Under the pieces are notes generated by a model that had not been told where the DNA came from, ran no database searches, and saw nothing but the letters and a program-made list of their open reading frames with translations. A program made the translations under genes and the position numbers. A stretch of 64,000 nt of DNA from Streptantibioticus cattleyicolor NRRL 8057 = DSM 46488 (GTDB lineage Bacteria > Actinomycetota > Actinomycetes > Streptomycetales > Streptomycetaceae), in assembly GCF_000240165.1 (NCBI RefSeq), contig NC_017586.1, forward strand, positions 2,356,001-2,420,000, read 5' to 3'. Position 1 is the first letter of the stretch. Each line of letters starts with the position of its first letter. Of this stretch, positions 1 through 64,000 are shown one piece after another.

Positions 1-66
1 CCCCTCAGCCAACCCCGCACGGCGCCCCCGTGCCGCCACCCGGCCCGACTCCCGCAGGAGCCCCTG

Positions 67-513
67 ATGACCACCACCCCGACCCGGCCCGACATCGACA
101 CCGCCCTGGCCGGCCTCCGCACCGAACTCGGCCGCACCGACACCAAGGCGGGCTTGCTGCTCGCCCTCACCGGAGCCGCCCTGGCCGCCCTCGTCCCGGC
201 CGCGGCCACCACGCACCTGCACACGCCGGCCCTGGCCACCGGCAGCGCAGCCGCCGCCGCGCTCCTGGCCGCCACCGCGCGCCTGCTCCTCGCGGTGCGC
301 CCGAACTTGGCCGGCCCCGGCTGGCCCACCTGGCCGCCCCTGGCGGACGCTGAACTCGGCCGCCGCGTCGCCGCCGGGCCGCCGCTGGCCGAGGTGCGCG
401 TCCTCGCTGCCACCGCCACCGCGAAAATGCGTCATATCCGCAGCGCCGTGCACTGGATCCTGGCCAGCCTGACCCTGCTCGCCACCACCGCTGTCCTCAC
501 CGCCGCGTCCTGA
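67..513 (+). CDS. Pycsar-type membrane effector-like protein (PycTM family)
   Basis: This 148-residue protein has the hallmarks of the PycTM/DUF5706 family. An N-terminal helix carries a D-x-K-A-G-L-L-L motif (about residues 23-30) that leads straight into a transmembrane segment. A second hydrophobic segment follows at about 50-75, and a C-terminal one at about 125-146 is preceded by a K-M-R-x-I-R segment. In characterised Pycsar systems such proteins disrupt the membrane after a cyclase makes cCMP or cUMP. No cyclase gene lies in this window, so here it is an orphan and its activity is inferred. The start is supported by GCAGGAG seven bases upstream. Orphan copies are common on actinobacterial mobile elements. 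Confidence 0.65.
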   Translation: MTTTPTRPDIDTALAGLRTELGRTDTKAGLLLALTGAALAALVPAAATTHLHTPALATGSAAAAALLAATARLLLAVRPNLAGPGWPTWPPLADAELGRRVAAGPPLAEVRVLAATATAKMRHIRSAVHWILASLTLLATTAVLTAAS

Positions 514-532
514 CCGGCCGCCGGGTCGGACT

Positions 533-640
533 TTCGACCGCGCCGACGCCGCGCGCCTGCTGTCGCTGCACGGCACGGCCCTGGCTGCCGGGGACGAGCA
601 GGTGCTCGGCCTGACCGCCGATCTGCGCACGACGGTCTGA
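533..640 (+). pseudogene. possible remnant of a small hypothetical gene
   Basis: One reading frame gives a natural-looking peptide (FDRADAARLLSLHG..., ending LRTTV) that closes with TGA at 638-640. No ATG, GTG or TTG start lies in frame after the previous gene, and the frame fades into the coding end of the PycTM-like gene. I read it as a small gene that has lost its start, or as chance. Nothing more can be said of its role. Confidence 0.25.
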
Positions 641-694
641 CCAGCCGCACGGCGGAGACCTCGCGGCCCCCGCGTCCCACCGGGGCCGCCCGGT

Positions 695-722
695 GCAGCG
701 GCCCCGCGACCGGGGCCGCTGC
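695..722. terminator. bidirectional hairpin terminator
   Basis: A perfect 12-bp stem (GCAGCGGCCCCG with its complement) closes over a 4-base loop. It lies between the end of the plus-strand block and the end of the minus-strand dioxygenase gene, so it can serve both convergent units. Confidence 0.6.
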
Positions 723-728
723 GTGATG

Positions 729-1457
729 TCAGTTCGGCTGGTCGTTGCCCCGGTACAGGTGCGTGCCGGCCACGACGATCTGCCGGTCCAGGTCAGGATG
801 GGCGTCCAGTTCATCGGCTGCGCGGTACCCGAGGACCACGCTGGTGCGGGTGGTGGAGCCGGTGTTGGGACCGGCGGTGTGGAAGGCGGTGCCGTCGAAG
901 ATGAAGATGCCGCCGGCGGGGACGGGCACGGGGACGGCCTGGTCGGTGAGGTCGGCGAGTTCGGGGTGCTCGTCCATCCAGGTGCCGCCGCCGTCGGGCT
1001 GGGGGACGCCGACGTAGGGGGCGCGGTGCGATCCGGGGACGATCCACGTGCAGCCGGTCTGCACGGTGGCCTCCTCCAGGTAGACGACGGCGGTGAGCAG
1101 GCCGCGGGTGGGCTGGAGGATGTCGCGGTGCAGCCGGTCCTTCTGGGCGCCGGGGGCGTTCAGGGAGCCCTGGTTGTGCCTGTTGAGGACGTAGACGAGG
1201 TTGGGGCCGAGGAGCGTGGTCAGCGGTCCGGTGAGGGCGGGGTGGGCGACGAGGCGGTGCATCAGGGCCGGGTCGTGCTGGTAGAGGCGGTAGACCTTGG
1301 TCTGCCCGGCGGGCAGGCGGGCGGCGCGGGCGCGGACCATCTCGGCGACGTCGTCGAGGAGGTCGCGGGGCAGGCCGGGGTCGGGCAGGCGCAGGTAGCC
1401 GAGGTCGCGGTAGTGGCGGGCCTGTTGCTCGGTCAGTGCTGGGTGGTGGGTGAGCAC
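729..1457 (-). CDS. phytanoyl-CoA dioxygenase family protein
   Basis: The 242-residue product fits the Fe(II)/2-oxoglutarate oxygenases of the phytanoyl-CoA hydroxylase family. An H-x-D pair sits in DRLHRDIL, a distal His in the TAFHTAG context, and a downstream Arg (TRTSVVLGYR) would bind 2-oxoglutarate. The chosen GTG start overlaps the end of the upstream nucleotidyltransferase gene by 25 bases, which suggests translational coupling. The frame stays open further upstream, but that part is antisense-like and overlaps the neighbour. The substrate is unknown; pairing with a nucleotidyltransferase and a NUDIX gene suggests a small-molecule or nucleotide-linked modification. Confidence 0.75.
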   Translation of the reverse strand: MLTHHPALTEQQARHYRDLGYLRLPDPGLPRDLLDDVAEMVRARAARLPAGQTKVYRLYQHDPALMHRLVAHPALTGPLTTLLGPNLVYVLNRHNQGSLNAPGAQKDRLHRDILQPTRGLLTAVVYLEEATVQTGCTWIVPGSHRAPYVGVPQPDGGGTWMDEHPELADLTDQAVPVPVPAGGIFIFDGTAFHTAGPNTGSTTRTSVVLGYRAADELDAHPDLDRQIVVAGTHLYRGNDQPN

Positions 1458-2338
1458 GGCTGGTCTCCGTTCGAGGTGCGGCCGAAAGCGGTCAGGCGGT
1501 CGGGGGTGCCGAGGTCGGGGGCCGGGGTGCGGATGTCGTAGGCGCCGACGGGATGGCCCTGGCTGATCGCCCAGGGCATGAACTGCCGGTACAGGTCCGC
1601 CTCGGCGGGGCGGGCGAGACGCCGCGCGTACTCCTCGAACTGGGCCCGGAACAGGGTGGGGGTGAGGATGACGGCGCCGGTGCTGGTGGCCTGCCGTAGG
1701 CCCTGGCGGCTGTGTGCGGGCAGCGTGGCGTCCACGCCCTCCAGCGCGTGGACGACGAACTCGCCGTCGGGGTCGAGGAAGAGCCGGCCGGCGTTCTGCG
1801 CGGAGTGGCCGGGAGCGGTGGTCACGGTCCACGTCACCGCTGCCCGGCGGGAGCGGTGCTCGGCGACGGCGGAGGGCAGCAGGGCGGTGGGGAAGAGGGT
1901 GTCTGCGGGCACTACTACCCCGACCGGGGTATCGGGCAGGTCGGCCAGGGCCGCGTAGGCGGCGCCGGCGGTTCCGAGCGGATGGTCCTCGCGGTGAAGG
2001 GTCAGCTGCACCTGCCGGGCCGAGTGGGTGAGGGCGTATGCCTCGACGGCGTCGGATCCGGTGGCGGGGTCGGTGCTGGTGAGTACGGCGATGCGGCGGA
2101 ACCCGATGGTGGCGAGCTGGGCGAGGGCGTGGCCGAGCATCGGGGTGCGGCCTGTGGAGGTGTCGATGGGCACCAGCACCTTCGGGGTGCGGTGCAGTTC
2201 CGGGTCGGCCCCGGTGCGCAGCCGGGTGCCCCGGCCGCCGGCCAGGACCAGGGCGACGGCGCGCTCGGGGAGGGAGACGAGGGTGCTGGTGTAGTACCGG
2301 GTGGTGTCGGTGGTGTCGGTGGTGCTCCGTTCGGTCAC
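1433..2338 (-). CDS. NTP-transferase family (sugar nucleotidyltransferase-like) protein
   Basis: The 301-residue protein carries the nucleotide-binding signature ALVLAGGRGTRL near residue 30, followed by P-K-V-L-V-P and a PADT metal-binding region near residue 140. This is the Rossmann-like fold of glucose-1-phosphate thymidylyl- and mannose-1-phosphate guanylyltransferases. It belongs to a minus-strand group with the downstream dioxygenase. The sugar or alcohol phosphate it activates cannot be told from sequence. The last residues lie inside the overlap with the dioxygenase start. Confidence 0.75.
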   Translation of the reverse strand: MTERSTTDTTDTTRYYTSTLVSLPERAVALVLAGGRGTRLRTGADPELHRTPKVLVPIDTSTGRTPMLGHALAQLATIGFRRIAVLTSTDPATGSDAVEAYALTHSARQVQLTLHREDHPLGTAGAAYAALADLPDTPVGVVVPADTLFPTALLPSAVAEHRSRRAAVTWTVTTAPGHSAQNAGRLFLDPDGEFVVHALEGVDATLPAHSRQGLRQATSTGAVILTPTLFRAQFEEYARRLARPAEADLYRQFMPWAISQGHPVGAYDIRTPAPDLGTPDRLTAFGRTSNGDQPCSPTTQH

Positions 2339-2353
2339 GGGATCCTCCCGGGT

Positions 2354-2392
2354 GGCGGGCGGGCATGGGTGCCGGGCCCCGGCCCGCCCGCC
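2354..2392 (-). terminator. GC-rich hairpin after the NUDIX gene
   Basis: GGCGGGCGGG pairs with CCCGCCCGCC across a short GC-rich loop, in the 63-bp gap between the NUDIX stop and the nucleotidyltransferase start. No U-tract follows, so it may only attenuate transcription. Confidence 0.4.
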
Positions 2393-2401
2393 GTCTCCCG
2401 G

Positions 2402-2938
2402 TTACAGGAGCTTCAGCAGGTCCAGGGCGAGGTAGGCCGCGGCGGTGTCGGTCATTTCCCCCGTGCGGAGTACGCGGGTGCGGAACTCCTCCAGGGTGAG
2501 GGTGACGACGTCGATGAACTCGGTGCGTTCTGGCGCCGGTTCGGTGGTCTTGATGCAATCAGTGGCGACGAAGGCGTACTTCTGGACGGTGGAGTAGGCG
2601 TCGTGCCAGTACGCCCCCGCCGGCCGGACTTTGCCGGAGTAGCCGGTCTCCTCCAGCAACTCCCGCGCGATGGCGTCCACCGCCTGCTCCCCGGGTTCGA
2701 CGTAGCCGCCCGGGAGTTCGTACAGCACCCGGTCGGGGCCGGGCCGGTACTGGCGGGCGAGGATGACGCGCTGGTCGGGGGTGAGGGCGAGCACCGCGCC
2801 GGCCGGGCGCTCGCGCTTGAGGTAGAACTCCTCCTTCCTGCCGTCGGGCAGTTCGAAGCCGACGCGGTCAACGGCGCGGCCGAACTTGGTGAATACGGTG
2901 CTGCGTTCGATTTCGCGCCACGGTGTGGTGTCGGTCAT
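2402..2938 (-). CDS. NUDIX hydrolase
   Basis: A complete NUDIX box spans residues 77-99, with GGYVEPGE at its start and R-E-L-L-E-E-T-G at its end; these Glu residues bind Mg2+. The length (178 residues) and the segment before the box resemble ADP-ribose pyrophosphatase-like NUDIX enzymes, which cleave nucleoside diphosphates linked to another group. It is the first gene of a minus-strand run with the nucleotidyltransferase and dioxygenase, although a strong hairpin separates it from them. The substrate is inferred only from the subfamily look. Confidence 0.85.
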   Translation of the reverse strand: MTDTTPWREIERSTVFTKFGRAVDRVGFELPDGRKEEFYLKRERPAGAVLALTPDQRVILARQYRPGPDRVLYELPGGYVEPGEQAVDAIARELLEETGYSGKVRPAGAYWHDAYSTVQKYAFVATDCIKTTEPAPERTEFIDVVTLTLEEFRTRVLRTGEMTDTAAAYLALDLLKLL

Positions 2939-3001
2939 GGCCGGGACTGTACGCCCCGACCGACGAGCGTCTTGCGGAGCGGCCGGGCAGGGCCGCCTCG
3001 G

Positions 3002-3301
3002 TCACCGCGCCTCTCCCCGGCGCCGGCCTGTGGCCCGGCGGTCGACCAGGGCGACGTAGCGCGGTGGCAGCGTCGTCGGGACCGGGACCGGGTTGCCGTC
3101 GCGGTCGGCCGGCAGGGTGTGCGCGCCGGTGGGGTGGCTGCTCAGCGGGATGATGCCGTGCTCGGCCATGTGCCCGGTGCAGGCGCGTATCGGCCGCGGC
3201 GGTCCGGTGCTGGCGTCGTGGACGCCCACCAGCACCAGTTCTTGGCCCGGGCGGGCCGGGGCCGGGCCGGCGGTGGCGGCGCACCAGGTGCAGAAGTCCA
3301 T
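3002..3301 (-). CDS. small cysteine-containing hypothetical protein
   Basis: Choosing the internal ATG gives 99 residues beginning MDFCTWC, with a C-x2-C pair at the very N-terminus and a later Cys and His (ACTGHMAEHG) that could complete a metal site. The C-terminus is Arg-rich. No family was recognised. It lies upstream of the NUDIX gene on the same strand. Confidence 0.5.
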   Translation of the reverse strand: MDFCTWCAATAGPAPARPGQELVLVGVHDASTGPPRPIRACTGHMAEHGIIPLSSHPTGAHTLPADRDGNPVPVPTTLPPRYVALVDRRATGRRRGEAR

Positions 3302-3470
3302 CGGGCATCTCCGTGGTCGGGGTTGGCCCCGCCCGTACGCTCCGGGGGTGCGTCGTGCGGGCGGGGCCGGCGCGGCGCCGGGAGCAGACGCCGCGGGTTT
3401 CGGGGGCCGCCTTCGCTCCGTGACCGCCCCGGGCCGGGGCAAAGGCGGGTCAACCGGCCGGCGGGGGCGC

Positions 3471-4385
3471 TCACCCGACGTCGAGTACGGGCCCGGCCAG
3501 GACGGCGATCAGTTCGGAGAGGCGTGCGCGCGCCACCACGATGTGGTGGTCGGATACTTCGGATGCGTCCACCACGTCGCAGCGTGTCCACACGCTCCGC
3601 AGGGGGCTGCTGGCCATGATCCAGTCCACCCGGGTTTTCGGGCCGTGGCTGCTGCTGGCGTTCATCGTCGCGCCGACGCGACGGCCCGAGCGTGCCGCGC
3701 ACAGGCGGGCGACGTCGTCCAGCCCCGCCGTGACCAGACGGTCGTGCGGCTCCTGGTCGGGGCGCAGGCCGCCGAGCGCGGACCGGCGGCTGCGGTGTGC
3801 CCGGTGCGGCCGGTCCCGGACCTCATCCATGGGAGGCAGCGGCAGGTCGCCGGTGGCCAGTGCGCTGCCGCTGGGGTAGGAGTTGGCGTCCACTCCGAGC
3901 ACCATCAGCCCCCGCCGGACCGACCCGTCCGGCATCGTGATCCGCTTCTTGTCGTTGAAGGTGGTCACCAGCCCGGCCTCGATCAGCCGCAGCTCCGGCG
4001 AGCAGTAGCTCAGGTGGCCTGCCACCAGGATTAGCGGCATCGACTCCGGGCCGGCCGCCCGCAGTTGCGCTGTCACCGCGGTGGGCGGCATGGTCATCAG
4101 CGGGTGCGGGGTGGGCCACTGCTCGACGGTCGTGAACACTCCGCCCCTGACGAACAGGCCCGTACAACTGCGCTCGCCGAGGAACGCGTCCATCTGCAAC
4201 GCCTCGGCGGCCTCATTCAGCATCGCCCGGCCGTTCGCTCCGGCGCCGTTCATCTCCTGCCGGAACAGCACATCCGGCTTGATCTCGTTGATCAACTCGT
4301 AGGCGCGTTCTCGGCGTTTGCGGTCGCCGAAGCCGTTCTGCTCGAAATTGAACGAGGCGAAAACGATTTCGTTCTGTGAATCCAT
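3471..4385 (-). CDS. endonuclease/exonuclease/phosphatase family protein
   Basis: The 304-residue product starts MDSQNEIVFASFNFEQNG, the strand with the metal-associated Asn of this family. RQEMNG follows with the metal-binding Glu, then AGHLSYC, GVDANSYPSG and a terminal SDHHIV motif. Together these match the DNase I-like phosphodiesterase fold. The substrate could be DNA, RNA or a phosphoester small molecule. Upstream in-frame residues are Arg-rich and antisense-like, so the ATG at 4385 is preferred. Confidence 0.75.
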   Translation of the reverse strand: MDSQNEIVFASFNFEQNGFGDRKRRERAYELINEIKPDVLFRQEMNGAGANGRAMLNEAAEALQMDAFLGERSCTGLFVRGGVFTTVEQWPTPHPLMTMPPTAVTAQLRAAGPESMPLILVAGHLSYCSPELRLIEAGLVTTFNDKKRITMPDGSVRRGLMVLGVDANSYPSGSALATGDLPLPPMDEVRDRPHRAHRSRRSALGGLRPDQEPHDRLVTAGLDDVARLCAARSGRRVGATMNASSSHGPKTRVDWIMASSPLRSVWTRCDVVDASEVSDHHIVVARARLSELIAVLAGPVLDVG

Positions 4386-4414
4386 CACGATTTCTCTATT
4401 CGGTATGGTCCGGC

Positions 4415-4906
4415 TTAGGTGGCCGGTCGGCGTCCGGCTGCGGCGGGGGCAGGCCGGGCGGGCGGTGCGCCCGCGACGCACCAGCGCGTCCCGGACCGGG
4501 TCAACAGCCCCTCTTCCTCCAGATGGAGCAGCCCGGTCCTGACGGTCTGGTAGTGGGCCCCCAGCTCTGCGGCCAGCGCCCGGGCCGGGGGGATGCAGTC
4601 ACCCGGCCGGTAGCGGCCGGCCGTGATGCGTTCCCGCACGACCGTTGCCGTCCGCACCCACTTCAGGTGCGGGCACTCGGCCCGCCGCCACGTGCGGCCC
4701 TGCTGCTTGGGCCGCACTCCGACACCGGGCCGCATTTCAAGGACACCCTGCTGCCGCAGGATCAAGACGGCCTCTTGGACAACCCATTCGCTTTCCCTGA
4801 ACCGCACTTGCATGGACGTCCGGTTCAGGACGGCACCGACAGGCCAACTGCCGTCCTGAACCACCCGGCGGATGTGTTCGACCAGCCGGTCAATTCGCTC
4901 GGACAT
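4415..4906 (-). CDS. GntR-like transcriptional regulator with two winged-helix units
   Basis: The 163-residue protein has two successive winged-helix segments of GntR type. The first spans about residues 3-60 (IDRLVEHIRRVVQDGSWPVG...). The second, about 85-145, contains VRERITAGRYRPGDCIPPAR and a recognition helix in ALAAELGAHYQTVRTGLLHL. There is no effector-binding domain. A palindrome with GCTGC half-sites lies 38-53 bp upstream of the start, consistent with autoregulation. Small GntR proteins of this kind often control maintenance genes on Streptomyces integrative elements. Confidence 0.65.
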   Translation of the reverse strand: MSERIDRLVEHIRRVVQDGSWPVGAVLNRTSMQVRFRESEWVVQEAVLILRQQGVLEMRPGVGVRPKQQGRTWRRAECPHLKWVRTATVVRERITAGRYRPGDCIPPARALAAELGAHYQTVRTGLLHLEEEGLLTRSGTRWCVAGAPPARPAPAAAGRRPAT

Positions 4907-4943
4907 CACTCGTCTTTCGCATACTCGGCGCTGCTGAAAAGGT

Positions 4944-4959
4944 GCTGCCTTATGGCAGC
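4944..4959. promoter_or_regulatory. candidate operator for the GntR-like gene
   Basis: GCTGCC-TTAT-GGCAGC is a perfect 6-bp inverted repeat with a 4-bp centre just upstream of the minus-strand GntR-like gene. It shares GCTGC/GCAGC ends with the palindrome upstream of the second GntR gene. Confidence 0.45.
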
Positions 4960-5106
4960 GGGCAGGGATGAGGGCGGGCCGGCCGCCGCGTGCCCGAGCG
5001 CGGCGGCCGGGGTGCCCGGTGGGCACCGCTTCCTCCCAGGAGGTAGTCCCGGGGGCCACCGCGCACGGTCGCGGACAGCCCTCGCAGGACCGGGAAGAAG
5101 CCCCGG

Positions 5107-5346
5107 TCACGGGTGCCTCGTGATCTCGGCCCAGACGATCGACCCGGCCCTCGTCAGGGAGTGCCCGAAGCGGTCGGCGACGCCCAGGGTCTTCCGGATC
5201 GGGGACAGCGTCTCCGGTGTGATCTCGCCCGGCAGGGTCACCTCGATGCGGATCGCCTCGGCGCTCGCGGTGATCTCCGGCACCCGGCCGGTGGCGTCGG
5301 CCAGGGCGTCGCGGACCGTGCGAGCACGGGCATCGGGTGAGCGCAC
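5107..5346 (-). CDS. hypothetical protein
   Basis: The 79-residue product (GTG start) mixes charged and hydrophobic residues, with a segment IRIEVTLPGEITPETLSPI that looks like a folded domain. It is transcribed divergently from the GntR/UTRA gene, and the two starts are 108 bp apart around a palindromic site. No family recognised. GC skew and codon positions look coding. Confidence 0.5.
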   Translation of the reverse strand: MRSPDARARTVRDALADATGRVPEITASAEAIRIEVTLPGEITPETLSPIRKTLGVADRFGHSLTRAGSIVWAEITRHP

Positions 5347-5384
5347 GGGTATCCCCAGGTGAGTAGGCGATCACGTAAAGTGAG

Positions 5385-5398
5385 GCTGCTTAAGCAGC
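5385..5398. promoter_or_regulatory. candidate operator upstream of the GntR/UTRA gene
   Basis: GCTGCTTAAGCAGC is a perfect 14-bp palindrome about 56 bp before the ATG of the plus-strand GntR gene. It lies between that gene and a divergent small gene. Its ends match the palindrome at 4944-4959. Confidence 0.5.
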
Positions 5399-5454
5399 TT
5401 CCACCTGATGCAGTAGCTTGTCAACGTCGAGACCACCACCGGCCGGAGACCCAG

Positions 5455-6219
5455 ATGGCACGCGAGGCCCCATACCTCGAAGTGGCCGACGACCTGCGCC
5501 GCCGCATCAAGGCTGGCGAGTGGGCCGTGGGCGAGAAGCTGCCGAGCCGCGCTCAGCTGGCTGACGAATACGGCGTCGGCCGCAACGTCACCCAGCGAGC
5601 CGTCGACAGGTTGATCATTGAGGGGCTGCTGGAAGGCCGGGCCGGATCCGGCACCTACGTACGCCGACCGCGCGAGCGCATGCGCATGGTCCGCTCCCGC
5701 CACCGCGAGCGCCGCGGCGGCTCCCCGTTCCGCGCGGACATGCGCGAGCACGGCAAGCGCGGAAGCTGGGAAGCCCACAGCGCCGCGCGAACTCCTGCTC
5801 CGGAGCGCATCGCGGCCCGGCTCGCCATCGCGCCCGGCGACCTCACGGTGCACACCGCCTACGAGTTCCTGGCCGACGGCCAGCCCGTACAGCTCTCGGA
5901 GAGCTGGGAGCCGATGGCGATCACCGACGGCACGCCGATCGTGCTCCCCGAACTGGGCCCGCTCGCCGGGGCCGGCGTGGTCGAGCGCATGCGCACGATC
6001 GGGGTCATCATCGAGACCGCGGTCGAGGTGCCCAGGCCCGGCCGCGCGACGCAGCGCGAGGCGAACCTGCTCGGCATCGCACCGGGCGATCTGGTGATGC
6101 ATATCGAGCGCACGTACTACGACACCGACGGCCGGCCGGTCGAGACAGCAGACATCACCGTGCCGGACGTGCGCTGGGAGGTCGCGTACGAGATCGGGAT
6201 AGAAGCCGACCGCGACTGA
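5455..6219 (+). CDS. GntR family regulator with UTRA domain
   Basis: The 254-residue protein has an N-terminal GntR winged helix (about residues 5-68; the recognition region includes LADEYGVGRNVTQRAVDRLI) and a C-terminal UTRA-type ligand-binding domain (about 90-250). The latter carries the usual closing strands ending in VPDVRWEVAYEIG. This is the HutC-like subfamily, whose repressors release DNA on binding a small ligand. The ATG at 5455 starts exactly at the winged helix; longer in-frame starts add a low-complexity tail. The palindrome at 5385 is the likely target. Confidence 0.85.
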   Translation: MAREAPYLEVADDLRRRIKAGEWAVGEKLPSRAQLADEYGVGRNVTQRAVDRLIIEGLLEGRAGSGTYVRRPRERMRMVRSRHRERRGGSPFRADMREHGKRGSWEAHSAARTPAPERIAARLAIAPGDLTVHTAYEFLADGQPVQLSESWEPMAITDGTPIVLPELGPLAGAGVVERMRTIGVIIETAVEVPRPGRATQREANLLGIAPGDLVMHIERTYYDTDGRPVETADITVPDVRWEVAYEIGIEADRD

Positions 6220-6446
6220 CGCCCCCGGAGGGCCCCGGTCGCAGGAGGTCTCGTCCTCACACCCCGGGACCCGCCCGTCCCGGCCGCGCCGCGCGGCGTC
6301 CGGCGCGATGGGCGCCGGCTCCGCGGCCCAGGCGCGCAGGGCCTCGGCGACACGGCGCACGAGCGCCAGGTCGGGCAGGACCGCCTTGGGCACCGGGGCG
6401 GTGCGGGCGGTGAGCGTGCCGCCGGGCATGCGCTGCTGACGGCCGG

Positions 6447-6665
6447 TCACCGCGCACCCCCGCGGACCGGTGTGAGCGCCGGCTGCACCTGGTGGATGTC
6501 GGCGCTCCACTCTGTCCCGCCCCCGATGGGCCGCAGGTACACCACGTCCGGCGGCCCGGGGAGCACGTACGGCTCACCGATCCCCGCGACGGTGCCGTGC
6601 CGGCCGGTGGCCGGGTCGTAGACCGGCACGCCCTGGCGGATCCACGGCGGCGTTCCCGCGCTCAC
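6447..6665 (-). CDS. small hypothetical protein
   Basis: From a GTG start the 72-residue peptide reads VSAGTPPWIRQGVPVYDPAT..., with Gly turns and aromatic strands (DVVYLRPIGGGTEW) that suggest a compact beta barrel. It lies between the GntR/UTRA gene and the XRE gene, on the opposite strand to both. No family recognised. The frame is open further upstream, but that part looks antisense-like. Confidence 0.4.
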   Translation of the reverse strand: MSAGTPPWIRQGVPVYDPATGRHGTVAGIGEPYVLPGPPDVVYLRPIGGGTEWSADIHQVQPALTPVRGGAR

Positions 6666-6945
6666 CGCAGGGCCCCGTGCCGGGCGGCGTTCACCGGCAT
6701 CTGCGACGGCCGGTGCGCGACGTGCGCGGGCGTGCCCGAGGGCGGCGGCTTCTCTTCCTCGTTCGTGCCGGAGTTCTCCGGGGCGGGGGTGGTGGCAGCG
6801 TGCTCGGTCGTCATGGCCGCTCCCGTGGGCCTGCTCGACGGTTACTGACACGACCTAGTGAACGCTTCGTCACTGGGGGTACGGATCTGCCTGACGATCT
6901 GCCATGCTGGCCCACAACTGTCAGATTGACATGGGGGGTTGAGCT

Positions 6946-8235
6946 GTGGTTCACAGCCCTCGGGTGAACGCCGGGTTGCTGATCAAATCCGCCCGCAAGG
7001 CCAAAGGGCTCACCCAGAAACAGCTCGCTGACCAGCTCAATGACGTCTCCGGGTGGCAGACGTGCACGGTCAATCACGTCTACCGGTGGGAGACCGGGCG
7101 CCGCAGTCCCCGCGAGTGGATGCCACACCTGATGACCGTGCTGGGACTACGGCTCGAACAGGGGAACACGTCGACGGCATGCACACTGGTGCACGGAAGC
7201 GCAACGCCGGGCATCATCAATCCACCCCCCAGTTCGGAGGACGACGTGGACCGACGCGAATTCACAGGCGCCACCCTCGGCGCGCTCGCTGCCGTGCCCC
7301 TTGCAGCCGCGGCCGGCCAAGCGGCGCCGCCCGGGCGCCGGTACGGCGTCGCCGACGTCGACCGCGCCCGACGCCAGCTTTCGGATCTGCGGCGCCTCGA
7401 CGACTACACCGGAGGCGCCAGCACCTACCCCATCGCTCTGCGCGAGATGACCCGCGTCGACGAGATGCTGCGGGGCTCGTACAGCGACCGCGTAGGCACC
7501 GACCTCCTCTCCGTCCTCGCCGAGTTCGGCCAGTTCACGGCCTGGACGGCGTTCGACGCGGGGAAGCTGGAGGATGCCCGGCGCCACGCGCTGCGGGCGA
7601 CGGCGGCGGCGAACCAGGCCGGGAACCGGCTCCTGGCCGCCTCCACTCTCTCCGAGCTGGCGTACATCACGGCCAGCAGTTCCACGCCGGGTGAGTCCGT
7701 CGCGATGGCCCGCGCGTCGTGGGCGAACGCCCCGCGCGACGCGCTGCCCGCGGCCCGCGTGGTGCTCGCCGACCGCATGGCGTTCGCGTGCGCGCGCACC
7801 GGCGACGCACGAGGCGTCGACCACGCCATCAGCCTGGCCGAGGATGCACACGACCATCGCGATGATCACGCCGAGCCGGAGCCGGACTGGCTGTACTGGA
7901 TCAACCGCGACGAGAGCCGCATCATGGTCGGCCGCTGCTGGGCGGAGCTGCACCGGCCTGTTCAGGCCATCCCCGTGCTGGAGACGGTCACCGCACCGTA
8001 CGACGACACCCACGCCCGCGAGGTCGCCATGCTGGAGTGCTGGCTGGCCGACTCCTACCTGGACGCCGGCGAGATCGACCGGGCCGCCGCCTCGACTTCC
8101 CGCGCGGTCGAACTCGCCGAGCGCACCGCCTCTCCGCGAACCGACCGCTGGGTCAACGGTCTGCTCCAGCGTCTGGCCGGCCACCGGGACGTCGCCCCCG
8201 TCCGGGAGGTGCTGGAGCGCACGGCCACCATCTGA
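6946..8235 (+). CDS. XRE family regulator with C-terminal TPR-like repeats
   Basis: The 429-residue protein has an N-terminal helix-turn-helix (about residues 8-65; AKGLTQKQLADQL... with WETGRRSPREW). Next comes a spacer with an RREFTGATLGALAAVP segment that resembles a twin-arginine-like hydrophobic stretch. A long helical C-terminal half follows, with TPR-like helices (for example ETVTAPYDDTHAREVAMLEC). This layout is very common in Streptomyces and probably senses a peptide or protein partner; the target is unknown. The GTG start follows a weak purine-rich leader. Confidence 0.75.
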   Translation: MVHSPRVNAGLLIKSARKAKGLTQKQLADQLNDVSGWQTCTVNHVYRWETGRRSPREWMPHLMTVLGLRLEQGNTSTACTLVHGSATPGIINPPPSSEDDVDRREFTGATLGALAAVPLAAAAGQAAPPGRRYGVADVDRARRQLSDLRRLDDYTGGASTYPIALREMTRVDEMLRGSYSDRVGTDLLSVLAEFGQFTAWTAFDAGKLEDARRHALRATAAANQAGNRLLAASTLSELAYITASSSTPGESVAMARASWANAPRDALPAARVVLADRMAFACARTGDARGVDHAISLAEDAHDHRDDHAEPEPDWLYWINRDESRIMVGRCWAELHRPVQAIPVLETVTAPYDDTHAREVAMLECWLADSYLDAGEIDRAAASTSRAVELAERTASPRTDRWVNGLLQRLAGHRDVAPVREVLERTATI

Positions 8236-8275
8236 GCAACAGCCGATCAGCGGCCCAGAGTAGGCTGACCGCTGC

Positions 8276-8305
8276 ACGGCCCCCGCACCCACCCGCGGGG
8301 GCCGT
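8276..8305 (+). terminator. rho-independent terminator after the XRE/TPR gene
   Basis: ACGGCCCCCGC pairs with GCGGGGGCCGT around an 8-base loop, followed by CGCCTTT. It lies 40 bp after the XRE/TPR stop. Confidence 0.7.
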
Positions 8306-8426
8306 CGCCTTTCCGGCCGGCTGGGCCGGGCGTCCTACACTCGGGCTTTCTGGTGGGGCACCGGGGCGATGAAGCCGATGTAATCCGAATGCCACGTATG
8401 TCAGTGCCTGGCGTCACGATGCGCCC

Positions 8427-9173
8427 ATGACCGAACGAGGACCAGGAAGCACGGGGCGCGCCAACCTATGGCAGGAGATCAACGAGCGCCGCACAGCCTT
8501 GTACCGCTTTTACGGCGCTGATCGGCAGTTGCTTTACGTCGGAATCACCTGCAACGTCGAAGAGCGCTTCAAAGACCACGCACGAGACAAGAGGAAACCC
8601 TGGTGGCCGGAGGTCGCCGAGCACACGATCGAGTGGTTCGAAGACCGAGCGAAGGCGGCGCATGCCGAGACCCACGCCATCGTGACTGAAGTTCCGCAGT
8701 ACAACATCGCCCATAGTGGGACGCACTATCGAATCAACTATAAGTTCAGTTGGCTGCAACGCCAACTGAATGAAGAAGAGAAACACATTCGGACTCCTCG
8801 GCATACCCCGCGATCCAAACGTGGCCAGAAAGCTCTCGCGGAGGCTCTAGAGCGGCAACAGATTGTCGACGAACACCGACCTGGCGCTCCGTTGAAATGG
8901 GACGGAAGAAACCTAACTTCCTACAGCCACAGACGCGATGGCGCCCCTCGCGATATTCGACAATACATGCAATGGTTTCGCGAACGGGACAGATACACCG
9001 TGATCTATACCGAACGATGGTCCGGATGCGGGTCATGGCCTGCCGAAGCTCTATGGTTGGAAACGCGACGAAGACAAGGAGAATGCCCCATCTGCGTGGG
9101 CGAGCAGGCTCCATGTCAAGTCATTCGCAGGATCGTCGAACGGTACAAGAACCAGCCGTATTTCCCGTTGTGA
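8427..9173 (+). CDS. GIY-YIG nuclease family protein
   Basis: The 248-residue protein opens with a GIY-YIG-like core. ALYRFYGADRQLLYVGIT (about residues 23-40) supplies the two motif strands, and an Arg in VEERFKDHARDK lies where the catalytic Arg is expected. A helix with Glu (AHAETHAIVTEVPQYNI) follows. The C-terminal half (about 120-248) has several Trp and a C-x2-C pair (CPICVG) and is not recognised. Base composition is clearly lower in GC than its neighbours, which suggests recent transfer. It could be a homing, repair or defence nuclease; the context does not decide. Confidence 0.65.
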   Translation: MTERGPGSTGRANLWQEINERRTALYRFYGADRQLLYVGITCNVEERFKDHARDKRKPWWPEVAEHTIEWFEDRAKAAHAETHAIVTEVPQYNIAHSGTHYRINYKFSWLQRQLNEEEKHIRTPRHTPRSKRGQKALAEALERQQIVDEHRPGAPLKWDGRNLTSYSHRRDGAPRDIRQYMQWFRERDRYTVIYTERWSGCGSWPAEALWLETRRRQGECPICVGEQAPCQVIRRIVERYKNQPYFPL

Positions 9174-9214
9174 ACGGGCAGCGACCGGCCGCCATCAACA
9201 GAGGAACAGGAAAT

Positions 9215-9248
9215 GCCCCCGCCCGGTCCCGGAGGACCAGACGGGGGC
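9215..9248 (-). terminator. terminator of the prophage lysis operon
   Basis: GCCCCCG (9215-9221) pairs with CGGGGGC (9242-9248), with an inner GGTCC/GGACC stem. It lies directly after the last minus-strand prophage gene and marks the right side of the prophage/flank junction zone. Confidence 0.55.
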
Positions 9249-9251
9249 GAA

Positions 9252-9590
9252 TCAGGGCTCGTCAGGCGCGATGCGGGCGGTGCGCTGATCAACGCGGTCG
9301 ACGGCGTCCCGAAGGCTGCTGCCGGAGTTCGGCCGGACCTCGTGCACGACCAGGCCGACGCGGTGTTCGATCCGGTCCAGCCGCTCCATGACGCCCGGCC
9401 GGGCGGGGACGCCCGGGCGCGGCGGAACGCCCTGCCAGTCGTCGATGAAGTCGTCGACCCGGTGCACGGTGCGCCGCACCGCGCGGACGACGCGCCACAG
9501 CAGCGCCAGGCCGCCGGCGATCGCCACGGCCGCAGCGCACCAGATCCCCGCGGCGTCCACGGCCGGGACACCCGTCGGCGGTTCGTTCAC
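9252..9590 (-). CDS. DUF2746-like phage membrane protein
   Basis: The 112-residue product has an N-terminal transmembrane helix (about residues 12-32; WCAAAVAIAGGLALLW). A basic amphipathic segment (RRTVHRVDDFIDDW) and a helical tail (MERLDRIEHRVGLVVHEV) follow. This is the usual make-up of the small DUF2746 proteins found beside holins in actinophages. The GTG start overlaps the holin stop by four bases (GTGA). It probably assists lysis, for example as a second holin or spanin-like partner. Confidence 0.6.
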   Translation of the reverse strand: MNEPPTGVPAVDAAGIWCAAAVAIAGGLALLWRVVRAVRRTVHRVDDFIDDWQGVPPRPGVPARPGVMERLDRIEHRVGLVVHEVRPNSGSSLRDAVDRVDQRTARIAPDEP

Positions 9591-9874
9591 CCAGCCGCCT
9601 CCGGACCAGACGGCGCAGCCCGGATCGCCTCCGGACCGGCGGCGGCCCCCGACGGCGGGGCCGGCGGCAGCAGTGATGCGGTCCCGCTCGGTCCGAGCCC
9701 GAGCGCCAGCGCGCTCTTGATCACCGCGAACGCGGCCGGCAGCGCAGCCACCGCGGCGGCCCGCAGCGCGCCGAGCGACATCAGCCCGGTCGCGTCGGCC
9801 AGCAGCAGTCCGCAGACGGCCTGGACGTAGGTGGCGACGGTCCGCTCGCCGAGATCCAGCCAACGACGGTTCAT
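9587..9874 (-). CDS. holin
   Basis: The 95-residue protein has a short basic N-terminus (MNRRWLDLGER), two hydrophobic segments (about residues 12-32 and 36-60) and a Pro/Ala-rich tail. It follows the endolysin gene with a TGATG overlap. This matches actinophage holins that time host lysis by piercing the membrane. The call rests on size, topology and position, because no catalytic motif exists for holins. Confidence 0.7.
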   Translation of the reverse strand: MNRRWLDLGERTVATYVQAVCGLLLADATGLMSLGALRAAAVAALPAAFAVIKSALALGLGPSGTASLLPPAPPSGAAAGPEAIRAAPSGPEAAG

Positions 9875-10755
9875 CAGGCGCCTACCTTCTTGGCGATCGC
9901 GGCCAGCGTCGTCGCGAGCTTGTCCACCTTCTGCGACAGCTCGGCGACCTCGGCCCGGGTCGCCAGCGCGGCGGCGTTCGTCGCCCGCTCGTGCTCGCCG
10001 AGGCTGTGAGCGGCGCCGTCGACCAGCGACGGGATGGAGCGTTCGACGACGGCCTTGTGGATGTCGCCGACCTTTGCCCACAGGTCGGGGCCGGTGGAGG
10101 GGTTCTTGTAGGCGTTGACCGCGAGGGCGATCTTGTTGATGTCGTCGGTGGTGAGAGGCATGTCGTCCTCCGGGGATAGGCCGGGCATCCACTGCCCGAA
10201 GTCGCTGGTCATGGCGGTGTCGCGGTCGCATTCGACGCCGCCGATGGTCACCGTGTCGATGGGCTGCTGGATGTGGGCCCGCGGGTCCCACTGGCCGCCA
10301 GACCACGCCGACGCCTGCCAGGCCCAGCGGGCGGCGCCGCGGTCGAGGGCCCGCTTCACCGTGTAGTAGCCGCCGTACACACCCACCCGCGCCGCGCCGA
10401 GGACGGACGCAGCACCGAACAAGTAGGCGTTCACCGGGCCCTGCTGCTCGGGCGTGACGTCGAAGTCGGCGGCGAAGTAGATCGGCCGGTCCTCCGGCAT
10501 GCCGCACTCTCTCGCCTGAGCCAGGGCAGCCTTGGCGTCGGCGATGCCGCCCGGGCGGCCGGAGAGCATGCGGTCGGCGGTGGTCTCCCACACCACACCG
10601 ACCCAGATGCCCTCGGCAGCCAGGGACTTGGCCTCGGCCAGGGTGAGGTTCTTCGTCGGGTCGGCGGACAGGTACCGCATGGCGAAGCGAACGCCGGCGG
10701 CCCGTAGTTGTGCTGGGGCCGGGTGGCTCCAGGGGTAGTCGACTCCGGACGTCAC
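9874..10755 (-). CDS. endolysin with DUF1906 (Rv2525c-like) glycoside hydrolase-like domain
   Basis: The 293-residue product begins VTSGVDYPWSHP, the typical first strand of DUF1906 proteins. YFAADFDVTP (acidic active-site strand, about residue 95) and VGVYGGYYTV follow, as in TIM-barrel lysozyme-like enzymes that act on peptidoglycan. The C-terminal part (about 215-293) is helical, with coiled-coil character (ATRAEVAELSQKVDKLATTLA), and may mediate multimers or wall binding. It overlaps the holin gene by one base and lies downstream of the tail genes, as expected for a lysis gene. Confidence 0.8.
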   Translation of the reverse strand: MTSGVDYPWSHPAPAQLRAAGVRFAMRYLSADPTKNLTLAEAKSLAAEGIWVGVVWETTADRMLSGRPGGIADAKAALAQARECGMPEDRPIYFAADFDVTPEQQGPVNAYLFGAASVLGAARVGVYGGYYTVKRALDRGAARWAWQASAWSGGQWDPRAHIQQPIDTVTIGGVECDRDTAMTSDFGQWMPGLSPEDDMPLTTDDINKIALAVNAYKNPSTGPDLWAKVGDIHKAVVERSIPSLVDGAAHSLGEHERATNAAALATRAEVAELSQKVDKLATTLAAIAKKVGA

Positions 10756-10913
10756 GGCGAGCCCTCCTCGATGAGCTGTTGAACGGCGCGTTGCTGCTCG
10801 TGCAGGTGTCGCTTCACGCGGCGGTGGTGGAGCGCGGCGAGCGGCACCCACAGCACGTTCGCGGCCAAGTTCGGCCAGATCTGGAGCCAGGCCCACCACA
10901 GCCACCCAGCCAT
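10752..10913 (-). CDS. small Trp-rich membrane-associated protein
   Basis: The 53-residue peptide begins MAGWLWWAWLQIWPNLAANVLW, a single hydrophobic Trp-rich segment, followed by a strongly basic tail (HHRRVKRHLHEQQR). Its stop overlaps the endolysin start by four bases, and its own start overlaps the HNH-like gene. A lysis accessory role is inferred from position only. Confidence 0.5.
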   Translation of the reverse strand: MAGWLWWAWLQIWPNLAANVLWVPLAALHHRRVKRHLHEQQRAVQQLIEEGSP

Positions 10914-11359
10914 CAGCTGATCAGCCCCGGGACGTACAGCTGCGCCGTCCAGTCCGCATGGCTCGCGGTGTGGGCGCCGCCGTGCCCGCGGTGGTGGAAA
11001 GCGCACAGCCAGCGGAACTCACCCGGCGAACTCTCCAGCCACGCGGCGATCTCGTCCGGGGACGCGTCGGCGGCGATCTCCGGGAAGTCGCGGTGCAGAG
11101 CGCGCGGATCGGCGGCGTTGGCGACTGCGAACTCCAGCACGGCGTGATGCAGCTCCAGCAGCCCGGGCGAGCACGCGGCGGCGCCGGCGCGCTCGCCGAC
11201 GTAGCAGGCTGCGGTGTCCTTGGTGTGGCGCCGGTACGCCTCGAACGCCGCGTAGTGCGGATCCGACTCACGCGGGGCGTGCTCGGGGAAGTGCATGGTG
11301 TACCGGTGTGTCTCCGCCTGGGCGTGAGCGGCCACCGGGGCCTGGTCGTGGGCGGGCAT
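10913..11359 (-). CDS. HNH-like zinc-binding protein
   Basis: The 148-residue protein has LLELHHAVLEFA near residue 70 and a C-terminal WLCAFHHRGHGGAHTASHADW cluster. This spacing of His and Cys resembles HNH nucleases of actinophages, although the first Cys pair is weak. GGAGG lies four bases before the ATG at 11359, which is preferred over the ATG at 11374. It sits between the tail-fibre genes and lysis genes. Whether it cuts DNA is not certain. Confidence 0.5.
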   Translation of the reverse strand: MPAHDQAPVAAHAQAETHRYTMHFPEHAPRESDPHYAAFEAYRRHTKDTAACYVGERAGAAACSPGLLELHHAVLEFAVANAADPRALHRDFPEIAADASPDEIAAWLESSPGEFRWLCAFHHRGHGGAHTASHADWTAQLYVPGLIS

Positions 11360-11420
11360 CGGGCCTCCGGGCATGAAGAAGGCCCCGGGGCACCGGGGCC
11401 GGGCTGAGCGAGTGCCTCGT

Positions 11421-11669
11421 TCAGCTGAAGACGGGCGGCGTGACGGTGAAATCGGCCGTCGAGGCCGTGTTGGCGGCCTGGAGCTTGGTGACGTTGATGC
11501 TCAGCGGCGTCTCCCCGGCGGGCCAGGACACGCCCTTGATGGCGGCGGTGAGCGCAAGGACGAAGGCGTCGTTGGCGCCGTTCTGCGCGGTGAAATTGAG
11601 CATGCCGCCGTCGGCCGGACCGGCGCTGATGCTGATCTGGTAGGTGGTGCTGTCGTTGGTCTGCGACAT
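11421..11669 (-). CDS. small phage structural-type hypothetical protein
   Basis: The 82-residue product is Thr/Ser/Ala-rich, with alternating hydrophobic strands (TYQISISAGPADGGMLNFTA) and a helix in the middle. It is coded just after the receptor-binding protein, so a minor virion part is plausible. No family recognised. Confidence 0.5.
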   Translation of the reverse strand: MSQTNDSTTYQISISAGPADGGMLNFTAQNGANDAFVLALTAAIKGVSWPAGETPLSINVTKLQAANTASTADFTVTPPVFS

Positions 11670-11681
11670 GAAGTGGCCCCA

Positions 11682-12215
11682 TCAGGCGTGGAGGAACCGC
11701 AGTTTGAGCGTGGCGGCCCCGTTGCTGGTAGACACGGTCCCGAGCCCGGCCCCGGAGGACTGGTAGCCCACCAGGCCGATGCTCTGGTTCTGGGTGAGGG
11801 ACAAGATGCCGCCGCAGATCGCCGAGACGTTCCCGCCGCCGGTCTGCGCCCACCGCTCGGTGTAGGTAATGGCGCCCAGGCCGACCAGGTCGGTGGTCAC
11901 CCACGCGGCCCGGTTGCCGGCCGTCGCGCTGTTGAAGTGGACCACGCCCTCGACGTCGTACCAGCCGGACACCGGCACGACCCAGGCATGCGTGCTGGAG
12001 TTGAAGCCGCCGTAGGGGTCGAAGGAGGCCCCGGACAGGTTGACCAGAGTGTTCGTACCCGAGTTGATCGTCTGCGTGGCGCTGGCGTACAGGAACGCCG
12101 ACGGTGGGTTGAGCAGAAACGTCAGCGGGTTGTAGACCTGCTGGGTCAGGTACGCCTGCGAGATGGCGAAGCCGGCCTGCGGGGTCGTGAGCTGAGGGAG
12201 AGGCTGGTTGGTCAT
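11682..12215 (-). CDS. tail receptor-binding protein with C1q-like fold
   Basis: The 177-residue protein has a short helical N-terminus and then a beta-rich domain with WVVPVSGWYDVEGVVHF, YTERWAQTGGGNV and AATLKLRFLHA. These strands resemble the C1q/TNF-like trimeric heads found at tips of actinophage tails. It follows the large tail-tip gene, where host-recognition proteins are usually coded. It likely binds the mycelium surface. Confidence 0.6.
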   Translation of the reverse strand: MTNQPLPQLTTPQAGFAISQAYLTQQVYNPLTFLLNPPSAFLYASATQTINSGTNTLVNLSGASFDPYGGFNSSTHAWVVPVSGWYDVEGVVHFNSATAGNRAAWVTTDLVGLGAITYTERWAQTGGGNVSAICGGILSLTQNQSIGLVGYQSSGAGLGTVSTSNGAATLKLRFLHA

Positions 12216-12230
12216 CGGCGTCCTTGCTGA

Positions 12231-15161
12231 TCAGAAACTGACCAGCGGGCTGGTGCCGCCGGTCTGGGACGAGCCGTCGAAGCAAGTGGGGTAGCGTCCG
12301 ACCGGCGGGATGGCGAGGTTGCCGGGGTTGATGTCGCACAGGTAGTCGCCTGCGCTGTGGGGCTGGGTGGTGGCCGCGGTGAAGGTGATCTGCACCGTGC
12401 TGTAGCCGACGGCCACCGCCTGCACCGACTGGATGGTGACCGTCTCGGCGTTCGCCGTCCCGTAGCCCAGGGTCATCTGGTAGCCGGTGCCGGACGGGAT
12501 GACGTACTGCGCGGCAATCGCGGCGTTCCCGCTGACCGGTCCGAGGGTGACCGTGGTGACGCCGGCTGCAACGCCGGCGGTGAGCGTCGCCCAGGCGGCG
12601 GAGATCACTCCGTACCGGTACTGGCTGGCCGGGGACATCTGAAGGTGCAGCTTGAGGTTGGCGCCGGTGTCGTCGCCGGACCATGCGACCTGCTCAAGGA
12701 AACAGTCGAGCGTCTTCGACGGAGCCAGCGCCGGACGCCGGTTGACCCTGACCATGTCGCCGAAGTTCAGCGTCGACAGGGCCGTCAGCACACTCGGGTT
12801 GGCCGCGAGGTCGATCGTCAGGCCCTGGAGCCGGGTGTGCGGGTCCTTGTACTGGCTGAGCAGGTACTGGGCGACCGCCATCCCGTTGGAGACGAAGTTG
12901 GGGGTGATGGTCCGCTGGAGACTCTGGGGGAAGTACGCGGCCTGGCTGGTCGCGTCGGACACCTCCTGGAGGGCGTTGGTGTTCGTCAGGTCCACCGACC
13001 CGTCGCAGGTGATCTGGATGTCGTTGTACAGGTGGGCGGGGTCCTGCTCGAACTCGACGTCGTCGAGGTAGGGGATCTCGCCGGCCGCCGTGTGCTCGCC
13101 GAAGGTGACGACGGGCTGGCTCTGGATCCACCGCCACAGTTGCCCGTACAGGACGGGCACGCCGGCGCGGTTGACGGTGAACTGGCCGACCTCGGTGTCG
13201 GCGCACTCCTGGATCACGTCCAGCGGTGAGCGGCCCTGGAAGCTGGTGCCGCCCAGGATGGCCTCGGCGGCGATGTAGGCGGAGTTGTAGACGGCGCCGG
13301 AGTGGAAGTTGGCCAGGGTGAGGACCCTGTTGAGCCTGGTTCCGTTGTTGTCGCCGGCCCAGCCGTTGGCGAACCCCAGGCACAGGTCGCCGCGCTGGGA
13401 CTGGGTCAGTTCGGCGTTCCACTGGGCGACCCAGGCCAGGTCGCCCGCGAAGGGCTGGGTGTTGACGTTGCTGTCGGCGAGGAAGGTGCCGATGGCGTCG
13501 TGGTCGTAGGTGGTGGAGTGCATGTCCGACGTGGCCGTGTTGTGCCAGGTGATGTAGGAGTCGACCGCCACGGTCAGAGTCTTGCCGTCGGCACTGAGGC
13601 TGACGACGGCGCAGTGCCAGTTGCCGTCGCACACGAACTGCTGCGTGTTGGTGGTGGCGAGGCTGCTGCCGGTGCTGTTCTGCACATTTACGCCGACGTT
13701 GCCGGTGCTGTTGATGAAGCAGTAGACGCCGGACTTGTCGCCGGTGCCGGAGTAGAAGCCGGGCCCAGCGGCGCACCACAGGCTGGTGGCCGAGTAGGTG
13801 CCGCCGGTACCGGGGGTCACGGTGGTGCGGAAACAGATCATGCGCGTCCAGCCGCCGGAGGTGGGCAGCATGACCGTGCCGCCGCTGGGGGTACGCGGCT
13901 GGAGGTAGCTGGCGCCGGACGCGGAGCCGCCGCTGCTGGCCTGGGAGTTCGACAGGGTGATCACCGGGCCGGGCGTGTTCCACAGGGTGCCGACGCTGGA
14001 GGTGCTGGTGATCGACGTGCCGGTGGCGATGTTCGAGCCGACGATGTCCAGCACCGCGGCCGAGCCGCCCAGGTCCGGGAACGCCTTGCCTCCGGAGATG
14101 TCGGGGCTGGCGGTGGTGCTGGCCAGGTCGAACCAGTACTGCGGCGTGATCTGGCTGGCCACCCAGGCGGGCATGGCGTAGCCGAGGGTGAGCTGGGACA
14201 GCGGAGCCAGCGCGTCGACCGCTGTTACCTGGACGACGCCGTATTTACCGTTCTGCTCGTACTTCTGCGGCCACCGCTCGACGAATCCCTGCCACACCGA
14301 GGTGAACGGCCCGGGGTCGGCCCAAGGGGTGGGTGCGGCGGCCTGTTCCAGCTGCCAGCCGGTGACCTGAACGGTGGTGGCCGCCGTGGTGGCCGCGGTC
14401 GTGACCAGGGACACGATGGCGAACGCCGCGGTGGCCTGGGCGGCGCCGGAGACCGTGATCCGGGACCAGGAGGTCGTGACGGTCGCCGAGGCCGAGCTGG
14501 AGGTGAGCGCGTTGCCGTTCAGGTCGTAGAAGGCGATCTGCTGCTGGACGCCCAGGGACGACATGCCGCCGGCGGCCAGGGAGATGTCCACCCCGGCCGA
14601 GTACGCGGCACCCGGGGTGACGGTGACGGCCCACGAGGCGGTGGTCGCCCAGGACTGGGTGGCCCCGGCCAGCCCGAAAGCTGCCCCGGACGCAGCACCG
14701 TTGGGCACGGCCCAGGTGAGCGCCGTCGTCAGGCCCGACGGGGATGCGGCCAGGCCGGTGGTCATGCCGATCGTGCCGGTGCTCGCGGCCACAGCTCCGG
14801 TGCTGGTGCCGGTGGCGATGCCCTGGTAGAGCAGGTTGCGAGTCGGGCTGGTCTGGAGGACCAGCCGGCACCGCCGGTAGGGCACCACGTAGGGGTAGAA
14901 GAAACTCGACGTGTTGTCCGGGTCGAAGGCCCCGTCCACGTTGTCGAGGGAGAAGGACATCTGCCCGGACTGGACGGCATCGAGCTCGTACTGGCGCCCC
15001 GCCAGCTCGGCCTTCCACGAGCCACGCAGGCGGCTGCTCACGGTGTACCAGTGGTTCGGTGCCGTGCTGTTGCCGCCGGCGGTCCAGGCGATCTGGAGGA
15101 TCACCCGCGGCCACGACGAGATCAGCGGGCCGTCGAGGGCGTACCCGGCCGGGGTTGTCAC
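12231..15161 (-). CDS. large minor tail (tail tip) protein with LamG-like domain
   Basis: The 976-residue product starts MTTPAGYALDGPLI. Its first part (residues 1-110) resembles the distal-tail domain of actinophage minor tail proteins. A carbohydrate-binding-like region follows (about 120-270). A LamG/concanavalin-like region spans about 440-620 (markers SGVYCFINSTGNVGV and WHCAVVSLSADGKTLT). The second half (about 640-976) resembles the hub fold, with repeated short beta strands. It follows the tape measure gene, as usual in siphoviruses. It likely forms the baseplate hub and binds wall sugars. Confidence 0.75.
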   Translation of the reverse strand: MTTPAGYALDGPLISSWPRVILQIAWTAGGNSTAPNHWYTVSSRLRGSWKAELAGRQYELDAVQSGQMSFSLDNVDGAFDPDNTSSFFYPYVVPYRRCRLVLQTSPTRNLLYQGIATGTSTGAVAASTGTIGMTTGLAASPSGLTTALTWAVPNGAASGAAFGLAGATQSWATTASWAVTVTPGAAYSAGVDISLAAGGMSSLGVQQQIAFYDLNGNALTSSSASATVTTSWSRITVSGAAQATAAFAIVSLVTTAATTAATTVQVTGWQLEQAAAPTPWADPGPFTSVWQGFVERWPQKYEQNGKYGVVQVTAVDALAPLSQLTLGYAMPAWVASQITPQYWFDLASTTASPDISGGKAFPDLGGSAAVLDIVGSNIATGTSITSTSSVGTLWNTPGPVITLSNSQASSGGSASGASYLQPRTPSGGTVMLPTSGGWTRMICFRTTVTPGTGGTYSATSLWCAAGPGFYSGTGDKSGVYCFINSTGNVGVNVQNSTGSSLATTNTQQFVCDGNWHCAVVSLSADGKTLTVAVDSYITWHNTATSDMHSTTYDHDAIGTFLADSNVNTQPFAGDLAWVAQWNAELTQSQRGDLCLGFANGWAGDNNGTRLNRVLTLANFHSGAVYNSAYIAAEAILGGTSFQGRSPLDVIQECADTEVGQFTVNRAGVPVLYGQLWRWIQSQPVVTFGEHTAAGEIPYLDDVEFEQDPAHLYNDIQITCDGSVDLTNTNALQEVSDATSQAAYFPQSLQRTITPNFVSNGMAVAQYLLSQYKDPHTRLQGLTIDLAANPSVLTALSTLNFGDMVRVNRRPALAPSKTLDCFLEQVAWSGDDTGANLKLHLQMSPASQYRYGVISAAWATLTAGVAAGVTTVTLGPVSGNAAIAAQYVIPSGTGYQMTLGYGTANAETVTIQSVQAVAVGYSTVQITFTAATTQPHSAGDYLCDINPGNLAIPPVGRYPTCFDGSSQTGGTSPLVSF

Positions 15162-15179
15162 ACAGTCCTCCGATGCTGG

Positions 15180-17765
15180 TCAGCCGCGGGCCAGGCTGAG
15201 GCCGTTGGTCAAGTTCCGGCGCTCGTACTGCATCGCCTTGCGCTGCATCTGCTTGTAGAGCACATCCGAGTCGAGCTGGACGATGGTGGTCACCTCGGCC
15301 ACGGCCGGCTGACCGCCGTACCCAGCCGCCGCGTACCCGGCGGCCGGACCGCCCACCGCGGTGCCGATGCTGACGGTCTGCGCGGACAGACTGCCCGCCA
15401 GCGCGCCGACGGCCATGTGAGCCAGGTGCGCGTTGTCGGTGACGCCCTTGGCGATGCCCTCGGGGATCGCGGTGCCGACGTGGTCGGCGAACGCCCGGCT
15501 CGGCGAGTTGATGCCCAGGAAGCTCTTCGCGGCATCCAGGGCGTCCGAGGCGAGGTTCTTCAGGCTGTCGAAGAGCGCGCCGGCCGCGTTCTCCACGCCG
15601 TGGATGATGCCCCACACGATGTTGGAGCCGATGTCCCAGAAGCGCCCGATCCACCCGGATACCGCGTTCCACGCGCCCCGGATGCCGGTGCCGAGGGCGC
15701 TGCCGATCCGGCCGACGATGCTGGTGATCGTGTGCCACGCGTGCGTGATCGGGTCGATCATCGCCGACTTGATGCCGTCCCAGACCACTCCCGCGACGCG
15801 CTCGATGCCGTGCCAGGCGGTCGCCAGCCACCCGGACACCGTGTGCCAGATCGACACCAGCGCGTGCCAGACGTCCTCGATCGGCTGGACGATCGCAACA
15901 CGGATACCGGTCCAGATCACGCCCGCGACCGTTTTGATCACGGCCCAGGCGCCCCGGAAGAAGGCGAGCAGCCCGTTCCAGACCGTGTGGGCGAACGCCT
16001 CGATCTGCTTGTGGAAGTGGTTCCAGATGGCGAGGATCAGCGCGATCGGTGGCGCGAAGATCACCAGCAGCAGCGGCCACCATCGCTTGAAGAAGCCCAC
16101 GATGGCGTTCCACACCGTGGTGGTGACGGACTCGACCCAGCGCCAGGCCCGGACGATCGGGTCCGCCACCGCGTGCCAGGCCGACGACAGGAAGTTGGCG
16201 ACCGCGTGCCACGCCGTGGACACCGCGCCGGCCACCGTGTGCCACACGGACACCGTTACTGAGGCCACCGTGTGCCACGCGGTCGCCAGCGCGTGACCGA
16301 CCGTCTCCGCGATCGACTTGATCTCGTTCCAGACCTGGCGCCAGTGCAGCGCCAGCATCACGATCGCGGTCACCAGCGCCACGATTCCGACGATGATCCA
16401 CACAACCGGGTTGGCCAGGGCGGCAGCCGTGAAGGTCCACATCGCCACCGCTGCTGCCGCCAATGCGACGACGAGCGCGCCCCCGATGACGATCGCCAGG
16501 CCCTTGGCCACCGTCGTGTGCCGCGTCAGCCAGCCCACCACCTGGGCGAACACGCCCATGAGCCTGGTGGCCACAGGAAGGAGGGCCTGGCCGATCTGGA
16601 TGGTCAGCGCCTGCAATCCGGCCTTGGCCTCGGCGAGCTTCTGGTTCAGGGTCTTCTGAACGTCGGCCCAGCCCTCGATGTTCTTCCCGCCGGCCTTGAC
16701 GTGCTCGGCGATGCCCTCGGTGTTCTTCTGGAAGTCCTTCATGTGCGGCCCGGTGAGCTCCAGCGCCGCCTGCATCGATTTCGTGCCGCCGACCATCGTG
16801 GCCAGCGCGCCGATGTACGTCTGCTGGGCCGGGGGCAGGTTCGCCAACGCCTTCTGGAAGGTGTTGGACTGCTTCGCGGCCTTGGCCAGGTGCTCGATCA
16901 GCACAGTGCCGGCGGGGCCCATCTTCCGCTGGATCGCGTCGGTGAGCATGGTCAGTGTCGAGGCCAGGCCGTGACTGCCCAGGTTCTGGCCCACCTTGAC
17001 CGCGCTCAGGCCCAGCGACTGCATCTCCTGGGCAGCCCTGCCGGAGGGGTTGGACAGGGCGCCGATGGTCTGCCGCAGGTAGGTCGCCGCGACGGCGGCC
17101 GGGGTGCCCTGCGCGGTCATCGTCGCCATCGCGCCGAGCACTTCGTTCAGACCCACGTGCGCGGCGGCGGCGGTAGGCAGGATGTTCGCCATGGAACCGG
17201 CCAGCGCTTCCATGTTGGTCTTGCCCTCGGCCTCGGTACCGATCAGCGCGTTCGTCACGGCCGCGGCCTGCCCGGCGCCCATCTTGTAGGCGTTCATCGC
17301 GGTCGTGACGGCGTCGGTGACCGTTCCCAGGTCGGCCGCGCCAACCTTCGCGCCCATCGCGCTGTTCCGCAGCACGTTGAGGGCGTCCGCACCGTGGTAG
17401 CCGGCGGACTCCACGGTGTACAGACCGGTGGTCAGCTGCTGGGTGGACATCCCGACCTGCCCGGCCATCGCCAGGATGCCGTCGGAGACCATCTTCATGT
17501 TCCCGGCCGTCTCGCCGGCGCCGGTCCTCACCCGGGTCATCTGGGTCTGGAAGTCCGCCGCCATCTTCACCGCGCCGATGGCGGCCCCGGCCGCGGCCAT
17601 GCCGATACCGGCGATGGCCGCCGACCCGAGTCGGCCGAACTTGGTGAAGCTGGTCTCGCCCTCGGCCGCGGTCGTGCCCAGCTCGGCCTTGACGTCCCGC
17701 ATCGCCGTCTTGACACCGGTCGACCGGCCGAGGAACTCGATGAAGACGGGGGGCAGTCCGCCCAC
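15180..17765 (-). CDS. tape measure protein
   Basis: The 861-residue protein matches TP901-type tape measure proteins. Its N-terminal half has SAIAGIGMAAAGAAIGAVKMAADFQTQM-like helices and the MSTQQLTTGLYTVESAGYHG region. Hydrophobic membrane-like segments lie near residues 435-475 and 570-590. A run of Trp-rich repeats of 11 residues covers about 493-560 (VWHTVAGAVST, AWHAVANFLSS and related). The C-terminus ends in INSPSRAFADHVG, a usual signature. It sets tail length (chain length suggests a tail of roughly 130 nm by the usual 0.15 nm per residue). Start is GTG. Confidence 0.9.
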   Translation of the reverse strand: MGGLPPVFIEFLGRSTGVKTAMRDVKAELGTTAAEGETSFTKFGRLGSAAIAGIGMAAAGAAIGAVKMAADFQTQMTRVRTGAGETAGNMKMVSDGILAMAGQVGMSTQQLTTGLYTVESAGYHGADALNVLRNSAMGAKVGAADLGTVTDAVTTAMNAYKMGAGQAAAVTNALIGTEAEGKTNMEALAGSMANILPTAAAAHVGLNEVLGAMATMTAQGTPAAVAATYLRQTIGALSNPSGRAAQEMQSLGLSAVKVGQNLGSHGLASTLTMLTDAIQRKMGPAGTVLIEHLAKAAKQSNTFQKALANLPPAQQTYIGALATMVGGTKSMQAALELTGPHMKDFQKNTEGIAEHVKAGGKNIEGWADVQKTLNQKLAEAKAGLQALTIQIGQALLPVATRLMGVFAQVVGWLTRHTTVAKGLAIVIGGALVVALAAAAVAMWTFTAAALANPVVWIIVGIVALVTAIVMLALHWRQVWNEIKSIAETVGHALATAWHTVASVTVSVWHTVAGAVSTAWHAVANFLSSAWHAVADPIVRAWRWVESVTTTVWNAIVGFFKRWWPLLLVIFAPPIALILAIWNHFHKQIEAFAHTVWNGLLAFFRGAWAVIKTVAGVIWTGIRVAIVQPIEDVWHALVSIWHTVSGWLATAWHGIERVAGVVWDGIKSAMIDPITHAWHTITSIVGRIGSALGTGIRGAWNAVSGWIGRFWDIGSNIVWGIIHGVENAAGALFDSLKNLASDALDAAKSFLGINSPSRAFADHVGTAIPEGIAKGVTDNAHLAHMAVGALAGSLSAQTVSIGTAVGGPAAGYAAAGYGGQPAVAEVTTIVQLDSDVLYKQMQRKAMQYERRNLTNGLSLARG

Positions 17766-17790
17766 GGGCCACCCCCTCGGTATGCAGTTG

Positions 17791-18261
17791 TCAGGTCTTG
17801 GTGGCCCGGCCCCAGGCCGCCTCCCACATCTCCGGCATCCGCGGCTCTGCCTTCTTGATGCCGGGCGCCACGTATGGGTAGCGGCCTTCGGCGCGCTTCT
17901 TGTAGAGGTTGCGGACGCCGCCGCCGACCCCGACGCCGCCCTGGTAGCCCTCGGCGGTCCTCTTCGGCTTCCGCACCCCGCCGACGCCCTTGGAGAGCTT
18001 CCCGGTCAGCCGGCCGGGCCCGCCGCTCTTGGTGACGTGCGGCGGGTTCAGGTTGAGGCTGACGCTCTCACCGGTCCGGGCCGAACGGCCACGGTGATCC
18101 CACCGCGGCCGGCCACGCATCCCCGAGCGGATCATCTTCTTCGCCAGGTTCTGGCTCGCCTTCAGCGCTGCCACGGTGGCGGTGTCGACGTCACGGGACA
18201 TGCGGTCCAGCGCGGCCTGGACCTCGCGCCACCCCTCGATCCGGACCTCGACGTCACCCAC
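17791..18261 (-). CDS. HK97 gp10-like putative tail protein
   Basis: The 156-residue protein has an N-terminal EVRIEGWREVQAALDRMSRDV helix and a basic, Gly-rich middle (PGRLTGKLSKGVGGVRKPKRT). The C-terminal YPYVAPGIKKAEPRM segment is often seen in HK97 gp10-type head-tail proteins. Here it is placed between the tail chaperones and the tape measure, which is unusual, since gp10 genes normally precede the tail tube gene. Function in tail assembly is inferred. Confidence 0.55.
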   Translation of the reverse strand: MGDVEVRIEGWREVQAALDRMSRDVDTATVAALKASQNLAKKMIRSGMRGRPRWDHRGRSARTGESVSLNLNPPHVTKSGGPGRLTGKLSKGVGGVRKPKRTAEGYQGGVGVGGGVRNLYKKRAEGRYPYVAPGIKKAEPRMPEMWEAAWGRATKT

Positions 18262-18541
18262 TGGCCGCCTCCCGCTCCTTGTTCGCGCGGGCCTCGGCGA
18301 CCGCGTTGTCCACCGCGAGGATCCAGTCGAGGCGTTCGGCCGGCAGATCCATCCACGTGTCCGGCGGCCCCACCACCTGGCACAGCCGCCAGTCCCGGTA
18401 CGCCTCCATCGGCAACTGGTGCGCCGGGTACTCGAAGCGGCCCTCCAGCGCCACTCTCAGGCGGTAGAGGGCACGGTAGGGCTGTCCTCCGCCTGCGACG
18501 CGGAGAAGTCCGGGCCGCCGTCGAGAGCGCCGGCCGCGCAC
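18254..18541 (-). CDS. second tail assembly chaperone reading frame (possible frameshift product)
   Basis: This 95-residue frame overlaps the end of the first chaperone by 85 bases in the -1 frame. The first 18 residues are Arg-rich and look like out-of-frame coding. The natural part begins around QPYRALYRLRVALEG and runs to a charged helix. In most siphoviruses such a frame is made by programmed frameshifting as a fusion. I could not see a classic slippery heptamer, so a separate GTG start is also possible. Confidence 0.6.
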   Translation of the reverse strand: MRGRRSRRRPGLLRVAGGGQPYRALYRLRVALEGRFEYPAHQLPMEAYRDWRLCQVVGPPDTWMDLPAERLDWILAVDNAVAEARANKEREAASG

Positions 18542-18903
18542 AGCGCCTTGAGCCGGTCGTAGGTCGGGCCCGGCAGGTCCAGCAGCGCATCCGCGGTTAC
18601 CTCGGGCCCGTACGACCAGCCGGCGACCCGGGCCAGGATCGCGCGGTCGTTCAGCTCGTCGAGCAGCCCCGCGGACTCGTCGCCCATCTGCGCGGCCACC
18701 TGCGCGGCTGCAGCCTCGTCCATCTCCCGTACGGCCTGGGCGCCTTTGGCCTGCGCGGCCTTGACGACCTCGGCGAACGCCGGGTCCTTCGCGAGCTTCA
18801 TCTGGATCGCGCGGATCGGCCGCCGCAGCCGTTCCGAGATGTCGGCCGGGTCGCGCAGGTCGGCCCAGCCGCCGTCGGGCAGGTTCTCACGCTTGATCGT
18901 CAC
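18457..18903 (-). CDS. tail assembly chaperone
   Basis: The 148-residue acidic helical protein (VTIKRENLPDGGWADLRDPAD..., with MDEAAAAQVAAQMGDE) lies directly between the tail tube and tape measure genes, the fixed place of tail chaperones. The GTG start overlaps the tail tube stop (GTGA). These proteins coat the tape measure during tail building and are not part of the virion. Confidence 0.7.
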   Translation of the reverse strand: MTIKRENLPDGGWADLRDPADISERLRRPIRAIQMKLAKDPAFAEVVKAAQAKGAQAVREMDEAAAAQVAAQMGDESAGLLDELNDRAILARVAGWSYGPEVTADALLDLPGPTYDRLKALCAAGALDGGPDFSASQAEDSPTVPSTA

Positions 18904-19862
18904 TTGTACGTCCCGGAGGGCATCGCGTTGGTCAGGGTGGCCTTGATCGGGCTGTAGCCGCCCGAGGCGCCGATGTCGCTGGTGTTGGCGTAGGTCTTCA
19001 CCGTCACCGGAAGCTCGATGTAGTCCTTGCCGTAGTTCGGGGTGCCCTCGGAGTACACCGCGGTCGAGCAGTGCAGCTCCAGGCCGGTCGCGGTCGCCCC
19101 GGTGCCGGCGGTGAACGAGGTGTCCAGGGCCTGCGGGGTGGAGTTCTGGAAGATCTGCCGCTGGCTGGTGTCCTCCATGACCAGCGTCAGCTTGCCCTCG
19201 ACGGCGACGTCGCCGGACCAGATGCGGTACGGGTTTTGCGAGCCGTTGGCGCCCCGGATCGCAGTCACGGTCCGCTTGATGGTCAGCTCGCCGTCGATCA
19301 CGAAGGTCTGCACACCGGCGATCTTCGTGATCGTCGTCCAGTTCGCGACCGGCTTCACCGCGGTGTTGGAGACGGTCGGCGTGGCGCCGGGGACGTAGGT
19401 CCAGCCCGTCGCCTTGGCGCTGTACTCGAACAGCCCGTCCGCGTTCCACTTGAACTGCAACTCCGACAGCTGCTCGCCCGGGTACTGCCAGGTCCCCAAC
19501 GGGTCGAAGATCGTGTACGTCTGGCCGGGCGGTTGGGTGTCGCCGGTGTTGAGCACGCTGAACGTGGTCGTGTACGGGGCCGAGGCGCCGGTGACTGCGA
19601 CGTCGGGCAGCAGCGAGGCCAGCGGGAAGCCGATGCTGTCGGCGAACACGTCGCCGCCGAAGTCCAGCGTCGAGCCCTTCTGGCCCTGGACGATGCCGAA
19701 ACTTTCGACGGCGGCGGCGCGCTGGCCCTTGTCGTCGATCAGCGTGATCTCGTCCTTGGGCGTCAGCGTCTTCCACGGGATCCACATCGTGGGCGCCGCG
19801 GCGGTGCCGGGTGTGGCCTCCTTCGCCACGCCGAACGCCGCGAGATGGCTAGGCTTCGGCAT
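18900..19862 (-). CDS. major tail tube protein
   Basis: The 320-residue product begins MPKPSHLAAFGVAKEATPGTAAAPT, the typical opening of actinophage tail tube proteins. It is rich in beta strands, Gly and Thr. It has a central ELTIKRTVTAIRGANGSQNPY segment and a last domain ending SPIKATLTNAMPSGTYK. It forms stacked hexamers through which DNA passes. Position before the chaperones supports the call. Confidence 0.8.
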   Translation of the reverse strand: MPKPSHLAAFGVAKEATPGTAAAPTMWIPWKTLTPKDEITLIDDKGQRAAAVESFGIVQGQKGSTLDFGGDVFADSIGFPLASLLPDVAVTGASAPYTTTFSVLNTGDTQPPGQTYTIFDPLGTWQYPGEQLSELQFKWNADGLFEYSAKATGWTYVPGATPTVSNTAVKPVANWTTITKIAGVQTFVIDGELTIKRTVTAIRGANGSQNPYRIWSGDVAVEGKLTLVMEDTSQRQIFQNSTPQALDTSFTAGTGATATGLELHCSTAVYSEGTPNYGKDYIELPVTVKTYANTSDIGASGGYSPIKATLTNAMPSGTYK

Positions 19863-20037
19863 CGCCGACCTCCTTCTCCGGCGCGACGCCGGCCTTCTTC
19901 GTGGTCTTCACCGGCGCGGCCTGCCAGCGGCCGTCGTCCGGGTCCTCTTCGAGGTCGTAGGCGCGGCCCGGCTCCGGAGTGAGGCCGAGCCGCGGGTAGT
20001 ACCGGCCCTCGTCGCCGGTGTACGTGAAAGCGGGCAT
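19849..20037 (-). CDS. small acidic hypothetical protein before the tail tube gene
   Basis: The 62-residue peptide (FTYTGDEGRYYPRLGLTPEPG...) has one short beta-rich half and a Lys/Glu-rich tail. It overlaps the tail tube start by 14 bases. Similar tiny proteins are common at this spot in actinophages. Role unknown. Confidence 0.5.
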   Translation of the reverse strand: MPAFTYTGDEGRYYPRLGLTPEPGRAYDLEEDPDDGRWQAAPVKTTKKAGVAPEKEVGDAEA

Positions 20038-20047
20038 GCCGCACTCC

Positions 20048-20530
20048 TCACAGGGTCTTCAGGCACTCGATGGCGATTTCGATGACGCAGTGGCGCCCCT
20101 TGTGCTCGTCGTCCCACCGCACTTCGTGGGTGACCCCGCCAGGGCGCCCCCGGTCGACCGCGCCGCCGAGCGACGGATCGGAGCGGACGACCGCCACCAC
20201 CAGGTCGGCGAGCGAACGAGCCCGGGAGAAGACACCGGCCGGGTCGTCGCCGCCGCGATACACGTCGACCGTGATCGTGATGGTGTAGGTCTCCAGCAGC
20301 CAGTGCGAGCCGCCGGAGCCGACTGTCGCCTCGGGGCTGTAGGTCTGGTGGACGTCGCCGATCGAGATGATGTCGTCCGGCTGGTACGGGCCCGGCTCGT
20401 CGAGGCACACCAGCAGCTCGGAGGATGGCGAGGCCGGGTCGGCGGTCGTGTTCGCCTGGATCTGGGCGAGCAGGTAGGCGCGGGCCGCCGGGATCGACGA
20501 GGCCGGGATCTGGCCGACGGGCGTGGTCAT
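20048..20530 (-). CDS. tail terminator-like / minor capsid protein
   Basis: The 160-residue product has an alpha/beta pattern with central strands WLLETYTITITVDVYRGG and a final CVIEIAIECLKTL strand. This is the pattern of tail terminator (gpU-like) proteins that cap the tail and join it to the head. Its start overlaps the connector stop (TGATG). The assignment is based on fold pattern and order. Confidence 0.55.
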   Translation of the reverse strand: MTTPVGQIPASSIPAARAYLLAQIQANTTADPASPSSELLVCLDEPGPYQPDDIISIGDVHQTYSPEATVGSGGSHWLLETYTITITVDVYRGGDDPAGVFSRARSLADLVVAVVRSDPSLGGAVDRGRPGGVTHEVRWDDEHKGRHCVIEIAIECLKTL

Positions 20531-21429
20531 CAGGCGATCCCCGGCGGACGGCGGTACGGCGCCCACAGCTCGACCACCCGGTCCGGGAGCGCGAACCCGG
20601 TCGGTACGGCGGTGTCGCCCTCCATCGCCGAGCCGCCGAACTTCGGCCGACCGCCCTGCTGGGTCATCTGCCACATGTGCCGGATCAGCTCCAGCGCGCC
20701 GAGCCGCACGGTGTACGGCACGCTGCCGGGCCGGCCGGCGGTGTACACGATCTTGACGTTCTTCGCACCGATCGCGAACATCGCGGCCTGGCCGCCGAAG
20801 GTGCGCCTGGTGATCTGGCCCGTGCTGTAGTCGACCGTGTAGGCGAAGGCGTTCATCTGGCTGCCGAGCTGCTGCTCGGTGAGTGGGAAGGCCGACAGGC
20901 CGTAATACTCGGTGGCCGACTGGATCGAGGCGAGCGGTAGCCAGTCCGGGACGATGGTGTTCACGCCACCGTCGAAGAACTGCGTGTGCTGCTCGGGCAA
21001 CCAGGGTCCGCAGACGTCCCGGGCCTGGTCGGCGGCCATCAGGATGTAGCCCTGCAACTCGTCGTCCTGGGCCTGCGAGTTGAGGGGCATGTTCAGGTGC
21101 TTCTTTACCGACTCCAGGTCAACGAGCTGCTCGACGCCCATCGGCCGCACCGTGAACTGCCCCTCGGACGCCCAGCCAACGCCGGTCCCGGTCGCCGTCC
21201 ACCGGTACAGCCAGATCCCGGCGGTGGCCACCGAAGGAACCACGGCCGCGTAGGTGCCGCCACCGGTCGACGACACGGCGGGCATCGTCACGGCCCCGGT
21301 CGGGTCCGTCACGGTGAGGGTAACCGTCAGGGTGCCGGTGGCCGCGCTGCCGGTGTCGTCCAGCACCGGGCCGGGCGTGGTCACGCCGACGTCCTGGCCG
21401 ACGTAGTACAGCGTCTGGGTCTGCGCCAT
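20530..21429 (-). CDS. head-tail connector with N-terminal Ig-like domain
   Basis: The 299-residue protein joins two parts. Residues 1-90 read like an Ig-type beta sandwich (TGTLTVTLTVTDPTGAV and GTYAAVVPSVATAGIWLYRWTA). Residues about 95-299 match HK97 gp6-like adaptors, with LVDLESVKKHLNM, LQGYILMAADQARDVCG and ALELIRHMWQ helices. The adaptor ring sits below the portal. The extra domain could decorate the neck or bind cell-surface sugars. It follows the His/Arg-rich gene. Confidence 0.7.
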   Translation of the reverse strand: MAQTQTLYYVGQDVGVTTPGPVLDDTGSAATGTLTVTLTVTDPTGAVTMPAVSSTGGGTYAAVVPSVATAGIWLYRWTATGTGVGWASEGQFTVRPMGVEQLVDLESVKKHLNMPLNSQAQDDELQGYILMAADQARDVCGPWLPEQHTQFFDGGVNTIVPDWLPLASIQSATEYYGLSAFPLTEQQLGSQMNAFAYTVDYSTGQITRRTFGGQAAMFAIGAKNVKIVYTAGRPGSVPYTVRLGALELIRHMWQMTQQGGRPKFGGSAMEGDTAVPTGFALPDRVVELWAPYRRPPGIA

Positions 21430-21438
21430 CGGCCCTCC

Positions 21439-22038
21439 TCAGCGGTAGCGGCGGTGCCGGCGGTGATGCGCGCCGCGGCGGTGGTGATGCGCCGCGCGGC
21501 GGTGGGCATGGTGCACGATGCGGTGCTGGTGATGCGCCAGGTGGTGGGCGGCCCGGCGGTGTAGCGCGTGGTGGTGGGCCGAGCGGTGGTGCCGGACGGC
21601 GTGCAGGTGGTGCTGGCGGTGCGTCCGCAGCGTGTGCCGGTGCGCGGCGCGGTGGCGGTGGCGCATCAGCCGCCGCGCGTGGTGCGTGGCGTGCCGCGGG
21701 TGGCCCGGGTGGTGCCGTACCGCGTGGAAGCCGCCATGCAGCCGGTGATGGACCGTGCGGAAGCCGTGCGCTCGGCGCCGCCGGTAGGTCGTCTTGCGGG
21801 CGTGCTTCAGGTGCCGGGCGTGCTTGAGGTGCTTGCCCTTCGGGTGGTGCTTCACGTGCGTGAGGTGGTGCCCGTGCACGTGGTGGTGCCGGGTGTGGTG
21901 GGCCTTCTTGTGGTGGTGGTTGTGCGCAGCGCGGCGGCGGAGCGTGTGCGCGTGCGCGGCGCCATGGTGAGACCGGCGGCGGTGGGCCCGATGCTGCGAC
22001 CGAACCCTCCGCAGGTGCCGCGCGAGCTCCCCGGCCAC
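21439..22038 (-). CDS. histidine/arginine-rich basic protein of the head module
   Basis: By hand count the 199 residues hold 65 His, 44 Arg and 8 Lys against one acidic residue. Short elements recur, such as RRAAHH, HAVRHH, LKHARHLKHAR and HHRR. The gene fits exactly between two structural genes (4 bases after the upstream stop, 10 before the next start), has a GTG start and is the only plausible gene in this 0.6 kb. No domain recognised. It may condense DNA, bind metal, or buffer charge inside the head. The opposite strand gives only Val-rich shadow frames. Confidence 0.6.
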   Translation of the reverse strand: MAGELARHLRRVRSQHRAHRRRSHHGAAHAHTLRRRAAHNHHHKKAHHTRHHHVHGHHLTHVKHHPKGKHLKHARHLKHARKTTYRRRRAHGFRTVHHRLHGGFHAVRHHPGHPRHATHHARRLMRHRHRAAHRHTLRTHRQHHLHAVRHHRSAHHHALHRRAAHHLAHHQHRIVHHAHRRAAHHHRRGAHHRRHRRYR

Positions 22039-22041
22039 GGG

Positions 22042-22359
22042 CTACTTCGCGGCCGGCGGGGTGGCAGTCTGCGGCGCGCCCGCAGTCTTGGCGGTCCGCT
22101 TGAAGTCGCCGAGGACTTCGTCCAGCCGCCGGCCCACCGCGTGGATGTCGGCGACGGCCGTGGTAGGCACTTCCTCGCCGTTCGAGGTCGTGATGGTCTT
22201 CGGGTCGACCAGGCCGCGCAGTTCGGCGATCGCCTTGCGGGCCTCGGGTGCGATGGCCTCCAGCTCGGCGCGGACCTGCTGCTCCAGGTCCTTCGCGCCG
22301 GTACGGACCGCGGTCTCCAGCTCGTCGAGCAGGCCCCGGGCGTAGTTGATCGGGTTCAT
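22042..22359 (-). CDS. helical head-module protein (possible scaffold-like)
   Basis: The 105-residue product is an acidic, largely helical chain (MNPINYARGLLDELETAVRTGAK..., EQQVRAELEAIAPEARKAIAELRGLV) with a flexible Ala/Pro/Lys tail. The ATG follows an AGAAAGG ribosome site. Position after the capsid and decoration-type genes suggests a minor head or assembly part. No family recognised. Confidence 0.55.
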   Translation of the reverse strand: MNPINYARGLLDELETAVRTGAKDLEQQVRAELEAIAPEARKAIAELRGLVDPKTITTSNGEEVPTTAVADIHAVGRRLDEVLGDFKRTAKTAGAPQTATPPAAK

Positions 22360-22375
22360 GGGTGTGTGCCCTTTC

Positions 22376-22711
22376 TCAGGTAGCGGCGAGCACGGAGAAC
22401 GTGAAGCTCGGCGTCGTGCCGGTGATCGCCCAGTTGAGCTGCATGTACAGGCCCTTGGCCTGCACCTGCTTGACGACGGTCCCGGCCGCGGTGATCGCCG
22501 CGAAGCTGTCCGGGCTGCCGTCCGGGGCACCGAAGTTGACACCGTCGTCGGACCAGGTGACCGACAGGGTCATCGACGGAGTGGTGCCCGACACCGCGGA
22601 CACGTTGACCTCCAGGTCGACGACGGACGCGCCTGACAGCGGCAGCGCCCCGGAGTTCCCGGATGCGGTGCGCGCGACGGACGGAACGAGGGTGAACGGA
22701 CCAGAGACCAC
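22376..22711 (-). CDS. putative capsid decoration-type protein
   Basis: The 111-residue protein is a beta-rich single domain (VDLEVNVSAVSGTTPSMTLSV, WSDDGVNFG and YMQLNWAITGTTPSFTFSVLA) with no charged helices. It lies immediately downstream of the major capsid gene. Such small Ig-like or jelly-roll proteins often decorate HK97-type heads. The role is inferred from size, fold and place. Confidence 0.5.
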   Translation of the reverse strand: MVSGPFTLVPSVARTASGNSGALPLSGASVVDLEVNVSAVSGTTPSMTLSVTWSDDGVNFGAPDGSPDSFAAITAAGTVVKQVQAKGLYMQLNWAITGTTPSFTFSVLAAT

Positions 22712-22772
22712 AGCCGCTCCTTCGGGGGAAGCGTGGCGGGAGCCCCCCTCGTGCTCCCGCCACGCGAACGGA

Positions 22773-24143
22773 TCAGAACGCCGGGGTCACGGCGCCGGTG
22801 CCCGTGATCGTGGCGATCGACTGCGGGTACCGGCCGGCCTGGAACGAGCCGTAGTTGTACAGACGGCACAGGACGGACATGTTGCCCGCGTAAGTCTGCT
22901 CGAACGTTTCCGCCCTCGGTGTGCCCTCCCACGCGTACACGTCGCTCATCCTGGCGACGATGATGACGTCCTGGTTGGTGCCGGCGCCCAGGTTGGTGGG
23001 CAGCTGCGGGTCGACGTACACGGGCAGGCCGAGCATCCGGCCGACGCGGCCCTGCGGGATCTGCGCGTCCGCGTTGGCGACCACGTTGAACGGGCCACCG
23101 GACTCCGGGACGACCAGCGGGCGGCCGTTGGCGTCGGACTGCGTCTCACACCAGGCCCAGCGCCGCGGATGCATGATGATCGCGTCCGGCGGCAGGAACC
23201 GCGTGGTGTGGATGGACTGGATCGCCGACCCGACCTTGGCATACAGGCCGCCCGCACCGCCCAGCGCCGGCGTGGACTGCGTCCACGTCACCGAGGTTGT
23301 GCCGGCCAGCGTGAGCACGCCGGTGACCTGGCCACTGGAGCCCGAGCCGTTGATCGCCTGCAACGACCACTTCGCGGCGTAGTCCGCGGCCAGGTCGGCG
23401 AGAATCAGATCGTCGATGTTGAGCGGTGACTGCTCAATCAGCTGAAGGGAAACAGTCTGGCCGCCAGCGATCGTGACGACCGAGCTGGCGATCGATCCGG
23501 TCGTCGCGTCGGTTTGCTGGATGCCGGTGTTCTGCCCGTTCATCGGCGCCACGGCGGTACCGCTGATCATCTTCGGGATGTTGATGCTGTCGGTGCCGCT
23601 GGGGACGTCGCCCATCACGCACAGGTCCACGGTGACGCGGCCCGGACGGACGTACCTGATCCATTCCTCTTCCAGCCACAGGGGCGGCACCCACTCACCG
23701 CCGGCGCTGTTGACGGTAGAGATGGCGCGCTGCTCGGCCACCACCTTGTTGTTGCGCTCCAGGCGCTCGACGGCCCCCCTGTCGCCCTTCTGACGGGCCA
23801 GCCACAAGTCCTTGAAGAAGCTGCGACCGCCCTGCCCGGAGCGGTAGATCTCCGGCTCGGTCACCACGGTGCCCAGGGCGGCGCGACGCTGCTCCGGCAC
23901 CGGCGGGGCATACCGCTTGGCGACCTCGGCCGCGGCCTCGTCGGCGACGATCTGCGCGTCGAGTTCGGCGATCCGCTCGTCGATCGCGCGGATCTCGCTC
24001 TCGCCCTGCTCAAACTTCGTCCGCTCGTCCTCCGTCAGCGCGCTGCGCTTCTCAGAGTGGACGGTCTCCAGGATGCCGTCGAGGTTCGACCTCAGCTCGG
24101 CACGCTGCTCCTGGAGGCCCTTGATGATTGCCCGCTTGTCCAC
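22773..24143 (-). CDS. HK97-family major capsid protein
   Basis: The 456-residue protein starts with a GTG after GAGAGG. Residues 1-75 are a coiled coil (IIKGLQEQRAELRSNLDGIL...), the delta/scaffold domain removed during maturation. The rest has HK97-fold markers: STVNSAGGEWVPP, SINIPKM, QSPLNIDDLILADLAADYAAKW, RRWAWCETQ and the C-terminal Y-G-S-F-Q-A-G strand. An upstream prohead protease gene fits this design. The 166 bp upstream holds no clear gene. Confidence 0.9.
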   Translation of the reverse strand: MDKRAIIKGLQEQRAELRSNLDGILETVHSEKRSALTEDERTKFEQGESEIRAIDERIAELDAQIVADEAAAEVAKRYAPPVPEQRRAALGTVVTEPEIYRSGQGGRSFFKDLWLARQKGDRGAVERLERNNKVVAEQRAISTVNSAGGEWVPPLWLEEEWIRYVRPGRVTVDLCVMGDVPSGTDSINIPKMISGTAVAPMNGQNTGIQQTDATTGSIASSVVTIAGGQTVSLQLIEQSPLNIDDLILADLAADYAAKWSLQAINGSGSSGQVTGVLTLAGTTSVTWTQSTPALGGAGGLYAKVGSAIQSIHTTRFLPPDAIIMHPRRWAWCETQSDANGRPLVVPESGGPFNVVANADAQIPQGRVGRMLGLPVYVDPQLPTNLGAGTNQDVIIVARMSDVYAWEGTPRAETFEQTYAGNMSVLCRLYNYGSFQAGRYPQSIATITGTGAVTPAF

Positions 24144-24309
24144 GGGTGGCCTCTCTTGATCGTTGGGGTGGCGTGCCTGCCGTTGTGACGGGTGGTGGCC
24201 CGGGTGGTGCCCCTTGGTGCGCGGGGTCCGGCGCGGGCTCCGGCGCGTGGCCGGGCAGGCGAATGACCCGGATGCCGCTGTGCGGCTCCGGGTGGTCTGT
24301 GGGGGGCAG

Positions 24310-25209
24310 TTACAGGGCGAGGAATCGGCGCCGGAACTCGTACAGTTCGGCGTCCGCCGAGCTCTCCTGCTCCTGCTCCGCGGCCTCCAGGGTCTCTCCG
24401 GCCGCGTCGAGGACCTCATCCGGGTTCGGCACGCCGAGGACTTCGGCCAGCAGCGGCTGGGCGACGTCGACCGCGCCGTCCGCTGCGGAGACGAGCTGGA
24501 GGACCTGGGCGAGAGTCTTGGCGACCTCGGGCGAGATGCCATCGGCGCGCAGCTGGCGCGCGCGTTCCATCGCCAGGGCCGGGAGGTCGCTTCGCGCGAG
24601 GTTCGCGGCCTGCCGCGCGCGGAGGTCGACCGTCCCGCCGGTGTACGGGTTCGCCCCGTAGTTCACGATCGACACGTCACCGTGGTCGATGGCGACCTCG
24701 AGGATGTCCCGCTGCTCGTAGTCCGGGGACCACTGCTGGCGCGTCACCCAAAAAGCAAACGACATCTCGTCCAGCTCGCCGCCCTCGATGCCGGAACGAA
24801 CGATCTGCACGTCCGGCCGGGCCGGGTCCAGGGCTGCCTCGGTGTGCAGCCCGGTGTCGTCCTCCGACAGCCGCAGCGTGCCCGGCTTCGTGCGGGCCAT
24901 GGTCGGACCACCGTGGTTCAGAAGGAAGGCCACGTCAGGCGACTCGCTGAGCGTCTTCTTGAAGGCGCCGGCGCGGACGACTTCCTGGAACGGGCCGAGC
25001 CAGTCCTGCATCTGGTACGCCCGCTCCGTCACGCTGGCGTACCCGGTGAACAGCAGCCGGGTCCCTCCGGTGCCGTCGGCTTTCTCGCGGATCTCGACGC
25101 CCTGGAACGGCATGTCGAGGGAGTGGATCTTGACGGCGTCCAGGTAGAGCGCGCGGGCTGCGCGGTCGACGCCGTCGAGGAACCGCTGCTCGTGCTGGCT
25201 GAGAGTCAT
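24310..25209 (-). CDS. HK97-family prohead protease with C-terminal extension
   Basis: Catalytic residues are visible: His99 in FLLNHGG and Ser150 in LDEMSFAF. The protease core ends near residue 200. The remaining 100 residues are acidic and helical (VLDAAGETLEAAEQEQESSADAE), like a short scaffold or a docking tail. The protein trims the capsid delta domain in the prohead. Its start is just after the portal stop. Confidence 0.85.
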   Translation of the reverse strand: MTLSQHEQRFLDGVDRAARALYLDAVKIHSLDMPFQGVEIREKADGTGGTRLLFTGYASVTERAYQMQDWLGPFQEVVRAGAFKKTLSESPDVAFLLNHGGPTMARTKPGTLRLSEDDTGLHTEAALDPARPDVQIVRSGIEGGELDEMSFAFWVTRQQWSPDYEQRDILEVAIDHGDVSIVNYGANPYTGGTVDLRARQAANLARSDLPALAMERARQLRADGISPEVAKTLAQVLQLVSAADGAVDVAQPLLAEVLGVPNPDEVLDAAGETLEAAEQEQESSADAELYEFRRRFLAL

Positions 25210-26490
25210 CTACGGCTCCTGTCCTGACTCGGCGTCGCTCTTGGCGGAGTGCGCCCCTGGGTCGGCGGCATCGCCGCTCGTACTGGTCGTGGTCGCCGAG
25301 TTCAGCGGCGCGTCCAGGTCGTCGCCGCCTTCGACTGGCGCCAGGTTCTCCAGCGCCCGGATCTCGTTCTTCGTCATCACGCCGGCAGTGCGGGCCTGGG
25401 TGTAGACCGCGTACCGGCCGGCCGTGTCCGTGCGCAGCAGCGCGTCGACGTTGAAGCGGGCCACCTGCGGCCGTGGCAACATCGCGCTCCACGCGTCCTC
25501 GAAGCACCCTGTCCAGTCGGAGACCGTGTACCGCAGGAAACCCAAGCTCTGCTGCTCGATCCCCGTGCCCCAGCTGGTCGTGCGATCAACTTGGCCCAAC
25601 ATATGCGGAGGTACCCCGAACAGCATCGCTACGTCCAGATTCTGGGCCTGCCGTGTGCCCAGGAACTGCGCGTCTTCGGGGCTGACGGAGATCGGCCTCC
25701 ACTCGGCGCCGCCGGAGAGGATGCCCACGGTATGGCTGTTCTGGAGACCGGCGTGGCTGGCAGTGAAGCTCTCCTTCAGCTGCCTCGCGCGTTCCTTGTC
25801 CAGGTCGCCCGGCACCTGCACGATGCCGGTCATGTGCGCGCCCTGGCCGAAGAACCGGCTGCCGAACTCCTCGGCCGCCAACCCCAGCGCGATTGCATTC
25901 CGGGCGTAGGTCAGGACACTCATCCCCGTCGCTGACTCCGGGTAGCTCATGCCCATCAGGTGCACGATGTCCTCGGCGTCGACCCGCTGCCGGTTGATCT
26001 GGTACACCCGCTGGCCGGAGCCCTCGGGATCCCACGTGCACCGCACACGGTCCGGGTGTAGCACCATCAGCCGTGTCGGCCGCCCCAGGTAGTCCCGGTC
26101 GAGGACCAGGCCGTAGCCGTTGCCGCGGAGCAGCAGCGAGACCATCAGCTGGTTGAACCCGACCCGCTTCGTGGGGTACGCGGAGTTGTTCGCGCCCCCG
26201 AACGGGTCCGCGATGATCGTCGGCGGCGGCTCCAGCGTCTTCCGCAGTGGCCCCTGCATCCGCACGGCGTCGAACGGCAGGTTCGCCACCACGTTGGACA
26301 AGATCCGCACGCATGCGGCGACCGCGAGCAGCTGCATCGCGGTGTCTTCGGTGACCGGGACACCGGCTGGTGTGTAGGCGGCCAGGGAACCGTTCGACGG
26401 GATCGCCCACGGGTCACCGGCGGACGACGAGGGGGCGTAGAACCGCTTCTCAGGCCGACGGGGTCTCATCGCCCTGCGCAGCAGGCTCAT
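25210..26490 (-). CDS. HK97-family portal protein
   Basis: The 426-residue protein shows portal markers: AAVAACVRILSNVVANLPF, LLLRGNGYGLVLDRD and the region FGVPPHMLG followed by GIEQQSLGFLRYTVSDW. The tail is Ser/Asp-rich and disordered. It forms the dodecameric DNA channel and docks terminase. Order terminase, portal, protease, capsid is the usual HK97-type order. Starts ATG at 26490 or 26469; the former keeps the small basic leader. Confidence 0.9.
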   Translation of the reverse strand: MSLLRRAMRPRRPEKRFYAPSSSAGDPWAIPSNGSLAAYTPAGVPVTEDTAMQLLAVAACVRILSNVVANLPFDAVRMQGPLRKTLEPPPTIIADPFGGANNSAYPTKRVGFNQLMVSLLLRGNGYGLVLDRDYLGRPTRLMVLHPDRVRCTWDPEGSGQRVYQINRQRVDAEDIVHLMGMSYPESATGMSVLTYARNAIALGLAAEEFGSRFFGQGAHMTGIVQVPGDLDKERARQLKESFTASHAGLQNSHTVGILSGGAEWRPISVSPEDAQFLGTRQAQNLDVAMLFGVPPHMLGQVDRTTSWGTGIEQQSLGFLRYTVSDWTGCFEDAWSAMLPRPQVARFNVDALLRTDTAGRYAVYTQARTAGVMTKNEIRALENLAPVEGGDDLDAPLNSATTTSTSGDAADPGAHSAKSDAESGQEP

Positions 26491-26668
26491 AGCCGATCAC
26501 CCACCCCACCAGCAACAGGGCCAGGCCGAGCACGACCAGGCCGACGATCGGCTGCCACCACCACGCCGCGCCTTCCAGGCAGCCCAGACCGGCCACATCG
26601 ACGATGTCTGACGCCGTGCTACGGGGAATCTGCGGGATCCGGGGCTTCGGCAGCTTCGGCAGGCGCAT
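26450..26668 (-). CDS. small membrane protein between terminase and portal genes
   Basis: The 72-residue protein has a Pro/Lys-rich N-terminus (MRLPKLPKPRIPQIP) and one strong transmembrane helix (WQPIVGLVVLGLALLLVGWVIG). Its start is preceded by GAGAGGGGG. It overlaps the portal start by 41 bases. Possible roles such as packaging at the membrane or superinfection exclusion are speculation. Confidence 0.5.
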   Translation of the reverse strand: MRLPKLPKPRIPQIPRSTASDIVDVAGLGCLEGAAWWWQPIVGLVVLGLALLLVGWVIGYEPAAQGDETPSA

Positions 26669-26679
26669 CCGGCCCCCTC

Positions 26680-28203
26680 TCACAAGTCGGCCCAGCTCCA
26701 GAACTGCGGCGTCGGTTCGGGCTCCGGTTCGTGGCAGGCGCGTTCGTGGGCCATCACCGCGGCGACGGCGAGGTCGATCTTTCGAGGGCTGTTCTTGGCG
26801 TCCTTGGCCAGCCGCGAGCCCCTGCTGTCGGTCTTCACCACGCAGTTCGCCAGGTGACGGGCCAGCCGCGGGTCACCGGAGTGCGTCAGCGACCGGTTCA
26901 TCACGGCCTCGTAGAACCGGGTCGTCGCCGGGATCATCCGGGCCGGAGACTGGGGGAACTCGACGACGGGCAGGCCCTCGTCGTCAAGGATCTGGTACGT
27001 GCGGCCCCACCGGTACGGGTCGCACACGATCTCCCGCACGTTCCAGCGGCGGCACGCGCCCCGGATTGCGTTCTCGACCTCCAGGATGGGCACCGTCCAG
27101 TCGTGGCCGGCGTCCGACGGCTTCTCCCAGGACGCCACGACGTCCACGTGCGGCACCTCGCCGCAGGAGACGGCGATCAGGGCCGTGCTGTCGCCGTTGA
27201 ACGAGCCGTCGAAGCCGAGGCATACCTCTTCGCCGTCCGGGATCGCGCCGAGCTCGCCGCGGCAGGCATCCCACGCGCCGGCCGGGAGCCACGTCTGCGC
27301 GGTGTTCACCCACTGGTTGAGGCGTTTCGTTCGGAACTCGGCCTCCGGCGTGCGCTTCACCGCGGCCTCGAAGTCCTCCGGGTCGATCAGATCCCCGAAG
27401 GCGGGGTTCGCCATCTCCCACGTGGTCCGTAGCCGGTGGTCCGCCTCGTCCGGTGCGCCCCACCAGGCCATGAAGAACGACGGGTCGACCTCTTCGCCCC
27501 GCGCGATCTTCTGCCCGTACTGGAACAGCCGGTAGCAGATGGAGTCCTTGCCGCTGGAGTCCGTCTTGACCCCGGCCGTGGTGATGCCGATGAGTAGCGG
27601 GTCGACGCGGGCGCCGGCCGCGAGCGCCATCACGTTGAACAACTCGTCGTTGGGCTGAACGTGCAGCTCATCGAAGAGGACGCGGGTGGGCGAGAGGCCC
27701 TCCTTGGTGAACGCCTCCGCCGACAGGCACCGGTACACCGAGCCGGTCGACGGTACTTCCAGGGCGTCCCTGTAGACCTTGATGGCCTCGGACAGATCCG
27801 GGCTGTTCTCCACCATCCGGCGCGCGTCGCCGAAGACGATCCGCGCCTGTTCCTTGTCGCCGGCGCACGAGTAGACCTCGGCGCCGGTGCCTTCGAACAG
27901 GCCGTCCAGCGCGATCCCCGCGCCGAGTCCACTCTTGCCGTTCTTCCGCGGCTCGCCGATCAGGGCCACACGGTGCCGGCGGCGGCCGTCCGCGCGGCGG
28001 GCGAAGACGTGGTCCAGCAGCCGCCGTTGCCAGTCCCGCAGCTCCAACAACGAGCCGGACGGCCCGGCGAAAGTGTCCCGGGTGACCGTGCACAGCGTCT
28101 CGATGAACTCCGCGACGTGCGCGCCGTCCCCGCGGCGGACGTCGGCGGCCGGGACCGGCGTCAGCCACCGCGGCGGCCACGGCTTCGCTACGCGGGAACC
28201 CAC
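26680..28203 (-). CDS. terminase large subunit
   Basis: The 507-residue packaging motor has a Walker A-like loop with Lys90-Ser91 in GEPRKNGKSG and Walker B at residues 175-179 (VLFDE). A coupling ITTAGVKTDSS motif follows. The C-terminal nuclease has acidic sites in LGFDGSFNGDSTALIAV and VCDPYRWGR. This is the phage_terminase 1 type found with P27-like small subunits. Its start overlaps the DUF6527-like gene. It cuts and packages DNA into the prohead. Confidence 0.92.
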   Translation of the reverse strand: MGSRVAKPWPPRWLTPVPAADVRRGDGAHVAEFIETLCTVTRDTFAGPSGSLLELRDWQRRLLDHVFARRADGRRRHRVALIGEPRKNGKSGLGAGIALDGLFEGTGAEVYSCAGDKEQARIVFGDARRMVENSPDLSEAIKVYRDALEVPSTGSVYRCLSAEAFTKEGLSPTRVLFDELHVQPNDELFNVMALAAGARVDPLLIGITTAGVKTDSSGKDSICYRLFQYGQKIARGEEVDPSFFMAWWGAPDEADHRLRTTWEMANPAFGDLIDPEDFEAAVKRTPEAEFRTKRLNQWVNTAQTWLPAGAWDACRGELGAIPDGEEVCLGFDGSFNGDSTALIAVSCGEVPHVDVVASWEKPSDAGHDWTVPILEVENAIRGACRRWNVREIVCDPYRWGRTYQILDDEGLPVVEFPQSPARMIPATTRFYEAVMNRSLTHSGDPRLARHLANCVVKTDSRGSRLAKDAKNSPRKIDLAVAAVMAHERACHEPEPEPTPQFWSWADL

Positions 28204-28508
28204 CGACCGCCCCTGATGAACCCGTGGTCACCGCATCCTCGGCACAGCAGGCTGGGGCTGAGCGTCAGCGGGTCCAGGGACTCCACGGTCCACACGGGCC
28301 GGGTGGGGTCGATCTGGCGCACGACGGGCCCATCGAAGGTTGCCGCGCTGCCGATGCAGGGGCTGCCGTCAGGCCACGGGTGGTCGATGACGACGCCCCA
28401 GAGGTTGACGTCCGGGAGGTCGGCGTACTGCGGGTTCAGTTCCCGATCGGGTGCCCAGCTCGTGAAGCTCGCGGTGTGGCCGTGGCCCAGGTCGAAGGAC
28501 TCACTCAT
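28188..28508 (-). CDS. DUF6527-like protein
   Basis: The 106-residue protein ends with LLCRGCGDHGFIRGGRWVPA, which matches my memory of DUF6527 proteins that close in a C-x2-C-x2-H-G-F-I pattern. The front half carries PWPDGSPCIG. It is wedged between the two terminase genes with an ATGA overlap at the small-subunit stop and a 16-base overlap with the large subunit. A role in packaging is suggested by place only. Confidence 0.6.
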   Translation of the reverse strand: MSESFDLGHGHTASFTSWAPDRELNPQYADLPDVNLWGVVIDHPWPDGSPCIGSAATFDGPVVRQIDPTRPVWTVESLDPLTLSPSLLCRGCGDHGFIRGGRWVPA

Positions 28509-28987
28509 CCGGACCCCCTCTGCTGCCGCCGAGCGATCAGCTCGTCGAGTTTCGACGCCCGCCTCACCTCCGCGTAGCCGAGCCGGGCCCGGTCCGTCGG
28601 CGTGAAGCCGCACAAGCTCTCGTACTTCGTGATCTGCGACTCGACCGCTCGGATCTCCGACAGCAGCGGGTGCGCCCGCATCTGCCCCATCGACCCCGGC
28701 ACCATGTAGCCGTCCGCAGCGACCTGGTCCCGCATCGCCTCCCGCTCGTCGTGCGCCTCACACAGCCGCGTGAGCACGTCCAGATCGGTCGTCGGCGACA
28801 GCCAAGCCTGCCCGGCAGTCCACAGCCGATCCCACGCGGTACGCCCGGCCTCGCCGAGCGTCCCCGGCGCGGCCGGGATCGCAGCGACTGCGGCCAGCTG
28901 GACCACCGGCTCCGGCAGTTGGCGCTTCCCCGGGTTGCCGGTGCGGCGCTTACGTTCCGTGGGCGTCGGCGGCCGTCCTGCCGGCAT
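28505..28987 (-). CDS. terminase small subunit, P27 family
   Basis: The 160-residue protein begins MPAGRPPTPTERKRRTGNPGKRQLPE, the hallmark start of P27-type small terminases. An AGRTAWDRLW helix and an ITKYESLCGFTPTDRARLGY segment follow. The ATG at 28987 has GGGGGTGG upstream; a GTG nine bases earlier lacks a site. It recognises the packaging site and loads the large subunit. Confidence 0.85.
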   Translation of the reverse strand: MPAGRPPTPTERKRRTGNPGKRQLPEPVVQLAAVAAIPAAPGTLGEAGRTAWDRLWTAGQAWLSPTTDLDVLTRLCEAHDEREAMRDQVAADGYMVPGSMGQMRAHPLLSEIRAVESQITKYESLCGFTPTDRARLGYAEVRRASKLDELIARRQQRGSG

Positions 28988-29256
28988 CTTGACCACCCCC
29001 GGAAACAGCGTTGATCAAAAACCGGCCCAATTTCGCGTCGGCGTTTGGGGGATTGGGGGCCGGGTCCCTAAACGATCAACCGCGCGAGATTTACCCACCC
29101 CCCGGTATGCGGCTACGCCACTGCCTGCGGTGACGCTGTGTGATGGCCGTCGCTGGTGGTGCGGGGTGCCGCGAATCCGTTCCCGGACGGGTGCCGGGTC
29201 GCTACCGTGGCGCTCTCGGCCGCTGTGGGAGCGGCCCGGCACTGTGGGGGTTGGCC
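28988..29256. other. gene-free stretch upstream of the small terminase; candidate cos region
   Basis: No convincing gene lies here. The stretch holds G-runs (GTTTGGGGGATTGGGGGCC), two related GATCAA words (29013 and 29076) and the C-run CCCACCCCCCGG. In cos-type actinophages the cohesive end lies just upstream of the small terminase gene, with an HNH gene next to it, as here. The precise cut site is not visible. Confidence 0.35.
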
Positions 29257-29457
29257 ATGGGGATGATGACCGAGGGGCAGATCAGGGATCAGCTGAAGAA
29301 GGGACAGAAGGAGACGGCCGAGCTGTTGGGCCGGTTGATCGCGGAGCAGCAGCAGACGAACCAGCTTCTTGGCGCGTTGCTTCAGGCTCTGTCGGCGCGG
29401 CCGGTTCCGCCGGTTGTGCCGCAGGCTCAGCCGCCGGTGACCTGGGGCCGGTCGTAG
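29257..29457 (+). CDS. small coiled-coil protein on the opposite strand
   Basis: The 66-residue peptide (MGMMTEGQIRDQLKKGQKE..., AELLGRLIAEQQQTNQLLGALLQAL) is an obvious amphipathic helix with a Pro-rich tail. It runs against all its neighbours and overlaps the HNH gene's 3' end by 31 bases. Coding is supported by composition only. Confidence 0.45.
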   Translation: MGMMTEGQIRDQLKKGQKETAELLGRLIAEQQQTNQLLGALLQALSARPVPPVVPQAQPPVTWGRS

Positions 29458-29804
29458 CCGTCCCGGTCGTGCTTGCGGGAGTTGCAGGCGCGGCATAGCA
29501 CCTGGATGTTGTCGGCGGTGTTGGTGCCGCCCTGCTGTTTCGGGGTCTTGTGGTCGGCTGTGAGATCCGTGGCCGGGTGGGCGGGTACTGCCCACCCGGG
29601 GCACCAGTTGCCGTACGCGGTGCGGTGATTGCGGACGGCGGCGGCGGCCAGCTTGCGCCATGCGGTGTCGTACCCGCGTTGGGCGGCGGAACCCCGGCGT
29701 TGGTCGTGCTGGGCTTGCCAGGCAGCTTGGTGGTGGTCGCAGCGTGAAGCGTTGCGGGTGAGCGTGCCGCAGTCGAGGCAGGGGCGTGGTCGGCGCACGG
29801 TCAC
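29427..29804 (-). CDS. HNH endonuclease (terminase-linked)
   Basis: The 125-residue protein has an N-terminal C-x2-C pair (CLDCGTLTRN...CDHH), a central WCPGW, then LTADHKTPKQQGGTNTADN and LCRACNSRKHD, a full HNH core with Zn-binding Cys pairs. HNH proteins beside terminase genes are known to be needed for specific cleavage by terminase in cos phages. GTGA overlap with the upstream helix-turn-helix gene. Confidence 0.85.
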   Translation of the reverse strand: MTVRRPRPCLDCGTLTRNASRCDHHQAAWQAQHDQRRGSAAQRGYDTAWRKLAAAAVRNHRTAYGNWCPGWAVPAHPATDLTADHKTPKQQGGTNTADNIQVLCRACNSRKHDRDGYDRPQVTGG

Positions 29805-30022
29805 CGCTTCGGGGTCTTCGCCTGCCGGGTGGCCATGAGCGCGTCGAGGTCGGGGCGCGCGTACAGGTGGCGGGTGCGGTGTCCGTCGCCGGTGAGCGCC
29901 GGGCGCAGCAGTCCCCGGAGTTTCCACTGGCGGATGGTGACGGGCCGGACTCCGGCGTACTCGGCGGCTTGATCGGGATCGAGAAGATCGCTGCTGTACA
30001 GGTGCGTGAGCGGTGTGGCCAT
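29801..30022 (-). CDS. MerR/excisionase-type helix-turn-helix protein
   Basis: The 73-residue protein reads LLDPDQAAEYAGVRPVTIRQWKLRGLL followed by a wing (TGDGHRTRHLYARPDLDAL), the usual winged-helix of the HTH_17/MerR-like group. It is coupled to the HNH gene by a GTGA overlap and follows a terminator of the upstream unit. It may regulate this small unit. Confidence 0.7.
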   Translation of the reverse strand: MATPLTHLYSSDLLDPDQAAEYAGVRPVTIRQWKLRGLLRPALTGDGHRTRHLYARPDLDALMATRQAKTPKR

Positions 30023-30043
30023 GTCCCCCCCTCGGGCATGCGA

Positions 30044-30067
30044 AAGCCCCCGCGCGGGCGGGGGCTT
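30044..30067 (-). terminator. terminator after the left double-HTH gene
   Basis: AAGCCCCCGC pairs with GCGGGGGCTT over a four-base loop. It closes the unit of the gene at 30137-30529. Confidence 0.65.
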
Positions 30068-30136
30068 GGGAGTGTGGGCACACGTGTGGTGCTGCGCTCA
30101 GTGTTACAGCAGGTGAGCGCGGTTGGTCAACAATGA

Positions 30137-30529
30137 TCACTCGGAGCGCTGGTAGGCGCGCCGCCCCTTGAGCGCGGCGGCGACGGTCTGGCCGTACCAG
30201 CGGTGCGCTCGGCCGGTGGTGTCGTCGGCGGGCGGCCAGTTGCCCCGTGATCGTTCGCTGTTGATCGTGCTGGGGGACGGTCCACCGGCGGCGTGGATCT
30301 CTTGGGCGGTGTACAGCCGAAGTGGATCAAGGGCGGGAGCCGGCCGCACGATGTGATCTTGAATGAAGCGGTCGACGTCGGCCGGGGCGTACTCGTTCCA
30401 CCGGCCGCGCTTGCCGACGGGCGTGGGCCAGTCAGGGTGGCGTGACCATCCCTTCTGGACGGTGGTGAGGCTGCGTCCGGTGCGGGCGGCGATCTCCGGG
30501 AACGTCTCACCGCCGGGGGCGTCTACCAT
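30137..30529 (-). CDS. double helix-turn-helix DNA-binding protein 1
   Basis: The 130-residue protein has two MerR/AlpA-like helix-turn-helix units. The first is FPEIAARTGRSLTTVQKGW with PVGKRGRWNEY as wing (residues about 9-58). The second is RLYTAQEIHAAGGPSPSTIN with RSRGNWPPADD as wing (about 70-125). It is clearly related to the plus-strand protein at 32942-33331, sharing PVGKRGRW, LDP-RLYTAQEI and RSRG-WP. The leader carries GGGG-rich repeats like those of the neighbouring small genes. It probably regulates this locus. Confidence 0.75.
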   Translation of the reverse strand: MVDAPGGETFPEIAARTGRSLTTVQKGWSRHPDWPTPVGKRGRWNEYAPADVDRFIQDHIVRPAPALDPLRLYTAQEIHAAGGPSPSTINSERSRGNWPPADDTTGRAHRWYGQTVAAALKGRRAYQRSE

Positions 30530-30651
30530 GGTGGTCCCAGTCCTTTCTGGGGTTGCTGGGGTTGACCGGCGGGGTTTTCCGGCGGGCACCTGCGTGGTGT
30601 CCGTGAGCTTACGGGCTCGGCCCCGCCGGTCGTCTGTCGGCCCACGCGGGT

Positions 30652-30677
30652 CCGCCCCCGGCTGGTGCCGGGGGCGG
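30652..30677 (-). terminator. terminator of small-gene unit A
   Basis: CCGCCCCCGG pairs with CCGGGGGCGG around a 6-base loop, 10 bp after the unit A stop. Confidence 0.6.
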
Positions 30678-30686
30678 TGTGGAGCG

Positions 30687-31070
30687 CTACTCCTGGTCGT
30701 CCGTGGCCTCGTTTTCGCGGAGCCAGACCCCGAGCGCGTGCAGCGGAGCCTCGGCGTGGACCAAGGCGGCAACGATCTGGTGGAACCGGATCGGCAGGGG
30801 ATCGTTGAGTTCCTGGTTGTACAGCTCGCTGGCGGTGAGCCAGTGGATGCATGCGGCGAACAGGTTCGCCTTCTGCTCTTCCGGCATCGGTTGGTCTTCG
30901 ATGATCTTGACGAGTCGGCGGACTGCCGGTTCGCCGGTGGAGCGGGTGACCGTGCCCCGGGGGAGTTCGACGGGGACCGGCAGGCTCCGGCACGCCAGAG
31001 TCAGTCGCCAGTAGACGACGCCGAGGTGTCGGCCGAGTTCGTCCATGTCGTCAATGTCGGGCTCGTCCAT
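30687..31070 (-). CDS. small acidic paralogue A
   Basis: The 127-residue protein belongs to a local family of four. Shared marks are CRSLPVPVELP (about residues 27-37), VRRLVKIIEDQPMPEEQK (about 50-67) and HWLTASELYN (about 75-84), with acidic ends. Length and helix content suggest a small all-helical domain. It has its own promoter, a structured leader with AGAAAGGAA ribosome site, and its own terminator. No known family recognised. Confidence 0.7.
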   Translation of the reverse strand: MDEPDIDDMDELGRHLGVVYWRLTLACRSLPVPVELPRGTVTRSTGEPAVRRLVKIIEDQPMPEEQKANLFAACIHWLTASELYNQELNDPLPIRFHQIVAALVHAEAPLHALGVWLRENEATDDQE

Positions 31071-31133
31071 TCCCTTGTTCCTTTCTCGGTTGGGGTTTCA
31101 GGTGGGGTTTCCGGCCCCTTCCTGACGTCTTCG

Positions 31134-31162
31134 ACCTTACCTCATTGGGTAGTGATTCTCAA
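31134..31162 (-). promoter_or_regulatory. sigma-70-like promoter of unit A
   Basis: Read on the minus strand: TTGAGA (31162-31157), a 17-bp spacer, then TAAGGT (31139-31134). The same box layout precedes units B and C, which makes chance unlikely. Confidence 0.65.
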
Positions 31163-31182
31163 GAGATCATGGAAAGAAAAAT

Positions 31183-31236
31183 GCCCGGCCGTTACGCCGG
31201 GCGAAGGGGCCCGCCCCCGGCTGGCTGCCGGGGGCG
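31183..31236 (-). terminator. double terminator of unit B
   Basis: Two hairpins follow unit B: CCGCCCCCGG/CCGGGGGCGG and then GCCCGGC/GCCGGGC. On the minus strand the second is followed by ATTTTTC, a good U-tract. Confidence 0.75.
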
Positions 31237-31246
31237 GCAGGGTGGG

Positions 31247-31633
31247 TTACTCCTGGCCGTCTTCGCTTTCGCGCTTGTTGGCCACGGCCCATTCAGCGAA
31301 TTCGTTCACGTAGCGCTCCGCCCCGATGAGGCACGCCAGCACTTCGAGATTGCGGCCCTTGTGGGGTTCCTCCATGTGGAGGTGGAGGACATCGTGTGCG
31401 GCGAGCCAGAATGAGGCTGCCAGCACCAGGGATGATTCCGCCGCTTCCGGTATGGGCTGGTCATCGATGATGTCGAGCAGGCGCCGCACTGCATCCTCGG
31501 CGTCCGAGGCGAGGATGACCCCGTTGGGGAGTTCCACGGGGATGGGAAGCGCCCTGCAGGCGATCACCAGCTTGACGTACGCATTTGCGATCTCCGCCAC
31601 CAGGTGGGCGAAGTTTTCGGACTCGTCTTCCAT
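31247..31633 (-). CDS. small acidic paralogue B
   Basis: The 128-residue protein shares CRALPIPVELP, AVRRLLDIIDDQPIPE and FWLAAHDVL with its neighbours. The N- and C-termini are acidic (MEDESEN..., ESEDGQE). It is the middle of three tandem minus-strand copies. It is isolated by its own promoter and double terminator, so it can be expressed alone. Confidence 0.7.
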   Translation of the reverse strand: MEDESENFAHLVAEIANAYVKLVIACRALPIPVELPNGVILASDAEDAVRRLLDIIDDQPIPEAAESSLVLAASFWLAAHDVLHLHMEEPHKGRNLEVLACLIGAERYVNEFAEWAVANKRESEDGQE

Positions 31634-31694
31634 GTTTGTCCTTTCTGGGTTGGGGTTTCAGGTTGGGGTTTCCGGCCCCGCCCTGATGTCTTCG

Positions 31695-31723
31695 ACTCTA
31701 CCCCATGAAGTAGTGATTCTCAA
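31695..31723 (-). promoter_or_regulatory. sigma-70-like promoter of unit B
   Basis: Minus strand: TTGAGA (31723-31718), 17-bp spacer, TAGAGT (31700-31695). The sequence between boxes (ATCACTAC...) is nearly that of unit A. Confidence 0.7.
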
Positions 31724-31747
31724 GAGCCGAGTTGGCTTCTCTTATCA

Positions 31748-31785
31748 AAAAAAGGGGGGGCCGCCCCCGGAGAGCCGGGGGCGGC
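31748..31785 (-). terminator. terminator of unit C
   Basis: GCCGCCCCCGG pairs with CCGGGGGCGGC over a 4-base loop; in the minus direction a C-run and then seven T follow (A-run at 31747-31753 on the plus strand). Confidence 0.75.
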
Positions 31786-31793
31786 CACTTTGG

Positions 31794-32159
31794 CTACTCG
31801 TTGGACCGGTTTCCCATGGCCCATTCGGAGAACTCTGTGATTGCGCCCTCCCCTGCCATGAGGTTCGCCGCGATCTGGTACTGACGCGTTCCCTGCCAGT
31901 TCGCGGCGTTGAGCTGGTGAAGATCCTGGGCGCTGAGCCAGAACGCGCACGCCATGCTCAGGTGCGCCTTCTGCTCGTCCGGCATGGGTTGCTCGTCCAG
32001 GATGTCGAGCAGTCGTCGGATTGCCGCTTCTCCCGCACTGGTCTCGCGGGGGAGTTCGACGGGAATGGGGAGTATCCGGCACGCCAAGACGATGACAATG
32101 TAGAGGAGTGCGATCTGGCTCCCCATCGTCTCGTGCTCGTCGTTGTTCTCGTCTGCCAT
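31794..32159 (-). CDS. small acidic paralogue C
   Basis: The 121-residue protein shares CRILPIPVELP, AIRRLLDILDEQPMPDEQK and FWLSAQDLHQ with A and B; the ends are acidic and Asn-rich. It is the first minus-strand copy, divergent from paralogue D. Ribosome site AGAAAGGAA lies before ATG. Confidence 0.7.
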   Translation of the reverse strand: MADENNDEHETMGSQIALLYIVIVLACRILPIPVELPRETSAGEAAIRRLLDILDEQPMPDEQKAHLSMACAFWLSAQDLHQLNAANWQGTRQYQIAANLMAGEGAITEFSEWAMGNRSNE

Positions 32160-32216
32160 TGCGTTCCTTTCTGTGTGGGTGTCGGTCGGGGTTTCCGGCC
32201 CCTTGCGACGTTTACG

Positions 32217-32246
32217 ACTCTACACCATTCGAGTAGTGGTTCTCAA
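32217..32246 (-). promoter_or_regulatory. sigma-70-like promoter of unit C
   Basis: Minus strand: TTGAGA (32246-32241), 18-bp spacer, TAGAGT (32222-32217). It faces the promoter of unit D only about 36 bp away, so shared control is possible. Confidence 0.65.
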
Positions 32247-32281
32247 TAGGTGAGGTGAGGAAAGTTTCTGGACTTCTGGTG

Positions 32282-32311
32282 TTGCAAAACAGGAATCGAA
32301 TGCTGTAGCTT
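32282..32311 (+). promoter_or_regulatory. probable promoter of unit D
   Basis: TTGCAA, an 18-bp spacer and TAGCTT lie about 70 bp before the ATG of paralogue D. The boxes differ somewhat from those of units A-C. Confidence 0.45.
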
Positions 32312-32379
32312 AGGTGTTGCCGGGCCGGGGAGTGACAGCCCCACCGGCACCAGTTGAAAACTCCACAGAGAGGAACGTC

Positions 32380-32787
32380 ATGGCAGACCATGACAGTCAT
32401 CGAGAGCGGTGGAACGCCATCGCTGATGTGGCTCTCGGGGCACTCGAATACATTCGAGTGCTGCTCGGTGACCTGCCCGTCCCCGTGCTGATCCCCGAGA
32501 TCAACCCGAAGAGGGAAGCGGAAGATCTGCCGCACCTGGTGATGAGCATCGACCGAGTCCGCAGCGTCATCCAAGACGAGCCGATCTCCGAGGCGCGGCA
32601 AAGCGCCTTCGACAGAATCATTCTCGACTGGCTCACCGCGTACGAAATGCTGGCGCTCACCAGGGTCGCGGGTCCCGCTCCCTGGCGCCTGGACTGCGCG
32701 GAATACGCGCTCTACCGAATCGCCGCCGCCGGTGGGCTGATCGAAACCGGCGAAATCGATGAAGAGGAAGAGGAAGACGACTCGTAA
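32380..32787 (+). CDS. small acidic paralogue D
   Basis: The 135-residue protein is a more distant copy. It has LGDLPVPVLIPE, VRSVIQDEPISEAR and LDWLTAYEML in the same order as the three minus-strand copies, and a strongly acidic end (EIDEEEEEDDS). The ribosome site AGAGAGGAA precedes ATG. The leader has a GCCGGG/CCGGC hairpin and the word CACCAGTTGAAA, which also precedes the next gene. Confidence 0.65.
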   Translation: MADHDSHRERWNAIADVALGALEYIRVLLGDLPVPVLIPEINPKREAEDLPHLVMSIDRVRSVIQDEPISEARQSAFDRIILDWLTAYEMLALTRVAGPAPWRLDCAEYALYRIAAAGGLIETGEIDEEEEEDDS

Positions 32788-32797
32788 CGCCACCGTC

Positions 32798-32821
32798 GCC
32801 CCCTGGCACCAGCCAGGGGGC
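32798..32821 (+). terminator. terminator of unit D
   Basis: GCCCCCTGG pairs with CCAGGGGGC over a 6-base loop 11 bp after the stop of D. Confidence 0.6.
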
Positions 32822-32862
32822 ACCCTCTTGGAGGGCGTCACGACAGTCAGCGCGCACACTGA

Positions 32863-32906
32863 AGGGCCGGTGCATCCCCGTACGGGGGTGACAGAGCACC
32901 GGCCCT
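32863..32906 (+). promoter_or_regulatory. stem-loop in the leader of DNA-binding protein 2
   Basis: AGGGCCGGTGC pairs with GCACCGGCCCT, enclosing an inner CCCCGTACGGGG palindrome. It ends 35 bp before the ATG and is followed by TCACCAGTTGAAA, as in the leader of paralogue D. It could be a control hairpin or a protein-binding site. Confidence 0.5.
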
Positions 32907-32941
32907 CACCAGTTGAAACTCCCGAAAGGAGCGTCGCGGCC

Positions 32942-33331
32942 ATGGTAGCGCGGCTCATCGTGCCGGAGATTGCCGAGCGGTACGGCCGGTCCGCCGATAC
33001 CGTGTCGAAGCAGTGGTCGACGCGCGAGGAGTGGCCGCGCCCGGTCGGCAAGCGCGGCCGGTGGCTGGAGTACGACGCCCTCGAGGTGGCCGCGTTCGTC
33101 CGTGACCACGTGGAACGCGAGCTGGTCAGCCTCGATCCGCAACGGCTCTACACCGCGCAGGAGATCGAGGCGGCCACCGGGATCAAGGCGGCCACGATCC
33201 GCGCGGACCGGTCACGCGGCCGGTGGCCGGACCCCGATGACACCGAGCACGGCGCGCAGCGTTGGTCCGGGCGGGCCGTCAGCGCAGTGCTGGCCACCCG
33301 GCGCGGCTACCGGCGGCGCGGCGGCACCTGA
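32942..33331 (+). CDS. double helix-turn-helix DNA-binding protein 2
   Basis: The 129-residue protein mirrors DNA-binding protein 1. It has VPEIAERYGRSADTVSKQW with PVGKRGRWLEY, then LDPQRLYTAQEIEAATGIKAATI with RSRGRWPDPDD and a basic end. By eye about half the residues agree. It is read away from the centre on the plus strand, so the locus is roughly symmetric. A good ribosome site (GAAAGGAG) lies 13 bp upstream. Confidence 0.75.
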   Translation: MVARLIVPEIAERYGRSADTVSKQWSTREEWPRPVGKRGRWLEYDALEVAAFVRDHVERELVSLDPQRLYTAQEIEAATGIKAATIRADRSRGRWPDPDDTEHGAQRWSGRAVSAVLATRRGYRRRGGT

Positions 33332-33360
33332 GCGCCTGGCCGCCCCGGCCAACTTGACGA

Positions 33361-33388
33361 AAGCCCCGGCCGATGCTGGTCGGGGCTT
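33361..33388. terminator. bidirectional terminator
   Basis: AAGCCCCG (33361-33368) pairs with CGGGGCTT (33381-33388) between two convergent genes; A and T runs are short on both sides. Confidence 0.6.
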
Positions 33389-33413
33389 CCTGCGATGCCG
33401 AGCTCAGGGCCGG

Positions 33414-33617
33414 TCAGGAGCGTTCGAAGCGGACCAGCTCGCCAGCCTCGACGATGGCGACAAGCCGCGCCCCGGGCAGCTGCTCCCGAGGGATGCCGGT
33501 GTCAGCGGTGATGCGCTCGACCGGCACCCGCTCGGGGTCGGCGTCAGCGCGGTGAGGGGTGGTCAGCTCCGCCTGGTCGCCGACCAGTAGCAGGACTCGG
33601 ACAGGCATGCGTTCCAT
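33414..33617 (-). CDS. small hypothetical protein
   Basis: The 67-residue peptide (MERMPVRVLLLVGDQAELTT..., LVAIVEAGELVRFERS) has an alpha/beta pattern. GGAG lies five bases before the ATG at 33617. It is placed after a 230-bp gap that follows the membrane operon. No family recognised. Confidence 0.5.
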   Translation of the reverse strand: MERMPVRVLLLVGDQAELTTPHRADADPERVPVERITADTGIPREQLPGARLVAIVEAGELVRFERS

Positions 33618-33808
33618 CGGGTCTCCATTATGAGGTAGCGGTTCAGGGACGCTCTCCAAGCGAGAGCGAGTTGGAGCCGGCCGGGACCTCGACCTCGACG
33701 GAGAGACGCTGAAGCTTCTGTCCGAAGGACACCGTACGGACATGGGCTCATCCTCTCGCGTAGCGGGCCGGTTCGGCAGGCACGCGGCCGGGTCTGTCCC
33801 GGCTCCCT

Positions 33809-33834
33809 TCGCTGCCCCCTGGTGGAGGCAGCGA
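33809..33834 (-). terminator. hairpin after the membrane-protein operon
   Basis: TCGCTGCC pairs with GGCAGCGA over a 10-base loop just after the stop at 33844. Confidence 0.5.
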
Positions 33835-33843
33835 GGGCAGCCG

Positions 33844-34584
33844 TCAGGCGGTCCGGTCGTGCTGCGGGTGGATCACCCGGACATGGGCGCGGCGAGGATT
33901 GCCGGGGTCGTCGGTGATGACGATGCGCGCGCCTCCCGGTCCCCTGCGGACGGTAGCCAGAGCCGTAGTCGAGGCTGTAGCCACCGATGTAGCTGGGGGC
34001 TGACCTGCAACTACAGCTTCGTCCGGGCCAGCGGTCCCGGCCGGGGAGGGCAGCGGGACGTCGTCGCGGTGGACGCCGACGGTGGGCCCCCGGCCGGGTG
34101 CCCGGACGGTGGGCCGTACGGGCACCCCTGCCGCGGCGCACAGGGCCCGGACGCGGGGGATGGTCCACCGGCCCTGGGGGTACTCCTCGGCCAGGCGCTC
34201 GACGAGGCTCACCAGGTGCACTCCGCGGTGCGGTCCGAGGGCGGCACGCAGGAGGGCCAGGAACTGCTCCGGGGAGATCCCGCCCGCCTCGTCGCCGTCC
34301 GCCGGTCCCGGGGCGGCCTCGGCCGGGGCCGCCGGGTGCCGGGGCCGGGCGGCGCGCGCGGCGGCGATGCACCACGCCGGGACGGCCAGCCACAGCAGGG
34401 CGGGCCGGGATCGGATCAGCCGTACGGCGGCGTACCCGGCGGCGAGCAGGACGAGCAGCCGGAGCGCCACGTGGGCCCGGGTCTCCCCCGCGCGCACCCA
34501 GGCGGCCAGGGCGCGGGCGCGGTTGGTGGCCAGGCGTCCGCTGCCGTCGTGGATCGCCGCGGCCCAGCGGTGCAGGCGCTCCAT
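33844..34584 (-). CDS. membrane protein of the spread-like operon
   Basis: The 246-residue protein has a basic N-terminus, two close hydrophobic helices (about residues 42-58 and 63-77) and a cytoplasmic region with a wing-like ISPEQFLALLRAALG... to VPVRPTVRAPGRGPTVGVH. It overlaps the upstream gene (TGATG). The layout of small membrane proteins in series is like spd genes of Streptomyces plasmids, which help plasmid spread; this is an analogy. Confidence 0.55.
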   Translation of the reverse strand: MERLHRWAAAIHDGSGRLATNRARALAAWVRAGETRAHVALRLLVLLAAGYAAVRLIRSRPALLWLAVPAWCIAAARAARPRHPAAPAEAAPGPADGDEAGGISPEQFLALLRAALGPHRGVHLVSLVERLAEEYPQGRWTIPRVRALCAAAGVPVRPTVRAPGRGPTVGVHRDDVPLPSPAGTAGPDEAVVAGQPPATSVATASTTALATVRRGPGGARIVITDDPGNPRRAHVRVIHPQHDRTA

Positions 34585-35093
34585 CACAGGACGGCTCCCC
34601 CGTTGAACCAGGCCAGCACGCTGTCGCCACCGGTGTTGACCACGGGCACGATGGTGGAGCCGATGAGCCCGGCGACGCCGGCCGACAAGGTCAGGGTGGC
34701 GCCGGCCCACCAGCCGCCGGCCAGTCGGCGCTTGAGGACCTTGGTGGCCGCCCTCCACGCCACGATGACACCGACCAAGAGCAGGAACGTGAGCAGCGCG
34801 CCGCCCGGGGTGAGGCCGCCGGCGGCCCCTCGGGCGACGGTGCCGGCCCCGGTGCCGGTCGCGCCGGGGACGATGTGGCCGCCGGCCGCGTTGTTCAGGC
34901 CGGCGGTCCAGCCGGCGGCGGCGCCGAGGAGGCCGCCGCAGATGGTGGACAGGGCGCCGAGTGCGAAGCCGCTGGCGAACGGCAGCAGGTGCTTCGGGTC
35001 GCGGCCGGGGCTCTTCCACCAGGACCAGGCGTTGACGCCGGTGATGGCCAGGCCGACGGCGAGGCCGCCGACGGTGAGGGCCGTGTGGCTCAT
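34584..35093 (-). CDS. multi-helix membrane protein
   Basis: The 169-residue protein has about four hydrophobic segments (residues about 5-22, 40-62, 92-112 and 128-150) and Gly/Ala-rich loops; SPGRDPKHLLPFASGFALG is the best conserved-looking stretch. ATGA overlap with the gene upstream, TGATG overlap downstream. It fits a transfer- or superinfection-type membrane operon. Confidence 0.6.
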   Translation of the reverse strand: MSHTALTVGGLAVGLAITGVNAWSWWKSPGRDPKHLLPFASGFALGALSTICGGLLGAAAGWTAGLNNAAGGHIVPGATGTGAGTVARGAAGGLTPGGALLTFLLLVGVIVAWRAATKVLKRRLAGGWWAGATLTLSAGVAGLIGSTIVPVVNTGGDSVLAWFNGGAVL

Positions 35094-35578
35094 CGGGTGA
35101 CTCCGGTGAACAGGGTGACGATGTCGAACAGGTGGGCCATGTCGATGGTGCCGAGAACGGCGGCGCAGGACAGGGCGCGGGTGTACCAGCGGGGCCGCCA
35201 CCGGTCGGCGGCGATGGCGACGGCCAGCGCGAGCCCGGCGAGCGTCCAGGCGGCGCCGGTGGATTGCTCGGCGCGGCACTCGCGGAGCAGGTGTCCCCAC
35301 CCGGAGGCGAGGGACCAGCCGCCGAACACCGGTAGCAGCGCCAGCACGGTGCCGATGAGGTTGCGGCGGGGCTGGAGCCACTCCCACGACCATCTCCACC
35401 GTGGCGGAGCTGGTGGGGCGGGCGGGAGCGGCAGGTAGATCTCGCGGATCACGATGGTGCCGGGCGCCGGCGGTGGTGCGGTGGGTGTGCCTGGCGGGGG
35501 CGTGGCCGGTGGCGCGGCCGGGGTGGGCAGCGGCTGGCCGGCGGGGATGACCGCGGTCGGCCGGATGGGCTTACGCAC
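35090..35578 (-). CDS. Pro-rich membrane protein
   Basis: The 162-residue protein opens with a Pro/Thr-rich linker (residues 1-60), has a Trp-rich turn (RWRWSWEWLQPRR) and then three hydrophobic helices. It starts with GTG and overlaps both neighbours. No family recognised. Confidence 0.55.
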   Translation of the reverse strand: MRKPIRPTAVIPAGQPLPTPAAPPATPPPGTPTAPPPAPGTIVIREIYLPLPPAPPAPPRWRWSWEWLQPRRNLIGTVLALLPVFGGWSLASGWGHLLRECRAEQSTGAAWTLAGLALAVAIAADRWRPRWYTRALSCAAVLGTIDMAHLFDIVTLFTGVTR

Positions 35579-35780
35579 GGAGTGCTCCGAGGATGACGGT
35601 GGCGGCGACGGCCAGGTAGGCGGCGGCGCACGCGGCGAGGGCGGCGCCGGCCGCGCCGCGGTGGCGGGTCGCCGCGGCGATGGCGTACGTGGTGGCGCCG
35701 ACGGCGAAGAGCAGCAGCGCAGCGCAGGTTGCGGTGGTGCGCAGCGGTGGTGCGCTGCACGCGGCGATCAGGCGGCTCAC
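35571..35780 (-). CDS. small two-helix membrane protein
   Basis: The 69-residue product has two Ala-rich transmembrane helices (about residues 12-35 and 42-65). GTG start overlaps the upstream stop by four bases. Likely part of the same membrane complex as its neighbours. Confidence 0.55.
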   Translation of the reverse strand: MSRLIAACSAPPLRTTATCAALLLFAVGATTYAIAAATRHRGAAGAALAACAAAYLAVAATVILGALRA

Positions 35781-36790
35781 GCGTATCCGCCTCCGCCCTG
35801 GCCGACGCCGTCGCGCGGCGGGGGTGATGCGGACTGCGGCTCCTTCTTGGCGCGGCCAGCCCGCCACAGGACCGTACGGACGTAGTTGGTCTTGACCGTC
35901 AGGCCGTGCCGGTCGCGAACCAGGTCCACGATGGCCCGGGGCTTCGCCTCATCGCCGAGAGCGGATGCGGCCTCCAGGATCGCGGTGCTCTTCTCGATCG
36001 CCGGGAGCTGGGGCGTACCGGCCCCGACCTGCGGCGCATCATCAGGTGCGCCGGGCGCATCATCGCGTTCTAGGTACACCTCGGGCGGTTCGGTGTTCAG
36101 GACGAGAGCGACCTGGATGCTGTCCACGATCACGCCGTACGTAACCAGCTGGGCGGCGAGTTCCTTCGCGTTCAGCTCCGGCCGGGCCTGGTGCGCCACA
36201 CGGATCGCCTCGACCGGGTCGAGGCCGGCGAAGTGCCTCCGCAGGACCTCCGTGGCCGTGTGGCGCGGCGCATCGCCGGGCGCATCTGGTCGGTGCGCTG
36301 GTGCGCTGCCCTCGATATGGGCCAGCGCCCGGTCCTTGACGGCGGAGCTGGCCCGGCCGGGGGCGAGCAGCCAGGCCCAGCCGCCGAACACCGGCAGCCG
36401 GAACGGCTGCTCGCTGCGAGCCTCGGCGCGCGGTCCGGCCCAGGACAGCTCCGAGACGAGCAGCAGCGCGACGGTCGGCGCGGCGAACAGCGCGGTCGCC
36501 GGGAGGCCGCCGCGGATCAGGTCGGCGTGGAACCGGTTGAGGTAGACCGACACGGTGGCCATGCACAGGGCCGCGAGCCGGGCGCCGATGGCGGAGCGGC
36601 CGGCCGCGGCAGCAACGGACGCCAGGTGGAGGCAGGCGTAGGCGGCGCCGTCGTACACCGCGGGTGCGGCGACGGCGATGTACCAGGGCGCCCCGTAGTG
36701 GCGGGCGACCGCGGCCAGCGACCAGCCGGTGGTGGCGATGGCGGCCACCGAGATCAGGCCCACCGCGAAGGGCCAGGCGTGTCCCTTCAT
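35777..36790 (-). CDS. DUF2637-like membrane protein
   Basis: The 337-residue protein starts MKGHAWPFAVGLISVAAIATTGWSLAA and has four transmembrane helices in its first 135 residues, as in DUF2637 proteins known from Streptomyces plasmids and integrative elements. The C-terminal half (about 195-337) is soluble. It looks like helix-turn-helix units (ELNAKELAAQLVTYGVIVDS; RAIVDLVRDRHGLTVKTNYVRTVLW). Such proteins occur beside transfer and spread genes. Its exact role is unknown. Confidence 0.65.
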   Translation of the reverse strand: MKGHAWPFAVGLISVAAIATTGWSLAAVARHYGAPWYIAVAAPAVYDGAAYACLHLASVAAAAGRSAIGARLAALCMATVSVYLNRFHADLIRGGLPATALFAAPTVALLLVSELSWAGPRAEARSEQPFRLPVFGGWAWLLAPGRASSAVKDRALAHIEGSAPAHRPDAPGDAPRHTATEVLRRHFAGLDPVEAIRVAHQARPELNAKELAAQLVTYGVIVDSIQVALVLNTEPPEVYLERDDAPGAPDDAPQVGAGTPQLPAIEKSTAILEAASALGDEAKPRAIVDLVRDRHGLTVKTNYVRTVLWRAGRAKKEPQSASPPPRDGVGQGGGGYA

Positions 36791-37035
36791 CGTCCCTCCG
36801 TCCAGGGGAACGGCGGCAGGGCCCGGGCGCGCTGGTAGACCTCGATCGCGGCGCCGTCGACGCTGCCCGGGTAGACCCGCGGTGCGATGAGGGAGGCGTA
36901 CAGGCGCGCACCGTGGTGAACGCAGGCGCCGACCTCGGCGCCGTGCTGGTCGACGACGCGGACCGCGTCGTGCGGGCCCTCGCACGGGACCGGGTCGTCC
37001 TGGTGGGCAGCGGCGCAGCGGGCGGGGGCGCTCAC
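36787..37035 (-). CDS. hypothetical protein in the membrane operon
   Basis: The 82-residue protein (GTG start) carries CAAAHQDDPVPCEGP and VVDQHGAEVGACVHHGARLY; the Cys and His could bind metal. ATGA overlap with the DUF2637 gene and GTGA overlap with the zinc-ribbon gene. Confidence 0.55.
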   Translation of the reverse strand: MSAPARCAAAHQDDPVPCEGPHDAVRVVDQHGAEVGACVHHGARLYASLIAPRVYPGSVDGAAIEVYQRARALPPFPWTEGR

Positions 37036-37367
37036 CGCGCGGTCCCGGTGCCGCGGCAGTCCCGGCAGGTGCGCCAGGTGCAGCGCGTGACGCCCTCGGA
37101 GCTGGTGTCCTCGATGTGTCCGCCGTTGCCCTGGCAGGTGGGGCACGGGCGCTGCGCCGGGGTGGTGCAGCGGGGGCAGCGGTTGCCGAAGTACGGCCGG
37201 CCGCACAGGTCGCAGATCTCGCCGGGGCCGGCGGTGATGCGGCCGGTGACGCCGGCGGCGGTCGCGCGGAGGGTGATGGTGCGGGCGGCGGTGTGCTTGG
37301 TGGTGCCGACGGCGGCGAGTCGGCGGGTGCTGGGCCGGGGGGTGGGGTGGTCGATACGATCCGGCAT
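37032..37367 (-). CDS. zinc-ribbon protein, first gene of the membrane operon
   Basis: The 111-residue protein has four C-x2-C pairs (CDLC, CPRC, CPTC and CRDC) with Gly turns after two of them, like DnaJ-type zinc fingers. It leads the operon and lies across a 30-bp palindrome from the divergent regulator gene at 37551. Confidence 0.7.
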   Translation of the reverse strand: MPDRIDHPTPRPSTRRLAAVGTTKHTAARTITLRATAAGVTGRITAGPGEICDLCGRPYFGNRCPRCTTPAQRPCPTCQGNGGHIEDTSSEGVTRCTWRTCRDCRGTGTAR

Positions 37368-37473
37368 GGATCGGCCCTTCTCTCTTCACGGGGTAGGGCG
37401 GGTCCGGCCCCGGCCCGGCGCTGCACACGCCATATGGGCCGGGGCCGACTTGTTGGTGCTGGATCGAGAGTAA

Positions 37474-37503
37474 CGACTTCCTAGCCATATGGCTAGGAAG
37501 TCG
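37474..37503. promoter_or_regulatory. perfect 30-bp palindromic operator
   Basis: CGACTTCCTAGCCAT is followed at once by its exact reverse complement, centred between 37488 and 37489. A second CCATATGG core lies at 37430-37437. The site is between the divergent membrane operon and the plus-strand regulator whose ATG is 48 bp away, so it likely controls both. Confidence 0.7.
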
Positions 37504-37550
37504 GGAAAATGGTGCCCATGCCCGACGGCGGCGCAGGAGGAGGGCCGGAC

Positions 37551-37790
37551 ATGGTGTCGTTCCGCGAGCTGGCGAGACGACTGGTGGAGGACGGCGTGGT
37601 CTCCTCGATGAGCCATCAGCGTGTGTCGCAGCTGAGCAGGGAGGATCCCGGCTTCCCGCCGGTGGTGGAGATCGGCCGGTCGAAAGCGGTCGACTACGTC
37701 CTCGCGCGGCCGTACTTCCAGCAGCGGAAGTCCCGGCAGGGCCAGCGGACGGACATCAAGGGCCAGCAGCCCCAGCCGCCTGCCGAGTAG
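37551..37790 (+). CDS. helix-turn-helix regulator next to the palindrome
   Basis: The 79-residue protein has FRELARRLVEDGVVSSMSHQRVSQLSREDPGFPP, a winged-helix of the phage regulator type, then VDYVLARPYFQQRKSRQ and a Gln/Pro tail. AGGAGGAGGG precedes this ATG by seven bases, so it is preferred over the ATG at 37518. It is the natural candidate to bind the 30-bp palindrome and repress the divergent operon. Confidence 0.7.
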   Translation: MVSFRELARRLVEDGVVSSMSHQRVSQLSREDPGFPPVVEIGRSKAVDYVLARPYFQQRKSRQGQRTDIKGQQPQPPAE

Positions 37791-37802
37791 CCCGAGAGGC
37801 GA

Positions 37803-37837
37803 CAGAGCCCGCCCGCAGCCGGCCGGGCGGGGCTCTG
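37803..37837 (+). terminator. terminator after the small regulator
   Basis: CAGAGCCC pairs with GGGCTCTG-type arm (GGGGCTCTG) around a GC-rich loop 13 bp after the stop. Confidence 0.6.
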
Positions 37838-37924
37838 CGGTGCGGTGCCCGGACGGCCGCGGCTGCCGAGGAGTCAACAGGAAACCCCTACCGGCGGCCC
37901 CCGGGCGCCACGACACTGGGCGCC

Positions 37925-38176
37925 ATGACGTGGACGCCGCCACTGACCGACCACCAGCTCGTCGTGCTCCGCCTCCTCGCGCGTGGCCACACGCACACCC
38001 AGATCGCTGGAATCCTCGGGGTGCGCCCGGAGACGGCGGGGACCATCATCAACGGCATGCGGCTGTCCCTGGGTGCCCGAACCCTGCCCCACGCGATCGC
38101 CCTCGGCTACGAGTTCGGCATCCTTCAGCCGGGCAGCGGGCACTACGCTGCCGACCGCTCCACCAACGGCAGTTGA
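37925..38176 (+). CDS. single LuxR-type helix-turn-helix protein
   Basis: The 83-residue protein is one GerE-like domain: LTDHQLVVLRLLARGHTHTQIAGILGV, then HAIALGYEFGIL. It resembles both domains of the minus-strand protein at 38756-39394, for example HAIALGYEFGIL against HAVALGYQHGLL. Its 3' end overlaps the convergent gene by 34 bases. Confidence 0.65.
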   Translation: MTWTPPLTDHQLVVLRLLARGHTHTQIAGILGVRPETAGTIINGMRLSLGARTLPHAIALGYEFGILQPGSGHYAADRSTNGS

Positions 38177-38763
38177 AGGACTGCTGCGCGCGGATAGCTG
38201 GTCTGGCACCGCCCGCAGCGCTCGCCCGCCGTATCGAACACGAACGTCAAGCGTGCACCGCACGGACACCTCACCGAGATCCAGCGCGGATGCTCGATCC
38301 CCAGGACCCGTTCGCACCGGGCCCGCAGCGCGGCGACGTCGCGGGCGAAATCCTGGACAGCCGGGTGGGTCGAGCAAACCCAGCGGACCTGGCGGAGCAG
38401 GACGTCGACCGACTCGTTCACGGTCCGCTCGACGCTGCCGCGGGGCTGCGGCGGCGGCCACCCGAGGTGGTCGCGCAGGTCCCGTTCCCAATCCAGCAGC
38501 ACGCCCTCGATGCCGCCCGGGCCGACGAGGTCGAGTACGTCCTCGCGGACCGGCATCGGCGCTGTCCGGGAGCCGGGCCGGCCGCCGTATCGCGGTGACC
38601 GGCCGGGCTCCAGGGCGCCGGTGAGGCCGCGGTACAGCGACGGGAGGGCGGCGAGGTTCTGGGCCAGGCGCTGCTCGCACGCGCGGTGGACCCGGGTACC
38701 GGCCCCGCTGGGCCGATCGCAGATCTCGCAGGCCAGGTGCTGGCCGGGGCCGGGGTCAGGCAC
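38143..38763 (-). CDS. protein with N- and C-terminal zinc ribbons
   Basis: The 206-residue protein begins ACEICDRPSGAGTRVHRACEQRL (Cys/His cluster) and ends with VRCPCGARLTFVFDTAGERCGRCQTSYPR, a clean zinc ribbon. The middle is helical. It is the last gene of the early operon, with an 8-base overlap at its start. Similar proteins occur in prophages and plasmids; function unknown. Confidence 0.6.
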   Translation of the reverse strand: MPDPGPGQHLACEICDRPSGAGTRVHRACEQRLAQNLAALPSLYRGLTGALEPGRSPRYGGRPGSRTAPMPVREDVLDLVGPGGIEGVLLDWERDLRDHLGWPPPQPRGSVERTVNESVDVLLRQVRWVCSTHPAVQDFARDVAALRARCERVLGIEHPRWISVRCPCGARLTFVFDTAGERCGRCQTSYPRAAVLQLPLVERSAA

Positions 38764-39394
38764 AGGCGGCCTCCGTCGTCCGGTCGGTCAGGCTGAGCAG
38801 GCCGTGCTGGTAGCCGAGGGCGACGGCGTGGGCCCTGCTGCGGGCGCCCACCGTGGCGAACAGGTGTCGGCCGTGGGTCTTGACGGTGTCGAGGGACAGG
38901 TGCAGCTGGGCTGCGATCTCCTCGTTCCTCCTGCCGTGCGCCATGAGTTCCAGCACCTGGTGCTGGCGCAGGGTCAGGCGGATGTCGCCCGGGAGCGGCT
39001 CGGGGTGCAGGCCGGTGAGAACGCCGGCGCGGTAGCAGTGGCCGACGGTGCCGGCGGCGGAGTGCGTGCCGAGCCGGGTGGAGATGCGGTTGAGGTGGCT
39101 GCGGACGCACCCCGGGGCGATCTCGAGGTGGGCGGCGATCTCGATGGTGGAGTGGCCGCGGGCGAGGCCGGCGATGACCTGGATCTGGCGTGGGGTGAGA
39201 GGCAGGGGCATCGGGGTCTCCGGCTGGGGGTGCGCGGGTTGCGGGGTGATCTGGTAGCCGCTGGCGGTGAGGTAGGCGGTGACCTGGTCGGCGGCGTGGG
39301 CCAGATCGCGGCGGGTGGGGTCGGTGAGGATCCACCAGTCGGTGAGGGCGGCGTGGATGACGTCGCGGGCGGCGTCCGGGACGGCGGCGGTCAC
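38756..39394 (-). CDS. tandem LuxR-type (GerE) DNA-binding protein
   Basis: The 212-residue protein has two GerE helix-turn-helix domains: LTPRQIQVIAGLARGHSTIE... (about residues 66-130) and LTLRQHQVLELMAHGRRNEE... (about 140-203). No receiver or ligand domain is present; the N-terminus is a short helical region. Tandem GerE units without a sensor are unusual. It is joined to neighbours by GTGA and 8-base overlaps and may regulate the early operon. Confidence 0.7.
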   Translation of the reverse strand: MTAAVPDAARDVIHAALTDWWILTDPTRRDLAHAADQVTAYLTASGYQITPQPAHPQPETPMPLPLTPRQIQVIAGLARGHSTIEIAAHLEIAPGCVRSHLNRISTRLGTHSAAGTVGHCYRAGVLTGLHPEPLPGDIRLTLRQHQVLELMAHGRRNEEIAAQLHLSLDTVKTHGRHLFATVGARSRAHAVALGYQHGLLSLTDRTTEAACA

Positions 39395-39978
39395 GCGCTG
39401 GCCTGCCCGGCTTCGGCGTGGGCGTGGGCGTCCCGGCGTGCCTGGTGGGCGACGGTGCGGGTGCGGCCCGTCGGGGTAATGCACGCGGTGCCGGGACGGG
39501 CCCGGCACCCGTCCTTGGGGCACGGCACGGACAGCTCCGGGGGCCGCGGCCGGATGCCGAGCTGAGCGCGGACCCAGTCCGGCATGTAGGGCCGGTCGGC
39601 GGGGGTCGCGGCGGCGATGGCCGGGACGGGCGCGGGCGGCTGGGTGCCGTGGGCGACGGCGATGCGCCCGTCGCGGAGGGCGCGCCGGTAGGCGACTTCG
39701 TCGACCGGGTCGACGGGTGGGGCCTGTTCGACGTGGCGGCCGAGGCGGGCGGCGGCGTCGGCCTTGTAGGCGGCGACGATGTCGGAGGGCAGGATCGGGT
39801 ACGGGCTGCGCCGGTAGTGCTCCTGCGCGGCGCGCAGGGCGTACTCGCGGGGGACGTCGGCGAGGACGGCGGCCCACATGGCGGTCTTGCCGCGTAGCTC
39901 GTCGGGGTCCGGCGGCAGGATGCGGGGGTCGGCCAGGCTGATGGTCTTGAGCAGGCCGGGGATCTCGTCGGGGCTCAT
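39391..39978 (-). CDS. replication accessory protein with zinc motif (helicase-loader position)
   Basis: The 195-residue protein has a helical N-terminal region (MSPDEIPGLLKTISLADPRI... to YRRSPYPILPSDIVAAYKADA) and a C-terminal zinc motif CPKDGCRARPGTACITPTGR. It directly follows the O-like gene (ATGA overlap), where phages often code a helicase loader or primosome partner. The role is inferred from place. Confidence 0.55.
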   Translation of the reverse strand: MSPDEIPGLLKTISLADPRILPPDPDELRGKTAMWAAVLADVPREYALRAAQEHYRRSPYPILPSDIVAAYKADAAARLGRHVEQAPPVDPVDEVAYRRALRDGRIAVAHGTQPPAPVPAIAAATPADRPYMPDWVRAQLGIRPRPPELSVPCPKDGCRARPGTACITPTGRTRTVAHQARRDAHAHAEAGQASA

Positions 39979-40859
39979 GAGGGTCCTCCGTTCGCGCGGA
40001 GTTCGTCGGCGATGCGGTCGAGCTCGTGGCGGGCAGCGCGGCGGGCGGCTGCGGCGCGGTCGAGCGGTGGCTGGTCGGCGCCGCCGGGCAGCGGGACGAG
40101 GAAGGCGCCCTGCATCTGCGGGGTGGGGCGTTCGCGTTCGGCCCACTCCTGCCAGCGCGCGCCCCAGTTCGCGGCCTGGCGCCGGTCGGCGTGCTGGCGG
40201 CGGACGAACTTGCGGGTGACCTCGGCGAGTTCGGCGCCGGTGAGCGCGGGGCGGCCAGCGGCGAGCCGGGCCTGTTGGGCGGCGGCGATGTCGTCGCGGC
40301 TGGGCTGCCAGCCGGTGGGGATCAGAGAGAGCGCCGGGCCGGGGTCGCCCCTACGGTCACTGTGCTCTCTCTGCGTACCACCTATGGGTGCGGGTCGGGT
40401 CGGGTCGGGAACGCGCGCGCGTGGGGCAGCGTCTCGTTCCGCGTCGTGAGACGCGTCGCGTGACGCGTCTGTAGACGCGTCTACACCAGTGGCCGGCTGG
40501 TCAGTCGAGGCAGGGGCCGGTGCGCCCTTCTGACGCTCACGCCACCGCTGTTGACGTGCGGCTTTGGCCTTGCGGTCAGCGCGGACCTGCTCGGCCGTCG
40601 GCTGGTACTCGTGGTAGTCGTGGATGCGCCATCCGTCCGGAAGCTCTTCCCACAGGCTACTTTCCACGAGCTCTTTCGCGTGCCTTCGTGCACTCCTCAC
40701 GTCGGCTACGAGCCGCAATTCCGCCGTCTTCACGACGCCGTCGGTGAGATTTTCCGCAGACCAGCAGATCGCGGAGACGTAGAGCCGGAAGGCCGCGTCG
40801 GACAGCAGGCGGATCTTCCGGTTCGAGGGGAACCGGTCATCGAGGCGGACCCAGGGCAT
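39975..40859 (-). CDS. replisome organizer-like (O-like) replication protein
   Basis: The 294-residue protein begins MPWVRLDDRFPSNRKIRLLSDAAFRLYVSAICWS, a winged-helix opening typical of phage O-type and DnaD-like replication proteins. A charged linker with four-residue repeats follows (DAST, DASR, DASH, DAER; about residues 127-142). The helical C-terminal part (about 180-294) would contact the loader or helicase. The repeats lie on a 12-bp DNA array that may be the origin. Confidence 0.7.
   Translation of the reverse strand: MPWVRLDDRFPSNRKIRLLSDAAFRLYVSAICWSAENLTDGVVKTAELRLVADVRSARRHAKELVESSLWEELPDGWRIHDYHEYQPTAEQVRADRKAKAARQQRWRERQKGAPAPASTDQPATGVDASTDASRDASHDAERDAAPRARVPDPTRPAPIGGTQREHSDRRGDPGPALSLIPTGWQPSRDDIAAAQQARLAAGRPALTGAELAEVTRKFVRRQHADRRQAANWGARWQEWAERERPTPQMQGAFLVPLPGGADQPPLDRAAAARRAARHELDRIADELRANGGPS
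40451..40480. repeat. 12-bp spaced ACGCGT iterons, candidate replication origin
   Basis: ACGCGT occurs at 40451, 40463 and 40475, exactly 12 bp apart, each flanked by GTC/GAC-like bases. Weaker copies in phase occur at 40439 and 40427. The array lies inside the O-like gene, as the lambda origin lies inside gene O. Confidence 0.5.
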
Positions 40860-40871
40860 GCGGTGGTGCTC

Positions 40872-41231
40872 CTACACGTCGAGTGCGATCTGGCCGGGAG
40901 GACCGGCCAGGTGCTTGTGGCTGCTGCGGGGCCCGGCCGGTGGCCGGAGTGGTGCGGTGCACTGGTGGTCCAGCACGTGCGGGTGTGGGCAGTCGGGCGG
41001 GTGGCTGCGGTAGACCCAGCGCAGGTCGATCCCGGCGAAGGGGCCGTCGCGCAGGCACCAGGCGAGCCGGTCCGGCGTGGTGCGGCCGGCGGCCCGGGCC
41101 GTGGGCATCGGCTCGTCGTCGGCGACCACGGCGAGCGCGGCCCGGCGGCCGACGAGCTGGGTGATGACCGGCCGGCCGCAGCGGGGGCAGCGTGTGCGCC
41201 GCGCCCCGCTGCTGGACCGGCGGCCCGTCAC
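40872..41231 (-). CDS. zinc-ribbon hypothetical protein
   Basis: The 119-residue protein starts with RTRCPRCGRPVITQL and has a second cluster CPHPHVLDHQC. GTG start with GTGA overlap. Likely a small metal-bound domain of the early operon. Confidence 0.55.
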   Translation of the reverse strand: MTGRRSSSGARRTRCPRCGRPVITQLVGRRAALAVVADDEPMPTARAAGRTTPDRLAWCLRDGPFAGIDLRWVYRSHPPDCPHPHVLDHQCTAPLRPPAGPRSSHKHLAGPPGQIALDV

Positions 41232-41407
41232 GCGGTCGGCTGCCGCGGCTGGGGCAGGGCGTCGAGGGCATCGCCGATCGCGTCGGCCAGGCCCCGGCGC
41301 CGGGCGGCCAGGTCGGGCGCGCCGGACTGGACGGCGTCAGCTGCGGTCAGCAGCGCGTCGACCACCTCGGCGGCGCCCTCGATGCCGGGCAGATACAGCG
41401 CGATCAC
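41228..41407 (-). CDS. small helical hypothetical protein
   Basis: The 59-residue peptide from GTG at 41407 (VIALYLPGIEGAAEVVDALL...) is helical; the start is fixed by the GTGA overlap with the Acb2-like gene. Role unknown. Confidence 0.5.
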   Translation of the reverse strand: MIALYLPGIEGAAEVVDALLTAADAVQSGAPDLAARRRGLADAIGDALDALPQPRQPTA

Positions 41408-41709
41408 GACGTGCCCCTGCCGTGCACCGGGTGGCCGCACGTGCAGGCGTCGATGCGGTGGACACCGTCCGGGCCGCGGTGCTCGCCGGGCATCACGGCG
41501 CGGCGGTCGACGCCGCTGTGCGCGGCGGCCACGGCCTGCTCCAGTGCGGTCAGCGCGATGGACTGCTCGCGTGATCCGGGCACCAGCTCGTGGATGAGCA
41601 GACCGAACTCAGCGGCGGCGCTGCTCAACCGCGCCTTGACGGCGGTGCGTTCCGGGTCGGTGCGGGGCGCGGCGAACCTGAGCGCTATCTCCTGGCGGGT
41701 GATGGCCAC
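41404..41709 (-). CDS. acb2-like: Acb2/Tad1-like cyclic-nucleotide sponge
   Basis: The 101-residue protein has the helical hairpin signature of the Acb2/Tad1 family. ARLSSAAAEFGLLIHELVPG leads into S-R-E-Q-S-I-A-L-T-A-L-E-Q-A-V (residues 46-60), which matches the family's S-R-E-x-S-x-A-x-T-x-L-E motif. Characterised members bind CBASS or Thoeris signal nucleotides and so block host defence. This copy has an extra C-terminal tail with CTCGHPVHG. It sits in the early operon, which fits expression right after infection. Binding activity is inferred. Confidence 0.7.
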   Translation of the reverse strand: MAITRQEIALRFAAPRTDPERTAVKARLSSAAAEFGLLIHELVPGSREQSIALTALEQAVAAAHSGVDRRAVMPGEHRGPDGVHRIDACTCGHPVHGRGTS

Positions 41710-41718
41710 AGGGGGCTC

Positions 41719-41895
41719 CTATCGGCAGTTGTAGATGGTCGACCGGCTGACGCCGTACTCGGCGGCCAGGGCGCGGGCCGTTTCGCCGGCGGCGAGGCGT
41801 CGGCGGATCTCGTCGCGCTGGGCCGGGGTGATGCGGCGATGGCGGTTGGGGTGGCGCGGGGGCTTGTTCCAGGCGCGCTGCGCGGGAGTGGGCAT
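41719..41895 (-). CDS. resolvase-type helix-turn-helix protein
   Basis: The 58-residue protein is a bare Hin/resolvase-type helix-turn-helix: RITPAQRDEIRRRLAAGETA followed by ALAAEYGVSRSTIY. It has a basic Pro/His-rich N-terminus and no catalytic domain. TGATG overlap with the gene upstream. Confidence 0.65.
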   Translation of the reverse strand: MPTPAQRAWNKPPRHPNRHRRITPAQRDEIRRRLAAGETARALAAEYGVSRSTIYNCR

Positions 41896-42086
41896 CAGGG
41901 GGCGTCCCACTCATTCGCCACGTGGAGTAGAACCTGGGCCGCGGCCTTCTTCGACAGGCCCTGAGCGGCAGCCTCGATGGTGACCGCGCCGGGCGTCTTG
42001 CCGGGGCGGATGATGACGAACGCGAGCGCGTCGCGGCCGTCGATGGCGACGATCCCCGTCTCGGGCTGTTGTGGGGTGCTGGACAT
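41895..42086 (-). CDS. small hypothetical protein
   Basis: The 63-residue protein (GIVAIDGRDALAFVIIRPGKTPG..., AAQVLLHVANEWDAP) has strand-helix character. It is coupled by TGATG overlaps at both ends. No family recognised. Confidence 0.55.
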   Translation of the reverse strand: MSSTPQQPETGIVAIDGRDALAFVIIRPGKTPGAVTIEAAAQGLSKKAAAQVLLHVANEWDAP

Positions 42087-42313
42087 CAGTTGGTACTCCT
42101 GGCGAGGCAACTGGTGGTGTGGATGCGGTGGATGGTGGCGGCGAAGGCGCGGACGGCGTCTCCGACGGCGCTGTCGGTGAACCCGCAGGCCGCGCAGCGG
42201 TAGTCGGCCGTGGGTGGCCGGGCCCAGTGCCCGTACTCCGGGGTCCACGGGCGCGTGTGCTGGCCCATGTCCACCGTGAGCCCGGGCAGCTCCGCCGGCG
42301 GCCACGGCGTCAC
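42086..42313 (-). CDS. small hypothetical protein with Cys pair
   Basis: The 75-residue protein has YRCAACGFTDSAVGDAV and a late H-x2-H-x4-C (HRIHTTSCLA), likely one zinc site. GTG start, GTGA overlap. Confidence 0.55.
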   Translation of the reverse strand: MTPWPPAELPGLTVDMGQHTRPWTPEYGHWARPPTADYRCAACGFTDSAVGDAVRAFAATIHRIHTTSCLARSTN

Positions 42314-42849
42314 GCCGCCAACGCCTTCCGGTTGCGCTTGCACGCTTGGCAGTAGTGGCGTCCGTCCGTGGTCAAGCGGCCGTGCTCGCCCTGGTCGTGG
42401 CCGTGCACGCACCGGTCCGGGCGTTGCTGGCCACCGGCGAGGTACCGCATCTGCTCACGGATCCGGGTGCGTCCTGCCGTGTCCTCGACGTGCTCGGGCG
42501 CCACGCAGTGCTCCACGCCGCACTCGGCGTAGACGTGGCCGTCGGGCTGGCGTCCGGTGCGCACCTGGTACGCGACCCGGGCCGCACTGTAGGTGCGCCC
42601 GCGGAAGACCAGGACCGGGGTACCGCCGTGCTGGCGCCGGCCGGTCCACTCCAGGTGGCCGCCATCGAGCGGCCGGGTGTGGGCGCCCCACTTCTCGGCG
42701 AGCGTCGTGGACGGTCGGGGTGTCTTGGGGATACCGAGGGCGGCACGGGCCCGGGCGACCGTTTCGGCCGCGCAGTGCAGTTCCGCGGCGATGGACCGAT
42801 CGGAGCGGCCGTCACGGAGCAGGGCGGCAATGTCCGAGCGAATCTTCAC
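42310..42849 (-). CDS. HNH endonuclease with helix-turn-helix N-terminus
   Basis: The 179-residue protein begins with SDIAALLRDGRSDRSIAAELHCAAETVARARAALGI, a helix-turn-helix. An HNH-type core follows (LEWTGRRQHGGTPVLVF, YAECGVEHCVAPEHVED), then a Cys/His tail (CVHGHDQGEHG, YCQACKRNRK). This is the form of freestanding phage HNH nucleases, often homing enzymes. GTGA coupled. Confidence 0.75.
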   Translation of the reverse strand: MKIRSDIAALLRDGRSDRSIAAELHCAAETVARARAALGIPKTPRPSTTLAEKWGAHTRPLDGGHLEWTGRRQHGGTPVLVFRGRTYSAARVAYQVRTGRQPDGHVYAECGVEHCVAPEHVEDTAGRTRIREQMRYLAGGQQRPDRCVHGHDQGEHGRLTTDGRHYCQACKRNRKALAA

Positions 42850-43202
42850 AGGGGCACCCCCGCGAGTTCGTCGAGCTGGAGTTCGACCATGGGCTGACGC
42901 GCGCCGGGGATGGCCTTCCGGGCGGTGAGCCGCCAGTACCGGCGGCCACGGCTGAGTTGTTCGGCGAGCACCGGTACGGCCCCGGCGATCGCCGAGAGGT
43001 CCCACAGGGCGTTCCACTCCGCGGGCGGCAGGGCGCCGGAGCGCTTGCACTGGACGAAGAGGATCTGCCGGGGCTTGATGGCGACCAGGTCGACCTTGGA
43101 CTTCGAGCCGGCGGTGCGCAGTACCTCGTAGCCCTGCTCGCGGAGTTCGCTGCGAACCCGATGTTCGAGGTCGCGGCCCCGGGCGTAGTTGGAGCGGGTC
43201 AC
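42846..43202 (-). CDS. Holliday junction resolvase-like nuclease (PD-(D/E)XK)
   Basis: The 118-residue protein has GRDLEHRVRSELREQGYEVLR, then SKVDLVAIKPRQILFVQCKRS, a D...Q-x-K core as in Hjc/RecB-type nucleases. It probably resolves branched DNA made by the recombination genes further upstream, but related proteins also cut other structures. Confidence 0.7.
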   Translation of the reverse strand: MTRSNYARGRDLEHRVRSELREQGYEVLRTAGSKSKVDLVAIKPRQILFVQCKRSGALPPAEWNALWDLSAIAGAVPVLAEQLSRGRRYWRLTARKAIPGARQPMVELQLDELAGVPL

Positions 43203-43615
43203 AGCTTGCCCTCCCATGCGGCCAGGCGCTCGGCGAGCGCGTCGCGGTCGGCGGTGACCTCGGCGAGCCGGGCCAGCAGCCACGGGACATCGGCGCGGGC
43301 GTGCTCAATGAACTGGGCGTCGGGGTGGTCGATGTCCACCACGTCCTTGCGGCAGATGTCCGTCGACCAAGCGGCGACCTCGTACTCCGCCATCTCGTCG
43401 GCCGGGTACATCAGCCCCTCGGTGTCGAAGCGCGGCCGGGCGCCCTGCATGCCCCAGCGCACGAAGTCCATGACGGTCATGCCGCCGCGCTGCGGCGATT
43501 GGAGCCGCAGGTGCCGCGACGCGGTGTTGCCGCGCCAGCGCCACGGGCCAGGAAAGGCGGCCCGCTCGCGGGCGGTGATCTCGGCGATGCGCCCGGCCGG
43601 GTCGGCGGTGGTCAC
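43199..43615 (-). CDS. hypothetical protein of the early operon
   Basis: The 138-residue protein has PGPWRWRGNTASRHLRLQSPQ, FVRWGMQGARPRF and IDHPDAQFIEHARADVPWLLARL, with a coiled tail. Proteins with I-x-H-P-D-A-x-F-I-x-H-A-R are common in actinophage early regions; function is unknown. Confidence 0.6.
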   Translation of the reverse strand: MTTADPAGRIAEITARERAAFPGPWRWRGNTASRHLRLQSPQRGGMTVMDFVRWGMQGARPRFDTEGLMYPADEMAEYEVAAWSTDICRKDVVDIDHPDAQFIEHARADVPWLLARLAEVTADRDALAERLAAWEGKL

Positions 43616-43836
43616 TGCTCGGCCTCGGACGGCGTGGTGTCCTGGGCGGGCGCGGGGCGGGCCTCCACGACGAGCATGACCCAGGTGACGGCCAGCGCGA
43701 TCCACGGGATGGTGTCGGCCCACTGGCCGGTGACGATGTGGCCGGTGGCGTCGGCGGCGGCCAGGATCGCGCCGCCGATCAGGGCGGTGGCGCGGATGAT
43801 GCGGTACACGGACACGGTGTTCTCCAGGTGGGTCAC
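43612..43836 (-). CDS. small two-helix membrane protein
   Basis: The 74-residue protein has hydrophobic segments at about residues 14-33 and 42-57, with an acidic tail (DTTPSEAEQ). GTGA overlap with the next gene. Possible superinfection exclusion role is speculative. Confidence 0.55.
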   Translation of the reverse strand: MTHLENTVSVYRIIRATALIGGAILAAADATGHIVTGQWADTIPWIALAVTWVMLVVEARPAPAQDTTPSEAEQ

Positions 43837-43885
43837 CCGGCGCGGCGGTGGGGTGGGCGCGCCGCGCCGGGGAGCAGGGGGTGGG

Positions 43886-44275
43886 TCAGGTGGTGCGGGG
43901 CGGCAGGCCGAGCGCGGCGCGGGCGGTGTCGGGGTAACCCATGGCGGCGAGCAGCTGCTCGCCGAGCCGATCGGCCGCGCGCTGCTGGCACTCCAGTTCG
44001 ACGCGGTGCCCGGTGGCGCGGCGGCGGGCGGCGTGCCAGGCGAGCCGGTAGCGCTCGGCGCGCTGGTGCTCGGCGCGCAGGGCGTCCGCGGCGGCCTGGT
44101 GGCGCTCGGCGAGCACGGCGGCCTCGGCGGTGAGCCGCTGGTGCGCGTCGGCCAGGCGGGCAGCGCGGTCGGTGGCGAGCCGGGCGAGGTTGCGCCAGCT
44201 GTCCCGGTCGGTGGCCGACGTGGTGACCACGGCCGGGGGCGCCGGGGCCGGGCGGCGTCGGATGGTCCACTTCAT
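43886..44275 (-). CDS. coiled-coil hypothetical protein
   Basis: The 129-residue protein has a long Ala/Arg-rich coiled coil (RLADAHQRLTAEAAVLAERHQ... to QRAADRLGEQLLAAMG). ATGA overlap with the preceding gene. Codon use is typical for the operon. Confidence 0.5.
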   Translation of the reverse strand: MKWTIRRRPAPAPPAVVTTSATDRDSWRNLARLATDRAARLADAHQRLTAEAAVLAERHQAAADALRAEHQRAERYRLAWHAARRRATGHRVELECQQRAADRLGEQLLAAMGYPDTARAALGLPPRTT

Positions 44276-45171
44276 CGTGCGGCCCCCGATCCGGGCTGGG
44301 CGACCTGCGGCCACTCGGCCGCCGGCGCGTGCCCGGCGGCCGGCTCGGTGGCGGCCTGAGGCGCCGTGGTGCTGGCGGTGATCTCGGCGGCGGTGACCTG
44401 ACGCGCGGGGAACGCCTCCTCGACCGTCACCTCGCGGCGCTCGATCGACTGGAACAGGATCCCCAACTCGACCACGTCGTGCTCCGTCCACCGGCCCGAC
44501 GGGCGTCCAACGCGCGTTTTCAGCTGCTCCCCGGTCACACCCAGGGTCTCGAACCTGGCAACGGCGTTTGCGATGCGCATCGGCAGTGGCACGCCACCGC
44601 CGTCCCGCAGCGTCCGGCGGCACGTCTCGATCGCGTCCTCAACGAACCAGTCCGGAAGCACAGCGAAGATTGCCTGCCTGACGCGCCGGGCGCCGTTGTT
44701 GGTGTTGTTCTCGTAGATGTCCCGTAGCTCGGTGAGCTTTTCCGGACCGCCGCGCTTGTCCCGCTTGTGCGGCACGATGAACGTCGTGGAGACGCGGCTG
44801 TTCTTCTCGACGTCCCAGGCGAACGCCTGCATCTCGGACTCGCCGTACTGGTCGTCCCGGCGCATCTCGATCAGCCCGTGCTGCATGTTGCCCCAGATCC
44901 GGGCCAACTCCCGGGCAAGGAAGACGGACGGCCCGGTGACCGTCGTCTTGCCCTTCGGGTAGCTGTAGAACGCCTTCTCCGCCAGCCGCGGGTTCCCGCA
45001 CACCTGGCCCATCTCGGCGATGGCGCGCTGGACGTCACGCGGGCACTGCTGGGCGACGACGACGGCGGCCTGCACCTCGGCGGCGGCGCGGGACTGCTCG
45101 ACGGCGGTCCCCTGCCCGATCCGGGCCGGGGCCGGCGCGGGCGTCATCCGTTCGATCTGCTGATGATTCAC
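44272..45171 (-). CDS. putative DNA-annealing recombination protein (RecT-like position)
   Basis: The 299-residue protein has VQRAIAEMGQVCGNPRLAEKAF, YSYPKGKTTVTGPSVFLAREL, then QAFAWDVEKNSRVSTTFIVPH and NNTNNGARRVRQAIFAVLPDW. These resemble a family found beside RecE-type nucleases in actinophages. It follows the exonuclease gene with a GTGA overlap, so an annealing partner is likely. I am sure of the module, less of the family. Confidence 0.55.
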   Translation of the reverse strand: MNHQQIERMTPAPAPARIGQGTAVEQSRAAAEVQAAVVVAQQCPRDVQRAIAEMGQVCGNPRLAEKAFYSYPKGKTTVTGPSVFLARELARIWGNMQHGLIEMRRDDQYGESEMQAFAWDVEKNSRVSTTFIVPHKRDKRGGPEKLTELRDIYENNTNNGARRVRQAIFAVLPDWFVEDAIETCRRTLRDGGGVPLPMRIANAVARFETLGVTGEQLKTRVGRPSGRWTEHDVVELGILFQSIERREVTVEEAFPARQVTAAEITASTTAPQAATEPAAGHAPAAEWPQVAQPGSGAAR

Positions 45172-46073
45172 AGGTATTCCTCGGCTTCGGTCTTCTCCGC
45201 CCACGGCGGCAGGGACAGGTGGGCGACGTCGTCGCCGTAGCCGGGCCAGCGGCCGGTGCGCTGGCAGTCGGCGAAGGTCTCGATGGCGGCCCGGTTCTTC
45301 GCCCGGCCGATGCGCTCGGCCAGCATCGGCAGCTGCACCGTGCGCACCAGGTGCGGGGGCGCCTTGAGTTGGAACACGAACACGAACGCGGCGTCCTCAC
45401 CGGCCAGTCCGGTGGCGCGCAGGCCGTCCAGGTACCAGGCGGCTTGCTGGTGGTAGCCGTGTGCGGCGATCGCCCGGGACAGGGCGTCGTCGTCCAGCGC
45501 GACGGCGGTCTTGTAGTCGGGCACGATCAGCCGGGCGCCCGGACGTTGGTACGGCAGCCAGTCCGGGCGCTCTCGCAGCATCACCCCGGTGGCCCGGTCG
45601 CGCCAGAACACGCTGACCTCCGGACGTCCGCTGCCGGGCGCGAACAGCACCCCGGCGACCGGGTGGCGCCGCAGCGCGGCGGCCATCGCCTGCACCAGGG
45701 CGTACTCGGCGGCCAGCAGCGGCACGGCCCCGGCGGCGCGGGCGGCGTCCCGCCGCGCGCGGGCGTCCCTGGTCCGCCAGTCCTCCGCGTCGACCACCAC
45801 CAGGTCCGGCCCGACGCCGAGCACCAGGCGGTGTGCGGCCGTGCCCAGTTCGAAAGCAGTGCTCGGGGGCTGGGGGTGGTCCTGCTCGTAGCGGTACAGC
45901 GCCGGGCAGCCGGGCGGCAGGAGCCGCCGGGCGCCCGTCGAGGACAGCGCGGGGTCGCGGTGGTACGCCTCGATCGGCATGTCCGGGTAGACGCCCGGCT
46001 CGGTGACCGGGGCGCGGCCGGCGGCCGGGGCCGCGGGGGCCCCGGCCGACACGGTCTCACCCATCGGCGTCAC
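45168..46073 (-). CDS. RecE-like exonuclease (PDDEXK)
   Basis: The 301-residue protein opens YPDMPIEAYHRDPALSSTGA, the usual start of RecE/exodeoxyribonuclease 8-type nucleases. It then has FELGTAAHRLVLG, a metal centre in LRERPDWLPY and VPDYKTAVALDD, and the helix HGYHQQAAWYLDGL. It should chew back one strand for recombination of the phage genome. GTG at 46073; an ATG lies nine bases later. Confidence 0.8.
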   Translation of the reverse strand: MTPMGETVSAGAPAAPAAGRAPVTEPGVYPDMPIEAYHRDPALSSTGARRLLPPGCPALYRYEQDHPQPPSTAFELGTAAHRLVLGVGPDLVVVDAEDWRTRDARARRDAARAAGAVPLLAAEYALVQAMAAALRRHPVAGVLFAPGSGRPEVSVFWRDRATGVMLRERPDWLPYQRPGARLIVPDYKTAVALDDDALSRAIAAHGYHQQAAWYLDGLRATGLAGEDAAFVFVFQLKAPPHLVRTVQLPMLAERIGRAKNRAAIETFADCQRTGRWPGYGDDVAHLSLPPWAEKTEAEEYL

Positions 46074-46434
46074 CGCCGAAGCAGGTGCAGGTACCCGGCA
46101 ACCGGGCGATCAGCATGCCGCCCCAGCCCTCCACGATCCTGCCCACCCGCGCGACCGTCCTGTACGCGAGGTAGCCCGCGGTCTCGCGGGTGACGGTCGC
46201 CCAGTCGGCCAGCCCGTTCAGGTCGTCCGCCGCGCACCACGCGCTGTCCGGCCGGTTCCACCCGCAGGCGACGACCAGCCCGCAGGCGGCGGCGATCACG
46301 TACGAGCGACGGGACGGATCCCAGTGGACGTACAGGCCGGGCGTGGGCGTCGGGATCGCGGCCACCGGCCGCCCGGCGCCGCTCGGGGTGGCGGTCACCA
46401 GCACGACGCGGCCCGACAGGTCCGGCGCGGCCAT
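46057..46434 (-). CDS. hypothetical protein
   Basis: The 125-residue protein has VVLVTATPSGAGRPVAAIPTP and a middle SYVIAAACGLVVACGW; the Cys-rich end (CTCFGGDADG) may bind metal. TGATG overlap upstream and 17-base overlap with the exonuclease. No family recognised. Confidence 0.55.
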   Translation of the reverse strand: MAAPDLSGRVVLVTATPSGAGRPVAAIPTPTPGLYVHWDPSRRSYVIAAACGLVVACGWNRPDSAWCAADDLNGLADWATVTRETAGYLAYRTVARVGRIVEGWGGMLIARLPGTCTCFGGDADG

Positions 46435-46694
46435 CACGCCTCACCGCCCCGGACGGGCAGCGCCCTGATCTCGGCCAGCGCCAGGCCGTACGCGGCGCAC
46501 CAGCCCGCGCAGTACACGCGGGCAGGCTCCCGCGACCCCTCCACCGCGACGCGACGCATCCCCGGAGGGGTGGTGGCGGTCGCCTCGGCGCCGCACCCGT
46601 CGGTGGTGCACCTCGTCGGCTGGTCCACCGTGCGGCCCTTGGCGCCCTTCCCGGTGCGGCCCCGGTTCCAGCCGTACTGCGACGTGGTGGCCAT
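46434..46694 (-). CDS. small zinc-binding-type hypothetical protein
   Basis: The 86-residue protein has CTTDGCGAEATATTP and YCAGWCAAYGLALAEI, two Cys pairs 38 residues apart that could make one zinc site. TGATG overlaps at both ends. Confidence 0.55.
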   Translation of the reverse strand: MATTSQYGWNRGRTGKGAKGRTVDQPTRCTTDGCGAEATATTPPGMRRVAVEGSREPARVYCAGWCAAYGLALAEIRALPVRGGEA

Positions 46695-47158
46695 CAGCGG
46701 TCACCGCCTGCTTCGGCGGCCCACCAGGCGTCGACAGCGGCCTGGGCCTCGGCGGCGCCCTCCCACAGGGGGGCCGTCGCCTCGGGCACCGGGCGGCCGG
46801 CCAGCAGCGCCTGGACCACGGTCACCACGGCGGCCGGGGCCGCCCACCGCGGCAGGCTGGGCAGGAACGCCGGCTCGCGCTCCAGGCGGCCGTGCGACTG
46901 CTGGGCAGCCCACTGCCAGGACTCGGCCGGGTGCTCCCACACCAGGGCGATGCCGTGCGGGTATTCGGCGGTGTTCACGGCGGGGTTCTGGCCGTTCCAC
47001 ACCATGACGGCGTCGAGCATGGTCGTCAGCCCGGCATCCGGGCCGTTGTCGTACGGGTTGATGTTGGCGGCCTCGGCCCCGGAATCGGTCGGGGCTAGCC
47101 CGGCGGCGGTGAGCGCGGTCAACACCGCGGCGATGTAGGGGATATGCGGAACCGTCAT
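46694..47158 (-). CDS. hypothetical protein
   Basis: The 154-residue protein reads VLTALTAAGLAPTDSGAEAANINPYDNG..., YPHGIALVWEHPAESWQWA and RWAAPAAVVTVVQALLAG. It looks like a compact alpha/beta domain often seen in actinobacterial mobile elements. Start fixed by ATGA overlap. Confidence 0.55.
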   Translation of the reverse strand: MTVPHIPYIAAVLTALTAAGLAPTDSGAEAANINPYDNGPDAGLTTMLDAVMVWNGQNPAVNTAEYPHGIALVWEHPAESWQWAAQQSHGRLEREPAFLPSLPRWAAPAAVVTVVQALLAGRPVPEATAPLWEGAAEAQAAVDAWWAAEAGGDR

Positions 47159-47898
47159 CGTGTGTCTCCCTCGCGTGTGCGGCAGATGGCGCACACATGG
47201 AAGGCGTCGGTGGATTCGTGGCAGCGGTCGACGCACGAGCGGCAGAACGGACTGTTGCCGGAGCGGGCGTGGCCGTCGTGCCGGGTGTCGGTCGGGTCGA
47301 ACGCCCGTCGGCACCGGCCGCAGGCGGCAGGTTCCGGCTGGGTGGACTCGCCCGCGGGCGCCTGGCGGGGGCTGCGGGTGTCCTTCCCGACCGTGCTGGC
47401 CTCGGCGAGTGCGCGGCGCCCGGCGTCCGTGATGTGGTGGCCGACCACACCCCACGTGCGGGACGTGGCGTGTAACCGGCCGGCCCGGCGAGACACGGAC
47501 CGCTCATACCAGCCCTCCACCGGCTCGATCAGGCCGAGCTGGGCAAGGACGGCGACCGTGCGACCGTGACCGAAGACGGAGCCGCCGCTCAGCGGATCCA
47601 GGGCGGTCGCCAGGGTCGCGCGCTGTGTCTCGGTCAGCTGGACCGGACGCGGCTGGACCGGTTCCGGCGCCGCGCCGACACGGAACGCGCGCCGGTCCGG
47701 TTCCGCGACAGCCTGGGCGGCAACCGCCTTCCCGGACGGGGTGAGCACGCCGCCGCGACCGTCAGTGTCTGCGAGGACGAGGCCGACCCGCACGAGCTTG
47801 GCCAGCGTGTCCCGGCGACTGGTGGCCACGATGCCGCCGATGTTGCACGCCAGGGTGAGGCGCTGGTGCTCGGTCAGACGGATCGTGAATTCAGCCAC
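47155..47898 (-). CDS. helix-turn-helix-like protein with C-terminal zinc cluster
   Basis: From GTG at 47898 the 247-residue protein has two similar units (LTEHQRLTLACNIGGIVATSR... and LTETQRATLATALDPLSGGSV...), each resembling a winged helix. A Cys-rich end follows (CGRCRRAFDP, FCRSCVDRCHES, CAICRT). It may be a DNA-binding early protein. The start is uncertain; an ATG at 47937 would lengthen it by 13 residues. Confidence 0.5.
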   Translation of the reverse strand: MAEFTIRLTEHQRLTLACNIGGIVATSRRDTLAKLVRVGLVLADTDGRGGVLTPSGKAVAAQAVAEPDRRAFRVGAAPEPVQPRPVQLTETQRATLATALDPLSGGSVFGHGRTVAVLAQLGLIEPVEGWYERSVSRRAGRLHATSRTWGVVGHHITDAGRRALAEASTVGKDTRSPRQAPAGESTQPEPAACGRCRRAFDPTDTRHDGHARSGNSPFCRSCVDRCHESTDAFHVCAICRTREGDTR

Positions 47899-48304
47899 GG
47901 CGGTCACCGCCTTCAAGGCGGGCTGCGTCCACCGCATCGGCGATGGCCTCCGCCACCAGTTCGTTCAGCACCGCGATCCGCTTTCGCGCGATGGCGAGCT
48001 CCGCACGCAAACGGTCCACCTCGGCAGACCGCGGAGCGACCGGCTGCGGTGCGCTGACCTGCCCAGCGCCGGCCAGCTCGGCCACGACCGCCCGGCAGTT
48101 GCGCCAGGCGGTTGCGTACCAGGGGGCTTCGAGCGTGCCCCGCAGGTTGTCGGGCAGCGTCATCGCGGCGAGTCGGACGTCCACTTCCCGCAGCGCCGCG
48201 GTGCGCACCTCGGCGTCCCGCGCGGCCACCAGCTCCGGGCCCGCGCCCGGCCGCACCTCCGGGGACGCGGCCAGCGCGGACAACAGCTGCTCCAGGGCGC
48301 TCAC
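47891..48304 (-). CDS. helical hypothetical protein
   Basis: The 137-residue protein is helical with a coiled end (SAEVDRLRAELAIARKRIAVL). GTG start coupled (GTGA) to the small membrane protein upstream. Confidence 0.55.
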   Translation of the reverse strand: MSALEQLLSALAASPEVRPGAGPELVAARDAEVRTAALREVDVRLAAMTLPDNLRGTLEAPWYATAWRNCRAVVAELAGAGQVSAPQPVAPRSAEVDRLRAELAIARKRIAVLNELVAEAIADAVDAARLEGGDRRG

Positions 48305-48444
48305 CGGCGACCTCCCGGCCGGCCGCCGCGAGCGGCCCGCTCGCGGCGCTCCTCGAACACACCGAGGCCCCAGCACACTCCGGTCCAGGCGAGGCCGATC
48401 CCGGTCGCCCACAGCAGCCACGCGACCACCTGCGTCCCGGCCAT
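48301..48444 (-). CDS. tiny membrane protein
   Basis: A 47-residue gene begins MAGTQVVAWLLWATGIGLAW and continues hydrophobic to about residue 30, then ends basic (ERRERAARGGRPGGRR). It fits exactly between two genes, with TGATG and GTGA overlaps, which strongly supports it. Confidence 0.6.
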   Translation of the reverse strand: MAGTQVVAWLLWATGIGLAWTGVCWGLGVFEERRERAARGGRPGGRR

Positions 48445-48866
48445 CACTCGTCACCGTCCGCGAAGGCGGTGGCCACGGGCAGCGGCGTGACGACGTAGCC
48501 GGTCAACGTCTCCTCGTCGCCGACCTGCGCGACCATCTCGTGCGGGCTCTCCTGGTCCTCCTCGTCGGCGATCCAGTCGAGGACGGCGCGGGGCTGCTCG
48601 CGGCGGCCGTACGCCTCACAGTGGGCGCGGGCGGCCTCCGGGGTGGTGTACAGCCCGAGCGGGATGCCGTCGTACTCGGCGCGGTAGACGGTGAGCGGCG
48701 CCTGGGCGCGGGCCTCGGCGACCGACTCCGGGCACTGGAGCAACTGGGCGCTCCCCAGGGCGAAGACGACCGAGCTGACAAGGTCGTACGACGCGGCGGG
48801 GGTGAGGGCGGCGGCCTGGGCCACCCGGAGCGCGGCCCGCTCGGCGGCCGTAGGTGAGGGCGTCAT
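48444..48866 (-). CDS. hypothetical protein
   Basis: The 140-residue acidic protein contains VYRAEYDGIPLGLYTTPEAAR and LDWIADEEDQESPHEM, a pattern seen in actinobacterial plasmid and phage proteins of unknown role. ATGA overlap. Confidence 0.6.
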   Translation of the reverse strand: MTPSPTAAERAALRVAQAAALTPAASYDLVSSVVFALGSAQLLQCPESVAEARAQAPLTVYRAEYDGIPLGLYTTPEAARAHCEAYGRREQPRAVLDWIADEEDQESPHEMVAQVGDEETLTGYVVTPLPVATAFADGDE

Positions 48867-49201
48867 GCCGTCACCGCCGGCCGGTCGGTTACCAGCGCCG
48901 CGGGGCAGCCGGTCGACAGGTCGAACCGCGCGTCGCGCCAGACGGCGTTCAGGGTGGCGCTGTACATGTCGGTGTCGCTGGTGCGGCTGTGGTACCCCAG
49001 CTCGGACAGGGTGCCGCCGAGCACCCGCTGGTAGGCGGGGAGGATGCTCGCCACCGTGACGTCGGTGGGGTGCAGGCTGCCGAGGACCGCGTGACCGTCG
49101 GGCGTGATGGTCCAGTACAGCCTGGGGAGTTCGGGGTGTTCGGCGAGCAGTTGGGCCAGCGCCAGGGCGACGCTGGTCTGCGGGTTACGCTGAGTGCTCA
49201 C
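48863..49201 (-). CDS. hypothetical protein, first gene of the early operon
   Basis: The 112-residue protein has LALAQLLAEHPELPRLYWTI, DGHAVLGSLHPT and a late WRDARFDLSTG. GTG start; 89 bp separate it from the excisionase-like gene. No family recognised. Confidence 0.55.
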   Translation of the reverse strand: MSTQRNPQTSVALALAQLLAEHPELPRLYWTITPDGHAVLGSLHPTDVTVASILPAYQRVLGGTLSELGYHSRTSDTDMYSATLNAVWRDARFDLSTGCPAALVTDRPAVTA

Positions 49202-49290
49202 GGTGAGCCTCGGTTTCCTAGGTGATGAGGTGAGCCGGGGGTCGTCCCGTGCTTGGCCGTCCGGGGCGGCCCCATCAGATGGCCGGGGGG

Positions 49291-49545
49291 TTACTTCGTC
49301 AGCGGCGGCACGTCGAAGCGCTCGACCAGGACGCGGATGTCCGGGAGGCGGAATCCGATCCGGCCGCCGAGCTTGTTGTGGGGGATCTTCCGGGCGTACG
49401 CCCACTCGCGGAGCATCCGCGGAGTGGTCGGGAGCCGGAACTCGCTGACGGCCTCCTCCGGGGTGTAGTACCGGAGTTCGGCCGGGTCGACGGGCGGCGC
49501 CGGGGCGGCGACCCTGCGGGTCTTGGCGCCGGTCTTGGTGGTCAC
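49291..49545 (-). CDS. excisionase-like helix-turn-helix protein
   Basis: The 84-residue protein has YYTPEEAVSEFRLPTTPRMLREW, then KIPHNKLGGRIGFRLPDIRVLVE, the winged-helix pattern of AlpA/Xis-type proteins. It is near the integrase end of the prophage and coupled by GTGA to the Cro-like gene, so a directionality factor is plausible. Confidence 0.65.
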   Translation of the reverse strand: MTTKTGAKTRRVAAPAPPVDPAELRYYTPEEAVSEFRLPTTPRMLREWAYARKIPHNKLGGRIGFRLPDIRVLVERFDVPPLTK

Positions 49546-49757
49546 GTCGTCGTCTTCTCCTCGTGGGTGATTGCCTCCTGCGGCACGTCCAGCCCGGCTG
49601 CCACCCGCCTGACGGTCCCGTCGCTGGCCCCGGCCAGTCCCCGTTCGAGACGGCTGAGGTAGCCGCGATCAAGACCAGTCCGACGCGACAGCTCGCGCAG
49701 GCCCATGCCCTGGGCCCGGCGGATCGCCCGGATGGAGGTGCCGTGCGTTCTCACCAC
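49542..49757 (-). CDS. XRE/Cro-like repressor
   Basis: The 71-residue protein is a single XRE domain: IRAIRRAQGMGLRELSRRTGLDRGYLSRLERGLAG. It is divergent from the CI-like gene across 207 bp with several repeat pairs, as in lysis-lysogeny switches. Confidence 0.7.
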   Translation of the reverse strand: MVRTHGTSIRAIRRAQGMGLRELSRRTGLDRGYLSRLERGLAGASDGTVRRVAAGLDVPQEAITHEEKTTT

Positions 49758-49765
49758 TCGAAGAT

Positions 49766-49920
49766 AATCCGCAGCGGCTCAGTCTGCAAGCATTCTGAGC
49801 ACATGCGGTGCTCGGAGTGCCCACAGCATGAGCTCCCGGGGGCGCACGGAGGGCGCGCACGCGACAGCCCGTGCAACCGTTCACGCTTGAGAAGTGAGCC
49901 AATCCGCAGGTCAGCGGCTC
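49766..49920. promoter_or_regulatory. operator region of the lysogeny switch
   Basis: AATCCGCAGCGGCTCA (49766-49781) returns at 49900-49920 with five extra bases inside. Between them GAGCAC-5-GTGCTC (49797-49813) is an inverted repeat. The region is between the divergent Cro-like and CI-like genes. Confidence 0.5.
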
Positions 49921-49964
49921 AATACACACTCCCCCGGTTGCATGGGATGCGGCATGATGTGCTC

Positions 49965-50471
49965 ATGGACCAGGACTGGGACGCGCTGGGCCGACGCCTC
50001 GCTGCGGCACGGAGAGGGCTGCGGCCCAAGGTCAGCCAGAAGGAGCTGGCCGACCGCCTCGGTGTCAGCCGCAGCACGGTGCAAGCCATCGAGCGCGGCG
50101 CGTACCAGCGGGTCACGTTCGCCGTGCGCGACTACGCGCGCGCGGTGGGCTGGACCGACGAGTCCATCGAACGCGTCCTCGCCGGCGGCGAGCCGGACGC
50201 CGGCCCGGCCCTCAACGCCGCGCGAATGGGGTCCTCACCGGCGGCGGGCCAAGCGCTTCCGATCCCGCTTCGCGTGGAGGAGGAGTTGCGCGAGGGGCCG
50301 GTTTTGGACACGGCCGTGATGGAGCTCCCAGGCAGCCGGTCCCGTGTCGTCGTCGTGGTGATGGGGCCGCCGGACGCGGACCCGGAGGAGATCCGGCGCG
50401 ACCTCCAGGTGTGGCGGCGTACGGAGGCCCAGTTCAAGGAGCTGGACGACTCCGACGACGTGAACCCTTAG
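49965..50471 (+). CDS. CI-like XRE repressor
   Basis: The 168-residue protein has an XRE helix-turn-helix at about residues 8-62 (VSQKELADRLGVSRSTVQAIERGAYQRVTF) and a C-terminal part with RSRVVVVVMGPPDADPEEIRRDLQVW. No Ser/Lys peptidase is seen. Placed opposite the Cro-like gene, it is the likely lysogeny repressor. Confidence 0.65.
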   Translation: MDQDWDALGRRLAAARRGLRPKVSQKELADRLGVSRSTVQAIERGAYQRVTFAVRDYARAVGWTDESIERVLAGGEPDAGPALNAARMGSSPAAGQALPIPLRVEEELREGPVLDTAVMELPGSRSRVVVVVMGPPDADPEEIRRDLQVWRRTEAQFKELDDSDDVNP

Positions 50472-50572
50472 TGGAGGCTATGAAGTTGGCGTAAAGCCTC
50501 GCATGGCGCGAGTGGGTGTGGTTGCATAGCCAGACCGAGGCGAGGGGGGCCACCGCTCACCTGGGGGGACCT

Positions 50573-50833
50573 ATGGCGGTCCGTGTTGTGCGAGTGCGGC
50601 GGGCCTCGTTCATCCCACACAATGTGGGGATCTGGGCGGAGACTGATGAAAATGGCCGCCTATTACTTATTTTTCGTGGTGACCTGATCACCGAAGAATG
50701 CGCGCACGCACTGGAAACTGCACTGAACAACTCAGGCGCCTGGCCGATCGGTCAGGCCCCGGCAGCAGTGCTGCGATGGACGGTGCGTCAGGTCGCAAGC
50801 CGCTTCAAGCGGCGACTCTTCCGCATTTCGTGA
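50573..50833 (+). CDS. small basic hypothetical protein before the integrase
   Basis: The 86-residue protein (VRVVRVRRASFIPHNVGIWAE..., LRWTVRQVASRFKRRLFRIS) has a GGGGGGACCT ribosome site. It lies 7 bp before the integrase start and is likely cotranscribed. Role unknown. Confidence 0.5.
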   Translation: MAVRVVRVRRASFIPHNVGIWAETDENGRLLLIFRGDLITEECAHALETALNNSGAWPIGQAPAAVLRWTVRQVASRFKRRLFRIS

Positions 50834-50840
50834 GGACGGA

Positions 50841-52127
50841 ATGGCGTACGCAGAAAAGAGAGTCAGTCAAGCCAAGGGCAAAAAAGGAAAAGTCACCTGG
50901 CGAGCCCGATACAAACGGCCTGATGGCACATGGGGTTCCGAACCAGGCTTCCCCACGAAGACGACCGCCGAAAACTGGGGTGAGGAACAGGAAGCAGCGA
51001 TACGCGCCGGCCGCTGGATCGACCCGGAGCTGTCGCGTAAACACTTCGGTGTCTGGGCGAAAGAGTTCATGAAGGCTCGGCAAAAGCGGAGCCGGACAAA
51101 CGACAAGCGCTGGGACCTGCTGAACGAGTACATCCTGCCGAAGTGGCAGCACGCGCCGCTCATCTCCATCACCTGGTTCGACGTCGACTCCTGGGCGCAG
51201 ACACTCCCCTGCGAGGATGTCACCCGAGGGCATGCCGTCAGCCTCATGTCCACCATCATGACCGCGGCCGTAGATGCACAGCATCTGCTGGTGAATCCGC
51301 TGGCCGGCCGCCGCCGTTCCAAGGAGGTGCTCACGCTCGCCTCGGCGGAGGCGAAGCGGGAGGAGACCGCGGAGAAGTGGCACCGGCCCGAGGACGTCAT
51401 TCTCGTCGCGGAGCGACTGGGGCCGGCCCGGGGGCTGATGGTCCTGACGGCGGGGTTCACCGGGATCAACTGGGGTGAAGGCCAAGGGCTGCACCGGTCC
51501 AAGACCCTGCTCATCCGGCGCGAACCGTACGACGGCGGCGTGTGGACGTGTCCGGTCCTGCGCATCGACCAGGAGGTCGCCGAGTCCACCCTGCGTGACG
51601 AAGACGGCAAGAAGCTCGGCGATGTCCTGGCACTGGAACCGGTGAAGACCAAGTACCGGATCCGGGATATCGACCTGCCCCCGTTCCTCGCGCTGTTGTG
51701 GCGCTACCACTACGACGACTGGCCGTTCGACTGGATGCTGTCCACGGCGAACGGGAAGTGGTGGCGCCGCAGTAACTGGGGGAAGGTCCTGCGGCCGGCC
51801 GCCGACGGCCGGCCCGAGCTCGACCGGTGTCAGGGCCGGAGTGCCCGCCCGAAGTGGGAGCCGATCGCGCCCGGCATGACGATGCGGAGCCTGCGGCACA
51901 CGGCCGACACGTACCAGGAGCAGATCGGTGTGAAGGCACCGCTGGCGTACGAGCAAGCTGGTCACAAGCAGCCCGGTATCAAGGGCGTGTACCAGCACCC
52001 GACGCCGGAGATGCGCCAGGAACGCCTGGACGGCCTACAGGAGATTTTCGAGCGCGCCATGCGAAACTTGGGACTGAGGACGCTGTGGGGGCGGGTTGAC
52101 CTGCGCAAAGGCTCTCCCTGGAGATGA
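50841..52127 (+). CDS. int: tyrosine integrase with altered Arg I
   Basis: The 428-residue protein has an N-terminal arm-binding part (KVTWRARYKRPDGTWGSEPGF), a core-binding helical part (about 65-160) and a catalytic part. In the catalytic part, Arg352 (LRHT), His375 (GHK) and Tyr384 (GVYQH) are in place. The usual first Arg (T-G-M/L-R-W-G-E) is replaced, here TGINWGE with Asn210, and the His of H-x-L-R is Arg349. Its end lies 94 bp before the attachment repeat, as expected. Activity therefore needs proof. Confidence 0.85.
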   Translation: MAYAEKRVSQAKGKKGKVTWRARYKRPDGTWGSEPGFPTKTTAENWGEEQEAAIRAGRWIDPELSRKHFGVWAKEFMKARQKRSRTNDKRWDLLNEYILPKWQHAPLISITWFDVDSWAQTLPCEDVTRGHAVSLMSTIMTAAVDAQHLLVNPLAGRRRSKEVLTLASAEAKREETAEKWHRPEDVILVAERLGPARGLMVLTAGFTGINWGEGQGLHRSKTLLIRREPYDGGVWTCPVLRIDQEVAESTLRDEDGKKLGDVLALEPVKTKYRIRDIDLPPFLALLWRYHYDDWPFDWMLSTANGKWWRRSNWGKVLRPAADGRPELDRCQGRSARPKWEPIAPGMTMRSLRHTADTYQEQIGVKAPLAYEQAGHKQPGIKGVYQHPTPEMRQERLDGLQEIFERAMRNLGLRTLWGRVDLRKGSPWR

Positions 52128-52220
52128 TCTCCCAAATCTCTCCCAAATGATCAACTCTGAGGGGTAGGGTATGGCGATCGCGCAGGTGAGAGCCATGGAG
52201 AGCACGGGAAACCTCCGCTC

Positions 52221-52262
52221 TCCTAAAGCGGGTGTCGCTGGTTCGAATCCAGCTGGGGGCAC
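52221..52262 (+). repeat. attR: attachment site with tRNA-Arg(CCT) 3' half (copy 1)
   Basis: A 42-bp segment starting TCCTAAAGCGGG and ending GCTGGGGGCAC is the 3' half of a tRNA-Arg with CCT anticodon (TTCGAAT T-loop, GGGGGC acceptor arm). CCA follows. It is repeated perfectly at 55983-56024. The 5' half is not here, since no GCCCCC arm lies upstream. It follows the integrase and is the prophage right end. Confidence 0.75.
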
Positions 52263-52271
52263 CAGCGACAA

Positions 52272-52304
52272 CGCCCCGGACCGATCGCGGTCCGGGGCGT
52301 TTCT
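52272..52304 (+). terminator. host-type tRNA terminator
   Basis: CGCCCCGGACC pairs with GGTCCGGGGCG, followed by TTTCTT. It lies 10 bp after the tRNA 3' end, as for a native tRNA gene. Confidence 0.7.
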
Positions 52305-52323
52305 TCATCGCGGCAGACGGCGA

Positions 52324-53538
52324 TCACAGCTCTGGTACACCCAGTTCGTCCGCCAGTGCCCGTAGCTGCTCGGAGGGTGGCCGGCTCATGGCCAGAAGGT
52401 CGGAGACGAGCTGCTTCACCCGTGGCATCGTGCGCAGCATCCCGGGGGACAGTTCCCGTGCTTCCAGGAGGGCGGACACGGCAGCCGCAACCTGACGGCG
52501 CTGAGCATGGGCCCCGGCGACGTCGACGCGGAACCGCGTCCGGCGCTCAGCGGAGAGCCGGAAGGCATCGACGGCCTCGGCGGCTCGCAGCGCGACCCCG
52601 GCGTCTCCGAGGTCGACGGCCACGGACACTTCGTGGAGGCCGACGTTGGTCGGGCCGAACTCGGTGTTGTAGTCGTTGCGCCCCTCCCCTACGCGCTCGG
52701 CCATCTCACGAGCCTGCCGCAGGTACGCGTAGGCGGCCTCCGCGTCGTTCATCCGGGCCGCCGCGACGGCTCGTTGGAGGGTCAGCGCTCCCCGTAGGGC
52801 CACCGCCTCGATCCGGTCGGCATCGGTCAACGACGACAGCGCGTCCACCGCGCTCCCGGACGCCTGGGCAGCCTGCCCGAAGCGACGGGCGCCCAGGAAG
52901 ACGATCGAGAGACGGAACGCACCGGCCGCCATGAGCAGCGGGTCACCGGCCCGTTCCGCGGCGAGGACGGCACGGTCGGCGGCGACCCATGCCGCCTCCG
53001 GGTCTCCCATGGTCGCCAGGGCCGCGCTGCACGCGTGGTACATCGACGCCAGCAGGCGGAACGGCTCCGCTCCATCTTCCTCTCGGGCCGAGCTGGTCGC
53101 CGCCTCCACGTCGGGCACCAGACTTTCCAACAGCTCCGCGAGAGCCGCGTAGTTGCCCTCATGAGTCAACGTCCAGGCACAGTCCACCCGTTGCCGCAGC
53201 TCCGACAAGTCCGGGGGCTCATGGGGCCCAAGAAGTGCCTTCAAGGAGTGGGCGGTGCTGAGGACGAGTCGAAGGCGATCGGTCCCCGGTAGTTCTTCTT
53301 CCGAAGCCGAAGCGACGATCGGTGCCTCAGCTGCCAACTCGGCAACGGGGACGTCGAGGACGGCGGCCACCTTTTCCAGCACCATCATCCGGTCGATGCG
53401 TCGCACCCCACGCTCCACCTGGGAGACCCAGGCCTCGGAGCGGTCCAGCAACCGGGCGAACTCCTTCTGGGACAGCCCGCGCCGCTTGCGGTTGAAGGCA
53501 ATCTTGCGGCCGAGTGCCTTCTCGTACTCAGTACTCAA
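52324..53538 (-). CDS. XRE family regulator with TPR-like repeats
   Basis: The 404-residue protein has LGRKIAFNRKRRGLSQKEFARLLDRSEAWVSQVERGVR at the start, then helical repeats to the end. It resembles the XRE/TPR gene at 6946 in plan but not in detail. The TTG start overlaps the monooxygenase-like gene by 11 bases, so both are likely read together. Confidence 0.7.
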   Translation of the reverse strand: MSTEYEKALGRKIAFNRKRRGLSQKEFARLLDRSEAWVSQVERGVRRIDRMMVLEKVAAVLDVPVAELAAEAPIVASASEEELPGTDRLRLVLSTAHSLKALLGPHEPPDLSELRQRVDCAWTLTHEGNYAALAELLESLVPDVEAATSSAREEDGAEPFRLLASMYHACSAALATMGDPEAAWVAADRAVLAAERAGDPLLMAAGAFRLSIVFLGARRFGQAAQASGSAVDALSSLTDADRIEAVALRGALTLQRAVAAARMNDAEAAYAYLRQAREMAERVGEGRNDYNTEFGPTNVGLHEVSVAVDLGDAGVALRAAEAVDAFRLSAERRTRFRVDVAGAHAQRRQVAAAVSALLEARELSPGMLRTMPRVKQLVSDLLAMSRPPSEQLRALADELGVPEL

Positions 53539-53842
53539 CGTCCACGCCCTTGCCTGAAACAAAGTCGAGGCGATCGACCTCGATGGCGGACAGATACTGC
53601 TCCCGCTCAGCGAGGAAGGCCCGCACATGCTCCTGTACTTCGTGGGCCTCGAAGGCGTTCTTGTCGCGGTACAGCTCGTAGAAGACGCGTTCCAGGGGAC
53701 GGCCGTCAACTCGGTGCACCGCATAGATCACCGTTCCGGGCTCCTTGGCCCGAATCTGCTCGCCGGTCCGCGCGACCAAGGCGTCGAACGCCGCAGCCGC
53801 CGCTGCGTCCTTGCAGGTGAAGCGCACCATCAGGCCGAACAC
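53528..53842 (-). CDS. antibiotic biosynthesis monooxygenase (ABM)-like protein
   Basis: The 104-residue protein has the ferredoxin-like ABM pattern: FGLMVRFTCKDAAAAAAFDAL, then EPGTVIYAVHRVDGRPLERVFYELYRDKNAFEAH. These small dimeric proteins oxidise quinols or act on unknown substrates. Upstream partner of the XRE gene. Confidence 0.75.
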   Translation of the reverse strand: MFGLMVRFTCKDAAAAAAFDALVARTGEQIRAKEPGTVIYAVHRVDGRPLERVFYELYRDKNAFEAHEVQEHVRAFLAEREQYLSAIEVDRLDFVSGKGVDVEY

Positions 53843-54054
53843 GCGGTTCCCCTCTCAGTCGGTTGCTCCGTCGGCACCGCACCACGGCGTGAACGCTATG
53901 CCGCCGACGATCCGGACGAAAAGTGCGATCCCGCACTTGCACTAACCGCACACAGGATACGGTACTGGTACTTAAAGTACGGCCTACTGGGGCGGAGCAG
54001 CATCCCAGCCTGGCTGGAGCTGGAAGCCGCAGGTCATCGACATGGAGGCGCCGC

Positions 54055-54456
54055 ATGCTCACCCACCGACGCACCTTCCTGGGGCTGCCGGAAGAGATCG
54101 GCAACGCGCGCAGTTGGACCCGCGACACCCTGCGCGATATGCCCTGCGCGGACGATGCCGCGCTCATCGTGAGCGAGCTGGGCACCAACGCGTTGCGGCA
54201 CACGGCCAGCGGGGGTGCGAACGGCGCCTTCCAGGTGACCTTGGCTCTCTCGGGGCGGGTGCTCGCGATCTCGGTGCTGGACGCCGGGGGCGTGAAGGAG
54301 ACCCCCACGATCAGGCACTCCGGTCCGGGCGCCCAGGACGGCCGGGGCCTGGCCATGGTCTCCGCCCTGGCCACCCTGCTCGAAGTCCGCGGTGACCACC
54401 GGGGCCGCATCGTCACCGCCACGATGACGATCCCCTCCGGCGGCCCGTCATGCTGA
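54055..54456 (+). CDS. ATP-binding protein of the anti-sigma factor kinase (RsbW-like) type
   Basis: The 133-residue protein has the GHKL ATPase fold: IVSELGTNALRHTASGGANG (N box) and VLDAGGVKETP...GRGLAMVSALA (G1/G2 boxes). Streptomyces have many such genes near XRE regulators; they may bind anti-sigma antagonists. Start ATG at 54055. Confidence 0.8.
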   Translation: MLTHRRTFLGLPEEIGNARSWTRDTLRDMPCADDAALIVSELGTNALRHTASGGANGAFQVTLALSGRVLAISVLDAGGVKETPTIRHSGPGAQDGRGLAMVSALATLLEVRGDHRGRIVTATMTIPSGGPSC

Positions 54457-54846
54457 CCCCCAAGAAATCCCCGGCCACCCCGGGCTACTGGCGCGAATGC
54501 TGGACCCACAGCCCGTCAACCGGACGCTTCCATTCTGCTGGCCTCCTTCGACGCCCCCACCGCCACCCAAGCCCTCCGCTGGATCCGCGTCGCCATCCGC
54601 ACGATCGCCTCCGCCCTCACCCCAGCCGAATTCGACCGCGCCTGGCACTGGCTGGCCGGCGGCTACCCGATCGAGTTGCAGGAACTGGCCCGCACGAACC
54701 CGTCCACCTTCGAAGTCCACCACGAGGACACGCACATCCAGTGGACGGCCAGCCCGGTGCTGTTCCTGACGCTGGCCCACCGAAACGTGACCAAACTGCC
54801 GCCGTGCGCCGACCAGTTCACCAGGCACCGCCCGAGCAGTGAGTAA
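54450..54846 (+). pseudogene. frameshifted gene after the ATP-binding protein
   Basis: An ATG overlapping the previous stop opens MLTPKKSPATPGYWRE. The natural-looking protein continues in the +1 frame: WIRVAIRTIASALTPAEFDRAWHWLAGG, then EVHHEDTHIQWTASPVLFLTLAHRN, closing at TAA 54844-54846. No start exists in the second frame. A single indel between about 54500 and 54535 would join them. Confidence 0.55.
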
Positions 54847-55399
54847 CAACCTTCTCTACGAGTCCAAGGCGCCGCGCAAGCGCGGCGCGCGCCCGCGCCG
54901 CACGCCCTCCGCCCCGCTCGGCGCCCGTCCCGGTCGGCGCCGCACAGTGGCAGCAGGCTATGACCCGGCACGGTCAGAGCATGCCTTCGGCGGGGGCGCG
55001 AGCGGCTCCGGGATGACAGCGGGGACCGCTGTGGTTACCGGAGCGAGCGGTGCTCCGTGATATGTGCCACACATTAAACCCTGTCATAACAATCCTAATC
55101 TGCGCAAGTTTCGCATTGCTGTGACGTCACAGATAAGCCGCAGTGTGATATAGGTCCAGGTTTCCGCAGCTCATCACTGTGGCCTTAGTTGCCACATGCC
55201 TCTTAAGGGTAGACAGAATTATGCTTGGGGGCCCTCCTTGCTCTACTTCGAGGGCCGGTTGGAGATTTGCCAGAACCCTGGGCCGGGGCGTCATCATGTT
55301 GGCCAAGCAGACGTAGAAAGACCCGTCGGCACCGCAACCAGGGCTGTGAATCCAAGAAGTGGTGCCGCCGGGCCGTTGATTGCCCTGGGAGGCAATGGC
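54847..55399. other. low-GC gene-free stretch
   Basis: No convincing gene is present. The GC is lower than in the rest of the window. Part of it (55060-55160) holds the perfect palindrome CTGTGACGTCACAG at 55119-55132. It may be a degenerate part of an integrated element. Confidence 0.4.
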
Positions 55400-55597
55400 A
55401 TGAGTGCGACTGTGCACAGACCCATCCTGTCAAACCCGCCGATCGCAGTAGGGGTTGTTGCTGTAGTTGTCATCCTTGTGATCTTGAGGGTTCCGGTTTC
55501 CCCGACTCACGCGATTCTGACTGACTTGGCGGCGCTCTTCGCCTTGGTGTGTGGCAGTTCCGCGAAGAGACGCCGTATGCGCCGCATCCGACAGTAG
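55400..55597 (+). CDS. small membrane protein
   Basis: The 65-residue protein has two hydrophobic helices (about residues 14-30 and 38-53) and a basic tail (AKRRRMRRIRQ). GGGAGG lies before the ATG, and a strong terminator follows. Role unknown. Confidence 0.5.
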   Translation: MSATVHRPILSNPPIAVGVVAVVVILVILRVPVSPTHAILTDLAALFALVCGSSAKRRRMRRIRQ

Positions 55598-55627
55598 ATG
55601 TGCTGTCCGGCAAGCCTGGAACCCCGT

Positions 55628-55659
55628 ACGCCCCCCGCTCTGTCGCGAGCGGGGGGCGT
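55628..55659 (+). terminator. terminator after the small membrane gene
   Basis: ACGCCCCCCGCT pairs with AGCGGGGGGCGT over an 8-base loop, followed by TTTCG. Confidence 0.75.
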
Positions 55660-55982
55660 TTCGATCGACGGACCTTGCAGAGTGGCTGAGGCCGATGGAT
55701 GTGCAGCGAGGCATACGCGCGACTGATCAGTCGTGTCGCCCCCCCCGTCATGGCTGACTGCCGTCGGCTGAGGTCTAGGTGGGTGGCAGCGAACAGGAAC
55801 CGCCGTAACCCACCCGTCGCTCGTAGCCTGCGGTAGGCGGGCCGTGCCCTGCGGGAATGGTCAGGCTGACATCCATCGCTGACATCAACGACCGCAGACA
55901 GCGGCGGATTCAGGCATACGGCGGCAACCCTCCGCCCGTCGGCGAGCCCCTGGGACCGGGCAACTTCCCGGTCATGGAACGA

Positions 55983-56024
55983 TCCTAAAGCGGGTGTCGC
56001 TGGTTCGAATCCAGCTGGGGGCAC
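55983..56024 (+). repeat. tRNA-Arg 3'-half repeat (copy 2, remnant att site)
   Basis: Identical over 42 bp to 52221-52262. It is not followed by CCA and lacks the anticodon stem 5' strand, so it is a bare remnant. It brackets 3.7 kb with no integrase, suggesting an older element at the same tRNA site. Confidence 0.7.
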
Positions 56025-56050
56025 AGCGCCATCAGGCGTTCAGCGCGCGG

Positions 56051-56085
56051 AAGCCCTGGTCAGAGCCAACCTCTGGTCAGGGCTT
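56051..56085 (+). terminator. terminator after att copy 2
   Basis: AAGCCCTG pairs with CAGGGCTT around inner GGTCAGAG-type arms, 27 bp after the repeat. Confidence 0.55.
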
Positions 56086-56752
56086 CGCTGTTTGGCCACA
56101 CGGTGGGCCCACTTCGTCTACGCCCTCCCCACAGCCTCGGTACAAGTGGTCGTCTCCCAAGTCTCTCCTCGGTGATCACGGAGTCGGTGCAGGTCAGCAC
56201 CCAGGCATGAGCGGACCGGGGACCGATGCAGGGGGGCCGACCGATACATAGCCCCGGCCCGCTCATGGGGGTGTCGCACCCGCCACCACTCGCGCGCAGG
56301 GCGTGTGACGCAGTCCAGGATGCAGGATCCACCGCCGGTTTCCCCTGGCAATTGACCGGAAGATTCTTGCGGTGAATTAGCAGGCCACGCCCTGCCAGGA
56401 TGACCTGGGGCGGCTACGTGGCAGGAGCACCCATGTCGAAGAGCGCGCCGGAGCGGGCACTGCCATCCCGCCTGCCGTCGTTCCAGGCGAAGCCGAGCAG
56501 CCTTGACCCCGGGTGTCCAGGTCGTTCGTACAGTGGCGCGCTCAACCTGGGACCAGGGGCCAAGCCCGCGCCACTGCGTGCGGGACGACGGCAGAGGGGA
56601 TGGCAGCGGAAACCGCTGTGGTTCCTGCCGAAGGCAACGTTCCGGGCGTGCCACCACCGCGCTCCGCAGGGGTACCCGATTGCTCAGCCCGCGTGCTTGT
56701 CGTAGGTGCTCGCTAGTCTTGCAGCTCCCTGCGAGAAGGGGTGGGCAAGTCC
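56086..56752. other. stretch without a recognised gene
   Basis: Open frames here give only low-complexity or Arg-rich peptides. AT-rich words (56340-56395) lie mid-way. The last 60 bp hold the leader and ribosome site of the EVE-domain gene. Nothing else seen. Confidence 0.4.
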
Positions 56753-58102
56753 ATGACAGCGTGGGTGCTGATCTGTAACCCCAGGAAGTACCGGCTTCAA
56801 GAAATGCTTGATGACGACCGGGAGTTGACGAGCTGGTCAGTCGGCCGACATCTACATGAGATGCGTGAAGGTGATCCCTTCGCACTGTGGGTGAGCGGCC
56901 CACGAGGAGGAGTCGTAGCAACTGGGCAGCTTACCGGCGGACCGTTCTGGCTCGATGAGGAAGGTGACGACGGCTACTGGACTGAAGCGCCAGGTCCGCG
57001 GCATGTTGCGCCACTCAACGTTGAGCAGTGGCTAAAGTCCTCCATCCCCCGGGAATGGTTCAGCAGCCACAGCGCATTTGCCGGAGCCACCGTGCTGACG
57101 CAACCGTTCGCCACCAACCCCCATCGGCTCACCGACCAACAATGGGAAGCGCTGGCCGCTGAGGTCGAGCAAGCGGTGACGCGCACACCAGAGGTTCAGC
57201 TCCCCGGGAACGATGACTGGGACCTGCGGCCAGGCGACGAGATTCGGCGCGTTGATCTACACACGCGATACGGAGGCAGCCGCCAGGGCAGGATCAGCCC
57301 GTCGAATACGACCAACAACGTCATCTTCTTCACGGACCCCCGCACGGGCGAGCAGCACGGTTACGAAGACGTCTGGGAGTCGGAGGACCGCTTCCGCTAC
57401 ACCGGTGAGGGGCAGGTCGGTGACCAGGTCTTCGCCCGGGGCAACAAGGCGATACGAGACCACCTACGAGACGGGCGCCACCTGCGCCTGTTCATCGGGA
57501 GTCGGGGAAAGGTTCGCTATGCCGGCGAATGGATCCTCGATCCGAACGGCCCCTACTCGTGGGGGCACGCCCCATCAACAGAGGGTGGCGGAGACCGCAA
57601 GGTCATCTACTTCCACATGATCCGCGTCGGCGCAGCAGTGACGGCTCCGGACGTGCCCGTGGGCACCGAATACTGGGTCGAGGATGAGAGCACAGTGCCG
57701 GCGCCGGCCGTGCCGAGTGCTCCGGACCCTGCGCTCATGGGTGAGATTCTGAGCAAGCATCGCCAGTTGCAGAACGCCCTCGCGCAGCAGGTTCGAGACC
57801 GCGGAATGAAGCCGCTATCGCCAACGCCTACCGACCCAGCGTTCGACCTGGCTTGGCAGGACGGGGACACTCTGACAGTCACGGAGGTGAAGTCCCTGCG
57901 GCTGCAGAACGAGTCGCACCAGTTGCGCACCGGGCTCGGCCAGCTACTCGACTACGTAGATCAGCTAAGTGCACGAGCGCCACAGGTGCGCGGAGTCCTG
58001 TGGGTAGAACGAGCACCCTCGGAAGACCGTTGGCTTGGGATCTGCGAACGCGCCGGCGTGGTTCTAGCGTGGCCCGGAGCTGATAGGAAAGCTTGGACGT
58101 AG
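56753..58102 (+). CDS. EVE-SRA-nuclease modification-dependent restriction protein
   Basis: The 449-residue protein has three parts. Residues 1-145 are an EVE domain (TAWVLICNPRKYRL, SWSVGRHLHEMREGDPFALWVSG), a reader of modified bases. About 155-300 is an SRA domain of the ScoMcrA kind (GDEIRRVDLHTRYGGSRQGRI, then GYEDVW). About 335-449 is a PD-(D/E)XK-like end (acidic residues near 368-372, E-V-K in LTVTEVKSL near 380, then QLRTGLGQLLDYVDQL). It probably cuts DNA with modified cytosine or sulfur. Stand-alone, no methylase nearby. AGAAGGGG precedes the ATG. Confidence 0.8.
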   Translation: MTAWVLICNPRKYRLQEMLDDDRELTSWSVGRHLHEMREGDPFALWVSGPRGGVVATGQLTGGPFWLDEEGDDGYWTEAPGPRHVAPLNVEQWLKSSIPREWFSSHSAFAGATVLTQPFATNPHRLTDQQWEALAAEVEQAVTRTPEVQLPGNDDWDLRPGDEIRRVDLHTRYGGSRQGRISPSNTTNNVIFFTDPRTGEQHGYEDVWESEDRFRYTGEGQVGDQVFARGNKAIRDHLRDGRHLRLFIGSRGKVRYAGEWILDPNGPYSWGHAPSTEGGGDRKVIYFHMIRVGAAVTAPDVPVGTEYWVEDESTVPAPAVPSAPDPALMGEILSKHRQLQNALAQQVRDRGMKPLSPTPTDPAFDLAWQDGDTLTVTEVKSLRLQNESHQLRTGLGQLLDYVDQLSARAPQVRGVLWVERAPSEDRWLGICERAGVVLAWPGADRKAWT

Positions 58103-58230
58103 CCACTGGAAACTGCTCGGTCGCGGAGCGGCCGACTCAGGGCCAACTGCCTGGCAATTTCGGTAAGCGCTGCTGTACAACCACCGAGCATCATCTGTGG
58201 TGGTCCTGGGCCGACCAGGTCGCGGCGCTA

Positions 58231-59099
58231 AGGGCTGTCCCGTAAATGATCTCTGACGGGTCTGGTGGCCTGCTGGTTTCTGCGTCACCCGGCAAGGACG
58301 AGGTTGTGCAGGCGGGCGATGCCGAGCATGGCGTGCTGGACGCCGTCGCCCTTCAGCCGGCAGTCGCGAAGGATCTTCCAGCCCTTCATCCGGGCGAAGA
58401 CGTGCTCTACACGGGCGCGGACTTTGCGGTGGGAGGCGTTGTGCTCCTCCTTCCATTCCGGGAGTTCGGTCTGGCCCTTCTCGCGGCGGTGCGGGATGAC
58501 CAGGCCGGTGCCCCGGTAGCCGCCATCTGCGATGACCGTGGTCTTGCCGACGGCGTCTTTCGCGCCGGACAGCTCCCACGCCTTGCAGTCGTTGCGGTTG
58601 CCTGCGACTGGTCGGCCGACCGCGACGACGAGCCGGGTGTCGGCGTCGATGACGACCTGGTGGTTGGTGGAGTACCGGTAGTTCTTGGACTGCTCGGCGA
58701 TGGTGTGGTCACGGGTGGGAACGAGGGTGCCGTCCACGATGAGCACGGTGTCCTTGCGGAACCGCTTGCGCTGCTGGAGCGCGAGCGCGGGCCCGAGGTG
58801 GTCGATGATGCGGTCGGCCGCCGACTTGGACACCCCGAACAGCGGGGCCAGTTGGCGCAGGGTCAGGTTCGTCCGCCAGTACGCGGCGATCAGGAGCACG
58901 CGGTCCTCCAGCGGCAGGCTCCATGGCCGACCCTTGCGCACCGGGTCCACACCCTCACGCCGGAGCGCGGTGATCAGCTTGCCGAACTGGCGCGGGCTCA
59001 GCCCAGTGAACGGGGCTATCCAGGAGGGCTCAGACGCCGTGATCACACCAGACACAGCCAGATCATCTCACCCGTGACCAGCAGTTACGGGACAGCCCT
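58231..59099 (-). mobile_element. IS5-family insertion sequence (869 bp)
   Basis: The element ends in AGGGCTGTCCCGTAA inverted repeats (58231-58245 and 59085-59099) and is flanked by TA on both sides (58229-58230 and 59100-59101). It holds one transposase gene. Size and ends fit the IS427-like part of the IS5 family. Confidence 0.8.
58285..59055 (-). CDS. IS5-family transposase
   Basis: The 256-residue protein has the HTH_Tnp_4-like start (TGLSPRQFGKLITALRREG, then LIAAYWRTNLTLRQLAPLFGVS). A DDE core follows: D in VLIVDGTLVP, D in VIADGGYRG, E in RVEHVFARMK. It looks intact. Start GTG. Confidence 0.85.
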   Translation of the reverse strand: MSGVITASEPSWIAPFTGLSPRQFGKLITALRREGVDPVRKGRPWSLPLEDRVLLIAAYWRTNLTLRQLAPLFGVSKSAADRIIDHLGPALALQQRKRFRKDTVLIVDGTLVPTRDHTIAEQSKNYRYSTNHQVVIDADTRLVVAVGRPVAGNRNDCKAWELSGAKDAVGKTTVIADGGYRGTGLVIPHRREKGQTELPEWKEEHNASHRKVRARVEHVFARMKGWKILRDCRLKGDGVQHAMLGIARLHNLVLAG

Positions 59100-59102
59100 T
59101 AG

Positions 59103-59594
59103 GAGCGGGCTCGGGGTGTGTTGCAGTACCACTGGCGTTGTTGGGCGGAGTGGCGGCCGGAGAGCTGGGAGTTGAACCTGGTGGCCGTGCGGGACGGCGT
59201 CGTCGTGGGGACCCAGGGCGTCAGCGGGCGGGAGTTCGGGGTCGGCCGGGAGGTGAGCACCGGGTCGTGGCTCGGGAGGGCCCATCACGGGCAGGGCCTG
59301 GGCACCGAGATGCGGGCCGCCGTCCTGTACCTGGCCTTCACCGGGCTCGGCGCGGAGCACGCCGTGTCCGGGGCGTACACGGACAACGCGGCCTCGCTCG
59401 GGGTGTCACGCAAACTGGGCTACCGGGACGACGGGATCGAACGTCACGTCGTACGCGGCAAGCCCGCGGTGCTGCGCCGGCTCCGGTTGACGGCCGAACG
59501 GTGGCGGGAGCACCACCGCGTGCCGGTCAGGATAGAAGGGCTGGCGGAGTGCCTGCCCGCGTTCGGGCTGGGCGACCACCGCTCCGGGGCGTGA
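59103..59594 (+). pseudogene. GNAT acetyltransferase gene truncated by the IS
   Basis: The frame is open right up to the IS border (ERARGVLQYHW...), then runs on with SWLGRAHHGQGLGTEMRAAVL (acetyl-CoA loop) and GVSRKLGYRDDGIERH. The usual first 50 or so residues are missing, and are not found on the other side of the IS. RimJ/RimL-type acetyltransferase; probably inactive, although a GTG at 59118 could start a short form. Confidence 0.75.
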
Positions 59595-59878
59595 GGCGCG
59601 GCGCCGGTCCTCTCTGGTGAGGCGCAACACCGACCACTCCTCGTCGATGAACTCGACGTCGTAAGCCGCGGCTTGGTGAGATTGCGGTGCGTTGTCTCGC
59701 GTGCACCTGGCCATTGCGGCCCCCTTTTGACGAACGGCACGGTCTGCGCACGTTCCCCTTCCGGGTTCACTCCGGCTGTGGCGCCCCACACCGTGGTTCC
59801 GGTATCGGCTTGGGCAACCGGGCTCTCCCGCGCTTCATGTCGGAGTAACCTCGGCTTCTGCTTCTCGGGGGAGGGACG

Positions 59879-61591
59879 ATGCTGTATCGCTTCAATCCGC
59901 CGCCTGGATGGCCGGTTCCGGCTGAGGGGTGGGCGCCGTCGGTGGAGTGGCGGCCCGATCCGGCATGGCCGGCTGCTCCGGCCGGGTGGCAGTTGTGGAT
60001 ACCGGTTCCGGTGGCGGAGGACCTGCCCGGCTGGGCGGGCGGGATATCCAGCGGACCGACGGCGGCCAGCAGGCCGCCGACCGCCGCCGCGCACCCGGCG
60101 TCGCCCGCCCCTCGTCGCTTCGGGCTTTTCGGACGCCGCCGTAACGGTGGCACGGGTGAAGCGGACGAGTTGCGCGCGTGGATAGCGAAGACGCAGGGCA
60201 TGGAAGCCGCGCAGGTGCTGGAGGCCATTCGGGAGGTGCGCGAGACGGCGTCGGCCGTACGTGCGGCGGCGCAGACCGAGGGGGACCGGATACGGCGGGC
60301 CGCGCAGGCGGAGGCAACGGCGCTGCGCGCAGGGGCGGAGGCGGACGCGGAGGCGCTGCGCCGGGAGGTCCAGCAGGAGGTGGGGGCCACGCGGGCGACA
60401 GCGGCCGCGGAGGCCAAGGAGACGTCCCGGAAGGCGCGGGAGGAGGCGAAGCAGGAGAAAGAAGAGGCCCGGAAGGCCGCGAAGGAGACACAGCTCGCCC
60501 GCAAGGAGGCCGAGAAGGTCCGACAGGAGACCCACCAGGCCGAGCGGCGCCTCGCCGAGCTGCGGGCTCAGGTCGTCACCACCGAGGAGAGGGCGCTGCT
60601 CCAACAGGTCGGCATCTACGCGTACCACCATCAGTTGCAGGATGCCGTGGCCTACCGCAGCCGACTCGACTCGTTGCAGTCCGAGATAAAGAACTTGGCC
60701 CGCACGGGCCAGGCGGTGCTCGCGGCAACCGACTGGACGGTCAACGGATCAGCGCGCGAGGGACGCAAAATGGTCCGCGACTTCTCCAAGCTCATGCTCA
60801 GGGCGTACAACGCGGAGGCGGACTACGCCGTGCGGACCATGCGGCCGCATCGCCTGAACTCACTGGTCGACCGCCTGTACAAGAGCCGTGAGACCATCGC
60901 CAAACTCGGCGCGACCATGCACATACGAATTTCCGACGCGTATCACAATGCCCGCGTGAGGGAATTGCAGCTCACTGCCGACTTCCTCCAGAAGAAGGAT
61001 GAGGAGAAGGAGGCGCAGCGGGAGATCCGGGCGCGGGAGCGGGAGGAGGCGGCCGCGCAGCGCGAGCTGGAGCGGGAACGCGAGAAGCTGCAGAAGGAGC
61101 TGGGGCACTACCAGGCGGTCATCGAACGGCTCCGGCAGCGGGGGGACACGGTGGCCGCGGACGAGGTCCAAGGGAAGCTGACGGAGATCGAGGAAGCGCT
61201 CAGTTCGGTCGAGAGCCGGGCCGCCAATATTCGCGCCGGGTACGTCTACGTGATCTCCAACGTCGGGGCCTTCGGAGAACGCATGGTGAAGATTGGGATG
61301 ACGCGCCGCCTGGAGCCACTGGAGCGCATCTACGAATTGAGTGGTGCCGCCGTACCGTTCCGGTTCGACGTGCACGCCCTGATCTTCAGCAAGGACGCGG
61401 TGGGACTCGAGGCGCAGCTGCACAAGGAATTCGCGGCACGCCGGGTGAATCGCGTCAACGCGCGCAAGGAATTCTTCCGGGTCACCCCGGCCGAGGTGCG
61501 TGAGGCGCTACGGCGCCATGCCGGAAACCTCCTCGTCGAGTTCCGGGAGGAGCCGCAGGCGCTGGAATGGCGGGCCAGCCAGGCCGCGTGA
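59879..61591 (+). CDS. SNIPE-like DUF4041/GIY-YIG nuclease
   Basis: The 570-residue protein has two PPGWP/PAGW motifs at the start (residues 8-40). A disordered basic linker and a long coiled coil follow (about 95-215). Then comes a DUF4041-type region (about 230-390; RTGQAVLAATDWTVNGS, RPHRLNSLVDRLYKSRETIAK), another coiled coil, and a T5orf172-type GIY-YIG domain from about residue 455 (GYVYVISNVG, VKIGMTRRLEP). DUF4041 with GIY-YIG is the make-up of SNIPE, which cuts phage DNA at entry. No clear membrane helix here. GGGGGAGGG precedes ATG. Confidence 0.75.
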   Translation: MLYRFNPPPGWPVPAEGWAPSVEWRPDPAWPAAPAGWQLWIPVPVAEDLPGWAGGISSGPTAASRPPTAAAHPASPAPRRFGLFGRRRNGGTGEADELRAWIAKTQGMEAAQVLEAIREVRETASAVRAAAQTEGDRIRRAAQAEATALRAGAEADAEALRREVQQEVGATRATAAAEAKETSRKAREEAKQEKEEARKAAKETQLARKEAEKVRQETHQAERRLAELRAQVVTTEERALLQQVGIYAYHHQLQDAVAYRSRLDSLQSEIKNLARTGQAVLAATDWTVNGSAREGRKMVRDFSKLMLRAYNAEADYAVRTMRPHRLNSLVDRLYKSRETIAKLGATMHIRISDAYHNARVRELQLTADFLQKKDEEKEAQREIRAREREEAAAQRELEREREKLQKELGHYQAVIERLRQRGDTVAADEVQGKLTEIEEALSSVESRAANIRAGYVYVISNVGAFGERMVKIGMTRRLEPLERIYELSGAAVPFRFDVHALIFSKDAVGLEAQLHKEFAARRVNRVNARKEFFRVTPAEVREALRRHAGNLLVEFREEPQALEWRASQAA

Positions 61592-61623
61592 GCGTCACAC
61601 ACGAGGTTCGCGGTCGCTCCGGA

Positions 61624-62079
61624 TCAGTCCACCAGCCCCCACGCCCGTTCGTTGAGCGATTGGTCGGCGAAGGAGAGGCGGCCGACGTGGCCGTGGAGGT
61701 GGCCGGCGTGGGGCTCGGTGAGGTCGAAGGAGGCGACGATGTCGGCGTGCCAGGTGGCGGCGTGGGCATCGAAGGAGTGGGGGGAGGTGGTGAGGCGGGC
61801 CCCGAGGGCGGTGGTGAGGAGCCAGCGGGCGGCCGACTGGATGGAGGGGCCGAAGGGGCCGGGGTCGAGGTGGGCGGTGGCGACGGCCCACAGGTCGGGG
61901 TCGGTGCCGGGGCGGCCGGGCACCGGAACGGTGGCCACCACCGCGGTCTCCCCCAGCGTGCCGGTCGTGGTGTACGCCAGCACGCAGCGCCGGTCCGGCC
62001 ACTGGTAGGTCAGGCGGGTCACCGTCACGCGTCCGGTCCCGGTCAGTCGCAGCGCCACGGGCGGCTCCTCCGCGATCAC
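61624..62079 (-). CDS. hypothetical protein beside eccC
   Basis: The 151-residue protein (GTG start) has LTYQWPDRRCVLAYTTTGTLG, then SPHSFDAHAATWHADI and SFADQSLNERAWGLVD. It lies 195 bp downstream of the EccC gene on the same strand and may belong to that secretion locus. No family recognised. Confidence 0.5.
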   Translation of the reverse strand: MIAEEPPVALRLTGTGRVTVTRLTYQWPDRRCVLAYTTTGTLGETAVVATVPVPGRPGTDPDLWAVATAHLDPGPFGPSIQSAARWLLTTALGARLTTSPHSFDAHAATWHADIVASFDLTEPHAGHLHGHVGRLSFADQSLNERAWGLVD

Positions 62080-62274
62080 GGTACCCGTGCGGACCCCGAC
62101 GCCCCCGGCCCGACACGGACCCCGCCGCCCCGTACGCCGCCGGCTCGCCCTTACGGTCCGGCCCCGCCCGGCACCGGAGAGACGGCCCCGGGACGGCCTC
62201 GGTACGACCCCGGTACGGCCTCAGGCCCCGCCCGGCCCCGGCGAACGGCCCCCGTCCCGCACCCCCCGCACGGA

Positions 62275-64000
62275 CTACTCCCCCACCTCCTCCCCCAACG
62301 CCACCTGCACCACCATCCGCGGCACCGTGCGGGAGACCAGGACGCCTCGGCCCGGGGGGCGGGGGGTGGCGCGTTCGGGGCCCAGGAGGGGGCCTTCGCG
62401 GGGGTCGCCGGAGAGGACGAGGCCGGCGGTGCCGAGTTCGCGGACGCGGCCGAGGAGGGGGTCGGTCAGCTGGGTGCGGGTGGAGCCGGCGACGCGGCGG
62501 GCGGCGACGAGGTGGAAGCCGATCTCGCGGGCCTGCGGAAGGTGGTCGGCGAGGACGGCGAGCGGGGCGGGGCGGCTCGCGGCCACCAGGTCGTAGTCGT
62601 CGACGACGACGTAAAGTTCCGGGCCGCTCCACCAGTCGCGGTCCCGTAGCCGACGGGCGGTGATGGTGGGCGGGGGCAGGCGTTCGGCGAGTTTGGCGGC
62701 GACCTGCTCGGCGTAGACCTTGGCGGCGCCCGCGTCGCCGGCGTAGGCGCCCACGTACTCGTCGGGGACCGCGCCGAGCAGGGTGCGCCGGTAGTCGACG
62801 ACGACGAAGCGGACGTCCCGGGCCGGGCGGCGGGCGGCGAGGGCCGCCATCCACATGCGCAGGAACTCGGTCTTGCCGGCGCCGGAGTCGCCGTAGACGA
62901 GGAAGTGCGGGTCGTCGGCCTCCAGGTCGAGCGGGACGGGGGCGAGGTCGTCCTCGCCGAGGCCGATGGGCACGCCCCGGACGGCGTCGGGCAGTGGCGG
63001 CAGGTCGCGGGCGCGGATCCGTTCCGGGAGCATGCGGATGGGCGGGGCGGGGCGGCCCGGCCAGGAGGCGGCGATCTTGGCGATGGTCTCCTGCTGGGCG
63101 TCGGCGAGCCCTTCGGCGGTGTCGAGGCCGTCCAGCCGGGGCAGCGCGACGTGGAACTGGTGGCCGCCGGGGACCTGGCCGCGGCCGGGCGGGGCGCCGA
63201 CGAAGCGGCGGGCGGCGCGGCGGTCGATCTCGGAGTCCGCGGGGTCGCCGAGGCGCAGTTCGAGGCGGCCGGAGATGGAGTCGCGCAGCGCCATCCGCAG
63301 TTCCGGCCAGCGGTTGGCGGTCAGGATCAGGTGGACGCCGACGCCGAGGCCGCGGCCGGCGATGTCGAGGACGAGGGCGTCGGCCTCCTCCAACTCGCCG
63401 CGCAGCGCGCCCCAGTTGTCGAGGACCAGGAAGACGTCGGCGGCGCGCAGGCCGGCCGGGAGTTCACCGGCCGCGCGGCGGCGGCGGAACTCGGCGGCCG
63501 AGTCGATGCCCAGTTCCCGGAAGCGGGTCTCCCGTTCCTCGATCAGCGCCCGGGTCTCGGCGAGGGCGCGGCGGACCCGGGGCAGATCGTGGCGGCCGGC
63601 GACGCCGCTGACGTGCGGGGCGTTCTCGTACGGCAGCAGGCCGCCGCCGCCGAAGTCGAGGCAGGTGAACTGCGCCTGGTCGGGGGTGTGGGTGAGCATC
63701 GCGGACAGCAGCAGGGTGCGCAGGAAGGTGCTCTTGCCGGACTGCGGGGCGCCGATGACGGCGAGGTGTCCGTGTTCGATGGCGAAGTCGGGGGCGAGCG
63801 GGTGCTGTTCCTGGCGGGCGGGGACGTCGATGACGCCGACGGGGAAGGCCAGTTCGCCGTTGCCGGGCCACCACTGGGCACGCAGGCCGGTGCCGGGGTC
63901 GGCGGCGACCGGGCCGGTGAGGGCGTCCAGCGGCAGGGCGGGCGGCAGCGGCGGCAGCCACACCTGGTGGGCCGGGCGGCCGGCCCGGCAGAGCCGTTCC
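62275..64000 (-). CDS. eccC: EccC-type FtsK/SpoIIIE ATPase (partial, runs off window)
   Basis: The frame is open to the window edge (HQVWLPPLPPALP... is an EccC hallmark). It shows two P-loops: GAPQSGKSTFLRTLL and GDSGAGKTEFLRMWM, the second and third ATPase units. Walker B-like strands are FLVLDNWG and LYVVVDDYD. This is the C-terminal part of the type VII secretion motor. The N-terminal membrane part lies outside the window. Confidence 0.85.
   Translation of the reverse strand, partial: ERLCRAGRPAHQVWLPPLPPALPLDALTGPVAADPGTGLRAQWWPGNGELAFPVGVIDVPARQEQHPLAPDFAIEHGHLAVIGAPQSGKSTFLRTLLLSAMLTHTPDQAQFTCLDFGGGGLLPYENAPHVSGVAGRHDLPRVRRALAETRALIEERETRFRELGIDSAAEFRRRRAAGELPAGLRAADVFLVLDNWGALRGELEEADALVLDIAGRGLGVGVHLILTANRWPELRMALRDSISGRLELRLGDPADSEIDRRAARRFVGAPPGRGQVPGGHQFHVALPRLDGLDTAEGLADAQQETIAKIAASWPGRPAPPIRMLPERIRARDLPPLPDAVRGVPIGLGEDDLAPVPLDLEADDPHFLVYGDSGAGKTEFLRMWMAALAARRPARDVRFVVVDYRRTLLGAVPDEYVGAYAGDAGAAKVYAEQVAAKLAERLPPPTITARRLRDRDWWSGPELYVVVDDYDLVAASRPAPLAVLADHLPQAREIGFHLVAARRVAGSTRTQLTDPLLGRVRELGTAGLVLSGDPREGPLLGPERATPRPPGRGVLVSRTVPRMVVQVALGEEVGE

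Follow-up and report, generated by a model that had tools for sequence, protein, structure and literature searches.

The locus raises the question of why a prophage of the Streptomyces family should carry a row of small, related genes, each with its own structured leader. The window (the whole stretch of DNA analysed, 64,000 nt) contains four of them, here called F genes, and their open reading frames lie where the initial annotation had placed them:

30687..31070, minus strand: F gene A, 127 aa, A-type, phrog_33636 (open reading frame and PHROG match)
31247..31633, minus strand: F gene B, 128 aa, A-type (open reading frame and PHROG match)
31794..32159, minus strand: F gene C, 121 aa, A-type (open reading frame and PHROG match)
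32380..32787, plus strand: F gene D, 135 aa, D-type, inverted (open reading frame, BLASTP, PHROG and iterated family model)

The proposed relatedness of the four, with D as a distant copy on the opposite strand, is borne out by BLASTP in a database of these four proteins: the A/B/C pairs are 36-42% identical (E 1e-26 to 4e-31), and D matches A, B and C with E 2e-6 to 2e-4. The paralogy of A, B and C is clear from sequence, and that of D is remote. The LPxPVxLP, R...P and W-L-x-A segments described earlier are likewise seen in the alignment of the four proteins. All four match phrog_33636 of PHROGs v4, A (7e-22), B (2e-15) and C (2e-18) over most of the protein and D over 72 residues (1e-3); D matches the iterated family model, in which it is itself included, at 6e-30. 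The earlier statement that no family could be recognized thus holds for known enzyme and structural families, and it does not hold for phrog_33636, a family of unknown function. Nothing matching A-D was found in Pfam, NCBIfam or PADLOC. No match was obtained by tblastn with E up to 1, either for A and D in 50,697 phage records or for F gene C in 72,556 plasmid records. F is an acidic protein, modelled as a four-helix bundle, and Foldseek gave no informative structural match for the model (best E 0.12 in PDB and 0.18 in BFVD). Z values reached 9.7, to designed bundles, and similarity to TRPV1 or to designed bundles among the PDB fold matches was judged meaningless; the single PDB sequence matching the F profile (E 0.02 over 23 residues) was taken as chance.

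In relatives, F genes belong to a shared prophage module, consisting of a C gene (phrog_34071, distinct from F gene C), one to four F genes and an HTH gene, H; all three are present in 39 of 43 sources. Family members were found by scans with the D-type and A-type sub-alignments, while the three close paralogues only (alignment A1) yielded none in genome or viral contigs; a short Hydrogenedentota contig (L042, E 0.45) was dropped as a relative. The initial annotation had likened the array to tandem morons, which undersells it, because the genes are part of the conserved C-F-H module. Moreover, morons are expected to be absent from close relatives, and in L027, which has closely related head genes, F and H are found at the corresponding place.

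The window contains two such modules, A/B/C/H1 on the minus strand and the inverted D/H2 on the plus strand, distinguished by the leader words CCGGAAA and GTGACAG, respectively. There are thus two words and two H genes, yet a single C gene:

30137..30529, minus strand: H1, 130 aa, two predicted tandem MerR/Xis-type winged helices, pI 9.9, module 1
32942..33331, plus strand: H2, 129 aa, paralogue of H1, pI 10.1, module 2
33414..33617, minus strand: the module's C gene, 67 aa, phrog_34071; no second copy found in the window

The C gene matches phrog_34071 at 7e-23, its product is acidic, as is F, and, like A-D, it matches none of the PADLOC anti-phage defence models. H1 and H2 are 54% identical; their paralogy and their membership in the same modules as the F genes are additions to the initial annotation. 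No Pfam match above the cut-off was found for the H proteins, and the PADLOC model mad1 is weakly matched by H2 (3e-4) and H1 (0.011) in part of the second HTH only. Judging from the structural model (pLDDT 82, pTM 0.53; Foldseek best E 0.22, Z up to 6.6), H looks like a DNA-binding protein.

The promoters, leaders and terminators proposed earlier for A, B and C were considered separately. Promoter-like sites and structured leaders are present upstream of all three and of D too. Terminator-like hairpins of their own stand for B and C, where a T-rich stretch follows the hairpin (the second one in the case of B), whereas A, which has no T-run, does not seem to have one:

31134..31162, minus strand: promoter-like site of A, TTGAGA ... 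TAAGGT (consensus only)
31695..31723, minus strand: promoter-like site of B, TTGAGA ... TAGAGT (consensus only)
32217..32246, minus strand: promoter-like site of C, TTGAGA ... TAGAGT (consensus only)
32282..32311, plus strand: promoter-like site of D, TTGCAA ... TAGCTT (consensus only)
31747..31785, minus strand: terminator-like hairpin with T-run after C
31173..31237, minus strand: pair of hairpins downstream of B, with ATTTTTCTTT behind the second
30652..30677, minus strand: hairpin after A without T-run, A-H1 junction
32798..32821, plus strand: hairpin after D without T-run, D-H2 junction

Like A, D seems to have no terminator of its own. Since the hairpins after A and D lack a T-rich stretch, it is more likely that A is cotranscribed with H1, and D with H2. 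The same tendency is observed across relatives, where the hairpin preceding H is followed by fewer T than the hairpins at F-to-F junctions and is mostly not terminator-like. Moreover, a sigma-70-like promoter precedes 66 of 68 distinct F genes and none of 32 distinct H genes. With terminator-like F-to-F junctions and mostly open last-F-to-H junctions, expression of H probably depends on the promoter in front of the last F gene.

Each F leader is predicted to contain a hairpin with a 7-nt loop, and this loop word varies from phage to phage (GTGAGAG, GTGACAG, GTCAGAG, CCGCGAA, CTGCGAA, CCACGAA and CCGGAAA). In the predicted folds the word is unpaired in both kinds of leader, being the apical loop in F and a junction in H:

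31098..31125, minus strand: leader hairpin of A, word CCGGAAA at 31108-31114
31658..31686, minus strand: leader hairpin of B, word CCGGAAA at 31669-31675
32181..32209, minus strand: leader hairpin of C, word CCGGAAA at 32192-32198
32318..32349, plus strand: leader hairpin of D, word GTGACAG at 32332-32338
30564..30631, minus strand: structured leader of H1, word CCGGAAA at 30576-30582
32863..32906, plus strand: structured leader of H2, word GTGACAG at 32888-32894

The leaders, of at least 110 nt, comprise 68 distinct F and 32 distinct H sequences (from 87 and 41 gene hits), exact duplicates being counted once (duplicate sources include L027/L044, L028/L043, L026/L046, L030/L047, L019/L031 and L025/L032/L040). 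Covariation analysis of the G-class hairpin gave 90.3% of cells paired, a value reached in 0 of 500 shuffles, and slid versions gave at most 47.8%. For the C class, RNAalifold returned the inner stem only, or a fold that was not trusted; this result was set aside in favour of a swap test, because MAFFT misaligns stems of varying length. In the test, hairpin flanks pair better with their own partner than with swapped ones (0 of 1000 swaps; 59 unique flank pairs of 68 leaders), though many C-class outer stems have just 2-3 pairs, and the first F gene of L036 has one inner pair only. In L021 the hairpin and the word are kept, although its 19-kb stretch yielded no H. In many leaders a ribosome-site hairpin lies downstream of the element.

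The sequence GGGGCCGSRAACCCC occurs three times in the 8.1-Mb genome, at A, B and C, and the R1 model (G-class leaders only, strict filters) has strong matches in just two of 294 genomes (G000 and G007), at F genes; on both results a host-wide element was rejected. Weak R1 matches, one each in G154 and G194 (E 0.006), have no F family member in the 3-kb locus. Of two collection-wide leader patterns run against viral contigs, one gave an already known contig and the other none; the search bearing on the D leader hairpin covered 35 sources. Rfam 15 at the gathering score has no match in the window or in L028, L020, L059 and L025, the best E-mode matches being far under their cut-offs.

The main observation is that the last six bases of the loop recur upstream of H in 31 of 32 distinct modules, by word patterns written after inspection of the leaders. 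Within-lineage shuffles give a mean of 16.5 and a maximum of 26, and 0 of 20,000 reach 31. All F words read agree in 29 of 32 modules. L019 has words at its F genes and none before its H, and words unlike the H word are carried by one F gene each in L026 (the first) and L023 (the second). The leaders were not simply copied as a whole, as the sequence around the word does not match within modules: on its 5' side 515 of 2000 swaps, and on its 3' side 1705 of 2000, were as high (31 of 32 modules, L019 having no word before H). This control rules out homogenization of whole leaders. A slight own-module match does show over the 30 nt directly upstream of the start codon, where 113 of 2000 swaps gave at least the observed value. 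The word has changed at least 9 times on the H tree, and the two copies change together in related viruses, which points to a shared control circuit.

We tentatively favour the reading, drawn from sequence comparison, that the array represents two copies of a regulatory module found in Streptomyces-family prophages, in which F and H would be co-regulated via a shared RNA operator. Each F transcript would open with the hairpin presenting the phage-specific word, and the same word stands at a fixed place in the structured H leader. One phage factor would recognize the word in trans and thereby set F and H expression jointly, probably at the level of translation. Of the roles guessed at in the initial annotation, regulation would fit best, acting via the leader RNAs. 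The likeliest reader of the word is H itself, a basic protein of predicted tandem winged helices that would then be autoregulated, although this assignment is doubtful; F might conceivably be an effector or partner of H. More doubtful still is the full version, where H as an RNA reader recognizes the word in F hairpin loops and also in its own leader, at a junction or pseudoknot, and has co-diversified with the word, the two modules working side by side in one prophage without cross-talk. H identity separates two words almost without overlap, while F and C identity do not (13 hand-picked modules), but H and its leader adjoin, and linkage may explain why H follows the word. Class changes number 3 on the H tree against 4 each on the C and F trees (word labels were added by hand for the H and C trees, and the C tree lacks the window), which hardly favours H.

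A different role of the hairpin, processive antitermination, is unlikely. As a nut/boxB-like or put-like site close to the transcript's 5' end, with the word as its specificity element, it would allow RNA polymerase to read through the array's terminators towards H and the terminase side. In N/boxB of the lambdoid phages the hairpin loop sequence is phage-specific and repeated within a phage, and the specificity element differs between lambda, 21 and P22; here, too, the loop word is phage-specific, with several sites per phage, each between a promoter and a terminator-like hairpin, and in the window the array is on the terminase side of the genome. However, H has the word without an F-type promoter, at a site inside the apparent transcript of the last F gene, and no Arg-rich N-like protein was noticed among the module proteins, F and C being acidic. 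The ribosome-site hairpin that follows the element fits translation better.

It is distinctly unlikely that H binds the words as duplex DNA, whether as operators of the array or as cosB/R-like packaging sites next to the terminase genes. The small terminases of lambda and 21 differ in packaging-site specificity, the first domain of the H model is nearest to small-terminase DNA-binding domains (7lwr and 7lw0, Z 6.6, 52-54 residues aligned), with Xis, BldC and MerR as further fold matches, and H2 has a sub-threshold match to Terminase_5 of Pfam (0.006). Upstream of H, 11 of 15 G-class modules have an inverted repeat made up of the word and its exact complement, as DNA sites could. Still, Z values of 6-7 are common, a small terminase (Terminase_4) is present as a gene of its own, and a duplex site does not need the F-leader word to be in an apical loop with stems paired on both sides.

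The same complement would allow control by RNA-RNA pairing, in which the F loop word, in trans or over a distance, breaks a predicted pseudoknot of the H leader; we consider this very unlikely. In those 11 modules the complement is exact and to the module's own variant, never another. The pseudoknot pairs were counted on the same modules and are thus selected, since alignment A12 contains only complement-bearing modules (two rows misaligned). No complement lies near the module in seven C-class loci inspected, except one at +3 kb in L020, nor before H2 of the window, where the word is shared nonetheless; as a general rule, loop-complement pairing was dropped, being restricted to the G class. 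Equally improbable are mere expression cassettes of independent accessory genes with a word lacking a reader. A promoter, a stabilizing hairpin close to the 5' end of the transcript and a terminator for each F gene, with a copy number varying from 1 to 4, would allow this, but it leaves both the word shared with H and the conserved C-F-H order unexplained.

The shared F/H control circuit appears to be undescribed; literature searches yielded nothing on the leader element or the circuit. The SAS/ESAS elements of cluster K mycobacteriophages, of unknown function, are similar in being repeated where translation begins in some of the phage genes, with an inverted-repeat consensus varying between subclusters, according to an excerpt of PMC3203893. 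SAS, as given there, is a constant 13-bp GGGATAGGAGCCC at the start codon of many unrelated genes, whereas the element described here, a hairpin whose loop word varies, occurs at H and a single gene family; GGGATAGGAGCCC was not seen in the window's leaders in a by-eye comparison with that excerpt. In the model, each half of H looks like the winged helices of MerR, Xis, BldC and small-terminase proteins, though unlike those proteins H would have two such domains in tandem and no effector domain.

RNA reading by H, if it occurs, would put a fold familiar from DNA binding to an unusual use. Should the element instead act as an antiterminator, temperate phages of Streptomyces would have in it a candidate system of processive antitermination. 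What was an anonymous gene row in a prophage becomes a testable circuit, with a compact RNA element in seven natural variants, each tied to a sequenced H. The entries phrog_33636, matched by the F genes, and phrog_34071, matched by the C gene, state no function, and the module, leader and word are absent from the search output; the two families gain a common context.

The four ORFs of the initial annotation (A, B, C and D, the F family) were all found at their positions within a prophage, together with two paralogous genes for predicted tandem winged-helix proteins (H1 and H2, the H family) and a small gene called here the C gene, distinct from F gene C. A module consists of the C gene, one or more F genes and H; in the window, module 1 comprises A, B, C and H1, and module 2 the inverted D and H2.

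Low-coordinate side of the array, minus strand: genes for HNH endonuclease, Terminase_4 small terminase, large terminase, portal, prohead protease, capsid, tail protein
30137-30529, minus strand: H1
30687-31070, minus strand: A
31247-31633, minus strand: B
31794-32159, minus strand: C
32380-32787, plus strand: D
32942-33331, plus strand: H2
33414-33617, minus strand: C gene
Opposite side of the array: small genes, mostly of unassigned function, and an XRE-type HTH gene (49947-50471)

A, B and C are related, as had been claimed, with pairwise identity of 36-42%, and D is indeed a distant copy (E 2e-6 to 2e-4 against a database of just the four proteins), its membership following also from the phrog_33636 match and family iteration. 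All four match phrog_33636, whose function is unassigned, as is that of phrog_34071, the module C gene; consistent with the earlier failure to recognise a family, Pfam, NCBIfam and PADLOC have no match for A-D. The phrog_33636 search of the own 8.1-Mb genome yielded A-D and one weak match elsewhere (E 0.22). Two F types are distinguished, A-type and D-type. The AlphaFold model of F (61 sequences in the input) has four helices, with mean pLDDT 91.5; it has no match in PDB and BFVD at E <=0.001, and its VIA Z-scores (<=9.7, to designed bundles) are little informative for a helical bundle. F and C-gene proteins are acidic (median pI 4.4, n=67, and 4.7, n=33, respectively), and H proteins are basic (median 9.8, n=32; range 6.1-11.2). 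The H model (pLDDT 82, pTM 0.53) has two winged-helix units, the closest folds being small-terminase, Xis, BldC and MerR domains (Z <=6.6).

Matches to phrog_33636 occur in 8 of 297 genomes of the bacterial family, the own genome counted, and the iterated search finds 18 F members across these eight genome stretches. Sub-alignment scans of viral and genome contigs yielded 8, 9 and 18 loci, partly overlapping; eight of the nine genome-contig loci are Streptomyces records, and the ninth (L042), with no F, H or C gene, was rejected as an F locus. Over 43 sources (the window and the relatives' loci L019-L060, duplicates included), the models identify 87 F, 41 H and 41 C genes. All three are found together in 39 sources, usually in the order C, F (1-4 copies), H, with a mean gap of about 160 nt behind F genes. 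No H was seen in L021 and L022, F being turned round in the latter; L057 begins past the place of the C gene; and F is positioned behind H in L019, L023, L025 and their twins. Two loci have a TROVE-domain (Ro60-like) gene within a few kb of the module (L024:11749-13320, Pfam 3.5e-14; L023:17484-19148, by similarity).

A promoter pattern (TTG -35 box, 16-19 nt, T/C-A-N3-T -10 box; score at least 7/12) precedes 66 of 68 distinct F genes, none of 32 H genes and none of 33 C genes. The 12 nt past the post-F hairpin contain on average 3.97 T before another F (n=31) and 1.94 before H (n=32; Mann-Whitney p 4e-7). T-rich F-F junctions and promoters at F, not H, suggest that upstream F genes are monocistronic, the last F apparently being cotranscribed with H, though H may have a promoter of a different type. 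Thus, of A, B and C, each initially ascribed a promoter and a terminator, B and C are predicted to be separate units, while A-H1 and D-H2 are predicted pairs. The spacers between the -35 and -10 boxes of the A, B and C promoters (31134-31162, 31695-31723, 32217-32246) have in common CACTAC and a GTAG/GTAA-like half, a possible operator; in other phages this spacer carries different repeats.

All 68 distinct F leaders fit one of seven hairpin patterns, drawn up after inspection of the leaders, with an inner stem (usually GGGG/CCCC), a loop usually of 7 nt and an outer stem variable in sequence; the first F of L036 retains one inner pair. In the window the hairpins begin 6-8 nt past the -10 box, near the expected transcript start, and in many leaders a small hairpin covering the ribosome-binding region lies downstream. 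Leaders pair with their own 3' flank by 4.37 bp, versus 3.31 bp with flanks of other leaders (59 unique; 0/1000 swaps as high). In 28 leaders with G-class loops (e.g. GTGAGAG), 90.3% of cells are paired (0/500 shuffles as high; slid versions <=47.8%) and four pairs are changed on both sides (7/500 shuffles as high); the count of pair types is unremarkable (132/500). One outer pair here is A-U in 11 sequences, G-C in 10 and unpaired in 7. The C-class (e.g. CCGCGAA) outer stem is weak evidence, since many leaders have just 2-3 outer pairs. Rfam has no match to the leader RNA. With the G-class covariance model, 35 sources yielded 32 strong matches, every one at an F leader; H leaders account for two weak matches, and one further match has E 0.84. 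In L022 (9848-10237), where F is inverted relative to C and H was not found, the loop is down to 6 nt (CCGCAA), as though the element were decaying.

The loop sequence is phage-specific and recurs before H. In 31 of 32 distinct modules its last six bases are found again ahead of that module's H, 36-64 nt from the start codon; in 29 of the 32, every F word read agrees with the H word. The main variants are GTGAGAG, GTGACAG, GTCAGAG, CCGCGAA, CTGCGAA, CCACGAA and CCGGAAA. Module shuffles yield on average 8.2 matches (maximum 19), or 16.5 (maximum 26) when confined to each of two lineages, and 0/20,000 reach 31 in either case. The rows are related, but on the H tree the word must have changed at least 9 times among the 32 rows. 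The word's flanks show no within-module match (515/2000 swaps as high on the 5' side, 1705/2000 on the 3' side), and the final 30 nt before the start codon show a slight one (113/2000). The single miss is L019 (GTAACAG); in its twin L031, an H-type leader with GTAACAG stands at about 8463 between two F genes, the first of them D-type, and no H follows it, as if H had relocated. Agreement is partial in two modules: the first F of L026 carries GCGAGAG, and in L023 the F located behind H carries CCGCAAA.

The G-class modules show a further feature: 11 of 15 carry, 84-115 nt before H, an exact reverse complement of their own word; it comes in three variants, and a foreign-word complement was never seen. 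In these 11, word and complement would make a predicted pseudoknot with an 11-bp stem of the H leader. The complement is absent from window H2, L026, L027 and L036, and nothing comparable was seen before H in the C-class loci inspected.

The best reading of these sequence patterns is that F and H mRNAs are jointly controlled via one RNA element, perhaps with H as its reader. The element may alternatively act in antitermination or as a DNA site. The module was not found in searches of open-licence PMC papers, the closest published case among those found being SAS/ESAS of cluster K mycobacteriophages (PMC3203893).

H as the reader of the joint RNA element is a lead. The window has two words and two H genes, but one C gene. 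Both word classes occur within one 13-member clade (SH-aLRT 99) of a quick F tree, and the C tree mixes them as well. Among hand-picked modules (4 YGCGAA, 9 GTGAGAG), H identity is 64-74% within YGCGAA, 60-79% within GTGAGAG and 54-64% across words; the respective values are 58-75%, 64-81% and 52-81% for F, and 59-75%, 36-84% and 36-82% for C. Three points speak against H and keep it at the level of a lead: class changes are hardly fewer on the H tree (3) than on the C and F trees (4 each), the H gene adjoins its own leader, and L021 retains the word with no H in its 19 kb.

The window words are CCGGAAA in module 1 (A, B, C, H1) and GTGACAG in module 2 (D, H2). In the H tree, H1 is placed with ten proteins from CCGCGAA modules, H2 with those from GTGAGAG/GTGACAG modules (supports 92/84 and 92/85, both under the starred level). 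Given the different words and tree placements, the two modules seem to be of different descent, one being inverted. The viral contig L027, whose amino-acid identity to the window is 89% for the small terminase, 80% for the large terminase and 93% for the portal, has a simple module with a single F of each type (A and D) and a single H, all on the same strand.

The gene at 51069-52127 is integrase-like by position and length but has no Pfam match at E 0.001, which makes it a tentative marker of a prophage end at most; no tRNA genes were found within the 64-kb window. Another small MerR-type HTH gene (29801-30022; MerR_1, 4e-6) separates H1 from the gene for the HNH endonuclease. A conserved block of phrog_5650, phrog_16379, phrog_15316 and phrog_29416 (functions unassigned) occupies 33844-36790, before the C gene, and holds the same position in several relatives.
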